Positions 1 through 64,000 of a stretch of 64,000 nucleotides of DNA are shown piece after piece. The stretch spans positions 51,082,500 to 51,146,499 of the forward strand of contig NC_073307.1 in assembly GCF_027595985.1 (NCBI RefSeq), in the 5' to 3' direction. The notes under the pieces are model-generated. The model ran no database searches and was not told the origin of the DNA. It saw nothing but the letters and a program-made list of their open reading frames with translations. This DNA comes from Sorex araneus. Its lineage: Eukaryota; Chordata; Mammalia; Eulipotyphla; Soricidae. The position numbers and the translations under genes are program-made. Position 1 is the first letter of the stretch. Each line of letters begins with the position of its first letter.

Positions 1-30
1 GACCCATTTCTTAGGTCTTCTCCAAGCACC

Positions 31-272
31 GTAGAACTGTCATCCCCATTCTTCATCTATTTGCTCGAGTGGGCACCAGTAACATCTCCATTGTGAGAAC
101 TTGTTACTGTTTTTGTCATGTTGAATATACCTCGGGTAGCTTGACAGGCTCTGCTGTGCGGGCGGGATACTCACGGTAGCTTGCCGGGCTCTCTGAGAGG
201 GGCAGAGGAATCGAACCTGAGCCAGTGGTATGCAAGTCAAATGCCCTACCTGCTGTGCTATCACTCCAATTC
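31..272 (-). mobile_element. Long-form tRNA-derived SINE
   Basis: Read on the minus strand it has the tRNA-like head with A-box-like tagcacagcagg and B box ggttcgattcc. The long-form body follows, with the cagtaaca/tgttactg stem. It ends in gatgacagttctac with no poly(A). The palindromic ggcatat hairpin is partly decayed, so this is an older copy than the one at 42523. I found no convincing target-site duplication (TSD). Confidence 0.85.
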
Positions 273-289
273 AGGCCTCTCGAAAATCC

Positions 290-1340
290 ATGAAAATTTT
301 CCTTTTCACATACAATAGTGAGTTTTCCAGACCCATGGGCCTGCCCTTTCATACTGGTGAATGTTCCAGTTCAACTCCCATTTCTGCAATAAAAATGCTT
401 GCTAAAAAAATCAGCAATTATTAACCCCTTTCCTATTGCTTCCTCTGGTGGCAGATATCAATTGCACACATTCTTAATTTAAACAGAGTTTTTCAAATAA
501 AAGTGCCTTGAACTATAACTGAAGGAAGACAGGAGAGGCATTTTCTGTGTTGTTTTGTTTCTGACGCATTCAGTCGATATGAAGACATCTCACATTGTCC
601 ATTAATCTTATTATGTATTTTATGTGTTATTTGCGCTTTGTTACTAAGGAAAGACGTCTAAAGTCTTCACCAGACGGAATGCCCCCTCCCTTAGACCACT
701 CAAGATATTAATGCCCTTCTCAACAGAACAAATATGCTGGTGGAAAAATGTGTCCCTTTGCTCAAAAATGAGCTAAGAAAATCACTTAGCAAAAAAAAAA
801 AAGTGAAGGAGAATTTAAAGAGAAGTTGGCTTGTCCTATTTTATTTACAGGTCAAATGTTTATTTTAGGATACATGGTGCATATTTTGCTCATACATAAT
901 GTTCACTCACTTGAGCCTAATGGCTTTTTGGAAACCATTAAGGGAGACTAAGTAAATACCTTTTTGGGTCTGTGTGCTAATTTGAAAATCACATTGCTTT
1001 ATTTACAATGCACCCTTTCATGTCAGAATGGTCTGCTTGCTTCAGAAGGGACCCAGAAGTTTAGACTGAGCCATTTGCTGAGGGAAGTTGAGAGTTACTC
1101 AGGACTCCTCCCCTTTCTCATCTCCCAGTGCTCACCCCACTTCCACCTCCAAGTTGCCAACCTTTAGCATTTGTCCTGCTCTGCATTCCATAAGGCACTG
1201 ACTCAAGCCCATAGCACCACTTTCTTTACCAACTTTATCATCCTAATTGCTATTTGCCACTCGACAGAAATATTCCAAGCTAGCCCAACCTTTACATTTT
1301 GTTCAGGGCTTTGAGGGAAGCACACATAAGTGTGAACACA
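290..1340. other. Unique non-coding stretch
   Basis: No gene or young repeat is visible. The only low-complexity run is a short A tract near 790-802. The stretch is AT-rich, with blocks such as 560-660 that could be conserved, but nothing in the sequence alone proves it. Confidence 0.5.
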
Positions 1341-1344
1341 TAAG

Positions 1345-1495
1345 TGCTGAGAGCTTACTCCTGGTTTTGTACTCAGGGATCACTTATATGGTGGGGCTTG
1401 GGACACATATGTGGTGGTAGGGATCAAATTCCAGTAGGCCCTGTGCAGAGTAAGAGCATTACTCACTGTACTGTCAGTCTATGAGCTAAAACTTT
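1345..1495 (-). mobile_element. Old short-form SINE remnant
   Basis: Minus-strand remnant of the short-form SINE. The plus strand reads ctggttttgtactcaggga, then a degraded head ending at cactgtactgtcagtc. It is strongly diverged and has no clear tail or TSD. Confidence 0.55.
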
Positions 1496-1630
1496 CGTAT
1501 GTTCAAATGCATACTAATTCAGCAACTTGGCCTGGGAGGTCAACACTCATGATGTACCTCAGCATATCTCATGATACTTTATCATGAACTGTGGAACCCA
1601 ACGTTGGATCCTAATTGTGGGTATCTCCTT

Positions 1631-2003
1631 CCATTCATTCCATTTTTTTTTTCTTAAAGAAAGGCAGACTGCCACGTGCAGCGCCTCATTTGGATGTGTC
1701 TGGAGTCTTGGAAGCTTGACTACCCTACGTTCTCCTACAAATGGACCTTGAGAGCTTGTTTGGAGGTTCTAGCAGGGGAGTGCAGCTACTCGTATACCCT
1801 CGACCGAAGACCGGTCCGTCTCTATTCGGGGAAGGCCGTCCTCTTTGACCGAGCGCGCAGCTTCGGGAGGGACGCACATGGAGCGGTGAGGGAGGAAGGG
1901 GACACCCGCCTAGCCAGCCAGATCAGCCGAATCAACCCTGGCGATCAATGGGGTGACAGATGTCGTAGCCAGATCGCCCTCACATCCCCATTCATTCCAT
2001 TTT
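1631..2003. repeat. 16-bp TSD pair around the 7SK copy
   Basis: The 16-mer ccattcattccatttt occurs at 1631-1646 and again at 1988-2003, immediately outside the A tail and the 5' end of the 7SK copy. This is the signature of L1-machinery target-primed insertion. Confidence 0.92.
1656..1987 (-). pseudogene. RN7SK pseudogene: 7SK RNA retrocopy (full length, with poly(A) and TSD)
   Basis: On the minus strand this starts ggatgtgagggcgatctggc and ends ggcagtctgcctttcttt, the ends of vertebrate 7SK snRNA, an RNA polymerase III transcript that with HEXIM and LARP7 sequesters P-TEFb. Its 332 bp match the usual length of about 331-332 nt. The 5' hairpin keeps both GATC motifs bound by HEXIM, and I see only a handful of differences from the human sequence as I remember it. 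It is a retrocopy, not the gene: an A-rich tail follows the 3' end, a perfect 16-bp duplication (ccattcattccatttt, 1631-1646 and 1988-2003) flanks it, and no TATA box is seen at the expected distance upstream. Low divergence suggests a recent insertion. Confidence 0.93.
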
Positions 2004-2756
2004 GTGGGAGTCTCTAGCTTTCCTGACCCTCTGCTGAAATACCCTCTCACTTGTCCCATCTCCTGAGCCTGGTCCATCTAGCTACCCCAAAATCTTGTTT
2101 TAATGCTTCACGTCCACCACTTCCCAAGAATCTTTGCATCTCATCTTCCATCCACCCTCATCTATGTGGACCCTCAATGTTTCTAGAATGAAATCCACCC
2201 CTGTATTTGCTATGTGTAATTTCTGGGTGCCAACATCAAGACCCTGGAAACAAGGGCTCATACCTTATTTTCACTTGAATTCTAGATGCAGCCAGGAGGT
2301 CAGATCTGTAATATGTGCGAGGGCTTAATTGAAGAAGAAATCTAATCTTTCTATTCCAGATGTTGCCTTTTCCAATCTTGTACTACAGCATGGATTTCCT
2401 CTCTCATCCAGAAGTAAAATAATTCAACCTCTCCACTTTTGCTGTTGGCTTTAGTATGTACTATTTACTGAACCGGGAACTAATGTCCTGGGATACTGAA
2501 CATTTTAAGGGGGAGTATTTTAATAATAGTTGGGTGACCTCAAGTTCAAAGTAAACTATTCTGTCCTGACTGAAAAGGAGCAAGGATGGTGGTAATGGAA
2601 GAAACCTGCTAGATCCCTCAGAGAACTATTACACGTGGCATATTCTAATGTCAAAGAAGAAACCTAGTCGTGTGGAATTCAAGTTAATATCTGAAGGTTA
2701 CATTGAAGGCATCAGAATCGGAACTCAGATCCATCTCATTATGAAACCACACCCTT
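2004..2756. other. Unique non-coding stretch
   Basis: No gene, recognisable young repeat or low-complexity array is visible between the 7SK copy and the next SINE. Confidence 0.5.
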
Positions 2757-2768
2757 TCTGCTGCCTCT

Positions 2769-2950
2769 TTTTTTTTTTTTTTTTGCTTTTTTTGGGTCAC
2801 ACCTGGAAATGCTCAGGGCTTATTCCTGGCTCTACACTCAGGACCTACTCCTGGCGATGCTCAGGGGACCATATAGGATGCCAAGGATGGAACCCAGGTC
2901 CTCCACATGCAAGGCAAACACCCTACCCACTGTGCTATGGCTCTGGCCCC
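2769..2950 (-). mobile_element. Short-form SINE with TSD
   Basis: Minus-strand copy. The plus strand shows the T-rich tail, then gcttttttt/gggtcacacctgg, and ends at the complement of the head (ctatggctctggcccc). A 12-bp TSD tctgctgcctct lies at 2757-2768 and 2951-2962. Confidence 0.93.
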
Positions 2951-2989
2951 TCTGCTGCCTCTCTTATGAAAACTCTCATGCCTTTTTTT

Positions 2990-3167
2990 CACTTGTTTAT
3001 TATTGTATTGAGGCCACACCCTACAATGCTCAGAGCTTATTCCTGGCTCTGCACTAAAGGATCACTTTTGGCAGGGCTCAGGGGACCATACGGGATGCTG
3101 GTAATAGAATCCAGGTCAGCTGTGTCCAAGGCAAATGCTTTTCCCACTGTACTACTTCTCCAGCCTC
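2990..3167 (-). mobile_element. Short-form SINE, diverged
   Basis: Second minus-strand copy just after the previous one. Core blocks such as ggggaccatacgggatgctg and cactgtactacttctccagc remain recognisable. No tail or TSD is clear, so it is older than its neighbour. Confidence 0.85.
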
Positions 3168-3174
3168 AATCACC

Positions 3175-4340
3175 ATCATCTTATTAGAGATTATTCGATC
3201 ATCCAGGAATACTTGGCAAAATATTTTAAATGTTTTGTCCCTGTGGGACTCACACCTCTGCTTAGAAAACAGGGCATCAATGTGAGTCTCATTATTTCCA
3301 ATGGCCTATGCTTGATAACTTTAGAAGAAACAAATAGTCTAAATAAAGACATAAAATCTCTGACTGTGAGCATTAGTCACCCCTTTAAAGCTTATGGACC
3401 ATGGTCTCTGGCTTTCTCAGACAAAGCCCCAGAGAAATTCTATTTTCTCTTCCTCCTTATTCACCAGAGCAAAGCTTTGCAATTCTCCTTACATTAACTA
3501 CCCGTTGTTCCTTTTGCAACCTCATCTCATTTTCAAATATCACTTTTTATGAAGGGGTAATGTTACAAGGTAGAAGTCTGTTTTTAAAAAAACTAATGGT
3601 TAGAGTTGGAATAGGGAAAATACATTATTTCAATAGTTTTATTGTTTTTTTGGCCATTATACATTTACAGGTTTCGTCATCTATAAGGAGGTGTTTTATA
3701 GATGGCTCAATTCAAAACAAATTGCTTTAACACTTAATCTCTGAGAAATTTAAATGAACACTTTACTTGCCTTTCCAGAAAAGAATCCTTTTTCAAAAGA
3801 TGTACCTGAATTACTATGAATAGCTTTGTTCTTCAATGGTGTTGATATTTTCATGATGACCTAAAGTGGCACTCAATGGCATTGGTGTTCACAAGGTGTC
3901 GCACTTGAGGGTGTAGCGCTAAAAATGCTCAGCCAACATGCTCACCAAGAGGCTTGCCATGGGACTCACACACGTGCTCACCAGGAGTCACATCCTTTGG
4001 ACATAGTGTTCATGTATCTTTCCAGTTGTGATGCTCGTCCCTGGTCATCTCCTTTTGTGACACTTACTTGGTTGTGGCACCACCCAAAATCCCTGTGGTT
4101 GCTGCGGTGAGAAAGAAAATCTGTCCAGTTAACTAGAAGAACTACTAAGATTGCACTTGGCACATGTGGAACAATGGGGATTTGTACCCATGAACACACA
4201 TGTGACAGGCAAGTGCTCCTGTCATTCTACTAGTCCTCTAGATCCTAATTTTTAGACCCTACCCTACTGTCTCAAATTTAATTTTTCATTTAATTTAGAA
4301 AGCTTTCTATGGGATATTTTTTCTAATATTATACTACTTT
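3175..4340. other. Mostly unique stretch with possible decayed SINE
   Basis: No gene seen. Near 4150-4250 a stretch with gtacccatgaacacac followed by ctactagtcctctagatcc may be a very old minus-strand SINE remnant, but the match is weak. Confidence 0.4.
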
Positions 4341-4344
4341 ACTC

Positions 4345-4520
4345 CCTCATTGTGTAGGGGAGTTTGGACATCACCTAGTGGTGCACAGGGCTTCCTCTTG
4401 GCTCTGCACTCAGGATCATTCCCAGTGGTGCTCAGGGTACTATACGGAATCCCAGGGAATGAACCCAAGTCAGCTGCTCAAGGAAGCACCCTCCCTACTG
4501 TACTATCATTCCAGCTCTTC
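4345..4520 (-). mobile_element. Short-form SINE, diverged
   Basis: The plus strand carries ggctctgcactcagg, gtggtgctcaggg and the head complement ctactgtactatcattccag, marking an old minus-strand copy. Confidence 0.82.
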
Positions 4521-4734
4521 CCCCTCATTATTTTTGTCCCTCTTTCACTCCCACCTAGTCAAGAGAAATAGGAAAGTGTATAATAAATTAAACAACAATA
4601 ATCATGAGTCATTTACCAAGGAATTTGAGAAACTGATTTAAAAGGAGCAAAACTTTCAAAACAAAAATTTTTATAAAACAAACAAGATGCATGAATACTA
4701 ATTTATAAATGATAGTGTTTAGGAGAAACTCCGG

Positions 4735-4830
4735 GGTGTGTGTGTGAGAGAGAGGGAGAGAGAAGAGGGGGGGGGGAGAGAAGAGAGAGAGAGAGAAGAG
4801 AAGAAGAGAAGACAAAGAGAGAGAGAGATT
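4735..4830. repeat. (GT)/(GA)-rich microsatellite
   Basis: A short gtgtgtgtgt run passes into an imperfect gagagag array with an interrupting G tract (about 4769-4780). Confidence 0.9.
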
Positions 4831-5300
4831 CTCCAAATGGCAGATCTTATTCTCAGTAAACATCAAAATGTGTAAAAAATTTGAAGAATCCATAAAGAAA
4901 GATTTAGGACAAACTAAGAAAATCACTACACTGTGTGGGATGTGAGAAAAAAAGCAACGGATTCTCATTCATGGTCCAAACTGTTGCTCATCCTCATTCC
5001 CCTAAAAAGTTCTCTCTTCAGCAGCCAGCTCAAATACCACCTACTTCTAAAATACTCCCCTTAAAATATTCCTCTACTCAGCTAGCCAAGCCTTCTGTCC
5101 AGCTCCCAAAAGTATTCAGCACACTCAAATATCAGATGCTTTATTTCATTAACTTTTCCTTTAGTCTGTAATGGGAATTATTTATATTAAGGACTTCCTG
5201 TGAGTCACACACATGTATAGCTCATAGCTTAAGCATGGTAACGTAAGTATACAAATTAGGTTTGTAAATATCAATATCCTATTATTTTTAAACATTGTTT
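4831..5300. other. Unique non-coding stretch
   Basis: No gene or recognisable repeat is visible. Confidence 0.45.
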
Positions 5301-5304
5301 TGGA

Positions 5305-5475
5305 GGCAGAGTACTAATACAGCAGGTAGAGCGCTTGCCTTGCATGGCTGATCCCTGTTTGAACCCTGGCCTCTCAGATGGCTCTTCAAGTCAGCCAGGA
5401 ATGATCCCTAAGCTTCAGGCCAAAACTAAGTCCTGAGAACTGCAAGGTGTGACCCCAAAGCAAAGAAAATCTCAT
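5305..5475 (+). mobile_element. Short-form SINE, diverged
   Basis: Plus-strand copy with head actaatacagcaggtagagc, followed by cttgccttgcatgg and a decayed body ending aaggtgtgaccccaaagca. Confidence 0.85.
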
Positions 5476-5691
5476 TGTTTTATACTTCGGATCAGATCAA
5501 TGCCAAATGTATGGCTTGATATATAAAATGACTGGACCCCACCTCCATGGTGCCCGTCTCACCTCTAAGTGAGTCATATCCTCCCACCCTTCACCTACTT
5601 GGTAGTGGAGTTCTAATCCAAGACCAGGGAATCTAAGATCAAGGGTTTGTCATTGTTCAAATATCAGCATTTTAAAGCATCCCACTGTTTT

Positions 5692-6170
5692 GGAATATAG
5701 AACAACAGAGTAGGAGACTAATACCCAAGAATAGTAGTATATAATACCAGGATGTTTGCTCCATAGTTTGGAAGCTGGCCTCACACGCTGGGGGAAAGTC
5801 ATCCCAGATAGAGAAGGGAACACCAAGTAATATGTGATTGGAGATCCTGCGTGGGAAGGGAGATGCTTGCTGAAAGTAGACTAGAGACTGAACAGGATGA
5901 CCACTCAATACCCTTATTTGGAACCACAACACCCAAAAGGAAAGATAGATATCAAATTGGAATGCCCCGCTACAGAGGCTGGGTGGGGTAGGAGGATGGG
6001 ACTGGGGGGGTGGGAGGGATATTGGGTTCATGGATGGTGGAAAATGGACACTGGTGGAGGGATGGGCTCTTAAACATTGCATGAGGGAAAAACAAGCACA
6101 AAAATGTGCGAATCTGTAACTATACCCTCACTGTGACTCACTAATTAAAAAATAAATTAATTAAAAAAAT
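5692..6170 (+). mobile_element. L1 3' end, type B, 5'-truncated, with TSD
   Basis: Starts at ggaatatagaacaacagag near the end of L1 ORF2, runs through the 3' UTR (ctgggtggggtaggagg) and ends gactcactaattaaaa plus an AT-rich tail. An 18-bp TSD aaagcatcccactgtttt lies at 5674-5691 and 6171-6188. The purine-rich site that became a microsatellite in other copies is short here (about 5935-5960). Confidence 0.93.
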
Positions 6171-6497
6171 AAAGCATCCCACTGTTTTATAGTATTTTTT
6201 ATCATCCTCAACAACCTTTTGGAATAGGTATTCTCATTTACCACTATTTATAAATCAGAGGTGGGGACTTGCTATCAAATAAATACCTGCTATATTATCT
6301 GGGACTTCAAAAAGTCAGAGAAACTTCAGAAGTTCTTAAGCTGACTGGGGGAGGGTGGGGATTAGGGGTGTTGTGGGGAGGAAAACAAAACAGTAATGGG
6401 AAAGCTTAATGTATGTGCTCAAAATCCAAGATTAGCAGCAAAACGACCTGAAGCATTGCATTTTTCTTCTGATGACTTCAAATAAAAGTGGGTGTGT

Positions 6498-6625
6498 GAA
6501 TGGATGGATGGATGGATGAATGGATGGTTGGATGAGATGGATGGATGGATGGATGGATGGATGGATGGATGGATGGATGGATGGATGGATGGATGGATGG
6601 ATGGATGGGTGGGTGGATGAATAGA
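6498..6625. repeat. (GGAT)n microsatellite
   Basis: About 30 units of ggat, nearly perfect from about 6538 onward and imperfect before. It has no stop codon in some minus-strand frames, giving spurious Ser-Ile-His-Pro open frames. Confidence 0.97.
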
Positions 6626-9070
6626 GACATGTATGCATGAATAAGTAAATGATAGATAATAAAAATATTCTTGGTTCGAATTTGAATCTACAGGACCTTG
6701 CCATGTTTTCAATGGAAGTAATTACCTTAACAAAATTGGTAAAACATTTGGTATAACCTCTACCAGTCATTAGTTATTGCATATGACAAAATTCTAAAAC
6801 CATAAGTAGAGTGTAAGTGTGTGGAGGGTGAGTTGTTTACCTTTATTTACCTTTTGACACCTGTACAAAAGTATGTGATCTTTTGACAAACTAAGAACAA
6901 ATTTGAGAGACAGTATTTTTATGCACTCAAATATCAACTATACTTTTACTTTTTTACAAGATGATTCAGTTAGTATGAAATGATCACGCACTACTCCATC
7001 AGAATGCGTGCCCCTGGAAAATGAGGATTGAGTCAGTCATCATGAATTTGCACATCTGGTCTTCTTAAAAGGGCCGTCAATCACTAGGAGTACAAGTGTG
7101 CTTTTTCATTCTGCTACTGCACCATTATCTTGAAAAACACAGCATCTCAGATTTCTGATTTTGTGCTGAAAGTGAAAATGTCTCTAATGTTTGTTTTCAG
7201 TCCATTGAGTGACTGCTTTCTAATGAAACTTAACTCTGTTTCCCATTTGAAATCTACACCCAAGTTTTTTGAGACAGGAGCAAGGATTGGGGAAGAAAGA
7301 AGAGCAGGAAATAGTATAGTGTCCTAAGGGAAAGAAAGGCTCATTCTGTGAAATATTTATATCATCCTCACAGATTTGGGAGAACAGAAAACATTATCCT
7401 AATACAAACATAAAGCTTTAGTGTATCTTTGGGGTTAAATCAATAGTTCTACCCATTTCAGGGCGGCGCAAGTGAATGTCAGATTTTTGTTTGTTTCTCA
7501 AAAGGAGTTTAGTGTCAATGCTGACAAATCCTAATGTGAAATATGGGTTTCTTTGCTTTCTGTAAATTTCAAGATCGTGTAACCTCTTAATTGAGTTTGT
7601 GAACAAATAATGTACCATCACAGGGGTTAAATTATGAATGTGAGATGAGTTTTCTCTTGAAATTCTAAAAAACACTGTTAGTATATGGATAAATGTATCA
7701 TGATGACCAGTGCTACGGAGAATACTCCCTAGAATTATAACCCCTATGACAGGGTGTTTCCACTAAGGGTGGCTAAGGGAGGTATTGGGGTAACACAGAG
7801 AGTAACTAAGAGACTGGAAGCTCCAAGTACCGTTCTATACTTCTCACTCTCATGGGAACTCAAAGAACATAGGATAAAATGATAAAAATGAAAGGCAGCA
7901 TTTGTAACCCGGTGATTGATTGATTCATTGACTGATTGATTTCCAAGAGCAAATCAGTCAACTTTCTAAAACTGAATGAATTAACATGCAATTCTATGGT
8001 GATACAAGAAGGAAGAGGGACAGGAAGAATATTTGGTGCCATCTGATCATTTATCTCATGCTTTCTAATGCTTAAAATCATCAGTTAGATGTTTCACTCC
8101 TCTCTGATGTGTGAATATAAATCCTTTTTGTAATGGTGGAGATAACCAATCTATAAAGAGATTGTTCTCCTTCATAGACTTTATTAAATCTTTATAGTTT
8201 TCCAGTTTGTGCTCATTTTATAATATATATATGTGAAGCAAAATCATTTTGAAAAGAAATTAGCAAGGGAAAATTTCACAGAAGCCAACATACATGTTAG
8301 AGACAAACTAAGAATTAAGAATTCATAAAAGGTCAAAGGTGTCCTCTCTGTACATTCTCAGTGAGTTTTTTTAGCAGGATTTTTAAAATTATTTTGAGTG
8401 GGCCAGCCAGGTGCTAGTGTCACATATTAAGTTCTCAGCAGATGTTCATGCTATCAAGATTGGGTGGGTTATAAAGTTTGTTCAAGAAAGGCTTGGACCT
8501 GAGCACCAATTCAATGCAATGTTTCCTTCACAATGGAGATGCAATTGCCTTGACCATGATATTTTTGTCTCCATTTCAAATCAATATTAAAAGTTACATA
8601 TTCCATTTGAGAATTCTTCAACCTCCGCTCTCTAAGCAAGAGTGCCACTGTCTATACTATGATATATCCATGCACTATAGTGCATCCCCAAAACAGAATA
8701 ATGTGACACATCCTCTTTGACCATAATGACCTCCCACCTTGATGGGGGGACTGTCACTCCTAGATGAGACCTACTTAGCTTGCAACTCATAGTCAGAGTA
8801 TGCCATGAAGCAGCAGATGGCTTGAGGCATGACGTGTTAATGGCAGTGATTACTTTATGAATAGTGACAGCTGATCAGGGACATAATAAAACAATAGTGG
8901 CTGCCATCCTGGAAAAGGTGCTAAATGGGGGTGACAAGCTCAGTGTGGGCCATACCTCTCTCTCCTGAACCTCATTATCAATTCCAAAGGGACCTGCAAG
9001 CTAGCCAGGCTATGACAGATGAGTGCAGAGGAAAGAACCAAAGCAGCTTTGTGCAAAGCTTTCCCTCCAC
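6626..9070. other. Long unique AT-rich stretch
   Basis: No gene and no recognisable young repeat. Short features such as tgattgattgattcattgac (about 7912-7940) and a TA run near 8221-8232 are minor. Any conserved element here would have to be found by alignment. Confidence 0.5.
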
Positions 9071-9074
9071 TTTA

Positions 9075-10163
<1,089 letters not shown>

Positions 10164-10165
10164 AA

Positions 10166-12405
10166 ACGTTCATTATTTTTAAGTCCGGTTCCTGCCACAC
10201 TCTTCTTTCATAAACCACAGACTTGCGCCAGGGTGAAAATTACCTTGATGTAGCATGAGGACAATGACTTTCAGATCTCGTGAAATTACGTTTCTGAGGA
10301 CCCATCATAATGTGAACAAATTTCTCTCTTCAGTGCACCCCACTAACAAAAGATAAATAGGAAAAGGAATTCCGAGAAGATTTTCAGTAAGCATTGTTTA
10401 TTCATTCCACAAACTGGACATTGAAGAATAAAATATATAAGATGCTAACCCTAGCCTTTGAGGAATAAAAACTCATGAGAAAGATATATGTGGATATAGT
10501 TGATTGTAACCCAGAATGAATTTCTTTTTATAATTAGTATGTATGTATATATTTAATGAAATTGATAAATTTTGGTTGTGTGTACACAATGTATATGTCT
10601 TTGTGTATATTTATGAATAGTTTAGAGATTGAAAAAAACAATGCCATATAGATACACAACTTATATAAAATTTCCTAACAAAAAGTATTGAATAACCTAA
10701 TGTGTTTATCGAATCCTATGAGTTACTCTCTAGAATATATGTATAACATATTAGTATGCCTTGTAGATAGTTTTTTTTCCTAATGCTATGCAATACATAA
10801 TTTCCCTGGCATATCTGTTTTTTTGAGGCCTTCCAGTAAGTTGTGTTTTGAGTGGTTACTATATTGTCTACTACAATGACCAAAAATAAAATGCGCTGCA
10901 TATGAACTATTTCCCACTCCATTTCTGAGGAGGAGAAAAAAGGAGGATTTGAACTGATACCAAGGCTTCTCTTCTCAGCATCTTCTTCATTCTGCTGTAA
11001 TATGCCACGTATTCACAAGAAATGGGGTTCATCTTTCTGTAGATTGCACTTAGCTCATGACCTAGAGAGTTCATATGACACCAGTGTTCTACCCCCAGTA
11101 GGCTCCTGTCTCAGAGCTAAGTAAGACCATACCCGGTGTACATTCTGCTGCCTACTGCAGTTTCTTGCCAGAGTGACTGCTTGAGAATTATTACATTATG
11201 TTTGCCCTGGAGACATTGGGAGGCCCCATTATATTCCAGGGACTTCTCTTCACCTCGTGTCTAGTTTATATGATTGTATAGAAATTTGGCTGTTTTGCAA
11301 TGACAGTTTTTCTTCTCAAAATTAGTTCTGATCATCATTTCATTTCATGGTTTATGAAAGATCTTCTATGCAAGCTGAAAGCTTTTAATTTAAAAACAGG
11401 CAGGGGAATCCTCTTTCCCTAACTAAATGCTCTTTTATAAGTCTCACTTTTATGCTTTTGTTATATTTTATCAATAGCCTGGGTGATATTACTGATGGGG
11501 GAAAGGAATGGGCAGTTTAGAAGTATGGATGGGTGTTATTCAGAGTAAGAAGCAGTTTTAAATTTAAAGTAGCAGTAAAAAGGATTTAACAGTTTCCAAG
11601 CCAATGTTTCACATGGATATATAACAAGTTATGAAAGAACAGAAGCATGTTAATCCAGTGAAGAATATCTGTTGAGCACCTTCCATGTTGTAGCACCATC
11701 CTAGCACTGAGATGCAGCAGTGAAAACAAAATAAATGCTCCTCTGTCTTGGAATGTACATTGTAGAAGAGGAGAGGGGAAAAAAATCATAACCAAAGGAG
11801 CAAAGATCAGGACACACTTGCCAGGAGAACAAGATTGGAAAGACAAAGGAAAGTTTTCAGAATCAGTATACCTGAGAGTACCCCAGGATGAAATAAGGAA
11901 ATAGACCATGTAGACCTGGGCAAAGAATGTTCTAGAAAGAGGAATTAACATGCAAAGACACTGATGTTGGAAAGGGTTAAAGAGTTCCAGGAAAATGGTT
12001 TGTGAGTGAAACTTTCAACATGGAATTAGAAAACGCGAATTTTATTGATTGTTGATGTTGACAGATGAGGTTGGTCTCCTCCAAAAAACAGGCATAAGGC
12101 ACCTTACATTGGCATTTATGTACATGTAAAATTTCTCTGACCCAGCAGTGAAGAGGCCACCTTGAAACATCAGACATAAATAGGAGAATCTGTGATTTTG
12201 TCACCTTAATCACCTCTAAAATCATGTCAGGCGGAAAAACTAACCTACAAGATTGCAGTTTAAAGAACATATGTTGATACTAAATTTTAAAAACAGCTTC
12301 ATACCTATTCCTTGTTCAATTAATTTTTGATTTCATAAACAGCATGAATACTTCCTTTCCAATTCAATTTTTTTAAGGTTCTAAATTTTTTTTCAAACGA
12401 AGCTT
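10166..12405. other. Unique AT-rich stretch
   Basis: Apart from an ancient-repeat candidate at about 11660-11990, listed separately, no gene or repeat is evident. Confidence 0.5.
11660..11990 (+). mobile_element. Ancient mammalian interspersed repeat remnant (family unsure)
   Basis: The series tgttgagcaccttccatg, gagatgcagcagtgaaaaca, ggaatgtacattgtag and ggaattaacatgcaaagaca follows the order of a widespread old mammalian repeat (gagcacctactatgtgcc ... gcagtgaacaaa ... aacagcatgtgcaaag). I cannot name the family with certainty. Confidence 0.45.
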
Positions 12406-12411
12406 CTTACG

Positions 12412-12550
12412 GGGCCAGAGTGATATTATACCTTGCTTTGCATGAGGTTAAACTGAGAGGCACAAATGGACCCCCAAACCTGCTAGGAGTGATCCCTGAG
12501 CTCAGAGCTACGAGTAAGCTTTGAGCAGTTCCAGGTGTAATCCCCTGGAG
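12412..12550 (+). mobile_element. Short-form SINE, old, rearranged head
   Basis: Begins ggggccagagtgatattata, keeps tgctaggagtgatccctgag and ends gttccaggtgtaatcccc. The middle of the tRNA-like head is decayed. Confidence 0.8.
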
Positions 12551-12626
12551 ATAAAACTAAATAATAATAATTTCAAAAAAATTTAAGAAGCTATTGAAAA
12601 GATTTACCTTTTACTTTTTTAGCAAT

Positions 12627-12803
12627 TTTTTTTGGTTTTGGGGGCCACACGCTGAAATGCTCAGGGGTTACTCCTGGATTTGCACTCAGGAATTATTCCT
12701 GGCGGTGCTCAGGGGACCAGATGGGATGCCAGAGATTATACCCAGATGAACCGCGTGCAAGGCAAATGCCTTCCTTGATGTACTATAGCTCTAGCCTGGC
12801 CCC
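12627..12803 (-). mobile_element. Short-form SINE with imperfect TSD
   Basis: Minus-strand copy with ggggttactcctggatttgc and ggcggtgctcaggggacc. Probable TSD ttttttagcaat (12615-12626) and tttttaagcaat (12804-12815), one mismatch. Confidence 0.9.
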
Positions 12804-12998
12804 TTTTTAAGCAATCTTGACTCTTTCTCTTAGGTAGATCTACTATGGCTCTATCCAAAACATATGGACAATTGTTGCATGTATTTATATGAAACCAAAT
12901 ACATACATTTTTTGTTGAATTTTTAATGAAAAGGCCACTATAATGCATCTATTATTCCAAAACATGATTATTTTTCTAACATTAAAAATTAGCTCCTT

Positions 12999-13174
12999 CG
13001 GGGCTGGAGTGATAGCACAGCGGGTAGGGCGTTTGCCTTGCACGTGGCCGACCCAGGTTTGATCCCCAGCATCCCATATGGTCCCCTGAGCACTGCCAGG
13101 AGTAATTCCTGAGTACAGAGCCAGGAGTAACCCCTGTGCATTGCCAGGTGTGACTCAAAAAGCAGAAAAAAAAA
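12999..13174 (+). mobile_element. Short-form SINE, young, with TSD
   Basis: Near-consensus copy starting ggggctggagtgatagcaca and ending gtgtgactcaaaaagcag plus an A tail. The flanking tagctcctt at 12990-12998 and 13175-13183 is a 9-bp TSD, possibly longer on its A-rich side. Confidence 0.95.
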
Positions 13175-13299
13175 TAGCTCCTTTAACAAACAGTCTTAAC
13201 TCATTCCCTTTCAGTGCACTAGAGAACTTCAATAACCAGTAGGTTTATCTGTTTCTTTGTGTTGAGCATTTAGTTTTTATTGTTGCAAATAATGGTTTG

Positions 13300-13445
13300 A
13301 TTGTTAGTTTGTTTGGAGCCACAACCACTGGTAATACACTCAGGGATCACTTCTAGGGGAGAACCATATTGAGTGCCAGGGACCAAACCCAGGTCTGCCA
13401 TACGCGAGGCAAGTGCCCTATCAGCTGTACTATCACGCTGGTCAC
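13300..13445 (-). mobile_element. Short-form SINE, old
   Basis: Plus strand reads cactcagggatcacttctag, then the head complement gcaagtgccctatcagctgt. Moderately diverged minus-strand copy. Confidence 0.85.
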
Positions 13446-13449
13446 TGCA

Positions 13450-16400
13450 AGTAATAATTTGAATGAGCATCACTTCCACATAGTTCCTTCTGTACACAAG
13501 CAAAATGCTTCTCCAATGGAGCTAGCTAAACTCATCAGCTTTGATCCATGAGACTCCATTGTCTACCTCCTCTTCCATTAAGACAAGGTTAGACCTCACT
13601 GGCCAGGATGCTGTGTTGACTTGTGGATGCTGGTTCTAACACTGCATCCAAACTGAGTTCAGCTGCAGAGGACCACTCCTTAGACCAAGCAAGGCTAGTC
13701 TAAAAAGCAGAGGTCAACCACTCACTTCCACCCCCAGTTGAAAATGACCTTCAGGAAAACATGTGTCCAAAGTCGTTTTGTCCCTGAAGCCAACAGAAAA
13801 TTGGTCCTTGAGGTGACTTGTAAAGGGATTTTATAAGCCAGGAGCATAACTGACTGGGTTCTGACTAGGCGTGGAATTCAGAGTTGTAATAGAAAACATT
13901 TATTTGGTTACAGCTAAACATTCTAACACATGTTAGCATTTGCTGCCAATATGCTTCCTAATTAAGAACAACATAAAATCGTAGGAAATCCTGTATCCTG
14001 TCTTCATGTTCTTTTCATGTATCTCCAGTGCCCTGGTCTAATGTCTTATTTCTCAAGAGAAGTACAGCTACCACCAAAAAAAAAAAAAAAAAAAAAAGTT
14101 GATTCAAAAGTCCTGTTTTGCCAACCATGAACTGTGGTGTCATTAGCAAGATTAATGTACATTCCAGAACTCACCACCAAGCATTTTTTCCTCTTTAAAC
14201 AAATGCTGCTATTAAAAACTAATTTAAAAAGAAAAAAATAGCTAACAAGCACCCCACCTTCCCAATGGGTGCTCTCATTTGGTGGCATTTCATTCATTCA
14301 GCACCATTTCTTGGTAAGGTGTCTGTAACTAATGTGAAACTTCACATAATTTTTTTATAAAGTTGTTTGTGATTTATTACATTCAATATTCCAACCCACC
14401 ATTGCACCTTCCCACCACCATCAACATCATTTAAAAAATCGTTCTTGCCACAATTTCTTAGACAGTTGGCTCTGTCTATATATTTTATCATGTTGAGCAG
14501 ATTTTAAGAGAAAAAACAGACTGAGGTGTGACTTTTCTCCTAAGCTTACTTCAAATCCATGCTCGTCCCACTGAAAATTATTCAGAGATATATCTGTGGC
14601 CCCTAGGCCATCACTCATTCCTTACATCCCCAGTAGTAGGCGAGAACTTCACAGGTGAAATGCAAACACCCTTTTCAGGAAGGCTAGGAGTGGCTGTTAG
14701 AAACCATTGATTTCCTTGATCCAGCACAGCCAACCTCAGCATAACAGCCTTTGACCCAACATAACCAAACTCATTGCTTCCTTCCTTTCCCTCCCATTGG
14801 GCAGAAATGAAAAAACAAAATAAAATAAAACAGGAAGGAATAAAGTAAGCACTTCAGCACATTCCACATTCAGTCCTATTTTCCGCCCCCACCCCCACCC
14901 CCGGAGGTACTGAAATGAGTTCTAAAACAACAGGCAAGAAATAAAATCTGGACCTGACAAGTCATCTTAAGATACGGTCCCTGAGACTTTTTAATGATAC
15001 TGAGAAATATTAACTTTTTTCCAACAAAGCAAACATGCTTTCTCTGCCCCTTTCTCGAGCACGCCTTTGCATTCCTCTCCATCTTTCCCTCCTTTCAAAT
15101 CTATTTATTGCTTGTTGTTCTTGGCTTGCTCTCACTTTCCATTTTTCATGATTAGGTCTTTATGATGGTGCATTTCCTTTTCTTCTCCCTGCCGTGGCTG
15201 CCCGCCCAGTCATTCTCTCTGGACCCTGGAACTTCCCTCTGCTAATGAAACCAGAGCGGTCTCCCTCCCTGTCTTTTGCCATCCAGCTGTTTCCCTTTTA
15301 AGCTATAAACTCATCTTTATTCAGTAAAGTTCCTGGGCAAACCTGACCCCTTTTACAGAAGAGTTGATAATCACAGAGGGATGAAAGCAGGTTTCAGAGC
15401 AAAGCCAGATAGGAAAACCAAGGAGTAGGTGGAAAAGGAGTCAAATTAAGAAATAGAAATTATATGCATGGGCAAATATCCCCAATGAAACAGAATCCCT
15501 AAATTAAATAACTACCAAATAAATTATGTAGTCTATACTATACAACAAAACCTCCCTCCTGGCAGTTGTCATTCTTTATCAGCTCTATAGCAGGTGTTGT
15601 ATATGTTCCTCTAAAATTCTCCGACATCACCTTCCCTGTATTTCCTACCTCCCACCTTGCCAACCTCGCAATTTCTGGTTTTTGTGGAAACTCTCTTAGA
15701 CCACAAACCTGGGTTGGTGAGAAAGTGTCAACTTAAGTGCATGCTGCCAGAGTGGAGTCAGTTTACTGGATACCGCTTTGACAGGGCAAGAAACTCCATC
15801 CCACTCAGTCTTTAGTGTGCTCCTGACATCATGGAAATTACCAGCAAGACCAGCAGGCACTGATAATGGTTTCAGACAGGGTGCTCCGAAACAGAACTAC
15901 CAGTTTATTTCATAAATTTTTCATAAACATTTCCAAAAATATTAGGAGCCCCCCGCTATCTCCTTATGATGAAAGGGTAACTAATTCTTTTTCTGTATTA
16001 TAATTGATAAGACCTCTGTGACCAGGAACACAGCCTCCACCCAAACATCAGTTGATAGAGTGCATGAAAAGTCTAATTGATTAGATAAAGGGATTTCTTT
16101 CATGGCTCAAACAGCTCTGCATTTAAAAAAAAAAAAGTTATTTGTTGAAACTGAGAAACCTCCCTCCTCTATAAATAGGTTTTCTGATATGAAATGTCCA
16201 ATAGAATCATTTTCACCAGAAATTAACAAGAAACAAAAGACAAGACTGAGAAAATTTGAAATAAAAGCAAGAAAAAGTATCTATCAAGTGAGATCATCAG
16301 CTCATAAACCAATTGTCAAGGCAGCTAGAAATTAGCATCTTCATTAGAAAGAAAGGGGGAGACAGTAACCTTTCAGAGGGTTCCCAGTCAATCACTGAAC

Positions 16401-16475
16401 TCTGAGTCCAGACTAATCCCACTTGGACCTCACAATCAAGAGAAAACTTAAAGTCATTACTTTAGTTTTGTTCTT
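13450..16475. other. Long unique stretch
   Basis: No gene found. It includes a pure A run at about 14076-14098 and a C-rich tract at 14885-14902 (three C5 runs). Parts of 15150-15400 are GC-richer and could be conserved, but there is no sign of an exon. Confidence 0.5.
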
Positions 16476-16479
16476 TTTT

Positions 16480-16625
16480 AAAAAAAAAATTAAATCACAG
16501 TGAGATACACAGCTACAAAGTTGTCCATGATTGGGTCTCAGTCACACAATGTTTCAACACTCATCCCTTCACCGGTGTACATGTCCCACCACCAATGTCC
16601 CAAATTTCCCTCTTTCAAATTAATT
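16480..16625 (-). mobile_element. L1 3' terminus, type A, short
   Basis: The plus strand starts with A and T runs, then aaatcacagtgagatacaca, then cacaatgtttcaacactcat and ccaccaccaatgtcccaaat, the complement of the type A L1 3' end. Only about 140 bp were copied. Confidence 0.85.
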
Positions 16626-18220
16626 ACTTTGAACACTTTATTGATTGTTTTGTTTGAATTCAATCTACACATATGTAGTTGCAATTGTTTAAGATTCATA
16701 AACTTAAGACCTTAGACTACTTTCAAGTTTGTATGGGCCTAACCAACCTCAGAATATGAAATCATTTTTGTTTGAGAGAGGGAAAAGAAGATGATGAGGA
16801 GAGGGAAGGATGCTAACTACAGAACCCCTAAAAGAAAGGTGTCCCCTAAAGATGCTTGCAGGTTAGAACTAACATTTCAAATCAAGCCTTATCTTCTGAT
16901 TCAGTGCTACGGGAGACCCGACCCACACAGAGGCATTTATTTATTCAACAAATATTTCTAATCTATTATGTGCAGGGCACTGTGCTTGGTTTTTAATTTC
17001 GATAACTTCAAAGAAGGTGGCAATGGGGCCAAGTAAGAACATAACATTCTCAAGGTAAAAACACACTTCTCTGAATAAAAATAATCTCATTGATGGTAAT
17101 TGTTATAAATATCTATAGCATTGCAGGCAACATGTGATGACTGGTAAGGTGCTCAAATTTACACTTTTTTTTTTACAATTAAAATAGCTTTGGGACTTCT
17201 TTTTTTTTCTTATCTTTCAGATTTTTTCTACTTAAGTGCCAGAAAATGTTTCATCATCCATATTACAATTGGCATGCTCCTCAGCCAACTCCCTCTGCAG
17301 TTTGACTTCAGAGCTACCCTGGGAAAACCAAGTAATTTTTAATATTGGGTGAAGCAAAACATAATTAGGAAGGCAAATTTCTAGGGGAAGAGTCCAATGG
17401 TATGTTCCCAAGCCAATTGATGTGATTTTTGCCAAATCGACTATTTGAGCTTTCCACTCCGTCTCTCTCCATCACAGGTAATCATGAGTTGCCTATAATT
17501 AAATCATCGCAGGTAACTGGCAGCTGGAATACTCCCCTTGAGAGCTGCTTTCCAAGTCTCCATAATAAGTCTTGATGTATATATATTTATATATACATAT
17601 ATATATATATCACTACATTTGATGCTCCAGAGTTGTTGTTGTTGTTGTTGTTGTTTTTACCTTCTACTCTTCATCCAATTCAAATTTGTTCAGGTAAAAA
17701 GTGCTTACTTTTTGGTCCAGGAGGAAAAAAACATTAGTCTGTAACTTTAACTCCAGAAAATTCCAAAAGCTGATTTTGGCTTCCAGTTCCTTTTCTTCTT
17801 CATCCCTGAGGATGGAACCCAGAAATGAAAGATTTTGCTCTAAAAGGGACACAGAAAGCTGGAATTCAATAGGGTACTCGTCCTGCCCAGCTAGGGCCAA
17901 AGAAATTTTGTAAGGCAAAAATCAATCTTTTATATGCTCTGGTGAAAACCCTGCTAGACCCGTTGACCTATAAATGCTTATTTCTAAGTTTGATTTCCCA
18001 AGTAATTACTGAACCCCTCCCTCCTAAAAATCATTTAAAAAGCATAAAGCTAGCAACCATAGAATCCAAAAGTATGATCCTTTTTTTTTGAATACTGCTT
18101 TTCTTTTGTAACAACATTAAGTAAACTTCTGAATGATCCCATCATGATTCTGCCCCATCTCAGCAAGGATGAAAAGAAAAATGGCCCAGCACTGAAATGC
18201 CTGGTCATTTAAACTCTCAG
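16626..18220. other. Unique stretch with candidate conserved block
   Basis: No gene. Around 16935-16985 tattcaacaaatatttcta and tatgtgcagggcactgtgct resemble an ancient repeat. At 17220-17530 the sequence has homeodomain-like tataattaaatcatcg and an E box cagctg within non-repetitive DNA. TA-rich (17575-17610) and (GTT)n (17634-17656) runs follow. Confidence 0.45.
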
Positions 18221-18224
18221 AATA

Positions 18225-18427
18225 AGAGTCCTCCTTCAGTAGCACAATGGTGCTTGCCTTGTGCACAGCTGACCCCAGTTGATCCCCGGGATCCACGTAT
18301 GGTTCCCCCAAGTACAGCCAAGAGTGATCCCTGAGTGTGGAGCCAAGGTTAAGCCCTGAGCACTGCTGGGATCTGGCAGCATTGCTGTCCCACTCCCGAA
18401 GCAAACAAACAAACAAACAAACAAACA
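18225..18427 (+). mobile_element. Short-form SINE, old, with (CAAA)n tail
   Basis: The head is reduced to agtagcacaatggtgcttgc. The body keeps gagtgatccctgagtgtgga. It ends in a (CAAA)n run at 18400-18427, probably grown from the SINE tail. Confidence 0.85.
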
Positions 18428-18633
18428 GAAGAATCCTCTATCTAAAGTCAGATTATTCCATGATTTGCTCTCCTGTGAACAAAATCTCCACCTGGAATTA
18501 TTAACCATCGTCAACCTGATTTGTCCAGAGTTTAGATTTAAATCAATACTTAAATAAATCTGCTTAAATAAATAAATGGAAATATACCAAATTGTGCAGG
18601 CCTGGGGTTACCATACAAATGACAAGAAATTAC

Positions 18634-18765
18634 CCTGAGTGATAGTACAGTGCGTCAGGCACTAGCCTTGCATGCAGCTGACCAAGGTTGAATTCCCAGT
18701 ACCACATATGGTCTTCCAAGCCCTGCCAGGAGTGATCCCTGAGTGCAGAGTCAGGCAAGGCATGA
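18634..18765 (+). mobile_element. Short-form SINE, old
   Basis: Starts gagtgatagtacagtgcgtc, continues tagccttgcatgcagctgac and gccaggagtgatccctgagt, and stops before the usual end. Confidence 0.85.
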
Positions 18766-19047
18766 GTGTAGCACTATACCAAGGGTCCAGAGATAAGAGA
18801 AAGGACAAGGACTTTTTTTATGGGCAGAGGGAGCACAAATGAGCTTGAGAAGATCTAAATGCAAATTCCAATGTAAATGGAGTGAGTCACTCTTATTCCC
18901 ATTTGTAAGGCTACTGGCTAACTTTCTACTTAAAAAGTGGATTATTTATACACAGATTACATGCATTCACACTGTGTGAATGTGTATGTGGGAGGGGTAG
19001 GGGGTGGTGAGCCATCAAGCCTTCCTCTGAGAATGAAAACTGCTCTT

Positions 19048-19320
19048 TTTTTTTTCCAGACTGAATCACTATTGAATCACTGTGAGCTACAGTTACAAAA
19101 CTTTCATGTTTGAGTTTCAGTCATACAATGATGAAACTTCATACAAGGATGAACATTCATCCCTCCGCCAGTGTACATTTTCCACCACCAATGTCCCCAG
19201 TATCCCTCCCCCAACCCGTCTTCTATGTATCTTCTAAGTATCTTCCCCCTGCTCCTATGGCAGACAATTTCCCTCTTTCTCTCTACTTATGGGTATTATG
19301 GTTTTCAGAACAGATAGTGG
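19048..19320 (-). mobile_element. L1 3' end, type C, with TSD
   Basis: The complement of aactttcatgtttgagtttc and cattttccaccaccaatgtc marks type C. A 14-bp TSD tgaaaactgctctt lies at 19034-19047 and 19321-19334. Two stop-start blocks near 19110-19150 look like a small internal duplication around the cattgtatgac site. Confidence 0.92.
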
Positions 19321-19721
19321 TGAAAACTGCTCTTGCATACAAATTTAAACCAGGAAACACTAATGCATCGAGGTGATCTCAACACCTCAAAGTAGAGTCG
19401 GGAAGAGAATCATATTCAGCTATATCTCAACCACGTAATGGCAATATGAAGAAAACCCTATTAGTTGAGAGACAGAAGTAAAGCACTGGGTGCGTAGTAG
19501 GTGTTCAGACAATCACAGATTTTCCTAAGACTGCTAATCCCTGCAGGGGCAGTGCTTGGGAGGCAGAAAAGATTTTCCTGCAGGGAGTCACATGATCCTA
19601 CCTGCAACCATGTCATAATAAATTTTGGGGGTACACAACAGATTGTAAAACAATAGGACATTTTATGTACATGATATTTGTCACATGTCAACAATTATTT
19701 TTCCCTAAACAGATACTTTTC

Positions 19722-19902
19722 GTCTTCTTTTTTTTTTTCTGCTTTTTGGTCACACCTGGCGATGCACAGGGTTACTCCTTGCTCTGCACTCAGGAATTAC
19801 TCCTGGCGATGCTCAGGGGACCATATGGGATTCTGGGAATCGAACCCGGGTTGTCTGAGTGCAAGGCAAATGCCCTACCCACTATGCTATAGCTCCAGCC
19901 CC
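19722..19902 (-). mobile_element. Short-form SINE, young, with TSD
   Basis: Near-consensus minus-strand copy (ggggaccatatgggattctg, gaatcgaacccgggttgtct). Perfect 16-bp TSD taaacagatacttttc at 19706-19721 and 19903-19918. Confidence 0.95.
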
Positions 19903-19952
19903 TAAACAGATACTTTTCTAAGGCTCAAATCTGCCCTCCTTCAGCACACTCG

Positions 19953-20022
19953 TGCACACACACACACACACATACACACACACACACACACATACACGCA
20001 TGCATGTACGCACGCACGCACT
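19953..20022. repeat. (CA)n microsatellite
   Basis: About 30 CA dinucleotides with TACA and CGCA variants at the right end. Confidence 0.95.
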
Positions 20023-21070
20023 TTACCATTTAATTGTCTGGTTGTTTTAACTTCCTGGAGAGGCTGTCATAGAGCTAAATATAGCTTTTGTCCTCCCCAA
20101 CTAGCAAGCCTTTAAAGGAGTTAAATTGTTTTGCTTTCTTACTCCCTAGCCAAATTTGATCTCCAGCTTTATCGAACAGAAAGACTCCGGGTCTTCTATA
20201 TTGGAACATTTAGCAATTGACATGTTGTCCATTGCTTGGAAGGTTTTGTGTCCTGGTACTTAATACTTGCTTGAGTTACAACCCCAGTGAGGAAATCGGA
20301 GTCCTGTACATGAGTTCTTCATTTATTTCTGAGCCAAGATCATTCTAGGATTACCGTTTAAAAACTTGGGAGAACAGAGTTCTACATAGTTACCTGGCTG
20401 AGGGTATTGAGAGAGGAAACATGTAAACTACTTTTTTTGGCGACAAGGTTAGGGTAGGTATTGTGGTTAAATCCCATTAGCAATAACATTATACTCATTA
20501 AGCGATCCCTGCAATGTGAACCAAAAAATATCCATCTGCTCCTCCTCCTCATTTCCTCTCTTCCTCCCAAAGGGAGGCTCCTTCAGCACAAGAGATTCCT
20601 TGCCCAGGAAATGCCTGTCCAGAGTAAATCACAGAGAACTCCCATGCCAAGCAGCTCGAAGGCCAGAATGCCAGCCATTCTTCCAAAAAGCAACCCAATT
20701 CATAGGTTGTCTCTTTCTTAATCCCTGGTCGACATTTAGGGTTCAGAAAAGATGCCTTTGTGTTCATGCAAACACACACCGATCTGAAAGCCTCCTTCAA
20801 GAATCGAAAGATTCTGTTAATCGGACGTCTTCATTGTTACTAAGAAGAGGAAACAGCAGTGCCTTTGTTTCCCCAGTGACCGCAGGCTTCTAAAAAATTG
20901 TCCATGGTGTCAGAGTTGACTTCTCAAATTGCAGCAAGTGGAATGTTCACGTAGCTAAGTCCCTGACATTCAATGGAGCAGGAGGAGCAGGACGACCTAA
21001 AAGCTAACTCATGGCATCCTAATGAAGTATCTTTTCTCTCTGACCTAAGTTCAGCCTAAAGACAGCTTTG
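20023..21070. other. Unique stretch
   Basis: No gene or young repeat. It includes blocks such as 20060-20300 that look neither repetitive nor coding. Confidence 0.45.
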
Positions 21071-21084
21071 AACAAAATGGTGAG

Positions 21085-21232
21085 GATCAGGGAGGTCTCC
21101 AAGGAACAGGGCTTAAGCTTTCCATGCTGGATGCCCAGGTTCAATTCTCTGGTACCTAAGCAGCACCAGGAGGGATCTACAAGCATTGAGCCAGGACTGG
21201 CGCTGAAGCGCCTCCAAGTGTGGACCCCCAAA
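21085..21232 (+). mobile_element. SINE remnant, old
   Basis: Keeps cccaggttcaattctctggt (B-box region) and caccaggagggatctacaag, then gtgtggacccccaaagaaag. The 5' end is decayed. Confidence 0.65.
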
Positions 21233-21382
21233 GAAAGAACGAAAGAATGATTAACAATGATGTGGTTTGAGACCAACGATTAATTGGGCTAGTGAATGGT
21301 AAACCCTACATACACAATCAGTGCAAAACAGCATGCTATAAATAAGAAGAAATCCATATAATCAATTATAATAGTCTATGTA

Positions 21383-21525
21383 GGGCTAAGATAGGCTGCT
21401 TGCCTTGCACATGGCTGACCCAGGGTTTGAGCCCCAGCACCCCAAATAGTCTCCAGAGCCTGCCAGGAGTGATCCCTGATTGCAGAAAGAAGAGTAATCC
21501 TGAGCACCACCAGATGTGCCCCAAA
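21383..21525 (+). mobile_element. Short-form SINE, old
   Basis: Starts inside the head (gctgcttgccttgcacatgg), then gcctgccaggagtgatccct, and ends caccagatgtgccccaaaac. Confidence 0.85.
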
Positions 21526-21791
21526 ACTAATAATAATAATAGTCTATGTATTTATCAGAGTTATGAGTCATTGAGAATCCAAGCATGAAAAGATTTATTC
21601 ACTGTCTCCCAGTATTTACCTGCTACTAGGAGGAAATAAAACAGGTACAGAAATATCTACGACATCATAAATGTCCAAAGAGAGCAATTATTTCTTTGAA
21701 GGCATATTTGAGACTTTAAATACCCAGCAAAAACTGAACTTGGAAATATGGTTGATTATTCTAACCAAAGAATATAAGCTAAGATATGGTT

Positions 21792-21935
21792 CACTGTATC
21801 ACTGTCATCCTGTTGATCATCAATCTGCTCGAGAGGGCCCAGTAAACGTCTCAATTCCTCCCAGACTGAGACTTTAGCAGTCTCTCTTTACTCATCCTTC
21901 CAACAGTGACGCATTAGAGGCTCTTCGGGGGGGGG
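21792..21935 (-). mobile_element. SINE-like element: long-form 3' tail on a different body
   Basis: On the minus strand 21853-21792 closely matches the last 60 nt of the long-form SINE (actgggccctctcgagcaga, then aggatgacagtgatacagtg). Upstream of it the sequence is not the usual tRNA-like head or long-form body but reads gaagagcctctaatgcgtca and gagactgctaaagtctcagt, which holds a 6-bp hairpin (21868-21884). Its 5' limit is a guess. Confidence 0.55.
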
Positions 21936-21956
21936 GCTATATCAAGAGTTTAGGGG

Positions 21957-21992
21957 AAACAACCTATACTATGGATTGAGTATAGGTTGTTT
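21957..21992. repeat. Perfect 13-bp inverted repeat
   Basis: Arms aaacaacctatac (21957-21969) and gtataggttgttt (21980-21992) are perfect complements around the 10-base loop tatggattga. No flanking transposon was recognised. Confidence 0.95.
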
Positions 21993-22139
21993 ACAAGCTG
22001 CAGGGGGGGAAAATGTGTATTTTGAAAAGAATAGCTTATACTTAATTTGAGAGATAACTCCATGATGATATCTTCCAAAATACTAAGAGAATATCATCAG
22101 AAACAATTGTCATGAAGAAAATCCCAATGGTTTGTGAAG

Positions 22140-22795
22140 ACTCACTCTGGCATTCAACAGGTATTCATTGAACATGTAGCAGGTGCCACCCTGAGTCAAT
22201 TTAATCTGATTGAGAAGCAAAAGTCAGGGCATAGAAACTATAAATAAAAGGAAGAAATGGAAGAAACAGGAATTAGAGGACTTGAGGATATACTGAAAGG
22301 GGAATAGGAGAAGAGGGGCAAAAGTATGACAGGCTCCAAGCCTGAGGCTCGAAAAGATTGACAGTACTGGGGTGTGGGAGGAAACAAAAGGAAATCAGGA
22401 AGGAGAGAGTTGATGGATAAGACCAAACTCGAAGAGGTGCAGATGGATACAAACGTGCTCTGTGCTCAAGACCCCATAGGGTTAGTAGCAAGAAAAGAGC
22501 TGGCAGAGGAGAAAAGTCAAGGGTTAGAGAGGCTTGTATTTTTAAAAAATCTTAAGAAGTCAGGGAAAACCAGCTTGAAAGAAGAAGTTGGTATTTTTGA
22601 AATGCTGTTGAAGACAGTGCGTGAGGACTTTGACTTTGACACTCTCTCTGAGGAAAATTGGAAAGTACAGAAATTAATCCGTCTAGACAAGTTCAAAATG
22701 TCACATCTCAATCCGAGAGATCCCCCTCCAGTTGATAGAAGGCGAGGAATTGCCTGGAATTTAAAAAGCGGTGGTGGTGAGGGTGTGCACTATTT
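22140..22795 (+). mobile_element. Possible ancient repeat region
   Basis: attcaacaggtattcattga, then purine-rich sequence with tcagggaaaaccagcttgaa and tgaggactttgactttgaca, resembles the layout of an old mammalian repeat, but strongly diverged. An open frame through it is discussed under rejected items. Confidence 0.35.
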
Positions 22796-22941
22796 CTTCC
22801 TTCCTTCCTTCCTTCCTTCCTTCCTTCCTTCCTTCCTTCCTTCCTTCCTTCCTTCCTTCCTTCCTTCCTACCTCTCTCCCTCCTCCCCTTCCTCCCTCTT
22901 CCTTTCTTCCTTCCTTCCTTCCTTCCTTTCTTCCTTCCTTC

Positions 22942-23028
<87 letters not shown>

Positions 23029-23031
23029 TTC
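22796..23031. repeat. (TTCC)n(TTTC)n microsatellite
   Basis: TTCC units to about 22868, a TCCC-rich interruption, more TTCC, then pure TTTC from about 22942 to 23028. Polypyrimidine on the plus strand. Confidence 0.98.
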
Positions 23032-23052
23032 CCTTCCTCTTCCCTCCCCTTT

Positions 23053-23237
23053 ATTTTATTTTATTTTTTTTGCTTTTTGGGTCACACCTGACTAAGCACA
23101 GGGGTTACTCCTGGCTCTGCACTCAGGAATTACTCCTGGCGGTGCTCAGGGGACCATATGGGATGCTGGGATTTAAACCCGGGTCGGCCGCGTGCAAGGC
23201 AAACACCCTACCCGCTGTGCTATCGCTCCAGCCCCTC
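23053..23237 (-). mobile_element. Short-form SINE, young, next to microsatellite
   Basis: Near-consensus minus-strand copy with gctttttgggtcacacctga and the full head complement. An 11-bp TSD ccctccccttt (23042-23052 and 23238-23248) lies between the array and the tail, so the SINE landed beside the array instead of creating it. Confidence 0.93.
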
Positions 23238-23248
23238 CCCTCCCCTTT

Positions 23249-23745
23249 CTTACCTTCCCTTACCTTCTCTTTACTTTCCTCCCAGGAGACACTACAACAT
23301 TCTAGTAGCCTTTGTGGACAAGAATCTCCAACAACTGACACCGGATTTCCCCATCTCTATCACTTACTCTCAGAGGCTTTCAGTAGATATCGACCCCCAA
23401 AGTTCCTAAGCCCCATGGTAGACAAGCCCTCACCTACTCCACCCACCTCACACAATCATACCAAACAATGCTAAGCTTTACATGTTTCTGAAGCTGACAT
23501 TTTGGGTAAACAAGTGTTTGACTGGAGGGCCAATGAAATAGCTCCCTAGTCGAGACTATGTGCCTTCCACACAAGAAACCTGATTCTAAACCTTAACACA
23601 GTACGCAACCCCCAGAACTGCCAGTATATCCCCAGTGATCCCCCAGAATCTCCTGTTCCTCCCAACACCTGGCCTGTGAACTTCCCTATCCAGATGGCTA
23701 ATTTTCACAGGGTATAATCCCCAACTAATATCTCCTTTGCATAGC
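23249..23745. other. Unique stretch
   Basis: No gene or clear repeat apart from a T/C-rich start. Confidence 0.4.
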
Positions 23746-23762
23746 TTAGAAGGGACCCCCTG

Positions 23763-23937
23763 AAATTGTCTGCCAAGGAGACAGAGGAAGAGTTGAGATG
23801 TGGGGAGGGGTCGATACTGGGGACATTGGTGGTGGAAAATGTGCACTGCTGGAGGGATGGATGTTCCATTATTGTGTAACTGAAACTCAAACATGAAAGT
23901 TTTGTAACTATATCTCATGGTGATTCAATAAAAAAAA
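23763..23937 (+). mobile_element. L1 3' end, type C, short, with TSD
   Basis: Contains ggggacattggtggtggaaa and aactcaaacatgaaagtttt and ends gattcaat plus an A tail. A 13-bp TSD aagggaccccctg lies at 23750-23762 and 23938-23950. Confidence 0.95.
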
Positions 23938-23950
23938 AAGGGACCCCCTG

Positions 23951-25940
23951 GGAAAGGAATGGGGGTGAGTGTTTGATAAGAATCCTAGACTTGAAGCTCT
24001 GCACTCCCCGATCCTGAATTCTGCGTGCAATTAGCATGGCTCTGTCCTGTCTGAAACTCGCTGTGGTGTTTGGACTCTCCCGTGGCAAGCTGAGGGTTGA
24101 AAACGATTATGATCCAGGTGCCTCATCTTTTCCTCCAACCAGCTCCTTTCCCCCAACCCTGGCCTCCAAGGAGCCTATTTACCGAGTCAATTAACCAAAG
24201 ATAACCTCCCATTGTGCAACCATCAATAAATCAATCGTGTTCATACTTTCTTGGAATGTCCCCCACTATTGACTTTCATATTGTTTACATTACACCCTCG
24301 TGAAAGCCAGAGCTCTTGAGTCCGCTCCTTGGGGCGTTAATGGATTCTGAAGGAGACCTTGAGGACAGAAGACGGTGCTTTAGCCAAAGGGATCACTTTC
24401 TCTGAGGTTCACCTGCTTGACAAACCTCGGCAGGGCTCCTCCCTTCTGGCACCATGCTTGCTAGAGCACTGGGCTGCAGAATCCAAAGAGTTCCGGGCAG
24501 TAATGGAACAGTGACAGAGGGTACACCTACCTCTTTGTGATTTGAATAATCTATTTCCAGCCCCTCCACCCCCAGTCACCACCACCAACCCCCCCCCCCA
24601 TACACACACACTGTCAACAACCCTCAACAATCTAGGGAATCAAATTAATCTTCAATTATGTGAAAGAATTTCAGGAACGAGCGGAGCTCAAGTTACAGAG
24701 TAACTTTCTGTTGTGAAAAGAATCACAGGGCAAGTAGCCTGGACGTTGTGAACGTTCTCACTGATTTTCTCCCTTAACAATATCAGGGAAATCTTTCCAG
24801 CAACTGATCCATCTCTCCATGGGAAAAAAATAAATATCTCAAGGAAAAAAAAAAACATTTTGAGAACCAAATTGAAAATGAATGCAAAAAAATAATAACT
24901 ACATGTCCTCTAGATAGGAAAAACTAGATTCTAAAGAAATAGAGGTTTTAGCTTTAGTACTTTCCTACTGCTGGCACCAGATGTATGTAGAGGAAAACCG
25001 TTTATCTTAGAAGTGAGACTCTTCTTCCAGATCAAGACACGGGATGAAGAGGAATGAAAAAGGAGGGAGAGGGGGGAAAATCCAGCAGTTCCCCCAAACT
25101 TGTGAAGGTTCAGATTTCAGACTGACTGCAGACTTGGGCAAAGTTCACCACTCCCTTTCACGACATGCTACATACTTTTCAAGTTCCCACTTGCTTCGGA
25201 GAGAGGAAAAAATGTGGCTTTTGAGTTCAGGCTGCTAAGGACAAGCCGAGCCAATTTAAGCATGCATTCCTTTTCTTAAAGATAGGCTGCTGGTGGTGGC
25301 TGTTTCCGCTGTAAAGACCAGAAAATCTCCATCCTCCCCACTCTAAACAAATCCTTTCGCTCAACTTTGAAGCCATCTTTCTTCCCTGGTGGGAAATAAA
25401 TTATGCCACCCGGTCCCTTTTGCTGTCTCCATAAGAAGTCTTGACAGAAATGGGTAGCCAACTCTTGGCCTCACTTTCTTCTTCATAAAGACAGGTATTT
25501 AAAATGCACATGGCTATTGGAGAATAAAAGAAAGTGCCCATTGTTCTATTCCAATCCTTCTTCTTTTAATTAATTTTTCTTTATAGCTTTGACCTCGTGT
25601 GTTATATTCATACACACACATGTTGACTTAGGGGGTTTTTTTGAAGCAGGTGAAGAAGGAGTTTGATAGACAAAAATAGATGAATAATTTGCTGTCTTAA
25701 ACAGACCTTTCAGTGACCCTGTACTGAGTACTTCTCATGGCCATAAGGGATCTTCAGGTCACTTATGGGATAAACAAATTCTATCTCTCCATTTGTGCAA
25801 CAGAATTCTTGATTCCCCTTAAAAAGGTTCCTGTTAAGTAGATTGAATAAGGCTATCTGATGCAAGCTATATATTGAATATAGCTATCTGATGCAAGGCG
25901 TATGATGATTTTTCGATTTCATAAATTTTTTAAAAGGAAA
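23951..25940. other. Unique stretch
   Basis: No gene. It includes a C10 run followed by atacacacaca (about 24590-24612). At 25842-25898 a 31-bp unit (attgaata..gctatctgatgcaag) occurs twice in tandem. The rest is neither repetitive nor coding. Confidence 0.45.
25842..25898. repeat. 31-bp tandem duplication
   Basis: The unit attgaata, two variable bases, then gctatctgatgcaag starts at 25842 and again at 25873, with two differences between the copies. Confidence 0.85.
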
Positions 25941-25947
25941 TTTGGAT

Positions 25948-26095
25948 CAGGGTCAGAGAGATAGTACAACGGTGAAAGTACATACAGCCAAGCCTGGTCT
26001 GATTTCTGGCACTGCATGGTCCCTGAAAAATGCCCATGATCAACCTAAGCTCCGAGTAGCCCCTAAGTATTACTGGGTGTCCCGCCAAAATAAAC
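25948..26095 (+). mobile_element. SINE remnant, old
   Basis: Head gtcagagagatagtacaacg and end gtattactgggtgtcccgcc remain. The B-box region is decayed to cctggtctgatttctgg. Confidence 0.75.
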
Positions 26096-26099
26096 GAAC

Positions 26100-27495
26100 A
26101 AATCTGGATCAACTCTCAGTTTCACTCAAGACCATGTGCTATTTTAGATTCTTAGTTATTTCACATAAGAAATAGAATCTGTGTGCGTTGAAAGCAATAG
26201 TTACAACACCCTGAAGCTCAGAGTTGGCTCAGAGGTGATCAAGCGTACAATGATTAAGTCTTAAGACATCATTTAGTTGCAGCCTTAGAACTTCTTGTGC
26301 CCTTAACTATCAAGGTAGAAAAGAGCACCAATTCAAATCTTCCATGTTTGAGAAATCATATAAGATGACTGAGGAATTTTTATTGAATGATATGCAAATG
26401 GGGAGAGTTATAGGAGGTATTCCCTATCTCCTTTGTCCAAAGACTAGAAAAGATTTCCATGTTCCTCTCTGCCTTAACTTTTTTGGGCCTGGCTATAATC
26501 CACCAATTCTCTTCATTCCCATGTGCTGGCATTATTCCTTTCTGTTATTTTTTTCCTTCCTGTAACGATCTGTTCACATGCCCGTATCCATTTAAATACT
26601 GTGGTTTTATTTTCTCATTAGCAAAGCTTTCCAGAGTTACAGAAAGAAGGAGACCATTGCCACATTTTGAAATTCCAGTATATGAAATAATAAAGACATC
26701 TCCAAACAGTTTAAAAAATAGATTTGGTTTTAATATTTAATATTCCCTGAAGTCATCTGAGACTATCCAACATAATAGACAAAATTATGCCAGTTATGGC
26801 CGCATATTTCTGGGGAAATATTGTGCAAGCACTCTACTTCAAGGATGACTATAGGACGCATGTCTGTCTGTCTTTCCTGCCAATGTAATCATGCTCATAT
26901 CAAATCTTGCTTGTAGACAAAGATCAACATACTTTAATAAAAAGACAACTAGAAAAAAAAAACAGAAAAAGTCTTAGATTCTACCTTGCCTGAATCTTGC
27001 TTTCTTCATCTAAAAATAATTAGAAATGTTGTCATTGATAACTCCACAGTTCTCTTCAGTGCTCTTTTGTGACATCACATGGTGCCTTATCACTCCGAGG
27101 TACCATAATTCCAGCCAGCTAACAACAGAGGGGAGAAAATACAAAGTTATCAGATACCAGTCAAGATAAGCAAACTTGAGAATACAAATGTCCAAGATCA
27201 AGTCAGCAGAGACAATGACAGAGGGTACGCCTTAAAACTAGGGAGGAAGGTAGTCCAAATGGAGACCGCCATGTTCAACTGATTTCATTTCTGTGCTCTT
27301 CACCAGAGGCAACAAATGTGGCTTGGAGCACAATCACAGAGTATCATGTGAACCCCCAGATGCCATTTTGTAAAACCATTTATTCTGCATCACCTAATAG
27401 GTAAAAACAGCTCAAGGGAAGAAACATATCCTTACCTGATGAGCTGTTTGTGACTCAGAGCTTTCAACAAAGCAAAACAGACCTGTCACTTAAAA
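26100..27495. other. Unique AT-rich stretch
   Basis: No gene or young repeat seen. There is a short A run near 26952-26961. Confidence 0.5.
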
Positions 27496-27499
27496 ATTA

Positions 27500-27655
27500 G
27501 CTCTGGAGTGATGGTACAGTGAGTAGGCCTTGCATGTGGCTGACTCATGTTCAAGCTCTGACACCACATATGGTGAGCCCCACCAGAAATGATCTCTGAG
27601 CACTGAGGTAGGAGTAAGCCCTGAGCACCAAACACCAGGTGTGGTTCTAAAATAA
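27500..27655 (+). mobile_element. Short-form SINE, old
   Basis: Head ctctggagtgatggtacagt, then ccttgcatgtggctgactca, ending caaacaccaggtgtggttct. Confidence 0.85.
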
Positions 27656-27935
27656 AAACTAAGTAGCCTTCTTACAAGTTAGTACCTACATAAGTCCTTA
27701 GGGTCATTAGAACAATCCTGAGAATTAGTCCAGGATAGAATATCGAAGAAGAATAAGTAGAAACAAAATACTCCTTTACTTTATTGTGTAGAAACCCCAG
27801 TATAAATGAATTTTTAAAAAAAACCCACCATAGTTTTTTTGTGTTTCAGCAACAGTTGAGTTTCAGGGTTGAAGTGTCAAGGCACCAAATTGAAAACAAT
27901 GCTGATAATTAGAACCAAAAAAAAAGCATCTATTA

Positions 27936-28099
27936 GGGGCTGGAGAGATAGCACAGCGGGTAGGGCGTTTGCCTTGCACGCGGCCGACCCGGGTTCAAAT
28001 CCCAGCATCCCATATGGTCCCCTGAGCACCGCCAGGGGTAATTCCTGAGTGCAGAGCCAGGAGTAACCCCTGTGCATCACCGGGTGTGACCCAAAAAGA
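27936..28099 (+). mobile_element. Short-form SINE, young, with TSD
   Basis: Near-consensus: ggggctggagagatagcaca, gcgttt/gccttgcacgcggccgac and gtgtgacccaaaaag. TSD of A tract plus gcatctatta at 27917-27935 and 28100-28118. Confidence 0.95.
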
Positions 28100-28118
28100 A
28101 AAAAAAAAGCATCTATTA

Positions 28119-28910
28119 GCTCAATATCCCACTCAAAATAGGAATTCTTTCAGCAAAATCCTCACATGTACTGAATCCATGATAACAACTGTTGCAACCA
28201 TACATGGATGAGGACACTAGTGGTTCTAATGACAAACATTTGTTTCTCATCTACCAAGTAGCAGGTCTGGTACTATGTTGTTGAGTCTTGATTGTAAATC
28301 AGCACCATTCTTAGGCTTTTTAAATGCTAAATTATTGGGTCTTTACAATGCCTTCCATTTTAGACACAGATCAATGGAAACAGGAAGAGGTTAAGTAACT
28401 AGTGTGAGGTCACACAACAAGAGAGAGAATTGCTGTGAAACTGAACTAAACAGACCAGCCCATTAACACCACACTGCCAGTGGGGACAGAGGACAGACAC
28501 AAGGAAGCAGAGTCCATTTCAACACCACTTAATAGAAAGAGCATTCATTTTTCTGAGCCACCTCTCCTTCCTTCAGCCCCTATATGAACACCTAGTCCTA
28601 AACAGAACAGGAAGCTTTCCTGTCTAGGTTTGGCAATCCATCAGGGACTGGTAAACTACCCCCACATTTCTGTAGGCATTCTGAGCTCTGAATGGATCTC
28701 AGACTCTCAAATGGTTGAAAAATAATCAAGAGAGCAAGACAGTTTTTTAGACACAGGAAAATCATGTACGTTTTCAATATTGATGTCTAAAAGGTTTCAT
28801 AGAAACAGAAACTTACTGCTTCATTTACATACTGTCTCTGATTTTTTATTTCAATGCAAGGGGGAAGGAAAGAACAGAAGGTCTCTCAAAGTCAAAAGGA
28901 TTGGTAATTC
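28119..28910. other. Unique stretch with MIR-like fragment
   Basis: At about 28365-28425 gaagaggttaagtaacta and gtgaggtcacacaacaag match the conserved core of the ancient tRNA-derived MIR SINE on the plus strand. The rest is unique with no gene. Confidence 0.5.
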
Positions 28911-28914
28911 CTTT

Positions 28915-29065
28915 TTTGTTTGTTTTTGGGGTCACACCCATTACTCGGGAGTTACTCCTGGCTCTGAGCTCAAGGATCACACTCAGAGGGCTCAGGGATT
29001 GAACCCTGGTCAGCAGCATAGAAGACAAGCACCTTACCCATTGTTCTACCACACCAGACTCAAGA
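28915..29065 (-). mobile_element. Short-form SINE, diverged
   Basis: Plus strand tttttggggtcacacccatt, gagttactcctggctctgag and gggattgaaccctggtcagc identify a minus-strand copy. Confidence 0.87.
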
Positions 29066-29137
29066 CTATTGATTGTCTGGCCTCTGCCCAGCAATACTTA
29101 CTGGAAATATGTGATGGTAATTTTCAATTCCCTTCTT

Positions 29138-29292
29138 TTTTTTTTTTTTTTGCTTTTTGGGTCACACTCCTGGCTTTGCGCTCAGGAACTACTGATGGTG
29201 CTCAGGGGACCATATGGGATGCTGGGGATTGAACCCGGGTTGGCCACGTGCAAGGTAAACACCTTACCCGCTGTGCTATCACTCTAGCCCCC
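29138..29292 (-). mobile_element. Short-form SINE, internally deleted, with TSD
   Basis: After the T-rich tail and gctttttgggtcacactcct the copy lacks about 20 bp of the usual body. Perfect 14-bp TSD tcaattcccttctt at 29124-29137 and 29293-29306. Confidence 0.94.
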
Positions 29293-29552
29293 TCAATTCC
29301 CTTCTTAAAGGGCAGCATTCTTATGGTTGGCATCTCAAATCCTCCTCCTTCATCCCCCAGAAGGATTTGGGAAATCCTTCTTGGGGGTTGTGTCCCTCTA
29401 AACGTAGGACCCAGTGCTACCTTTCTACAAGAGAATGTGACAGAAATTGAACAGTAACAGGAGGCGAGAATTATATGTGTGAGCTATTATTATAAACTAC
29501 GTTATAAACTATAGAATCTCAGGTTTTTAAATTAATTAATATTTTAAAAATA

Positions 29553-29690
29553 TATGGACACTGGTGGAGGGATGCGTGCATGAACATTGTATGAGGGAAA
29601 CACAAGTACGAAAATGTGTAAATCTGTTACTGTACCCTCATCGTGATTCACTAATTTAACACTAAATAAATAAATAAATAAATAAATTTT
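29553..29690 (+). mobile_element. L1 3' terminus, type B, short
   Basis: ggacactggtggagggatgc, then cgaaaatgtgtaaatctgtt and gtgattcactaattta plus a (TAAA)n-type tail. Only about 130 bp were copied. Confidence 0.9.
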
Positions 29691-29717
29691 AAAAACCATT
29701 TTAAAAATAAAAATAAT

Positions 29718-29880
29718 ATGGAGCCAGATCAGTAGGACAGCAGGAAGGGCTCTCACCTTACATGGGACTGACCTGAGTTTGATCCCCGGTAACCTATATG
29801 GCCCCCCAAGCTCCACCAATAAGGATCCTTGAACAAACAGCCAGGAAAATTTCCTGAACACCGGTGAGTGCGGCTCAAAA
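29718..29880 (+). mobile_element. SINE remnant, old
   Basis: gatcagtaggacagcaggaa, then acctgagtttgatccccggt and cctgaacaccggtgagtgcg mark a diverged plus-strand copy. Confidence 0.8.
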
Positions 29881-30355
29881 CCGAAATTTTATTAACATAA
29901 AATGTTAAAGTAACAAATTTCTCAGACATGGGTAAAACTCCAACCCATTATGGTGAATGGAAAAACCAAAAATAAAGTATACAAAGCAAAGCAACAGTTT
30001 CAGTTTGGTAAGAGAGCACCTCCAAGCATATTGGAGCCAGTGGTCTGTCCTCAAGGTGCTAGGGAGGGTCATGTGGTGCCCTACATCTAAAGCTTTTGGC
30101 TCCAGTCCTTTGAGCCACACCCACTCACCGCCCAGTCCCGGTAGAGCACTTTTATGTGATGATTGTATGTGCATGAAATTTTGCGACCAGTCAAACTAAT
30201 GTGTGGTGAAATAAAATTCTCTGAACAATGGTTGTATCTAGGGTGTCAGTACAGGGAGCAACAGAGAGAAATTATCAGGGATATGGAAGATATTCCAGAT
30301 CTTGTTAGTCATTTCGATCAAACAGTTGTAGACATTAGCCAAAATAAAGCTAAAA
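29881..30355. other. Unique stretch
   Basis: No gene or recognisable young repeat. Confidence 0.4.
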
Positions 30356-30800
30356 AGGGCCAGAGTAATAATACAGCAGGTAGGGTGGGGGGAAGATGGG
30401 ATTGGGGGGTGAGAGGGATACTAGGTTTATTGGTGGTGGAGAATGGGCACTGGTGGAGGGATGTGTTTGCGAACATTGTATGAGGGAAAAACAAGCTCGA
30501 AAATGTGTGAATCTGTATCTGTACCCTCATGGTGATTCACTAATTAAAGAATAAAATAAATTTTTTTTAAAGAATGTAATCATTTGTAATAGCGATTACA
30601 TTTGCCCCAATAAAGCCACAATTCCATCAATAAAAAAGAAATAATACAGCAGGTAAAGCACTGGCTTCCACACAGTCAACCCAGTTCAAACCCCAGCAGT
30701 CCATGTGGTACCCTGAGCCCCTCCAGGAATGATCCCTGAATGCAGAGCCAGGAATTAACCCTGGGTGCTGTCAGATGCACCCCTCCCCCAAACAAAACAA
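30356..30800 (+). mobile_element. Short-form SINE split by an L1 insertion
   Basis: The 5' part (30356-30382, aagggccagagtaataatac) and the 3' part (30656-30800, from aagcactggcttccacacag) form one plus-strand SINE. The two sides share the 16-mer aataatacagcaggta, the TSD of the nested L1. Confidence 0.92.
30383..30639 (+). mobile_element. L1 3' end, type B, nested in SINE, with probable 3' transduction
   Basis: Starts gggtggggggaagatgggat and ends gtgattcactaattaaagaa plus an AT tail. A non-L1 segment follows (about 30571-30631, agaatgtaatcatttgtaat onward) with AATAAA at 30609-30614, then a short A run. TSD aataatacagcaggta at 30367-30382 and 30640-30655 encloses both parts, so they inserted together. 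Confidence 0.9.
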
Positions 30801-31362
30801 GACAAAAAACTAAAGGTAGTTTTATAATTTGTAAATGACACTATGTCTCTCCAAAAATTCTCTTGTCAACCTATAGTGAGCTCTAGTGAATGTGACGTTA
30901 GGGGTGCTGCAATTTATTTGAATTGCATCAAAAAGGCAGCACGATTGATTGATTGAGGGGAGCAGAGGCAAGATTTAGGTGATACAGAATGATTTGTTTA
31001 CGGTGACCCCAAAACAGTGCTATTATGGGTGCTTATTATCTAAGTCTCTCTACTTTCTTATTCCTAGCACCAAAAGTAATGCACAGTAGGAAGCAAAATA
31101 CTCAACATATAGCACCAGTGACACAATTATTTTGCTTCACCTGGAAAATAGTTTAATGAAAACTTTCATTTCCCTTTAATGCAACTGTTTAGCTGGCTGA
31201 TTATTGCCACTGTTAGTTTCATAGGCTGACTAAAGAGATATCTTAGGTATAACCACCGAGAATTATTTCTTTGATGACAGACTAATATTCTGGCAAGAGG
31301 CTCACTTTAATTTCTGCGCTGTTTAAATTCTGGGCCTGCAGTTTGTTCTAACAAGAAACATA
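30801..31362. other. Unique stretch, possible conserved block
   Basis: No gene. 31100-31345 is non-repetitive and AT-rich, with tttaatgcaactgtttagct and homeodomain-like tttaatt. It could be a conserved non-coding element. Confidence 0.4.
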
Positions 31363-31364
31363 AA

Positions 31365-31575
31365 GGACTGAGCAGATAGTTCAGCAGATTCTTGCATGCA
31401 TGTGCAAGGACTCAAGTTTTATCCCTGGCACCATATAGCCCTCTGAGCATTGCCCCGTTCGGGCACAGGGAATTTCCAGTACCACCAAGCCTGGGTAGCA
31501 CCAGGCCCAAGCACTGACCCTCTGTCTAGCTGAGCAAGGCTCACAGAGAATAATTTCTTGGCCTCACACCCTTTG
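31365..31575 (+). mobile_element. Divergent SINE relative with unusual 3' body
   Basis: The head ggactgagcagatagttcag and gttttatccctggcaccata match a degraded SINE head. From about 31450 the body (gttcgggcacagggaatttc, gctgagcaaggctcacagag) matches neither the short nor the long form. Confidence 0.6.
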
Positions 31576-31744
31576 GGAGGCCCCAGCAAAATAAAATCCT
31601 AAAATGAAAACACAGAAACATCCTCCAGTCAGACACCTCCATCATACTCACTATTAGAAAACTATAAATTCCACAAGTAAATAAGTTTATGCTCTTGGCA
31701 GTTGGAACTGTGGAAAGAAGAAATAACCAAGATGAGGAAAAATA

Positions 31745-31782
31745 GGGGCCAGCAGGATTGGTCAGTGGCTGGAAGCTTGCCA

Positions 31783-31826
<44 letters not shown>

Positions 31827-32037
31827 TGTGTGTGTTGGGGGGTGGGGGCAGAGGTCAGTTAGGATGGAGAAGGGACCAGTAGGACAATAAGGGGACATAG
31901 TGGTGGGAAATGTACATTGGTGAAGGATCAGATGATGGAACATTGTATGACTAAAACCCAATCATGAGCAATCTTGTAACTGTGTATCTTACTGTGATTC
32001 AATTAAAATATTTTTAAAGTTATTTAAAAAAAAAAAA
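31745..32037 (+). mobile_element. L1 3' end, type A, with (TG)n
   Basis: ggggccagcaggattggtca and gctggaagcttgccacaagt match the L1 3' UTR copy at 58190-58232. A (TG)n array follows at 31788-31836, then a deletion relative to the other copy, then aatgtacattggtgaaggat and gtgattcaatt plus a tail. No TSD was found, and the 5' end may lie somewhat earlier. Confidence 0.85.
31788..31836. repeat. (TG)n microsatellite
   Basis: About 24 TG dinucleotides with one TTTG variant, inside the L1 3' UTR where another copy has a G-rich run. Confidence 0.97.
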
Positions 32038-32039
32038 GG

Positions 32040-32605
32040 ATTGAATTAGGCTGATTCTGGCCTTTGCAACCTCATCCATAGGTTATTCTAAGTTTCTCAT
32101 AGTACGGTTGACTGTCACATTTCACAGACACTATTCTCACCAGTCAGATGAACATGTATGCATGATACAAAAAAAAAAAACATTTAAAGTCTTCAAAATA
32201 TGCAGCTTAATCTCTGGATTAAGTGTTTCTTTAAAGGGCCTAGGCAGTGTATAATCTGTCGGCTGATTCTGTTGCTTTTATGCAATGCCAATATTAGTAG
32301 CAATAACACAATCATGCTTCAACTATTTGGGGGTCAATTAGCTGGAAAATTCTGCTTTCTGAATGGAGCTGGGAACTAAAGAAGAAAGAAAGTGAAATCC
32401 CTAGGGCAGTCAAAATAGTTGTGAATACATTGGGGAGCAGAACTTGGATATTCTCTCCTGGAAGAGACTCTACAGCAACAGACAAAATCCCTGGAACTCG
32501 GGCAATACTCATCCAGAGGTTGGACTTCTAGCTTGCACCTTAAAAGAGATTATAAACAGGCACCTGAAAGCAGTCAGATGGAAAGAATAATTAATCTCCA
32601 TTCAA
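32040..32605. other. Unique stretch
   Basis: No gene. 32190-32350 (taatctctggattaagtgtt, ttttatgcaatgccaatatt) is non-repetitive and could be conserved. Confidence 0.4.
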
Positions 32606-32611
32606 AACTCA

Positions 32612-32790
32612 AAAGCAAAGAGATAATACAGAGGGTAAGTTTCTTTCCTTGCACACGGCCAACCAAGGTTCGATCCTGGGCATCCCATATGGTCCCCTGA
32701 GCCCACCAGAAATAAGTCCTGAGTGCAGAGCCAGCAATAATCCCTGAGTACTTCTGGGTGTGCTGCCAACTGACTCCCACGCTCCCAAAA
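32612..32790 (+). mobile_element. Short-form SINE, diverged
   Basis: aaagagataatacagagggt, then caaccaaggttcgatcctgg (B box kept) and catcccatatggtcccctga, ending gtacttctgggtgtgctgcc. Confidence 0.87.
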
Positions 32791-32834
32791 AACTCAAATG
32801 GTGCCATAATTGGGGAGGATAGGATTAAAGGACA

Positions 32835-33085
32835 CTGACTCAGAGAGATAGTCCAGAAGTTAATATATGTATCTATCTGCATATGGCTGACTCCAGTTTG
32901 ATCCTAGCACCATCTGGTCCCCAGTCATTAGTGTAGCCCTTGAGACCCCCAGGCATTGCTGGGCTGACCCAGGAAATTGGGAATCACGCTGTATCCTTGG
33001 GCTCTTGCATTGAACAATTGTCCTGATTAACCAAGTATACCTGAGTCCTGAAAACAGCTTGGGATGCAAAAAAAAAAACCCACAA
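32835..33085 (+). mobile_element. SINE remnant, old, with extended 3' part
   Basis: Head ctcagagagatagtccagaa and B-box region ctccagtttgatcctagcac are clear. The 3' part up to the A run at 33069 is only loosely SINE-like. Confidence 0.65.
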
Positions 33086-33391
33086 AACTTAAACTCATAA
33101 ACAAGCAAATAAACAGTACCAAGTGATGACAAACCCTAGACCTTTGACTTCAGACTGAGATTACCAAGCAATGGAAAGGCAGGAAGGAAGGGGTGGGTGT
33201 CATAGTGACAGGGGTGGAGGTTCCTGGGAACTTCAGTGGTGATAAAGGTACAGCAACTGTAGTCAAGACCCTAGAAGTTAACACTATAGTAACTGCATTA
33301 CCTAAATTTCAAAAAAATAGCAATAAAACAATAAACAAATGGAGTAAATTAAACTACAAATAAATATTTAGTTTCACAAAGCATTCGAGAT

Positions 33392-33565
33392 GGTCCCAGA
33401 GAGATAACAGACAGTTGAAGGCACTTGGCTTGCATGCAGTTAATACCAGTTCAATCTCTCAAGCCACTTCTATCTCCTGAGCACAGGTAGAAATGAGCCC
33501 CAAGAACAGAGCCAGGAGTATTCCCTGAGCATCATTAGATGCAGTTCCCCCCTCCAAAAAATTTT
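33392..33565 (+). mobile_element. Short-form SINE, old
   Basis: tcccagagagataacagaca, cacttggcttgcatgcagtt and agagccaggagtattccctg mark a diverged plus-strand copy. Confidence 0.82.
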
Positions 33566-33656
33566 AAGATAGTCCCTGAACATAAAAATTTGTACATATT
33601 TATGCAATTGGGCTTACTGTACTTAGTAGACCTATTTTAATAGTTACTGAGACATA

Positions 33657-33845
33657 GGGCCGGAGGAATAGTACAGTAGGTAAAGATATTTAAGATATTT
33701 GCCTTGCAAAAAAAACATTGCTGACCGGCATGCTTGATCCCTGGTATCCCATATGCTCTCCTAAGTTCACCAGGACTAAATCCTGAGTGCAGATCCAGGA
33801 CTCAGCCCTGCCCACTGCGGGTATGGCACCCCAAACAAAACAACA
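33657..33845 (+). mobile_element. Short-form SINE, old, with small insertions
   Basis: gggccggaggaatagtacag, then a local repeat of aagatattt, an A run and the B-box region gcttgatccctggtatccca. It ends ggtatggcaccccaaac. Confidence 0.83.
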
Positions 33846-35761
33846 ACAACAATAAAATTAGTTACTGAGTAAAGAAATGTGACCATATTCAGGTTATGTG
33901 ATTGTTGAATATTTCAGATCACAACTCTAAGCATTATTGCCATCCACAGGAAAGAATAAAGTTACTTGTAAATAAATTAATGAAATAAGGGACTATTAGC
34001 AGACAAATGGTTTCCAAATAGCAGTCTAAGATTTCATACTTCTACATTTCTATTATAATTCTAGAGAATTCTCAAAAAAAAATATCCACTAGATTTATTT
34101 TTGTTCTTTCTGTTTTGTTTTGATTTGGTTTTCCTTTTCTCATACCCCTGCCCCCCCCCACACACACTTTGTTTTTTTGGCTGGGAATACTGATGCAAAT
34201 GTCCTTTCTCATCCCAACAATGTCCAGCTACCAGCATGAATTTTCTAGTTTAGGCAAGGCTCCCACAGCCCTCTCTCCACAGGTGCTTCCTGTCCTACCC
34301 CAAACTTGATGTTCTTTTGACAGAGACATCTGTTTTGTCCCAATTCTAGGTGACACCTCTCATTTATGGGGACAACCTCCCCCACTACCCACATGTGATG
34401 TTCTTCTCCACTCTCTTCCCTTTTCACTTCCTCCTTTCCTTCGCATCTTTTTCCTCTCTGGATTACGTGCCAAGGGCTCAGTGCTTAGACACCACTTTGA
34501 CATCCTCTCTCCCCCACTGGCCTTTGCTTCCCACTCCCAGCACCTGACCCTGCTGGGTTTCTCATGACCTTCCCTCCGCCATGTTGATTTCCTACTGCTG
34601 AATAATACCTCCCTATCAAACCCAAGACTTAGGCTGAGACCCACCAGAAAAAAAACCCTTTCTTTCCCCCTGCAAAATTCGTTTCACTTTGACCTTCCCT
34701 GTGTCTTCTGAGTGAGCTCACAAGCCTACAGGGGGTCCTGTGAATTGCTTGCTCGCTGCCCTCCTCTGACTAAGCTCTGAGAGATATTGCCTATCAACCC
34801 AATATTAGCCCTGCATTGGAAGCACTGAGTCTTGAACTCTGCTTCCAATCTCTTGGCCCGATCTCTTTAAACCCCACTATCTGCAACTAGACAATAGCCA
34901 TAAGACTCAGGGCCCATCTGACCAACATTACAGGGTTGTATTCTTGCTCAGCTTCTGGTGGTTTATTCTTCTAGTTCTAGAGACTGTTAGCTGACACTCT
35001 ACATCTCCTCTTACTTGCCAAACTGAAGAATTGGGGAACATTTCTTGTTGATCCGATCAAGGATCTGTTGTTGGGGAGTCTGGTTGGAAATGGGCCTCAA
35101 ATTCTTTGGAATGTGGCTGAAGTCCTTAGCCACTAGAGCAAATTGAGATGAAGCCACTTAACTATTATCTCCTATTTCTCATGTTATAAGGGATATTGGG
35201 GAAATTCAGTGGGAGAATATCCGCTGAAGAAGCTGGGGGAGCTGATAGTACCATCCTGGGCATCCAGTTCTAGTACAAGAGGTTCCTGGCTCCAAGTATG
35301 CTGGGATTTCTGTTTACCTCTCTACCATCATCTGCCAAGAGCCTTTTCTGCCACTGGTGCTTTCCTCTTCCTGAGACCCTTGGCTTCTCTCTGATCCTGC
35401 TCTTCCTGCACCCTCTACTGTAAATGAGATCCCAGGGGAGAAAGTGCGGGCTGTGAAGGATCTGCCTCCTTCTGCTCCAGTCTCTGTTCCAGCGCCTGCA
35501 AACTCCTGGCACTATACCCACATTCCCCGGCCTTCCTGATTAGACAGTCAGCGGGCACAGGATCAGATACATACATTTGTGTTTTCATCTCAATGTGAGC
35601 CAGCTCTTTGCTCAACCAAGGGAGCCAGACTTCAGGGTGCTCTGGAGAGTGGGTGCCAAGGGGTGAAAGTTAAGACACCTGCCTTTGGTTCCACTGCCCC
35701 AGTCAGAGAGATCATGCCAGGAAGAAGTAAAAAGAAAGAGTCTGGGGCCATTGAGGGAAGA

Positions 35762-35770
35762 GAGAGAGAG

Positions 35771-35826
<56 letters not shown>

Positions 35827-35836
35827 AGAGAGAGAG
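35762..35836. repeat. (AG)n microsatellite
   Basis: A nearly pure AG array with one (AC) interruption near 35771-35780. Confidence 0.97.
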
Positions 35837-36699
35837 GAAGTTAAGGCAAGAGATTGATGTGGATAGAAGGGAAGGAGGTGAAGGTCAAGTATCCAGGGCA
35901 TTAGAAGGCCTTGGACCCCTAGCTATGGCTGGGCCCCTGAACAAGGGGAGCTTTAAGACAAAATAGATAATAAGGCTCCAAAGACCTGTCCACCAGCTCA
36001 GCAAGCACTCCACCATAGATTCCCACATCTAAGCACCCAGGATCACAGAAAAAGTTATCATTCAGGGATCATGAATCAAGAGGTTCATGCAGATCAGAAT
36101 GATGGCAACTTGAGGGGACCCATCCCCTCAACTTGAGGGGACCCGTCCATAATGGTTCATATTATGGAACCTCAATTCCAGCTCAGGCTGTGCCTAACAG
36201 TCCCACCATTTGGTTCTTTCCCAAGGCTGGGGATCAAACCCAGGGCCTCACTGAACACTTCAATCAACCTGGCTGAGACTTTCCCACCTGTTGTCAAGAC
36301 AAGACTCAGCAGCATTGGTTCTTGTCACTGCCGCTGTTGTTGTCACAGTCTTCATCGTCATTTTCATTGATACTTAATCTTACAGCCTCACCAGCTGCCT
36401 GGGCTATCTTTGGGGAGCACAGCCTAAGCACGAAGCACACCGGCTTCCCCACCCTCCAGGGATTTTACGGTCAAGCTGAAGAACAAACTCCTGAGGACAT
36501 TTTTTCAACATGATGTGGTCAGAGCTATAAAGGGGATAAATCCCAGCACCCCTGTGGGCCCACATTGGGGAAATGGCAGGGTGGGAAGGCGGGTTTCCTG
36601 CCGAAGTTAATGATCCAGATCTTTACAAACACCCGTAACCTCTGCCTCACACTGGGAAGTGAGCTCAGAGCCTCCCTGTCCCCTCACCCCCACCTCATT

Positions 36700-37060
36700 T
36701 TCCCTTCCTTCTGCAAAGTTCCCGGGGCTAGGAGCTCACTCCTGAACCAACTCCAGCAGCTAATTGGAGAGTCTGTGAGCTCCGTGTCATTTGCATCATA
36801 CCGGGCCTCAGACCAAGCCCACAGCAGAGAGGCCAACACAACACAGAGCTGCCGGCACATTCCATAAACCCAAATTTCCAATGTTGCCTGGCCTAAGACG
36901 TGTAAGGGAAACTTTCCATGTGTCAATTAAGCCCGGCCTCCCTGTGACACAAAGAGGAAATGTCAGTGTGAGATTTTTGATTGGTAAAGCTCAAAGCCTC
37001 TGCTTTTGATAGCCAGCTTGAGATCTGCAAGCGATTAAGAAGCACCGACATGCACGAACC
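36700..37060. other. Candidate conserved non-coding element
   Basis: Non-repetitive block with an octamer-type site catttgcat (36789-36797), agctaattgg, gtcaattaag, and TCF-like ctcaaag and cttttgat. The clustering of such sites in repeat-free DNA suggests an enhancer. This is inference from composition only. Confidence 0.35.
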
Positions 37061-37777
37061 CAGAGGTTGTGAAGGAATCACTGCTCTGCATTGCAGAGGG
37101 AAAGAACACGGTACAGACTTGCTTGCTCAAGAGGAGTCTTGGGAAAATACTCTCCTGAGTTCCCAGAGCAAAGCAAAACACACGCAGGCTGTGGGTTCAG
37201 GAACAAACTCCACTGTTCTATGTGTCTGTAATTTCACATTTCCGTAACAGATGTTCCATTCTCCTAGAAATATGATGTACTTTGGGATTATTCCCACCCC
37301 TCATCACCCCCACCCTCTTTGAGAAATAGAACTGACATGAAGTTACCAAATTAACCCTGACTGGATTTCTTTCAGCTCTGGCTGCAAAACTTTGCCTATA
37401 ATGCCAGACCTTGTGTTTCTGCATCAAGACTGGGTTTTACAGCCCGCACATGATTGAGTCCACTTGTTTCTTCCCAAACACAAGAGCTGATGAAGTCAGA
37501 GCATTCCACGCCCAGTCCATATCTCTATTTATTACTAAGCTCACTAGGGAAGGCAAGTTGAAGGATCATTTAGCTGAGAAAACTTGAGAGGCATTTATGT
37601 GTACAAAGTACTGTATCACATCCAACATGCTGGAAGCAAATGCATATTACATAGTACAAGGAAATCCTTTCATGGGACTGACTGCCACTGATCTCCAACG
37701 AATGACCTGGGTGTGAAACATGATTCTAGAATATTTATCACCTCCCAAGTTCCCGGCCCTTTAAAAATTACTAATAG

Positions 37778-37959
37778 GGGCCGGAGTGATAGCACAGCGG
37801 GTAGGGCGTTTGCCTTGCACGCGGCCGACCCGGGTTCAGTCCCCGGCATCCCATATGGTCCCCCGAGCACTGCCAGGAGCAATTCCTGAGTGCAAAGCCA
37901 GGAGTAACCCCTGAGCATCGCTGGGTGTGACCCAAAAAGCAAAAAAAATAAAATAAAAT
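37778..37959 (+). mobile_element. Short-form SINE, young, with TSD
   Basis: Near-consensus (gcgttt, gccttgcacgcggccgac, gtgtgacccaaaaagca) with an A/T tail of AAAAT units. TSD aaaaattactaatag (37763-37777) and aaaaattaccaatag (37960-37974), one mismatch. Confidence 0.95.
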
Positions 37960-37974
37960 AAAAATTACCAATAG

Positions 37975-39495
37975 TGACACATTGCTTTCTATTTTCCATT
38001 TTTAATTCTATATGATGAATTCAACACCAAATCAAGTCACAGGAAGTTTGGGGGGCTGTATCTGGAAGAAAGATTTTTTAAAAAACCCTAATTTGACTAA
38101 CTTAGAACATGACCAAGAAAAATGTGAGTGTAGACCAATGGCATATCACAAAACTTTAATCTCTGTGAAAGCCATAATTGTTACTTATAACAGGGTGATA
38201 TTAATATTTGAAAATATTTCAATAAAGAACAGGGAAACTCTTGAGTTTTATTGTTATGCAAAAATAATATGTTCATGGGTCCATCTCCTGCCAGCATATT
38301 AATGGAGCAAGAAGAAGAAGGAAAATAAAAATAGATCTGTTCTGGTCACCTGGAAATCTACTTCAGCAAGATCTTCCTGGGTTTAGTTGCTGAGAAACAG
38401 CTCTTCTTTCTTTCAATATTTGGGGGTGGAAACATTTCCTGGTTGGCTAGTGTCTGTTTAAATCAGGCAAATTCAATTAAAATTAGTCAAATCTGCATAA
38501 GTTCCAGTGATGGGTAAAATTTAAGGTCAACCTTTACAGCCTGAACTCAGTTGTGTGACTTCATCTGAGCTTGAGCCACTACAGTTGAGTGAAATGATAA
38601 TGTCTCACTAGTTTGGGGGTTAACATAAAATGATGGGGCAACTAAAGAGAAATCCTGTAGGCTTTCTCCTAAGTACTTAACACTAACATTTTGAAAAATG
38701 GGAACTTGGGTCCCATTGCCCTGGGTTGGTTCCAAATCCTTGGTTTTCTCGCTACAATTATTGTCCCTCCCCTCCCATTCTTTGCATTGCCATCTCTTCC
38801 TCATTCCAAAAAGGAAAGTTCTGTGTCTTAATCCTCTGAAAACAATAATAGCACAGGTCTTCCTTCTCATACGTAACGATGGTATTTGTGTTACCTGATA
38901 TTATTTGACTTGTGAAGGAGTCGCTTCAGGTAATCATAGATATGAAGAAAACATTGCATGTACAAAAGGAAGAAGAGAGGGGGGAAAAATTTGACATTTA
39001 CAGCCAGGAGAGAGGTACGGAATTGCAAAGGTCATCAATGAGTAAACAGATATTAATGGTTAGCCGGATCACTGGTACATAAACAGGTCACATTAATAAT
39101 TAACACCAGGAAAAACTTCGCACTTTCAACCAAGCTCCGGAAAGTAGGTGCTCCGGAAATTTCCCATCCCCCACAGACAAGGATGAGAAAAAAAAACAAA
39201 CCCAAAGGTGATTTCTTGGCTTCTAGAGAGATCCTATTTTTATATTGCTCATAGTTTCTCCCCCACCACTACCCCGTAGAACCCCAGAAGTAAAAAAGAG
39301 GAAATAAGGTCATGGAAGTCAAACTCCTGGGTGATCTTTTATTTGAAAAGTTACACTTAAGAGCAAACTCTGCTGTTCTCCTCTTTTCCCTTTATAAGTA
39401 AAATTGCCCCAAAATGTATTATCTTACTAGGCTAATAGAGTCAGTAAAGGCTTCCTCTTTTCCATACTAAGTCCATGTGTTCTACTAAAACTTCT
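37975..39495. other. Unique stretch
   Basis: No gene or young repeat. Parts near 38880-39130 are repeat-free and non-coding. Confidence 0.45.
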
Positions 39496-39499
39496 CAAC

Positions 39500-39676
39500 T
39501 CGGGCTGGAGCAATAGCACAGCGGGTAGGGCGTTTGCCCTGCACGTGGCCGTCTGGGGTTTGATTCCAGCATCCCACATGGTCCCCCAAGCACCGCCAGG
39601 AGTTATTCCTGAGTGCGAGCCAGGAGTTAACTCCTATGCGTCGGGTGTGACCCAAGAAGCAAAAAAAAAAAAAAAA
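39500..39676 (+). mobile_element. Short-form SINE, fairly young
   Basis: gggctggagcaatagcacag, cgggtagggcgtttgccctg and tgtgacccaagaagc plus A16. No clean TSD. Confidence 0.92.
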
Positions 39677-39869
39677 CCTCTGAACCCATGTGTTGTGAGT
39701 TATGCTTTGCATATGCTGATTGGCACCACCCCTCTCTGGTCTTCTCATTTCTTTAAAGCTTTTTTAGTGCAATTGAAAGCATAGAACTACCAATAGTCCC
39801 TCTGTCCTCACACAGAACCTGTGAAATGATGCATAGTTAGATTTATGGTTTTTTAAAAATGTACAATAT

Positions 39870-40070
39870 AGACCTGGAGAGATAGTACAGAGTTTTAGAC
39901 ACTTGCCATGCATCAGCTAACCCAAATTTGATCCCCAGTATACCCTATAAGATCCACAAGGAGTATTTCCTGAGAGCCAGAAGGAATCACCTAGACCTGG
40001 GAACCACTAGGAGTGATCCTTGTATATAGAGCCAGAAGGAATCCCTAAGTATGTGTGGCCCAATAACAAA
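39870..40070 (+). mobile_element. SINE remnant, old, with internal partial duplication
   Basis: gacctggagagatagtacag starts the copy and cccaaatttgatccccagta is the B-box region. The motif agccagaaggaatc occurs twice, so part of the body is duplicated. Confidence 0.75.
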
Positions 40071-40239
40071 ACACAAAAAGTACAATATAATACAAACTTT
40101 TTTTATATTGTTACAAGTTTTTCATATCAAACATAAGTGTGCTCTATATGTTATAGTAATTAAATTAATACTGACTCATCATAAATACCCAGAGCCCATA
40201 ATTTGCATGGAGGTTCACTTTGGGTGTTGCCCATTTGAT

Positions 40240-41690
40240 GGGTTTGGATGAGTGTATTGAGACATATAACCATCATTAGAATATCACACACATTACTCTC
40301 CCAGCCCTTAAAATTATCTGTGGTCTTCCTATTTATTAAACCTGACTACATTCCATCTTATAATTATCAATTATTCTTCATTCCATTTCCATAGTTTTGG
40401 TCTTTTCTAGAATGTTATATCAGGGCTGAATCCTCCCCTATCCTGAAAGCATGAGGCCATAAGTGTGACCCCTAACACTTTGAGTGTTGGGGTTGAAGGA
40501 GTCACTACACCCAGTATATGAGCCCCGGATGCTTAACAACCAAGGGAGGAAAGAAAAGAAATTGTTCTGTCAAAAATGAAGTCATGAAATTCGCATATAG
40601 GTGGATCAACATGGAAAGCATCATATTAAGTGAAATGACTCAGAAAGACAGGAGCAGACATAGAAAGATTGTACTCATTTGTGGAATATAAAGTAACAGA
40701 ATGGGAGACTAGCACCCAAGAATAGTAGAGATAAGTGCCAGGAGAATTACTCCACATCTTGGAATCTGGTCTCACATGACAGGTGAAGAAGTAGCTTTGA
40801 TAGAGAAGGGATCATCAAGCAAAGGGTGCTAGGCGGGCCCACTAGGGATAGGCTGAAAATAGACTACAGACTGAACTTGATGCCTACTTAATACCTCTGT
40901 AGCAAACCACAACATCCAAAAAGAGAGAGAGCAAAAGGGAATTCCCTGCCACAGAGGCGGGCTGGAGTGAAATGGACAGGGTGAGGGTGGTGGGAGAGAT
41001 GCTGGGACCATTGGTGGTGAAAAATGGGCACTGGTGGGGGGATGGGTACTCGATCATTGTATGACTGAAACGCAAGCATGAAAATTTGTAAGTCTGTAAC
41101 TTTATCTCACAGTGATTCACTAATTAAAAAAGACAAAAACAAAAATAAATTAATTAATTAAATTAAATTAAAAAAGAAGAAATTGTTCTGTCACTGGAAC
41201 TATGCAATGTCACTGGAATTGGCTACCTGTTAAGGTCTGGCTCCTTCACTTAGACATCTGAACCTTCATTTCCTCCTGGTCTTTCTTTGTAATGCTGGTT
41301 GGTGAGTGAATACAAAAACTATTTGTGTATGCACTTAAATATATTTTGTTTAAGTGGACTTAGACAAAAAAAGAAAACAGTGCATCCATTACTGAAGGTC
41401 ATCTTGGTGGCTACCATTTGGGTAGTAGTGAATACAGCTGCTGCTAGCATCTGTTCACAGATTTTTGTGGGGGACCTAAGTGTCACTCTCATTTTTTATT
41501 GGGGGAAATCAAAACAAATCTGTCATTTGTCCTGGGGTCAGGGCATTATAAAAGGTGATGTTTTAGGTGCCAGGCAGGAGAGTTTAGTGACTGATATGGA
41601 CCCCGAAACTCTGAGAAGCAGAGCTGAATCCCTCAATGTCTCTTTCTGTAAGCTAGTGGCATCAGAATCCTAATTTTAATTTAATCTTAT
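40240..41690 (-). mobile_element. Old L1 3' region, minus strand, interrupted
   Basis: cattccatttccatagtttt and tcttttctagaatgttatat (about 40380-40420), then ggctccttcacttagacatc and aatacagctgctgctagcat (about 41240-41450), are the complement of an old L1 3' end as found across mammals. The younger L1 at 40573-41176 splits it. Confidence 0.6.
40573..41176 (+). mobile_element. L1 3' end, type B, with TSD
   Basis: Starts at the end of ORF2 (atgaagtcatgaaattcgca, catattaagtgaaatgactc), runs through the 3' UTR and ends gtgattcactaattaaaa plus an AT-rich tail. Perfect 17-bp TSD aagaaattgttctgtca at 40556-40572 and 41177-41193. The purine site is short here (aaagagagagagcaaaaggg). Confidence 0.96.
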
Positions 41691-41694
41691 TTGG

Positions 41695-41865
41695 GCGAGG
41701 GGGCTTTTGGTCACACCCAGCCATGCTCAGAAGCAACTTCTGGCTCTGTGCTAAGGAGTCACTCCTGGAAGTGATCAGGAGAGCAGATGGAGTGCCAAGG
41801 ATCAAACCAGGCTTGACTTGTGCAAGGCAAACACTGTGCCTACTGTCCTATCTCTGAGGCCCCTG
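41695..41865 (-). mobile_element. Short-form SINE, diverged
   Basis: Plus strand tttggtcacacccagccatg, caacttctggctctgtgcta and tgtgcaaggcaaacactgtg mark a minus-strand copy. Confidence 0.87.
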
Positions 41866-42129
41866 TCTGAATTTTTTTTATCTTGTTGGACCTCTTTAGC
41901 CATGCACAGCGCGGACTTAGGGCCACTCCAGGTGACATTTAGCCTATTGTAAGGGACTTCAGTTTCCATTCTAACTTCTGAGATGCTGGTCTGAACCAAC
42001 AGAACTGGCGGTGTCAAGGTGCAATGTCAGTAGGATGGAGACTCAGGGCTATAGCCAAAACTCAGACCTAGCCCATAAAAAACCATGTGCACCAGCCCTC
42101 TAAGCTATCTTTCAAGCCTCTTTGATTTT

Positions 42130-42290
42130 ATAAAATTAATTTTTAACAAAAATACTGTGATTTACAAAGTTATTCATGATACAGTTGTTTCAACCATTTA
42201 GTGTTCTAACACCCCCTTGTGACCTTCCCTCCACCAATGTCCCCAGCCTCCCTCCCAATCCAAACCTGCTCCATTGGGAACATAAGAAAT
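42130..42290 (-). mobile_element. Old L1 3' terminus
   Basis: The complement of atactgtgatttacaaagtt and tccctccaccaatgtcccca, an older relative of the L1 3' end (terminus with tgtaaatca, as at 57240-57280). Confidence 0.65.
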
Positions 42291-42522
42291 TTACTTTATT
42301 TTGCTTATTCCAACAAAACTTGAACAACTGGCAGATAGAATGCTCAGAAAATAACTCAGTAAGAGCCAGTTTGTGATTGCTATGTGATTAGGACCCATGT
42401 AAATAAGAAAATTTAAATCATTTAATACAATATAATAAAATGCCTATTCTCACTAATGTATATATATTTTCTACTCTGGGATCTAAAGTATATGGTATCA
42501 AATTTTATTTTATACTTGGATC

Positions 42523-42772
42523 GAGGGGCTGGAGCGATAGTGCAGCAGGTAGGGCATTCGCCTTGCACGCGGCCGACCCGGGTTCGATTCCTCCGCCCCT
42601 CTCGGAGAGCCTGGCAAGCTACCGAGAGTATCTCGCCCACACGACTGAGCCTGGCAAGCTACGTGTGGCATATTCTATATGCCAAAAACAGTAACAACAC
42701 GTATCACAATGGAGATGTTACTGGTGCCCACTCGAGCAAATTGATGAGCAATGGGATGACAGTGATACAGTG
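42523..42772 (+). mobile_element. Long-form SINE, best-preserved copy, with TSD
   Basis: A-box-like tagtgcagcagg (42538-42549) and a perfect B box ggttcgattcc (42581-42591) form the tRNA-like, pol III promoter-bearing head. The body then shows three stems: ctctcgg/ccgagag (42599-42605 with 42622-42628), tggcatat/atatgcca (42666-42673 with 42677-42684) and cagtaac/gttactg (42689-42695 with 42717-42723). It ends in acagtgatacagtg without poly(A). TSD atacttggatc / atacttagatc at 42512-42522 and 42773-42783 fixes both ends. Confidence 0.95.
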
Positions 42773-42799
42773 ATACTTAGATCAAGTCCCTTTGGGGTT

Positions 42800-43160
42800 T
42801 TTTTAAATTTAATTTAATTTTAGCCACCATGATTTACAATATTGATCATGGCAGGGTTTCATGCAGAAAATATTCCAACACCACACTGTTCACCAGAATA
42901 TCAGCTTTCCTTCTACTACTACTCATGTGTCTTCGCACCTCCCTCCTATTTTCGTAGTTCCTCTTCCCCCGCCCCCCTTACAGTGATATACTTCCTCTCA
43001 AAGGCCACTTCTCAGATTCTGTTGCCTGTGCGGATTTGTTGTTTCCTTACTAGGCTTCTTTATGCACACTATATGAGGAAGATAACTCTGTACCTGTCCT
43101 CCCCTTCCAATTTAATTTTTTTTATGAAGTCAGGTTTTTACATGAACTCTCTAAATTTCT
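42800..43160 (-). mobile_element. Old L1 3' end remnant
   Basis: ccaccatgatttacaatatt at its plus-strand start is the complement of the older L1 terminus. The C/T-rich body fits an L1 3' UTR complement. Boundaries are uncertain. Confidence 0.5.
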
Positions 43161-43264
43161 GGACTTAGACATGTTAACAACTCATCGAAACATTGTTGGA
43201 TCCAAACAATATGCATTTATTGTCATCCAAAGGAGCCCAGTTTAAGTTCCTCATGTAAATTAAA

Positions 43265-43488
43265 AATAAGTAAGCAAGAGAGCATGGGACAGGGGAGTGC
43301 AGGCTATAGAGAGAGGCTTGCAAGGTGGCAATGGGGAGAGGTGGTTGGCAGGAGGGAAACTGGGGGTGTTGGTGTGGGAAATGTACATGGTGAAGGAATG
43401 GGTGTTGGAACAGTGTATGACTAAAACCCAATCGTGAACAACATTGTATCTGCGTATCTCATGGTGATTCAGTTTTTTAAAAAGGGAG
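43265..43488 (+). mobile_element. L1 3' end, type A
   Basis: gggaaactgggggtgttggt, tgtatgactaaaacccaatc and tgcgtatctcatggtgattc, ending in a short AT tail. The purine site is not included. Confidence 0.88.
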
Positions 43489-43489
43489 G

Positions 43490-44550
43490 GCTGGTGGAGA
43501 AGTGAACTAATCAAAATCCTCAGAAATGGTCTAAGGAGGAAGAAAGTTCAGGTGTATCTTTAAAATTTATTTTAAGGCTGTCTTTTCCTTTAAATGCCTA
43601 ATTCTCTATAGGAATATATTATACATATAGAGAAAATTAATAGAAGGCTATAGGTTGAGATATGCCAGACTGGAATAACTGTAAGGACTTACACATTATT
43701 TTTCTTAGAACTTTGTGAGTAAAAGTCAGACCAGATCCTTTTCTATGGGTAAACAAATGATTTACACCTGGGTGAACTGACTGACCAGCTCTGCTTTCAT
43801 GTAACATGTGGAAGAGACCAATTTTTAAATAAAGGTGTAATTGGAAAATCAAGCCCACGGGAGATATTGTGACATATCCAAAATCAAACTATTTCAGGTT
43901 GGTTATACTAATAACGGCCTTGAGCCATGTGCTAAGGTAGACTGTAAAACCAGAATTGCCGAAGGCAACATGTAGAGATGGATTTGAGAGGTGGGTTGAC
44001 ACCTTACAACTGGGGCAAATAGTTGTAACACAAGCCACAGAGGTGCCTGGGAGCTCTGTATGTATTGTGGGTGGATGAGTATTGGTCAATGGCCAATGAG
44101 TCTTGGTCAATCTCACCATTCTCAAATTCACTCCAAAGTCCCACTCCGTGGTTTCAACTTACCTTTGACTACTGGCCAACAGGAGCCCTACTATCTCACC
44201 TCACCTAGCATCAGCACCTTTTCATCACCCTTACTTTTGCCCCAGACAATTCTTTATGACTATTAGAGTTTAAGCATCCCTCCTTTCAGAAAGCCTCACC
44301 TACTGCCATCATGGTGTTCAGGTTCCTCTCCCCTGTGCCATTTCAAACATCCTTGTCAATCTGGGTATTTGCACCCATCTCTGCTGTACAATTGTGGGAG
44401 CTGTGGGGTGTCATGTCTCCCCACATTACTGTGAATTCTTTGGAGGAGACTAGAGTTACAATGTCCATCTTAGCATCCCTTCTCCCTACTTGGAAAACAT
44501 CCTATTATGTGTGTGACTGATAGACATGGATCCCAGCACTATTCTGCTTA
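43490..44550. other. Unique stretch
   Basis: No gene or young repeat visible. Confidence 0.45.
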
Positions 44551-44567
44551 GAAATAATTCTCTGTAA

Positions 44568-44978
44568 GGATTAAGAGGTCTGCCCCACTGACCTCACATG
44601 CTAGGGGAAAAGGCAGCTCAGATAGAGAAGGGAACACCAAATAGAGAGTGTCGGGAGGACCCATTCGGGTTGGAAGATGCGAGCTGAAAGTAGACTATAG
44701 ACCGAACATTATGGCCACTCAATACATCTATTGCAAACTACAATACCCAAAAGGAGAGAGAACAAAGGGGAATGCCCTGCCACAGAGGCAGGGTGGGGTA
44801 GTGGGGGAAGGAGTGGGGATGGTGAGAGGGATACTGGGATCACTGGTGGAGGTGAATGGGCACTGGTGTAGGGATGGGTAAACAATCACTGTATGAGTAA
44901 AATGCAAACACAAAATTCATAAGTTTGTAACTGTACATCACAGTGATTCTCTAATAAAAATTTTTTTAAAAAAAGAAG
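44568..44978 (+). mobile_element. L1 3' end, type B, with TSD
   Basis: gatagagaagggaacaccaa, tgccctgccacagaggcagg and gtgattctctaataaaaa plus a tail. A 13-bp TSD taattctctgtaa lies at 44555-44567 and 44979-44991. The purine site is short (ggagagagaacaaaggggaa). Confidence 0.93.
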
Positions 44979-45068
44979 TAATTCTCTGTAATAACTAACA
45001 TTAGAGTCAATGGATCAAAGTAGTTTTGTTTTCTCTTGGTTTAAATATTTGCCTCTATTCAGTGCAAT

Positions 45069-45289
45069 ATGCCTTACACACGGCTGACCTGGGTTCAATT
45101 CCTCTGTCCCTCTCGGAGAGCCCAGCAAGCTACCAAGAGTATCCCATCCGCACGGCAGAGCCTGGCAAGCTACCCGTGGCATATTTGATATGCCAAAAAC
45201 AGTAACAACAAGTCTCACAATGGAAACGTTACTGGTGCCCACTTGAGCAAATCTATGAACAACGGAACGACAGGGCTACAGTGCAATGC
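45069..45289 (+). mobile_element. Long-form SINE, 5'-truncated, with TSD
   Basis: Starts within the tRNA head (atgccttacacacggctgac), keeps all three body stems with one mismatch in the first, and ends cagggctacagtgcaatgc without poly(A). TSD tattcagtgcaat / tattcactgcaat at 45056-45068 and 45290-45302. A 5' truncation with a TSD is typical of a LINE-type mechanism. Confidence 0.9.
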
Positions 45290-45302
45290 TATTCACTGCA
45301 AT

Positions 45303-45695
45303 GACATTGGAGAGAGCAAATTGTCATTGGAAGGATTCAATTACTCATGGTAATGAAATAGCAAATAAGTTGCTTCTTTACATTACTCTACTGTAGAGTA
45401 GAGAGGGTGATTATCCTCCCTGTCAGGCTCTAAGCATGGTAGAGAAAACCACCTTTGTGACCCCAGATGAAAAGACTTACCCTCCTTATGTTGAAACCCC
45501 AAATACAACCTCTCTCCATTCATATCTGAATCTGGAAAGTCACTCTCTGTGTCTATGAACCAATTGGTGCATAAACATATCTTCATGATTCCCAGATCTA
45601 ATAGACATGATGCAACACATAGTAAGTACTCACTGTTTAGAATATGACAAGGTACACAACAAAACACTGTGGTGGTTCCAATCATCAGAATTGTA
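45303..45695. other. Unique stretch
   Basis: No gene or repeat recognised. Confidence 0.4.
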
Positions 45696-45699
45696 GTAG

Positions 45700-45880
45700 A
45701 GAGCCGGAGCTGTAGGACAGTGGGCAGGACACTTGCCTTGCATGCAGCCAGTCAACCCGGGATAGATCCCTGGTACTACATATGGTTGTAACCCACCAGG
45801 AGTGATTCCTGTGCATAGAGACAGGAGTAAACTTTGAGCACCAGAGAGTGTGTCCCTAAAACAAACAAAAAATAATAATA
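45700..45880 (+). mobile_element. Short-form SINE, old
   Basis: gagccggagctgtaggacag, cttgccttgcatgcagccag and gcaccagagagtgtgtccct mark a diverged copy directly upstream of two more. Confidence 0.87.
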
Positions 45881-46230
45881 GAGGGGAAGATTGATAGTAT
45901 AGCAGGGAGGGTATTTGCCTTGCAGATGATTTGATCCCTGCCATCCCATAGAGTCCTCCAAGCACTGCCAAAAGTAATTCCTGAGTGCAGAGCCAGAAGT
46001 AATAGGGATCACTGGTGGGGCTGGAGCGATAGCACAGTGGGTAGGGCACTTGCCTTGCATGCGGCCGACCCGGGTTCAAATTCCAGCATCCCATATGGTC
46101 CCCTGAGCACCACCAGGAGTAATTCCTGAGTGCAGAGCCAGGAGTAACCCCTGTTCATCGCCAGGTGTGACCCAAAAAGCAAAAAAAAAAAAAATAGTGA
46201 TCACTGGGTGTGACCCCAAAAGCAAAACTT
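45881..46230 (+). mobile_element. Short-form SINE, old, interrupted by a younger SINE
   Basis: 5' part (gattgatagtatagcaggga ... agagccagaagtaataggga) and 3' part (gtgtgaccccaaaagcaaaa) flank the insertion at 46016-46193. Confidence 0.9.
46016..46193 (+). mobile_element. Short-form SINE, young, nested, with TSD
   Basis: Near-consensus tggggctggagcgatagcac ... gtgtgacccaaaaagc plus A14. TSD atagggatcactgg / atagtgatcactgg at 46002-46015 and 46194-46207 lies within the older SINE's 3' region. Confidence 0.95.
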
Positions 46231-46239
46231 AATTAATTA

Positions 46240-46665
46240 ATAATAGAATTGTACTAGGAAACTTTGAACAGGGCTGACAATGAATGAAGAAAAGCAGAAA
46301 TAGATCAGGGTACGGAGGCTTCCATACCATACTGACATCCTGTGAATCTGACTTATTGCAGGCCTGGGAAGTGGACAATACTGTCTTGACTTTACCTGGA
46401 ATAGTCTCCTGAAGGCATTATCATACTGAAGGGCACTCAGCTACTGACAGGACTTCAGCCAAGGCCCCCACCCTACTTCCCCAGAAAGCTCTGGCATTCT
46501 GAGATCAATAGTATTCTGCAGATCTGTTATCACACAGCCAATAATGACTTGCAGAGAGGAACAAAAATTCAGGTTGCACCTAGTCTAATCCCGAATCATA
46601 TTTAAAACTGAGTTGTAAAGGCCAAGACCACAGCGATAGTTAAAATAATAGTAATAATACTCCTG
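46240..46665. other. Unique stretch
   Basis: No gene or repeat recognised. Confidence 0.4.
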
Positions 46666-46825
46666 AAGTGCTGGGGAAGGAGGCAGTTGGAAGAGGGAAA
46701 GGGACCACTATGACAAATATAGTTGGAAATGATCATTCTGGGTAAGAACTGTGTGCTGAAAGTAGGAAGTAGGTAAGGGAACAAATATGATAACCTCTCA
46801 GCACCTGTATTGCAAACCCTGAAAG

Positions 46826-46843
46826 GAAAGGGAGAGAGGGAGA

Positions 46844-46905
<62 letters not shown>

Positions 46906-46926
46906 GAGAGAGAAAGAGAGAAGGAA
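46826..46926. repeat. (GA)n microsatellite
   Basis: About 100 bp of nearly pure GA at the same position of the L1 3' UTR as the arrays at 9191 and 58404. Confidence 0.97.
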
Positions 46927-47087
46927 AGAGCCTGCTGTAGAAAAGGGGGGAGGGGAGGAGGGGAGGAAACTGGGGACATTGGTGGTGGGAAATGTGTGCT
47001 AGTGGGAGGATGGGTGTTAGAACATTGTATGGCTAAAACCCAACTGTCGACAGTTTTGTAACTGTGTGTCCCACATTGATTCAATAA

Positions 47088-47088
<1 letters not shown>

Positions 47089-47132
<44 letters not shown>
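47089..47132. repeat. (GAT)n microsatellite at an L1 tail
   Basis: Fourteen perfect GAT units directly after the L1 terminal sequence gattcaataa, so the array grew from or replaced the L1 tail. Confidence 0.97.
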
Positions 47133-47133
<1 letters not shown>

Positions 47134-48480
47134 TATGTCTCCTTTTTATAAGTTCTACCCTATTTAGACACCACGTTCACTGCATCTTATTTTATACAAA
47201 CATCAAATATCCTTTGTTGGACCTACTTCACGTCTATGAAATAGCATATTTTTCATTCACACAGAATTAAATCTTACATAACTAAACAAAGCTCTTTTGT
47301 CCTCATAAAATACCAGTGACCTCACTCAAAAAAAAAAAAGGAAAGAAAAAAATAGGTCAACAGCAGAGTGGAGGCCTTAACAGAGAGAGCTGGACTAGAC
47401 GGAGAAAAGGCCTCCTCCACAATCATTAAAATAGGAAAGAAATGCTGGAAAAGGACAAAAGCATGTGCTCTTTTAAAAATCAAAAGAAGGGGTAAAAATG
47501 GGAAGAAATAAAAACAACTGCTCCAAAACTTGCCAGTCATCTGTAAAAGCTCCCCCAAATTTCAAATGGCTTTGTTATGAGTGATTCTTAATGCATGAGG
47601 CGGTCATTGAAGAACAAATCTTTAAGTAATTCAAAACAAGGACTCTTCAGTAAATAGTTGAAATTGAGGGGAGACGGTGAGTTGGAGGCATCTGGTTTCC
47701 ATTAGGATGATAAAATAGTTCGGTTGAAACCTTTTACAAGACGCCCTGTTTCTGGGAGGCATCCATGCGTCTCACTCCATCACTGGCCATTTGACACAAC
47801 ATAAAAGGCCCCCAAAGCCCTGTTAGGCCTCTTAATCAAAAACTAATTGTAATAGATATTGGGGAGTGTTAACACAGTGACCGCTAGGTTGTAGCTGTGG
47901 TATGGAAGTGGCAGCGAACATTAAACACAACCCTGAGTTGATAGGGCTTATCTCCATTTCGGAGCTAAGTGCTAAGGACTGCAAGCCAGGATCTGTGTGC
48001 TATTGCCTTGTACCACTTTTCGAGTTAATTGCCCCATCAGGCTTCATCTTCCTAATGAAATTTATAGCACTGTCCAGGAATTTGGGAGCTATGCCGTTTG
48101 GGAAACTTTAAAAAAAAAAAAAAAAAACAGAAAAAAGGAGAAGGAAAAAGGGGACCTGAGGCTCAAGTCTTCTGCAGCCTCCCCTGAGGAGTGCTGGACT
48201 CCCCAGGTAGGGGCCAGAAATGGGAGGTGTTGGCAGAACATTAACTCTTTGAGGCCTGTCATGGAATAGTCACAGAGCAATCTCTGATGCAAAGTTAATC
48301 GCTACTATCCCGGGCCTATGGAAGACTTTAATAAATTCTGACTTAGCAGCCTGACAAGTCTAGAACTGCTCAGCAGACAAAGCATAGGAATTAGATGTGG
48401 CACGCTCCCTAGGCCCATCCAGGTTTCTGAACTCTGCTGGGCACACAGAGGAATTTTTCTGAGTAACTGATGGCTGAATT
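47133..48480. other. Unique stretch with strong candidate conserved element
   Basis: No gene. 47650-48110 is repeat-free, with gcctcttaatcaaaaactaa, gtaatagatattggg and cgagttaattgccccatcag: homeodomain-type TAAT/ATTA sites in a non-coding block. An A19 run at 48109-48127 follows. Confidence 0.45.
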
Positions 48481-48484
48481 CAAT

Positions 48485-48515
48485 TCTCTCTCTCTCACAC
48501 TCTCTCTCTCTCTTG

Positions 48516-48565
<50 letters not shown>

Positions 48566-48570
48566 TCTCC
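48485..48570. repeat. (CT)n microsatellite
   Basis: An imperfect CT array with CACT, TTGCT and TTTCT variants. Confidence 0.97.
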
Positions 48571-48717
48571 TTGGTCTTCGGTTGGGGCTCTCTTTTGGGG
48601 TTTTTTTACGGGAGGGCTCTGTTTTTAAGCATCTATGTTTTTCATTGTTCAGGCTTCCTGACAAAGGGATCCCTTTATCCTTATAAATTAACATCTTTTA
48701 TGTCTAGTAACATTGGT

Positions 48718-48895
48718 CTTGTTTTGTTTTGTTTTGTTTGGGGGCCACATTCAGCATGATCAGGACTTACTTCTGGCTCCGAGCTCAGGGATCACGACTG
48801 GCAGTGCTCAGGGGACCATTTGTGGTGCCAGGAATTCAACCTGAGTCAGCCACATGCCAAGAAAACTTACCCACCACACTATCTCTCCAGTTCCA
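48718..48895 (-). mobile_element. Short-form SINE, diverged, (TTTTG)n tail
   Basis: The plus strand begins with (TTTTG)n (about 48720-48740), the complement of a CAAAA-type tail, followed by cttacttctggctccgagct and gcagtgctcaggggaccatt. Confidence 0.88.
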
Positions 48896-49389
48896 ATTAA
48901 CAATACGTATATTTCAATTAATAACAAACAATTAACAAAAGGTATATTTCACCTTATAAATTTAGATGCAGCCATGATCTTTTGCTTCCTGTTTGCCTGG
49001 AAAATGGTTTCCTATTTTTTTACCCAAGCTATTCATCTCTTTAATCTAAATGTATCTTCTGAACAGCAAGCATATTAGATTATGGTTTTATCTTTTATAC
49101 ATTTTGTGAATCTCTGACTTTGATTCATGTGCTAAGTCCATTTACATTAGGGTAATAACTGATAAGGTAGAGTTTATTGCTGTACTTTACTTCTTCTCTG
49201 CATATCCCATGTCTTTTGCTCTAGTATTCCTCCATAAGTGTCTAATTTTTGTGTTAATTACATATTTTGAATGATACCATTTTAATGTCCTTGCTATTTT
49301 TTGTGGTGTTTCTCCTGTTACATTGAATATCATAACTTAGAGCAATCTTGTTTGAGTTATCACAAACTTAATTTACCTCTTTTTCTGTG

Positions 49390-49535
49390 TATAGCTTTTC
49401 GGATCACACCTGGCTCTGCACTCAGGAATTTCTCCTAGAGGTGCTCAGGAGACCATATGGGATGTTGGGGATCGAACTTAGGTCAGTTTCATGCAAGGTA
49501 AAGGCTTTCCCCACTGTACTATTGCTCTGGACCCA
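49390..49535 (-). mobile_element. Short-form SINE in old L1
   Basis: Plus strand ttttcggatcacacctggct, gagaccatatgggatgttgg and cactgtactattgctctgga. The middle is shortened by about 20 bp relative to consensus. Confidence 0.9.
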
Positions 49536-49689
49536 GCACAAACACTGTATTAGCAAACTTTTACTCCAAGACATCTACAACTTCATATTCTCACTTCTAA
49601 GTATTGACATATGACATATACACATTATAATATCACAATACAGTTTTTTAAGTATTGCTTTATGCAGCTCATTTTTAAATGAAAGAACA

Positions 49690-49852
49690 GAGGCTTGAGA
49701 GATAATACAGGAAATCGTGAGCTTGCTTTGCAAAGGGTTCACCCTAGTTTCATCCCCCTACTCTTTATGATCCCCCGGGAATCATAAGGAATCATTTCTG
49801 AACAGACAGAAACAGTGCCTGAGAATCACTGGATATTAAAAACTGAAATTAA
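49690..49852 (+). mobile_element. SINE remnant, old
   Basis: gaggcttgagagataataca, then ccctagtttcatccccctac and gaatcactggatattaaaaa, strongly diverged. Confidence 0.7.
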
Positions 49853-50164
49853 TTAATTAAAAGTAATAAGGCATATATTAAAAGCCATATTATACCTGCA
49901 TCACATTTATTGTTTGTTGTCTAGCATCATTTCATTGCAGCTCAAAGAAATCCCTTTAGAATTTCTTGTAAGGCAAATTTGTTATCCACAATCTCAATTT
50001 TTGCTTATCTGGGGTCATTTTGTGATAATTCTAGGTGTATATCTCTTTTCAGTTACTATATGCTTTATTCATTAAGGTTATTGGATGCACAAGGTAATTT
50101 TTAAGAGATATATGAAAAGTTATTAGCCATTGTCTTCTCAAATATTCTGGGGGGTTGTTAGTTT

Positions 50165-50340
50165 GCTTTTGTTTTTGTTTTGGGGTCACACCTGGAAATG
50201 CTCTGGGATTACTCCTGGCTCTAAACTCAGAAATTACTCCTGGCAGTGCTTGAGGGACCATATGGAATGCTGGAGATGGACCCAGGTCAGCCATGTGCAA
50301 GGCAAGTGCCCTCCCCACCATGCTATCACTCCGTGACCCT
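50165..50340 (-). mobile_element. Short-form SINE
   Basis: Plus strand ttttggggtcacacctggaa, gattactcctggctctaaac and caaggcaagtgccctcccca. Confidence 0.9.
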
Positions 50341-51043
50341 CTTCTGTGGGGGCTCATTTTGTAGTCTCATTTCTTGAGTGATTCTTCTTGTGTGTATTCT
50401 GGTTCACTGAGTAGTGTCCATATATTCCACTTATATTTATTCACTCTTTATTTCTGCTCCTCATTAATGTAATTAGACTAGATCATTCCAATTGAACTCT
50501 CTGAAACGTCACTCATTCTTCCCGTTATCATTTAAAATCTTTGGTTCAGCTCCTTGAACAATTTTATAATTCCATTATGAAGCTTTTCAGCCCAAAATTA
50601 TTACTTAAATCCTCTTTACAATTTCTCTTTACTGATATTCTGTTCTTGGCAAAACATCATTTTCAAAGGGCCCTATCATTATTTAAAATATGCCTTCCTT
50701 GAGTTATTTTAAAGACTTTTTCTAGTAAGTCAGACTTCTGATTCTCTAGAGGCACAGTTTGCCTTAACTGCTCTTCTCCTGGCTGTGGGACAAACTTCCC
50801 TGTTTCTTTAAAAAATGCATATATATTTGTGTATGTATATGGTTAAATATACACATATTTCATGCACACAAATACATGTATATTTGGAATATAAATATTT
50901 GCTGTTGTCTTGTTTGTTTATGATTAGCTGTGAAATGATTTTTGTTTTTCAGTCTGAAATTCTGCAGTTTCTATCATTTATTGACAGTGAAGTTGTTCTT
51001 TAGATTCTTGGCACTCACCTCAAGATTAAAAATTTTCTGAAGG

Positions 51044-51215
51044 GGGCCAGAGACATACAAGTGGCAAGAACATTTGCCTTGACCATGACCTACCCAGGTT
51101 CAATTCCCAGCATCCCATATGGCCCCCTGAGCACTGCCAGGAGTAATTCCTGAGTGCAGAGCCCTGAGTAAACCCTGAGCATTGCCAGATGTGACTCAAA
51201 AAGTCAAACAGACAA
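51044..51215 (+). mobile_element. Short-form SINE, moderately young
   Basis: gggggccagagacatacaag, tacccaggttcaattcccag and catcccatatggccccctga, ending gatgtgactcaaaaagtc. Confidence 0.92.
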
Positions 51216-51600
51216 ACTAAATAAATAAAGATTTCCTCAAGTCATTGGCATCAATGCATCTCCCAGTCTTTGCCTAGAAACTCTGGAAGATGTGGGAACA
51301 CTGTGAAACCAAAGCCAGGAAATTGAGAATTCCACTTTTAGCCACTACTTTCAGCTTACAAAGAACCTCAACCAGTCAGAGGTGAGAGAGTTCAGGATTT
51401 TCTTGGACATCACTGCTGATGTGCGTATAACTGAACATCCAATGGGCGTCTGTATTCTCATAAATAATTCTTAGCTTTTCAAAGCCCTTTTTAGACATCT
51501 AACTCTGGGATTTTTTCCTTCCTAGTGTTTTTCTTAATCTCTTGGTGGTCTCAACTCTTATCAGCAACTCAGACAACTGCTCTGCTGACTCAGTTTAGCT
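51216..51600. other. Unique stretch
   Basis: No gene seen. It may include the end of the old L1. Confidence 0.35.
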
Positions 51601-51659
51601 GCTATTTTACACAATTATTGCTGACGGTTTTTGAACAAATGTTTTCATTGAGAGGCTCT

Positions 51660-51825
51660 TTGCAAGACAGAGAAATGGCAAAGCAGGTAGACCAGTAGCC
51701 TTCCATGTAGTTGACCTGGGTTCAATCCCTGATACCCCATATGGTCCCCTGAGCTCTGCCAGGAGTGATTCCTGAGTGCAGAACCAGAAGTAAGCCCTGA
51801 ATACTGTCAGATGTGGTCCAAATGT
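51660..51825 (+). mobile_element. Short-form SINE joined directly to a retrocopied segment
   Basis: gacagagaaatggcaaagca, gacctgggttcaatccctga and catatggtcccctgagctct are followed by gatgtggtccaaatgt, with no A tail before the next segment begins at 51826. Confidence 0.85.
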
Positions 51826-51958
51826 GAAAGCCATCAAAATAAGACCAAATGTCCATGTTTTGCTGAGCATGGACCTAAAACAAACCAGCATGGGGACCAC
51901 ATAGTAAGTACTCCAAATGGTAAGATAATCCCAGCACCCTGGAAAATATGTTCAGTGA
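51826..51958 (+). pseudogene. Retrocopied 133-bp segment of the 56.6-kb locus
   Basis: This segment is the reverse complement of 56538-56670, the same length with four mismatches and no gap (about 97% identity). It sits between a SINE and an L1 3' end. That arrangement fits a chimeric cDNA made when reverse transcriptase jumped from L1 RNA to another transcript, but a small duplication cannot be excluded. Confidence 0.85.
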
Positions 51959-51964
51959 ATGATT

Positions 51965-52102
51965 CTTGGTGGTGGAATATGTGCACTGGTGAAGGGATGG
52001 GTGTTCGAGCATTGTATAACTGAGACTTAAACCTGAAAGCTTTGTAACTTTCCACATAGTGAGTCAATAAAAGAATAAATTAATTTAAAAAAGTAAAAAA
52101 AA
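51965..52102 (+). mobile_element. L1 3' terminus, type C-like, 3' part of a chimera
   Basis: ttggtggtggaatatgtgca, ggtgttcgagcattgtataa and gtgagtcaataaaagaataa plus an AT tail, directly joined to the copied segment. A possible TSD for the whole composite is ctattttaca at 51602-51611 and 52103-52112. Confidence 0.88.
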
Positions 52103-52325
52103 CTATTTTACAGTGATTTTTGAGTCAAATCAAATAAATACAAATTATAAGATTGGTCAAAAATGATTCTTTTCTGAACATGGAGACCTTGAGAAACTTT
52201 AAAACTGTTTTTTCTCCTTCAATGAATACTAGACTACCTGTTTTTGCATTTACCATGCATAAGAGGCTGTTGGTATTTAAGACTCTCACTGGAAGAGGAG
52301 AGTAGGTTATGCCTAGGACAAGCTT

Positions 52326-52707
52326 TTCTTTTTTTAAATTTTATTGAATCACCATGAGATAATTACAAGCTTTCATGTTTGGGTTGTAATCTCACAATGA
52401 TCAAACACCCATCCCTCCACCAGACCACATTTCCCACCACCGATATCCCAGGTATACACTCCCTTTCCCACCCTTCCCCTGCTCCATGGCAGACAATATT
52501 CCCCATACTCTCTCTTTATTTGGGGGCATTATGGCTTGCAACACAGACACTGAGAGGTCATCATGTTTGGTCCATTATCTACTTTCGGCATGCATCTCCC
52601 ATCCCAACTGGTTCCTCCGGCCATCATTTTCTTAGTGATCCCTTCTCTATTCCATCTGCCTTCTCCCCTCCAGTCATGAAGCAGTCTTCCAGCTATGGGG
52701 CAATCCT
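52326..52707 (-). mobile_element. L1 3' end, type C, with TSD
   Basis: Plus strand ttattgaatcaccatgagat, caagctttcatgtttgggtt, ccctccaccagaccacattt and tctactttcggcatgcatct. A 16-bp TSD tgcctaggacaagctt / tgcctaggaccagctt lies at 52310-52325 and 52708-52723. Confidence 0.95.
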
Positions 52708-52801
52708 TGCCTAGGACCAGCTTAAATGTCAATGTACTCACATCTCTTAAAATGATTTCACCATTGCAATAAAATGTTTTTAATAAATATTTTCAATCAT
52801 T

Positions 52802-52981
52802 GGGGACTGGAGCGATAGCACAGCGGGTAGGGCGTTTGCCTTGCACGCGCCCGACCCGGGTTTGATTCCCAGCATCCCATATGGTCCCCTGAGCACTGCC
52901 AGGAGTAATTCCTGAGTGCAGAGCCAGGAGTAACCCCTGTGCATCGCCAGGTGTGACCCAAAAAAAGCAAAAAAAAATACA
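52802..52981 (+). mobile_element. Short-form SINE, reference copy, with 20-bp TSD
   Basis: The short form has a tRNA-like head with A-box-like tagcacagcggg (52816-52827) and B box ggtttgattcc (52859-52869), giving it an internal pol III promoter. The body (catcccatatggtcccctga, gagtaattcctgagtgcaga) follows, with the end gtgtgacccaaaaaaagc and an A tail without AATAAA or a TCTTT terminator. A perfect 20-bp TSD aataaatattttcaatcatt at 52782-52801 and 52982-53001 shows recent L1-type insertion. Confidence 0.97.
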
Positions 52982-53094
52982 AATAAATATTTTCAATCAT
53001 TTGGTTAGTTTTGACAATGAAAGTTGTTTTGCTTTTGAGATTTTAGTCAGTGTTCACCTTGTTTATAGAGGAATTGGGGTTTATTCTAGGATTT

Positions 53095-53225
53095 TTTTTT
53101 GAGGGGTGGCACACCTTGGTGTGCTCAGGGTTCACTTCTGGCAGTGCTTGGGAGACCATATGTGGTATAGTGGATCAAATTCAGGCCCAATAAGTGGTCT
53201 TTTAATGGTATCACTCTTCCATTTC
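53095..53225 (-). mobile_element. SINE remnant, old
   Basis: Plus strand ggtgtgctcagggttcactt, gggagaccatatgtggtata and ggtatcactcttccat. Confidence 0.75.
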
Positions 53226-53257
53226 AGAATTCCCTTTTCATGTTTGCAAATAAATAA

Positions 53258-53500
53258 GGGCTGGAGCGATAGCACAGCGGTTGGGTGTTCGCCTTTCACG
53301 TGGCTGACCCGAGTTCGATTCCTCCGCCCCTTTCGGAGAGCCCAGCAAGCTACCGAGAGTATCTAGCCCACGCAGGAGAGCTGACAAGCTACCCGTGTGT
53401 ATTGGATATGCCAAAACCAGTAACAATAAGTCCCTCAATGAGAGATATTACTGGTGCCCACTCAGACAAATCGATGAGCAACGGGATGACAGTGCCATAA
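53258..53500 (+). mobile_element. Long-form SINE, near full length
   Basis: gggctggagcgatagcacag, acccgagttcgattcctccg and aagctaccgagagtatctag. The third stem is kept as ccagtaa/ttactgg, the second is partly lost. It ends gatgacagtgccat without poly(A). The flanks share caaataaata/cataaataaa, a weak TSD. Confidence 0.92.
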
Positions 53501-53513
53501 ATAAATTCATATC

Positions 53514-53680
53514 GTTTTTTTTTATTTTTGAGTCACACCCGATAAAGGTCACTCCTGGCTCTGCACTCAGGAATTACCCCTGGTGGTGCTCAGGGGACCA
53601 TATGGGATGCTGGGAATCAAACCCGGGTTGGCCACGTGCAAGGCATAACACCCTACCCACTGTGCTATCGCTCCAGCCCC
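53514..53680 (-). mobile_element. Short-form SINE, young, with TSD
   Basis: Minus-strand copy with ggtgctcaggggaccatatg and caaacccgggttggccacgt. Perfect 14-bp TSD aataaattcatatc at 53500-53513 and 53681-53694. It landed within a few bases of the 3' end of the long-form copy. Confidence 0.95.
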
Positions 53681-53694
53681 AATAAATTCATATC

Positions 53695-53980
53695 TGTAAA
53701 GTTTGTCATTGTGTGATTCAGTTACACTATAACGCTGGCAAGGGTTATTGTTCTTTTTGAGGTTCAAAGAATTGTTAGCCAAATTTCAACCACCACTTAA
53801 AATTATAAACTTCATTATTCAAAAACCAATGCAAATGCTAAAAAATGTGAATTTTAGCAAATATTAATGGATTTCACATTACATAGAAGGACCTACGTAA
53901 TCGCAATGGAAAATCCAAGAATACTAGTCTGCTCTACAAAAGTTTACGAAAGGCGCAAGTGCCAAAGCTAAATAGTAAAT
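53695..53980. other. Unique stretch
   Basis: No gene or repeat recognised. Confidence 0.4.
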
Positions 53981-53991
53981 CAGAGATAAAT

Positions 53992-54266
53992 GTCTCCCAC
54001 TGGTCCATTGTCAATAGTACCACTGTACCACTGTCCTCCCGTTGTTCATCGATTTGCTAGAGCAGGCACCAGTAACATCTCCATTGTGAGACTTGTTACT
54101 ATTTTTGGCATATCGAGTATGCCAAGGGTAGCTTGCCAGGCTCTGTCGTGGGAGCGGAATACTCTCGGTAGTTTGCTGGGCTCTCCAAGAGGGACAGAGG
54201 AATTGAACCCAGGTCAGCTGCGTGCAAGGCAAACGTCCTACCCGCTGTGCTATCACTCCAGTATCC
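53992..54266 (-). mobile_element. Long-form SINE with TSD and odd 3' end
   Basis: On the minus strand: head gtgatagcacagcgggtagg, B-box region ggttcaattcc, stems ggcatactcgatatgcc and agtaaca/tgttact, then gacagtggtacagtggtac. A further 25 nt or so (tattgacaatggaccagt onward) follow before the TSD cagagataaat (53981-53991 and 54267-54277). There is no poly(A). Confidence 0.92.
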
Positions 54267-54277
54267 CAGAGATAAAT

Positions 54278-55405
54278 ATGATCATAGTAATATACTAAAA
54301 ATAATAAAGTATTTGTCTCCTGATTCATTTGGGGGTCACCAAAATCCCAAGTCTCACCTTCGGAGCCCTTCCTAATTCTCTCTAAGATATCCCAGTTTCT
54401 TTGGGGGCATTTCATTTTGTAGAAGCCACTTAACCCAGAAGTTGTCTCACTGGGAACAGAAAAATAATCACTTTCAAACCAGTCCTTCTTAATGGAGGTT
54501 CAGTGGATGTAGAGCAAGAGAGTAGGCTGCATGAAGTAAACCATCTATCTCTACGCCCTCTCCAAACAAGGTATGATTTCTCCCCAGAGTAGTTCAACTC
54601 CCTCCTTGCTCAGCTATGTCTTATCTGTGACTCAAGCAGAGTACCCGATTCCCTCTCTGTATTTATTAAACCTCTCTATTTATTAAACCTCCAGGTTTTA
54701 GATACTATCCATCCTTTTATATCTGACTTGTGAAATGATCGCTACAGTGCTCGGATGCTGAGAATTAAATGAAATAGATTATTACATTGTCTTGTCCAAT
54801 TAAAGTATTCCCCTAGATGACTGTAGTGTTCATATTCTCAAAGCGAAAATCCCTTTTAGAAACACCCATGAGTGTAGATTGAGAGATTTACCTCATCCTG
54901 ATGCTTCTACATATATATGAAAACAGCTTTTTGTGTGTCATTTTCAATTCAACTGCCACTCTCTCCAGAAAGCTCTTCCCTGACCACCTAGGCCAAATAA
55001 AACCCCTTTCCTTCACTCTCTTTCCAATCCCTAGAGTACTCAAGCACCCTCTGTTTGCACAAGTCTGAGGGATTTCCTGGGATTCAGCAATTTCTAGACT
55101 AAAACCTGAACAGTGTTAGGTGATCTGGAAAAGTTGATGCTGCTGCCATGATCCTGCTTCAGAGATTTTATTTGTCTTTCTGTGATTCTCCAAATTAATT
55201 TTGAACCAGGTATTAGTCAGTCTACTTATTTTTTCTCTCTCACTTCCTCCAGATAAATAAGAAAATCCCTGGAGAGAAGGGTCAGCATTTTGAGGCGTCA
55301 GTAGCTCTTGAGAGTGCCCACAATAACCCTTGGTGTATCATCAGCACTAAACAGTTATTAATTGAAAGACAAAACAAATGATTAATTCATCAACACTTTT
55401 TGTGC
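54278..55405. other. Unique stretch
   Basis: No gene. A short tandem repeat of cctctctatttattaaa (about 54655-54690) is the only local structure noted. Confidence 0.45.
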
Positions 55406-55407
55406 CT

Positions 55408-55408
<1 letters not shown>

Positions 55409-55442
<34 letters not shown>

Positions 55443-55600
55443 TTGGACCACACCCAAAAGTGCTCAGGGTGTACTCCAAATTCTGTGCTCAGGGATTACT
55501 CCTAGAAGTGCTCAGGGGACCAATACGTGGTGCTGGGGATCTAATACTGTCAGACTACCATCGAGGCTAGAGACAAGCTGCTTTCCCATCTCTCTAGCCC
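55409..55600 (-). mobile_element. SINE, diverged, with (GT)n at its tail
   Basis: (GT)n at 55409-55441 precedes ttggaccacacccaaaagtg, gtgctcagggattactccta and ctttcccatctctctagccc. The microsatellite occupies the position of the SINE tail complement. Confidence 0.85.
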
Positions 55601-55604
55601 CTAA

Positions 55605-56730
55605 CTGATTCTTTAAATGATCACGTGTTTATTCTCCAAGTTTAACCATATCAATGCAACACTGCTTTGTATGGCACCAATTAGGGTTTTTTAAAAATAT
55701 ATATAAAATAAAATAGGATTTGGTATGGTTATAACGACTGAGTGTTAAGTACAGGGTGGGGTGGGGTAGCTGTTTGGCAGTGAGAATTCAGACAGCTGTG
55801 TTCCCTTTCTTCTGATCCCAAACAATATAATTATAAAGGATTCACTGAAATGTAGACGTTTCGGCCATTTACCCTGGAATGTTGGCTCCATCCAATATAA
55901 CCCAGTCTGTAAATACAAGATTAGCGTCTGAGAAGAGAAAGCTCTGCTTCTATAAAACTACATTCAAAAGGAAATCTCCACCTTTTTTCCTCCTTATGGA
56001 AGCAGGAGCATTACTTGTAAGACCCATAATTACCCTAAATATTCCACAAGGATAGAAGGGCTACAAATGTTAAAACACAGCCCGAGACCCCCATCTTTGG
56101 AGTCGAAAATGAGCCAGATAAAGACGATGCCCTTTTCACTACTCTCAGTTTACTGTATAAATGAGAAGACATAAAGGAGTTTCAGATTTAATTAAAGTAA
56201 TTGACTGAATTGCATTTTGTAGTTGTGATTGCCATTAACCTTCTTGACCTCTCTGTCACATTGATGTGCCAGAGAATTTTTCCAATGGATATTTATTATG
56301 AATATTATCATCAATAAGCACCATCAACATATTAAAATTAATTTTAACTTCTTTATGGAAGACTAGAGGCGCAACCAGCTGCTGAAAACCATCCATTCTA
56401 AATCATTTTTTATCGATTCAACATGGCTAAACCTCAAACACAACTCACAGGGAATTTTATGTGTGTGTGTATACGGGCAAATTCCTATGTATAGGTACGA
56501 TTTCATTGCATTCAATAGCTAACTTTGGTTCCATGAATCACTGAACATATTTTCCAGGGTGCTGGGATTCTCTTACCATTTGAAGCACTTACTATGTGGT
56601 CCCCATGCTGGTTTGTTTTAGGTCCATGCTCAGCAAAACATGGACATTTGGTCTTATTTTGACGGCTTTCAGGAAGGCTTAATAAAAGACAGGCTTTGGT
56701 GCATCAAAAGAACTTAGTCCACAGGTGTTC
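55605..56730. other. Unique block, candidate conserved element; source of a retrocopy
   Basis: Repeat-free, AT-rich, with tttaattaaagtaattgact, gattgccattaaccttct and gcaaccagctgctgaaaacc. 56538-56670 was copied to 51826-51958, which suggests this locus is or was transcribed from the minus strand. It contains the inverted pair ccatgctcagcaaaacatgg. No open frame looks coding. Confidence 0.45.
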
Positions 56731-57099
56731 TGAACTGGGCTAACTTGCATGTAAAACAAACAATGGAGCTCTGGAATTTGAGACTCTAAATTGTATCAGT
56801 TGAGCACCTGTCCCGAAGGGGGGAAACACCTTTGATTACATTACCCACTCGCATGCCTGCTTGGGGCTGTGTAGAGTTACAAGGACTCTGTCTCAGGCAG
56901 GCTCCTTGTGACTCTGTGAGTTCTGCTCATGGAGCCAAGGGCTTCAAGTTGAGCATCTTTTGAGACTATCTGCCACCCTACCTCCATCTCTGTTTCATCT
57001 GTACATGCCATGTCTTTTTCACCATATCCCACTTATCCAGCACCTATGACAAACAGACTTTAAATACAAAACAGATTTTCTATGCACTATCCCAGTGCG

Positions 57100-57295
57100 A
57101 GGCTTTAAAATGCTATGTAGATTCAATTCTGCTAAGCTGGGTAGACTGGGCAGGGGTAGGGGTATTGGAGAGGGAGAAGCCTGCGATAAAGGTGGAGGGA
57201 AACAAATACTTGAGGGGGGGGTTGTAGTATGCCAACATTGTATGAAACCCTGTCATTAACAGTATTGTAAATCACCATGACTTAAAAAAATTGTT
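57100..57295 (+). mobile_element. Old L1 3' terminus
   Basis: gctgggtagactgggcaggg, ttgtatgaaaccctgtcatt and attgtaaatcaccatgactt mark an older L1 terminus. Confidence 0.7.
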
Positions 57296-57299
57296 TTTA

Positions 57300-57395
57300 A
57301 TTAAAGGGCTTCTTCTGGCTTACTTCACTCAACATGATATCTTCCAGTTCCAACCATGTTGCAGCAATATATATCGGATGAGGAAATGTATTGTA
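57300..57395 (-). mobile_element. Old L1 ORF2-end fragment, minus strand
   Basis: ggcttacttcactcaacatg and ccaaccatgttgcagcaata are the complement of the conserved end of L1 ORF2. Confidence 0.55.
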
Positions 57396-57399
57396 GCAA

Positions 57400-57795
57400 A
57401 AGGGGGATGCCTAGATCACCCTTGACCCCAGTGTTTAGAGAGGAGACAGAGAAGGGAAAAAAAACAAGGGGAAAGAAGAGAACAGGAGGTAATGGGTGAA
57501 CAGGCATCAGGGCTTCAGTTACACCAGTTATATGAGTGAGGGGTAGAGCCATAATCCCAAAACACAGATTCAAAAGAACTGAAAACATGAGACCAAAGCA
57601 GCAACCACTTAAACTTTGTAATGTGCCTGTCAAGGTGACAGGTGGGGGTAGAGCAGGGGTTAGGATGGGGAGGGAATCTGGGAACACTAGTGCAGGGAAG
57701 TTGACACTGGTGGAGGGATTGGTGTTGAATTACTGTATGCCTAAACTCAACTATCAGTAACTTTGTAAATCATGGCTCTTTGATTTAAAAAAATT
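57400..57795 (+). mobile_element. Old L1 3' UTR and terminus
   Basis: ggtgacaggtgggggtagag, cactggtggagggattggtg and tactgtatgcctaaactcaa, ending tttgtaaatcatggctcttt. Confidence 0.75.
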
Positions 57796-57844
57796 AATTC
57801 AAGGGCTTAGTTCTATAGAGTGACTCTCAGTCTACCAAGGAGGC

Positions 57845-57993
57845 AGGTTAAAGGGGTCAGAGAGGAGCTCGAGACATTGGTGGAGGGAGGCTGACAATAT
57901 GTCAGTGGATGTGGTATTGGAACATCATATGCCTGAAACTATTACCGCTATTATTCATCATGATGGCAAAATTTAAACAACTGAATTAAAAAA
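57845..57993 (+). mobile_element. Old L1 3' terminus
   Basis: gagacattggtggagggagg, ggtattggaacatcatatgc and ctgaaactattaccgctatt, a diverged 3' end. Confidence 0.65.
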
Positions 57994-57994
57994 T

Positions 57995-59310
57995 TATAGT
58001 ATATCTACACAATGGAATATTACACAGTTATTAGGAAAATGAAGTCATGAAATTTGCTTATATATGGAGGGTCATGGAGAGTATCATTCTGAGTGAAATG
58101 TGTAAGGAGAGGGACATAGAATGACTGCAATCATTTGTGGAATATTGGGTAAAAATGTATGAGGCTAATATCCAAAGCAAGGGAAAACTTGGGCCAGGAG
58201 GACTGGTTGATGGATGGAAGCTTGCCACAAGTGGGGGTGGGGTGGGGAGGGAGGGCACAAAGGGCAGTTAGGATAGAGAAGGGACTAGTATGACACTAAT
58301 AACAATTGACAACAATCAGTCTGGACAAGAACTGAGTATTGAAAGTAGGTGAAGGAATATGATAACCTTTAAGTATCTCTATTGCAAACCATAATCCCAA
58401 AAAGGAAAGAGGAAGAAGAAGAAGAACAAGAAGAAGAAGAAGAAGAAGAAGAAGAAGAAGAAGAAGAAGAAGAAGAAGAAGAAGAAGAAGAAGAAGAAGA
58501 AGAAGAAGAAGAACAACAACAACAACAACAACAACAAGAAGAACAAGAACAAGAGGAAGAGGAGGAGGGATAGGAGGAGGAGGAAGAGGAGGAGGAAGAA
58601 GAAGAGGAGGAGGAGGAAGAAGGAGGAGGAGGAGGAAGAAGGAGAAGGAGGAAGGTGGAGGAGGAGGAGGAAAAGGAGGAGAAGGAAGGTAGAGGATGAG
58701 GAGAAGGAGAAGGAGGAGGAGGAAGAAGGAGGAGGAGGAAGGTGGAGGAGGAGGAGAAGGAGGAGGAAGAAGGAGAAGGAGGAGAAGGAAGGTAGAGGAT
58801 GAGGAGGGAGAAGGAGGAGAAGGAGAAGGAGGAGGAGGAAGAAGGAGGAGGAGGAAGGTGGAGGAGGAGAAGGAGGAGGAAGAAGGAGAAGGAGGAGGAA
58901 GGTGGAGGAGGAGGAGGGAGAAGGAGGAGGAGGAGAAGGAGGAGGAGGAGGAAGAAGGAGAAGGAGGAGGAAGGTGGAGGAGGAGGAGGGAGAAGGAGGA
59001 GGAGGAGAAGGAGGAGGAGGAGGAAGAAGGAGAAGGAGGAGGAAGGTGGACGAGGAGGAGGAGGAGGAGGAGGAAGGAGGAGGAGGAGGAGGAGAAGTGG
59101 AGGAGGAGGAGGAGGAGGAGGAAGAGTGGAGGAGGAGGAGGAGGAGGAAGGGGAGGAGAAGGGGGGAAAAGTGCCTGCCATAGAGGCAATTGCCTCTGGT
59201 GGGGGATGGCAGGAGAGAAACTGGGGACATTGGTGGTGGGAAACGTACACTGGTGAAAGAACATTATATGACTGAAACCAAATCAGAAACAACTTTGTAA
59301 CTAAAAAAAT
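57995..59310 (+). mobile_element. L1 3' end, type A, longest copy, with internal array
   Basis: Starts near the ORF2 end (tctacacaatggaatattac, gaaatttgcttatatatgga, gagtatcattctgagtgaaa), crosses the 3' UTR with a four-run G tract at 58232-58255, reaches aacctttaagtatctctatt, then the array at 58404-59160. It resumes with gtgcctgccatagaggcaat and ends near aactttgtaact plus an A-rich tail. The ORF2 part is frameshifted and inactive. Confidence 0.9.
58404..59160. repeat. (GAA)/(CAA)/(GGA) compound trinucleotide array
   Basis: Perfect GAA units to about 58512, a short CAA block, then about 600 bp of mixed GGA, GAA and AGG. Purine-rich on the plus strand with few exceptions, it yields long meaningless Glu/Gly/Arg or Ser/Pro/Leu frames. 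Confidence 0.98.
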
Positions 59311-59344
59311 ATTTTTAACTTTAAACATTAGGTAATATTCTTGA

Positions 59345-60325
59345 AAAATACTATGTCTTGTGAACACGCTCTCTTAAATCTAAGTGGTGGAATCAAGGTT
59401 AAAAGCCAGACCCATCAGACTAGGGCACTTCCATCCCAATCTCTCTGCAATTATCCTAGCTGCCCCTAGGATACTGCCATTTCTATGTTACCTTCTGGTC
59501 TTTTTAGTAATCACTAAGACCTCTTGCAGGTCTTAGTTCTTGCAACTTGGTGTGTCTTCATCGTCATGCAAATTTCTCTTTGCCCACTCTAAGTAGCTCC
59601 TTCATGGGTCTTATTCATTCCACCAATGGCCACATCACCAACGTAAAACCATATCCAGTTTTACATATCCAGTTCTGGCTCTTGTAAATGCAGACCTGAA
59701 AACAACTTGCTGATTCCATCTCCACTAGAAATTCTTGCAGGCTGTTCTTCCTGAACGGACCTAAGTGAGCATGTTCCACTGAAAATCTTTCTCCTCCTTC
59801 ACCACTACCAAGCTTGGCCAGGACAGCACCATATCCATCCATCTCAATCTTCTCTCTCTGTTCCCTTTCCTTAATCCTTAGTTCATTCCAACCACCTCCC
59901 ACTAAGATTCCCAAATCTGTCTTATCCCATCCATCTCTACCAGTATCAAAAGACTTCTGGTTTCCAATCTGGATGGGGGTGGGGGTATGGTGGCAATTTT
60001 TCCACTCAAAGGATGCTTATCTGAAGTTGTCACAACTGGGAAACGAGGATGATGCTAACATCCACTTGATATAGACCAAGGAGACAGCTAGTCTGTCATC
60101 TCAGGACAAACCTCAACTATTAACATTATTATTTCCCCAAAGTCACTGGTATCAAAATTGAGAACGCCTGATGTAGCCTGTATCATCACAAACCCACACT
60201 GTTCCTATCCTTTCAGACCTGCTTGCTTCTCCTCCCCCGCCAGGTATTTACTTCTTATCACCAGGAGCAGCCCCACTTTTACTTTTTCCCAAAAATTAGA
60301 CATGCATTCAGGTAAAATTAATTTA
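59345..60325. other. Unique stretch
   Basis: No gene or young repeat visible. Confidence 0.45.
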
Positions 60326-60342
60326 TAAGAATGCAAATGTTT

Positions 60343-60507
60343 GGAGCTGGAGCAATAGTACAGCAGGTAGGGTGTTTGCCTTGCCTGTGGCCAACCTGGG
60401 TTCGATTCGAGGTCCCCTGAATTACCAGGAGTAATTCCTGAGTGCAAAGCCAGGAGTAACCCCTGTGCATCACTGGGTATGACCCAAAAAGCAAAAAAAA
60501 AAAAGAG
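60343..60507 (+). mobile_element. Short-form SINE, young, internally deleted, with TSD
   Basis: ggagctggagcaatagtaca, cctgggttcgattcgaggtc (small deletion after the B box) and tgacccaaaaagc plus A12. Perfect 15-bp TSD agaatgcaaatgttt at 60328-60342 and 60508-60522. Confidence 0.95.
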
Positions 60508-60669
60508 AGAATGCAAATGTTTATATTTTTGAGTGGTACGATATTATCAAAAATCACCCACAACCAACAGTCCATAAGACCCATTCCCATCTGCTCCCCT
60601 CTCTCAACCCTCTCCATCCTAGCATTAACCTCTGTTCTAGTGTCAGAGCTCAGTGGTTTTTTACGTTAG

Positions 60670-60900
60670 ACGTGGTCTATACCCTTGTTATATTTCTTTA
60701 TTTTGTCTCTTCCTTCTAATTTATTTCACTAAGCATGACACCCTCCAGTTCCCTTCATATGGAACCAAAAAGCAACATTTTCCTCTTACAGTGTAGTGGC
60801 ATTTCATTATGTGCATAGACTCAAACTTCTTTCTCGACCTATCTGTTGTGGGGCACTTGAATTGTCCTCAACTCCACGAATATGATGGAGTGAATGGAAG
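60670..60900 (-). mobile_element. Old L1 ORF2-end region, minus strand
   Basis: atttatttcactaagcatga, ccctccagttcccttcatat and gtagtggcatttcattatgt are the complement of the L1 ORF2 end and its flank. Confidence 0.6.
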
Positions 60901-61415
60901 GTAGATGGCTTATCCTCCTGAACAGATGTGGAATATTTAGAAATGCCTTGTGGTGGACTCCACCATCTTCCAATATAGAGATGTGTACCTTATAAGATAA
61001 AACTTAGAAGTGTCTATATCACTCTTTCTGTTTAATTTTGTCTCTCAAATGACCCCTCAAGTTTCTTAGAGTCAGAGACTCCAGCTGGCAAGTATCATGT
61101 ATATTACTTCCACCATAGGCAGAAACCCCAGCACCACCTTGCTTCCTGGCTTTATTCTTTGTTCTATTCACAGAGTATCCCATGGAAGGTGTCATTGCTC
61201 ACCCTCCTCACATCTTTAGTGTCCTGACTTTTGATTCCTGACACATCACACCTGTTGAATCATGAGACAGAGAGAGCCTACATCTACTCTGAATTCTTAA
61301 CTTTCGATGACCAAGCTTTCAGATTGGAAGTCAAATTGAATGTCTACCTCCATTTTAGGCGCAGAGAACTGAGGCCTACCTGGGGAATTCCTTAGCTAGG
61401 TTAAAACTACCCCTG
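60901..61415. other. Unique stretch
   Basis: No gene or repeat recognised. aggcgcagagaactgaggcc (about 61358-61377) is faintly MIR-like. Confidence 0.35.
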
Positions 61416-61417
61416 TT

Positions 61418-61590
61418 GGGTGGTGGGAGGTGGGAGGGAAACCAGGGACATTGATGGTGGGAAATACACACTGGTGGAAGGTTGGGTGCTGGGATATTGG
61501 ATGACTGAAAACCAATCATAAACAGCTTTGTAACTGTGTATCTCATGGTGATTCAGTTAAAAAAAATTAATTAAAAATTTTTTTTAACTA
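61418..61590 (+). mobile_element. L1 3' end, type A, short
   Basis: gggtggtgggaggtgggagg, acaccagggacattgatgg-type 3' UTR text, tggatgactgaaaaccaatc and gtatctcatggtgattcagt plus an A/T tail. Confidence 0.9.
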
Positions 61591-61594
61591 GCCC

Positions 61595-63480
61595 CATTCA
61601 TTTTGAACATTTCTAAAAAACTATCAAGATCCTCGGAGACTTCCATGTCTCAAGGCTTCTATTCCATCTCAGCTTCCACTCTGTCTCTTAATGAATAGAC
61701 AGCCGAGACACCTTGAAGTCTAATGAGCTACAAGATCAAGAGTCCAGAATTTTATTTTCCTCTCCCAGGCCTCAGATCATTTTCTTATCTCAGGAGTTCT
61801 TCACACTGTTTGTTCCTCTTCTCAAACTGCAAATTCACTGTTTCAAACTAACCAGGTAGACTATAAAAGCTGATCTTTCACTCACTGCCCCTCTTTGTAA
61901 GACCTACTTATGGACATCAGGTAAACCCTCTCTGCGTCAACTTCTGTCAGAAGTTTATGCCTTATAAAAAATGCTAGGTAAGAACAAAGGTCTAGGTTTT
62001 AAAGACATCTGAGAGCCCTGTTGCATGTGGCTGCACACCAATCATTCTGGAGAGCAAATTTGCCCTATTGGTTCAGCCTCAGACGTAACCAGAAATCTTC
62101 ACATTTCACTGCTCACAACGAGAAAACATTTCTCTCCAATTCTCAACTGGGGTTAAGTCCAGAAATGTAAAACGCTGGTTCCACAACCTTTCATTCAACC
62201 ATGCCGAGTGAAATGCCCTGCCCTGGTGCTTGGTGGGAAGGATTTTAAGAGCTTGACCAATTTGACTTCCCTCTATTTCTAGAAACACCCAGAATGTTCT
62301 CTGAGGTGCCTGCAGATAAATGAAAAGTCCCACTCATTTATGTATGCCGCCCCAACAGTAGTGAGTCGACATCAGCGCAGGCCTTTGGACTTTGCCCAGA
62401 TAAGTTATATTTGATCTAGTGATCTAAAGGTGAATTGTAGGTTATACTTAATTATACTCCTGGGCCAAGTCGGTAAGTCGGTAACAAACCTTTCAATTTC
62501 TCTGCAAAAAAACCATGAAATCCCTTTGGAGAGTCCTCTGATTATACTGCAGAGATTTATATCAACTGATCCAAGTAAATAATTAGATTATATTTTTAAT
62601 TAATATTGTGGTGCTTCTAGAACAGTAATATGAAAAATTATGGTCGGATTGAAGAAGCAGAATGAAGACCTGGTCTTGCTCATGAAGCCAAGAAAAACAA
62701 AGAAAGTTTTGTCAAATGAAGAAAAAAGTACCCTGCAACTTTGGCAATCTTCTGTTAAAAGTCTCTAGCGTGCTCAAAGGAAGTTTTCAATTTAGAAGAG
62801 ACTTTGCTTGCCAAGGCGAAATGTTGGTCTTGATTACTAAAAATAAATCCAGAGAAAATGAAAGGCAGGCACCATACATTTCTAGTTGGCATCACTGCAA
62901 ACTTTTTGTAATCACGTGAACTTTATGTGAATAATAACAATGAACTCAAATTTCATGACGGGCATCATTTCAATTTTTGTTTCATTAAGCTGCATAAAAA
63001 TATAGGCTTATGAAAAAGTCAGTTCAATTAAAACATGAGCGTTTCATTATTTTAAATACATTTTACCCATTTTTAATTGATGGAAATATTAGGTATTTGG
63101 TGAACCCAAGAATTTTTCACACTTACTTAATTCAAACCAGCTTAACTTTTTGCTATTCAAACAGGTTATTATTTGGTATTAACTGGGAATCAAATAAAGT
63201 AATAGTAAAAGGTATTTAACCAGACCACAATGCATCCATTATTTACTAAAGAAATTTATTTTTGACATTCAAAATGAACACATCATTGTTTTGCCCCAGT
63301 TTATCTCTCACAACTCTCTTAAATGTGAAGGATACTAATATATAACAAACAATAAGGTATAAAAAATAACACCTGTGTGCATGTTTCAAACTAATTTTTG
63401 CAAACATACTGGCAAAAATTAGTAAACATCTATATGTATAAAAATTAGAATCACACCAAGCTCAAGTGATACTCCCAGAT
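61595..63480. other. Unique stretch with candidate conserved elements
   Basis: No gene. 62340-63200 is repeat-free and AT-rich, with ttatacttaattatactcc, ataattagattatatttt and tttcattaagctgcataaaa. An 8-bp tandem unit aagtcggt occurs at 62467-62482. Confidence 0.45.
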
Positions 63481-63484
63481 GCTT

Positions 63485-63565
63485 CTTTCTCTCTCTTTTT
63501 CTCTCTTTCTCTCACTCTCTCTCCACCTGTGTCTCTCTCTCTTTCTCTTGCTCTCTCTCCCCACC

Positions 63566-63645
<80 letters not shown>
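63485..63645. repeat. (CT)n microsatellite
   Basis: Imperfect to about 63568, then about 75 bp of almost pure CT. Confidence 0.98.
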
Positions 63646-63654
63646 ATTGATAGG

Positions 63655-63780
63655 TGCTAGTCCTAACAATTCTCCAGGATCATCTGGGACAGACCTGTCA
63701 GTGCTCAGAGGATCAAACTCAGGGTTTCTTACATGCTAGACATGTGCTTCACCACTTGACCTATCCTCCCAGATCCAAAG
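63655..63780 (-). mobile_element. SINE remnant, old
   Basis: Plus strand gtcagtgctcagaggatcaa, gtgcttcaccacttgaccta and tcctcccagatcc. The (CT)n array occupies the tail side. Confidence 0.65.
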
Positions 63781-63834
63781 AACTAAATCTATTTTCATAA
63801 CTTATCCATACCCAACACTACTAGGGAGGGGAGT

Positions 63835-63930
63835 GGGGATAAGGTGTCAATATGGTGCCAGGGATGAAACTCAAGGCTCTCACACATGCCAGGCACATGT
63901 TCTACCACTTTAGCTATTTCCCAGGACTGA
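63835..63930 (-). mobile_element. SINE-head remnant, old
   Basis: Plus strand atatggtgccagggatgaaa, catgccaggcacatgttcta and ctttagctatttcccaggac resemble the complement of a decayed tRNA-like head. Confidence 0.5.
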
Positions 63931-64000
63931 GTGAGTAATGCTCAGAGTACAAGTACAGAAGAGCAAATTCCAGCTTGAAAAAGTTACATAACTTTCCACA

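Follow-up and report, generated by a model that had tools for sequence, protein, structure and literature searches.

Many placental SINEs are A-tailed clients of L1. The element that begins at position 42523 of the window, by which we mean the whole 64,000-nt stretch of common shrew DNA analyzed here, ends in ACAGTG-type units, and it raises the question of which machinery copies it. The original prediction for this locus was a structured RNA with a 3' recognition signal other than poly(A), perhaps that of another LINE. From sequence comparison, we are highly confident that the element is an abundant tRNA-headed shrew SINE whose body combines two segments of an RTE-type LINE, some 110 nt from its 5' UTR and its last 60 nt or so, and that the reading in terms of another LINE was right at its core. 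We demonstrate its chimeric anatomy, its copy number, its non-A tail and, in sampled copies, its target-site duplications (TSDs).

Anatomy and copy number

The element is built from a head, two body parts and a tail, and lies between the two arms of a TSD.

42512..42522, + strand: 5' target-site duplication ATACTTGGATC, 11 nt, one mismatch to 42773-42783
42523..42589, + strand: tRNA-like head with pol III A- and B-box motifs (motif match only), common to the A-tailed short SINE
42590..42706, + strand: body part 1, matching the ORF-proximal 5' UTR of an RTE-type LINE; borders approximate
42707..42764, + strand: body part 2, matching the 3' terminus of that LINE (last ~20 codons); borders approximate
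42759..42772, + strand: tail ACAGTGATACAGTG, without poly(A)
42773..42783, + strand: 3' target-site duplication ATACTTAGATC

The A and B boxes of the head are motif matches that predict a pol III promoter, and against the Rfam tRNA model the head of the 42523 copy scores 17.6 bits, under the gathering score of 29. Stems 1 and 2 lie in body part 1, and stem 3 is split, its left arm in part 1 and its right arm in part 2. Long-form copies and the A-tailed short form, many copies of which occur in the window, have their first ~65 nt in common and then diverge; the two head consensus sequences differ at 4 positions over about 67 nt. We take the A-tailed element to be the SOR SINE. The long form has neither its body nor its A-rich tail, and the head alone is common to both. 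In the available parts of two papers, SOR is mentioned only as a control (PMC7279448, PMC11240701). The A-rich tail is likewise lacking when the long form is compared with a T+ SINE, described as carrying AATAAA, a pol III terminator and an A tail (PMC11240701). A published primer listed as Soricidae-specific, SorexSINE-164F (PMC8608897), matches the window at 9 places with at most 2 mismatches, 2 of them exact, and 100 shuffles give no match, in keeping with a soricid host.

All five long-form copies claimed for the window were found, along with one tail-only match.

27-268, - strand: long-form copy
21791..21960, - strand: apparent 3' terminus of a "type A" element, an RTE relative lacking most of its ORF, tail as in the SINE; the tail-only SINE match is 21791-21856
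42523-42785, + strand: long-form copy
45071-45283, + strand: long-form copy, head lost
53258-53494, + strand: long-form copy
54016-54261, - strand: long-form copy with 11-nt TSD

Across the 2.4-Gb genome, a 28-nt pattern spanning the body junction, allowing up to 2 mismatches, occurs at 155,251 places and its reversed control at none; the figure counts junctions of the two body parts, with or without a head.

In addition to these elements, the window holds very long purine- or pyrimidine-rich simple repeats at 9211-10030, 22708-23080 and 58395-59280, which are open in several frames by composition only. The stretch 23826-23909, together with 8 similar places, forms a repeat family (84 nt as listed) that we presume may be an L1 3' UTR.

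Tails and insertion sites

The ends of the element were examined in two sets of copies. In a sample of 24, made up of the five window copies and the 19 next best among the 41 matches listed, the element passes into ACAGTG-type units and then into flanking sequence. Very common words are skipped in the DNA search, which biases a consensus search for young copies, and a second set of 17 copies was therefore chosen by pattern, through an intact CpG-rich 60-mer. Those of the CpG-intact copies that retain the 3' end bear ACAGTG, ACAGTGCT or ACAGTGAT units, and poly(A) was found in 0 of the 17. Across the genome, exact matches to the SINE 3' end continue into an 8-nt unit in 8,088 cases and into AAAAAA in 3, the latter pattern being blind to an A tail that lies beyond further ACAGTG units; as a positive control, the A tail of the short form was recovered 64,827 times by the same kind of search. 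The claim that the copies end in ACAGTG-type units and not in poly(A) was thus borne out, both in the 17 copies and in the genome-wide counts, and poly(A) in young copies, which would have told against it, did not appear in the copies examined. The mean likeness among the CpG-intact copies is only 83% and so does not establish them as the youngest.

TSDs were fewer in the window than had been thought. Three copies had been credited with TSDs of 11-13 bp, and by our method two of the five window copies have one: the copy at 54016 has an exact 11-nt duplication and that at 42523 an 11-nt duplication with one mismatch. For the copy at 53258 the repeat is only 8 nt; a longer one next to it belongs, by eye, to an A-tailed SINE nested there. 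A TSD score of at least 9 was reached by 9 of the 24 sampled copies, one of which (L018) sits in a GA repeat, vs 2 of 552 mismatched flank pairs, and by 7 of the 17 CpG-intact copies vs 3 of 272 controls. Overall, such scores occur in 16 of the 41 copies examined, which are dispersed in the genome. Among these 16, a count restricted to copies whose 5' end is present and whose TSD score is at least 9, the first base of the duplication is A in 11 and the preceding base is T in 10. This preference accords with the Tn-TA insertion pattern reported for Bov-B (PMC13295347).

An RTE-type LINE as the source of the body

Where does the body come from? With the Pfam endonuclease model PF14529 we obtained 142 matches, which by eye fall into two main size classes. 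A locus of the longer class, L067 (G000:C12:345153000-345157400, - strand), has an open frame of 1049 codons, about 990 of which belong to the LINE, with some 20 before the likely start codon and about 39 running into a flanking repeat. The ORF encodes RVT_1 (6.5e-33) and Exo_endo_phos (6e-8) domains and is unlike L1, with only 22-29% identity to three L1-type loci. SINE positions 66-176 match L067 just upstream of its likely start codon (88% over 111 nt), and positions 184-241 match its C-terminal codons (81% over 58 nt). Another stretch resembling the SINE 3' end is found about 1 kb farther downstream at L067. Soon after its RTE 3' end, L067 also enters sequence of the repeat kind seen at 23826-23909.

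Both pieces recur in other copies of the LINE. Among ten further RTE copies picked by endonuclease match, the 5' piece is present in 4 (84-91%), each time adjoining the ORF start, and was not found in the other 6; the 3' piece is present in 7 (80-90%) and was not found in the other 3. By tblastn, the 3' piece coincides with the ORF end in six of the seven; L077, the remaining one, is without a protein match and may be a SINE fragment. The last ~50-57 nt of the SINE match 12 of 12 C-terminal-protein loci, L067 included, at 81-88%. These loci are the best of 150 listed protein matches to the C-terminal part of L067, and as the query spanned those codons, their presence follows from the selection and their likeness to the SINE does not. 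The body scores 126 in local alignment with a consensus of the LINE-derived 3' family, compared with 33 for the best of 1000 shuffles. The comparison of the 3' 60 nt with LINE 3' ends that had been proposed is therefore positive at all 12 loci, and the guess that the SINE uses the 3' signal of another LINE gains support, its 3' end being the coding end of an RTE-type LINE. As its alignment indicates, the rest of the body is from the 5' UTR of the same LINE, which goes beyond that guess. In L067 and four other copies the LINE 5' UTR extends upstream of the start of the SINE body, so the SINE took only the part next to the ORF. The ORF stops at or inside the tail repeat, and hence the SINE 3' end is protein-coding in the LINE.

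We classify the partner as a probable RTE-type LINE by its domains, its size, its tail and the general traits of the clade: its ORF combines an APE-type endonuclease with a reverse transcriptase, there is hardly any 3' UTR, and the tail repeat is short. The tail units do not coincide in every copy. The 11 other ORF-bearing C-terminal loci have ACAAGTG-type units, as do most 3' pieces, and the ACAGTG unit of the SINE was found only in L067 and in ORF-deleted relatives. Given this mismatch, either the direct partner is an ACAGTG subfamily or the RTE protein tolerates both units. The other 149 scored matches to the C-terminal part of L067 have 59-66% protein identity, a range that could reflect an old family decayed in all but one copy; L067 may be a well-preserved old copy or may have been kept by selection. 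Searches for relatives of the RTE protein found none in a set of viral contigs, and in a set of genome contigs they gave 14 pattern matches, none of them a relative.

The tail-only match at 21791-21856 (- strand), the upstream sequence of which differs from the SINE, leads to a further group of elements. Used as a genome query, this match yielded 3,032 candidates, of which 40 copies were scored. The 30 of these that were inspected vary in their upstream extents, and by eye at least 26 end in ACAGTG-type units; copies L036, L053 and L054 are without them. The type A 3'-end pattern occurs at 15,878 places. Type A copies look like RTE relatives that have lost most of the ORF, the 5' UTR and ORF start being joined to the C-terminal codons, and their 3' end forms a bridge from the SINE to the LINE. 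Compared with these ORF-deleted relatives, the body at first looked like a plain LINE 3' UTR with a deletion of ~95 nt, a reading that was dropped because L067 shows part 1 to be 5' UTR.

Other rearranged copies were seen as well. In type B (L035, L050 and L053, on three chromosomes), an RTE 3' end of the SINE kind is fused to about 470-530 nt of common sequence, 71 nt of which are antisense to an L1-type locus at 79%; two of the three copies have their own tail units. By eye, parts of the 5' region are inverted within the RTE-related copies L034, L055 and L064, a pattern that 5' inversion would leave.

A possible identity for the partner is RTE1_Sar, which is described as an abundant RTE of the common shrew and is reported to be horizontally shared with strongylid nematodes (PMC6542046). 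Both are RTE-type elements in a soricid genome, and they are likened here by description and not by Repbase sequence. In the available text of that paper, no word beginning with SINE was found. In the open-licence literature we found no paper that links shrew SINEs with RTE, and the element may well be in Repbase, SINEBase or older shrew SINE papers already.

Stems, mobilization and RTE-dependent SINEs

The hairpins offer a different account, in which they, and not the LINE-derived end, are the signal of a structured RNA with its own recognition route. We consider this unlikely. We scored the stems in an alignment of 39 rows, comprising the five window copies, the 19 best genome matches to 42523 and 15 copies found by the 60-mer; it omits two of the 17 CpG-intact copies (L096 and L102). 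Stem rates in it are biased upward, since 19 rows are best matches to 42523 and the 60-mer of the other 15 contains both arms of stem 1. As first observed, stem 3 is kept in the window: all five copies form 6 or more of its 7 standard pairs. In the biased sample, at least 6 of 7 pairs are kept in 38/39 copies for stem 3 and in 35/39 for stem 1, at least 7 of 8 are kept in 37/39 for stem 2, and the three stems together are 94.7% paired. In a separate check of the window copies, the arm finder mislocated stem 2 in copies 31 and 53258, and those two values are unused.

Folding gives this account part of its support. For the consensus of the CpG-intact copies, the single-sequence fold is branched (z -2.65; 2/200 shuffles as good) and contains all three stems. 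Two perfect stems of at least 7 pairs, stems 1 and 3, are present, and 36 of 2,000 shuffles have two or more. The fold of the 42523 copy itself does not stand out from its shuffles (z -1.12; 22/200). The claim of a structured RNA is consequently supported in part: the fold of the consensus has the three stems, but the RNAalifold consensus of the 39 copies retains stems 1 and 2 in part and is without stem 3; the left arm of stem 3 has an alignment gap in 9 rows, which carry the stem when ungapped. The compensatory change that had been looked for is weak and confounded by CpG decay: RNAalifold gives both-side changes in 8 of 32 pairs, several of the CpG-decay type, and the 4 of 22 stem pairs with such changes are equaled in 50 of 500 shuffles. 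The covariation score is reached by 14 of 500 shuffles and is within the range of related sequences without structure. By covariation, RNAalifold and shuffles in these 39 copies, evidence for selection on stem pairing is weak. Long-range pairing between the 5' and 3' pieces, as a possible RTE signal, was no better supported: 49 of 500 shuffles do as well as the SINE consensus, and the RTE pieces give mixed results. LINE descent accounts for the stems: stems 1 and 2 are inherited with the LINE 5' UTR, and the arms of stem 3 come from its 5' and 3' pieces.

It is very unlikely that L1 mobilizes the SINE without poly(A), in the manner of the tailless retropseudogenes that are known (PMC5322556). 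L1-type open frames of up to 1286 codons do occur in this genome, but an L1 route leaves unexplained both the regular ACAGTG-type tail and the coincidence of the SINE 3' end with the RTE ORF 3' end. More remote still is a chance capture of RTE pieces, for example by template switching, followed by spread of another kind such as segmental duplication: chimeric RTE ends like type B exist in this genome, but the junction count stands against it, as do the differing flanks, varied tail lengths and 16 TSDs among the 41 copies examined, which are what is expected of retrotransposition.

We therefore return to the RTE-type LINE. An RTE-type protein gene in this genome ends in a sequence almost the same as that of the SINE, and a body from two RTE ends would explain the missing poly(A), the enzyme most likely being borrowed from RTE and not from L1. 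In the mechanism we propose, pol III would transcribe the SINE from its head and the transcript would terminate in the ACAGTG-type repeats. The RTE reverse transcriptase would bind the 3' end common to SINE and LINE, nick the target DNA, often at T|A, and prime on the tail repeat, and a TSD of about 9-17 nt would result. The A-tailed SINE is presumed to be an L1 client and has nearly the same head, so that heads of a single kind would be used by two LINE machineries.

Tail sharing between a SINE and a LINE is of a known kind. The fullest parallel is with the AviRTE SINEs of birds, which have a bipartite tail from 5' and 3' UTR fragments of an RTE common to birds and nematodes (PMC4844689). In the shrew, too, the body joins a 5' UTR piece and a 3' end, as seen in L067 and further copies, and in both systems a promoter head precedes a body from both RTE ends. 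The shrew SINE differs in its host, in its RTE as far as is known, and in its ACAGTG-type tail. Bird genomes are reported to hold 141-8,306 AviRTE copies each (PMC4844689), which is not like for like with our count of SINE junctions. Judged by its architecture, the shrew element belongs to the RTE-dependent SINEs, is very abundant and resembles AviRTE SINEs in design. Bov-B and Sauria SINEs also have an RTE-clade partner and microsatellite-like 3' ends, and there too the tail units of LINE and SINE differ (PMC13295347); the LINE lineage and the hosts are different, and no mention of a 5' UTR piece was found there.

In one genome, then, two SINEs have nearly the same head, one of them A-tailed and the other tied to RTE. 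We lean slightly toward the view that a native tRNA-type head and two ends of the nematode-derived RTE1_Sar gave rise to one of the commonest elements of the shrew genome, and that the RTE machinery may require upstream and 3' RNA elements in its clients. Birds with the nematode-shared AviRTE evolved that design independently, which suggests that the machinery may need both. Should RTE1_Sar, shared with nematodes, prove to be the partner, a SINE of over 100,000 copies would have been seeded by a LINE acquired horizontally. Bodies made of a 5' UTR piece and a 3' end in two separate RTE systems point to an RNA requirement of RTE mobilization.
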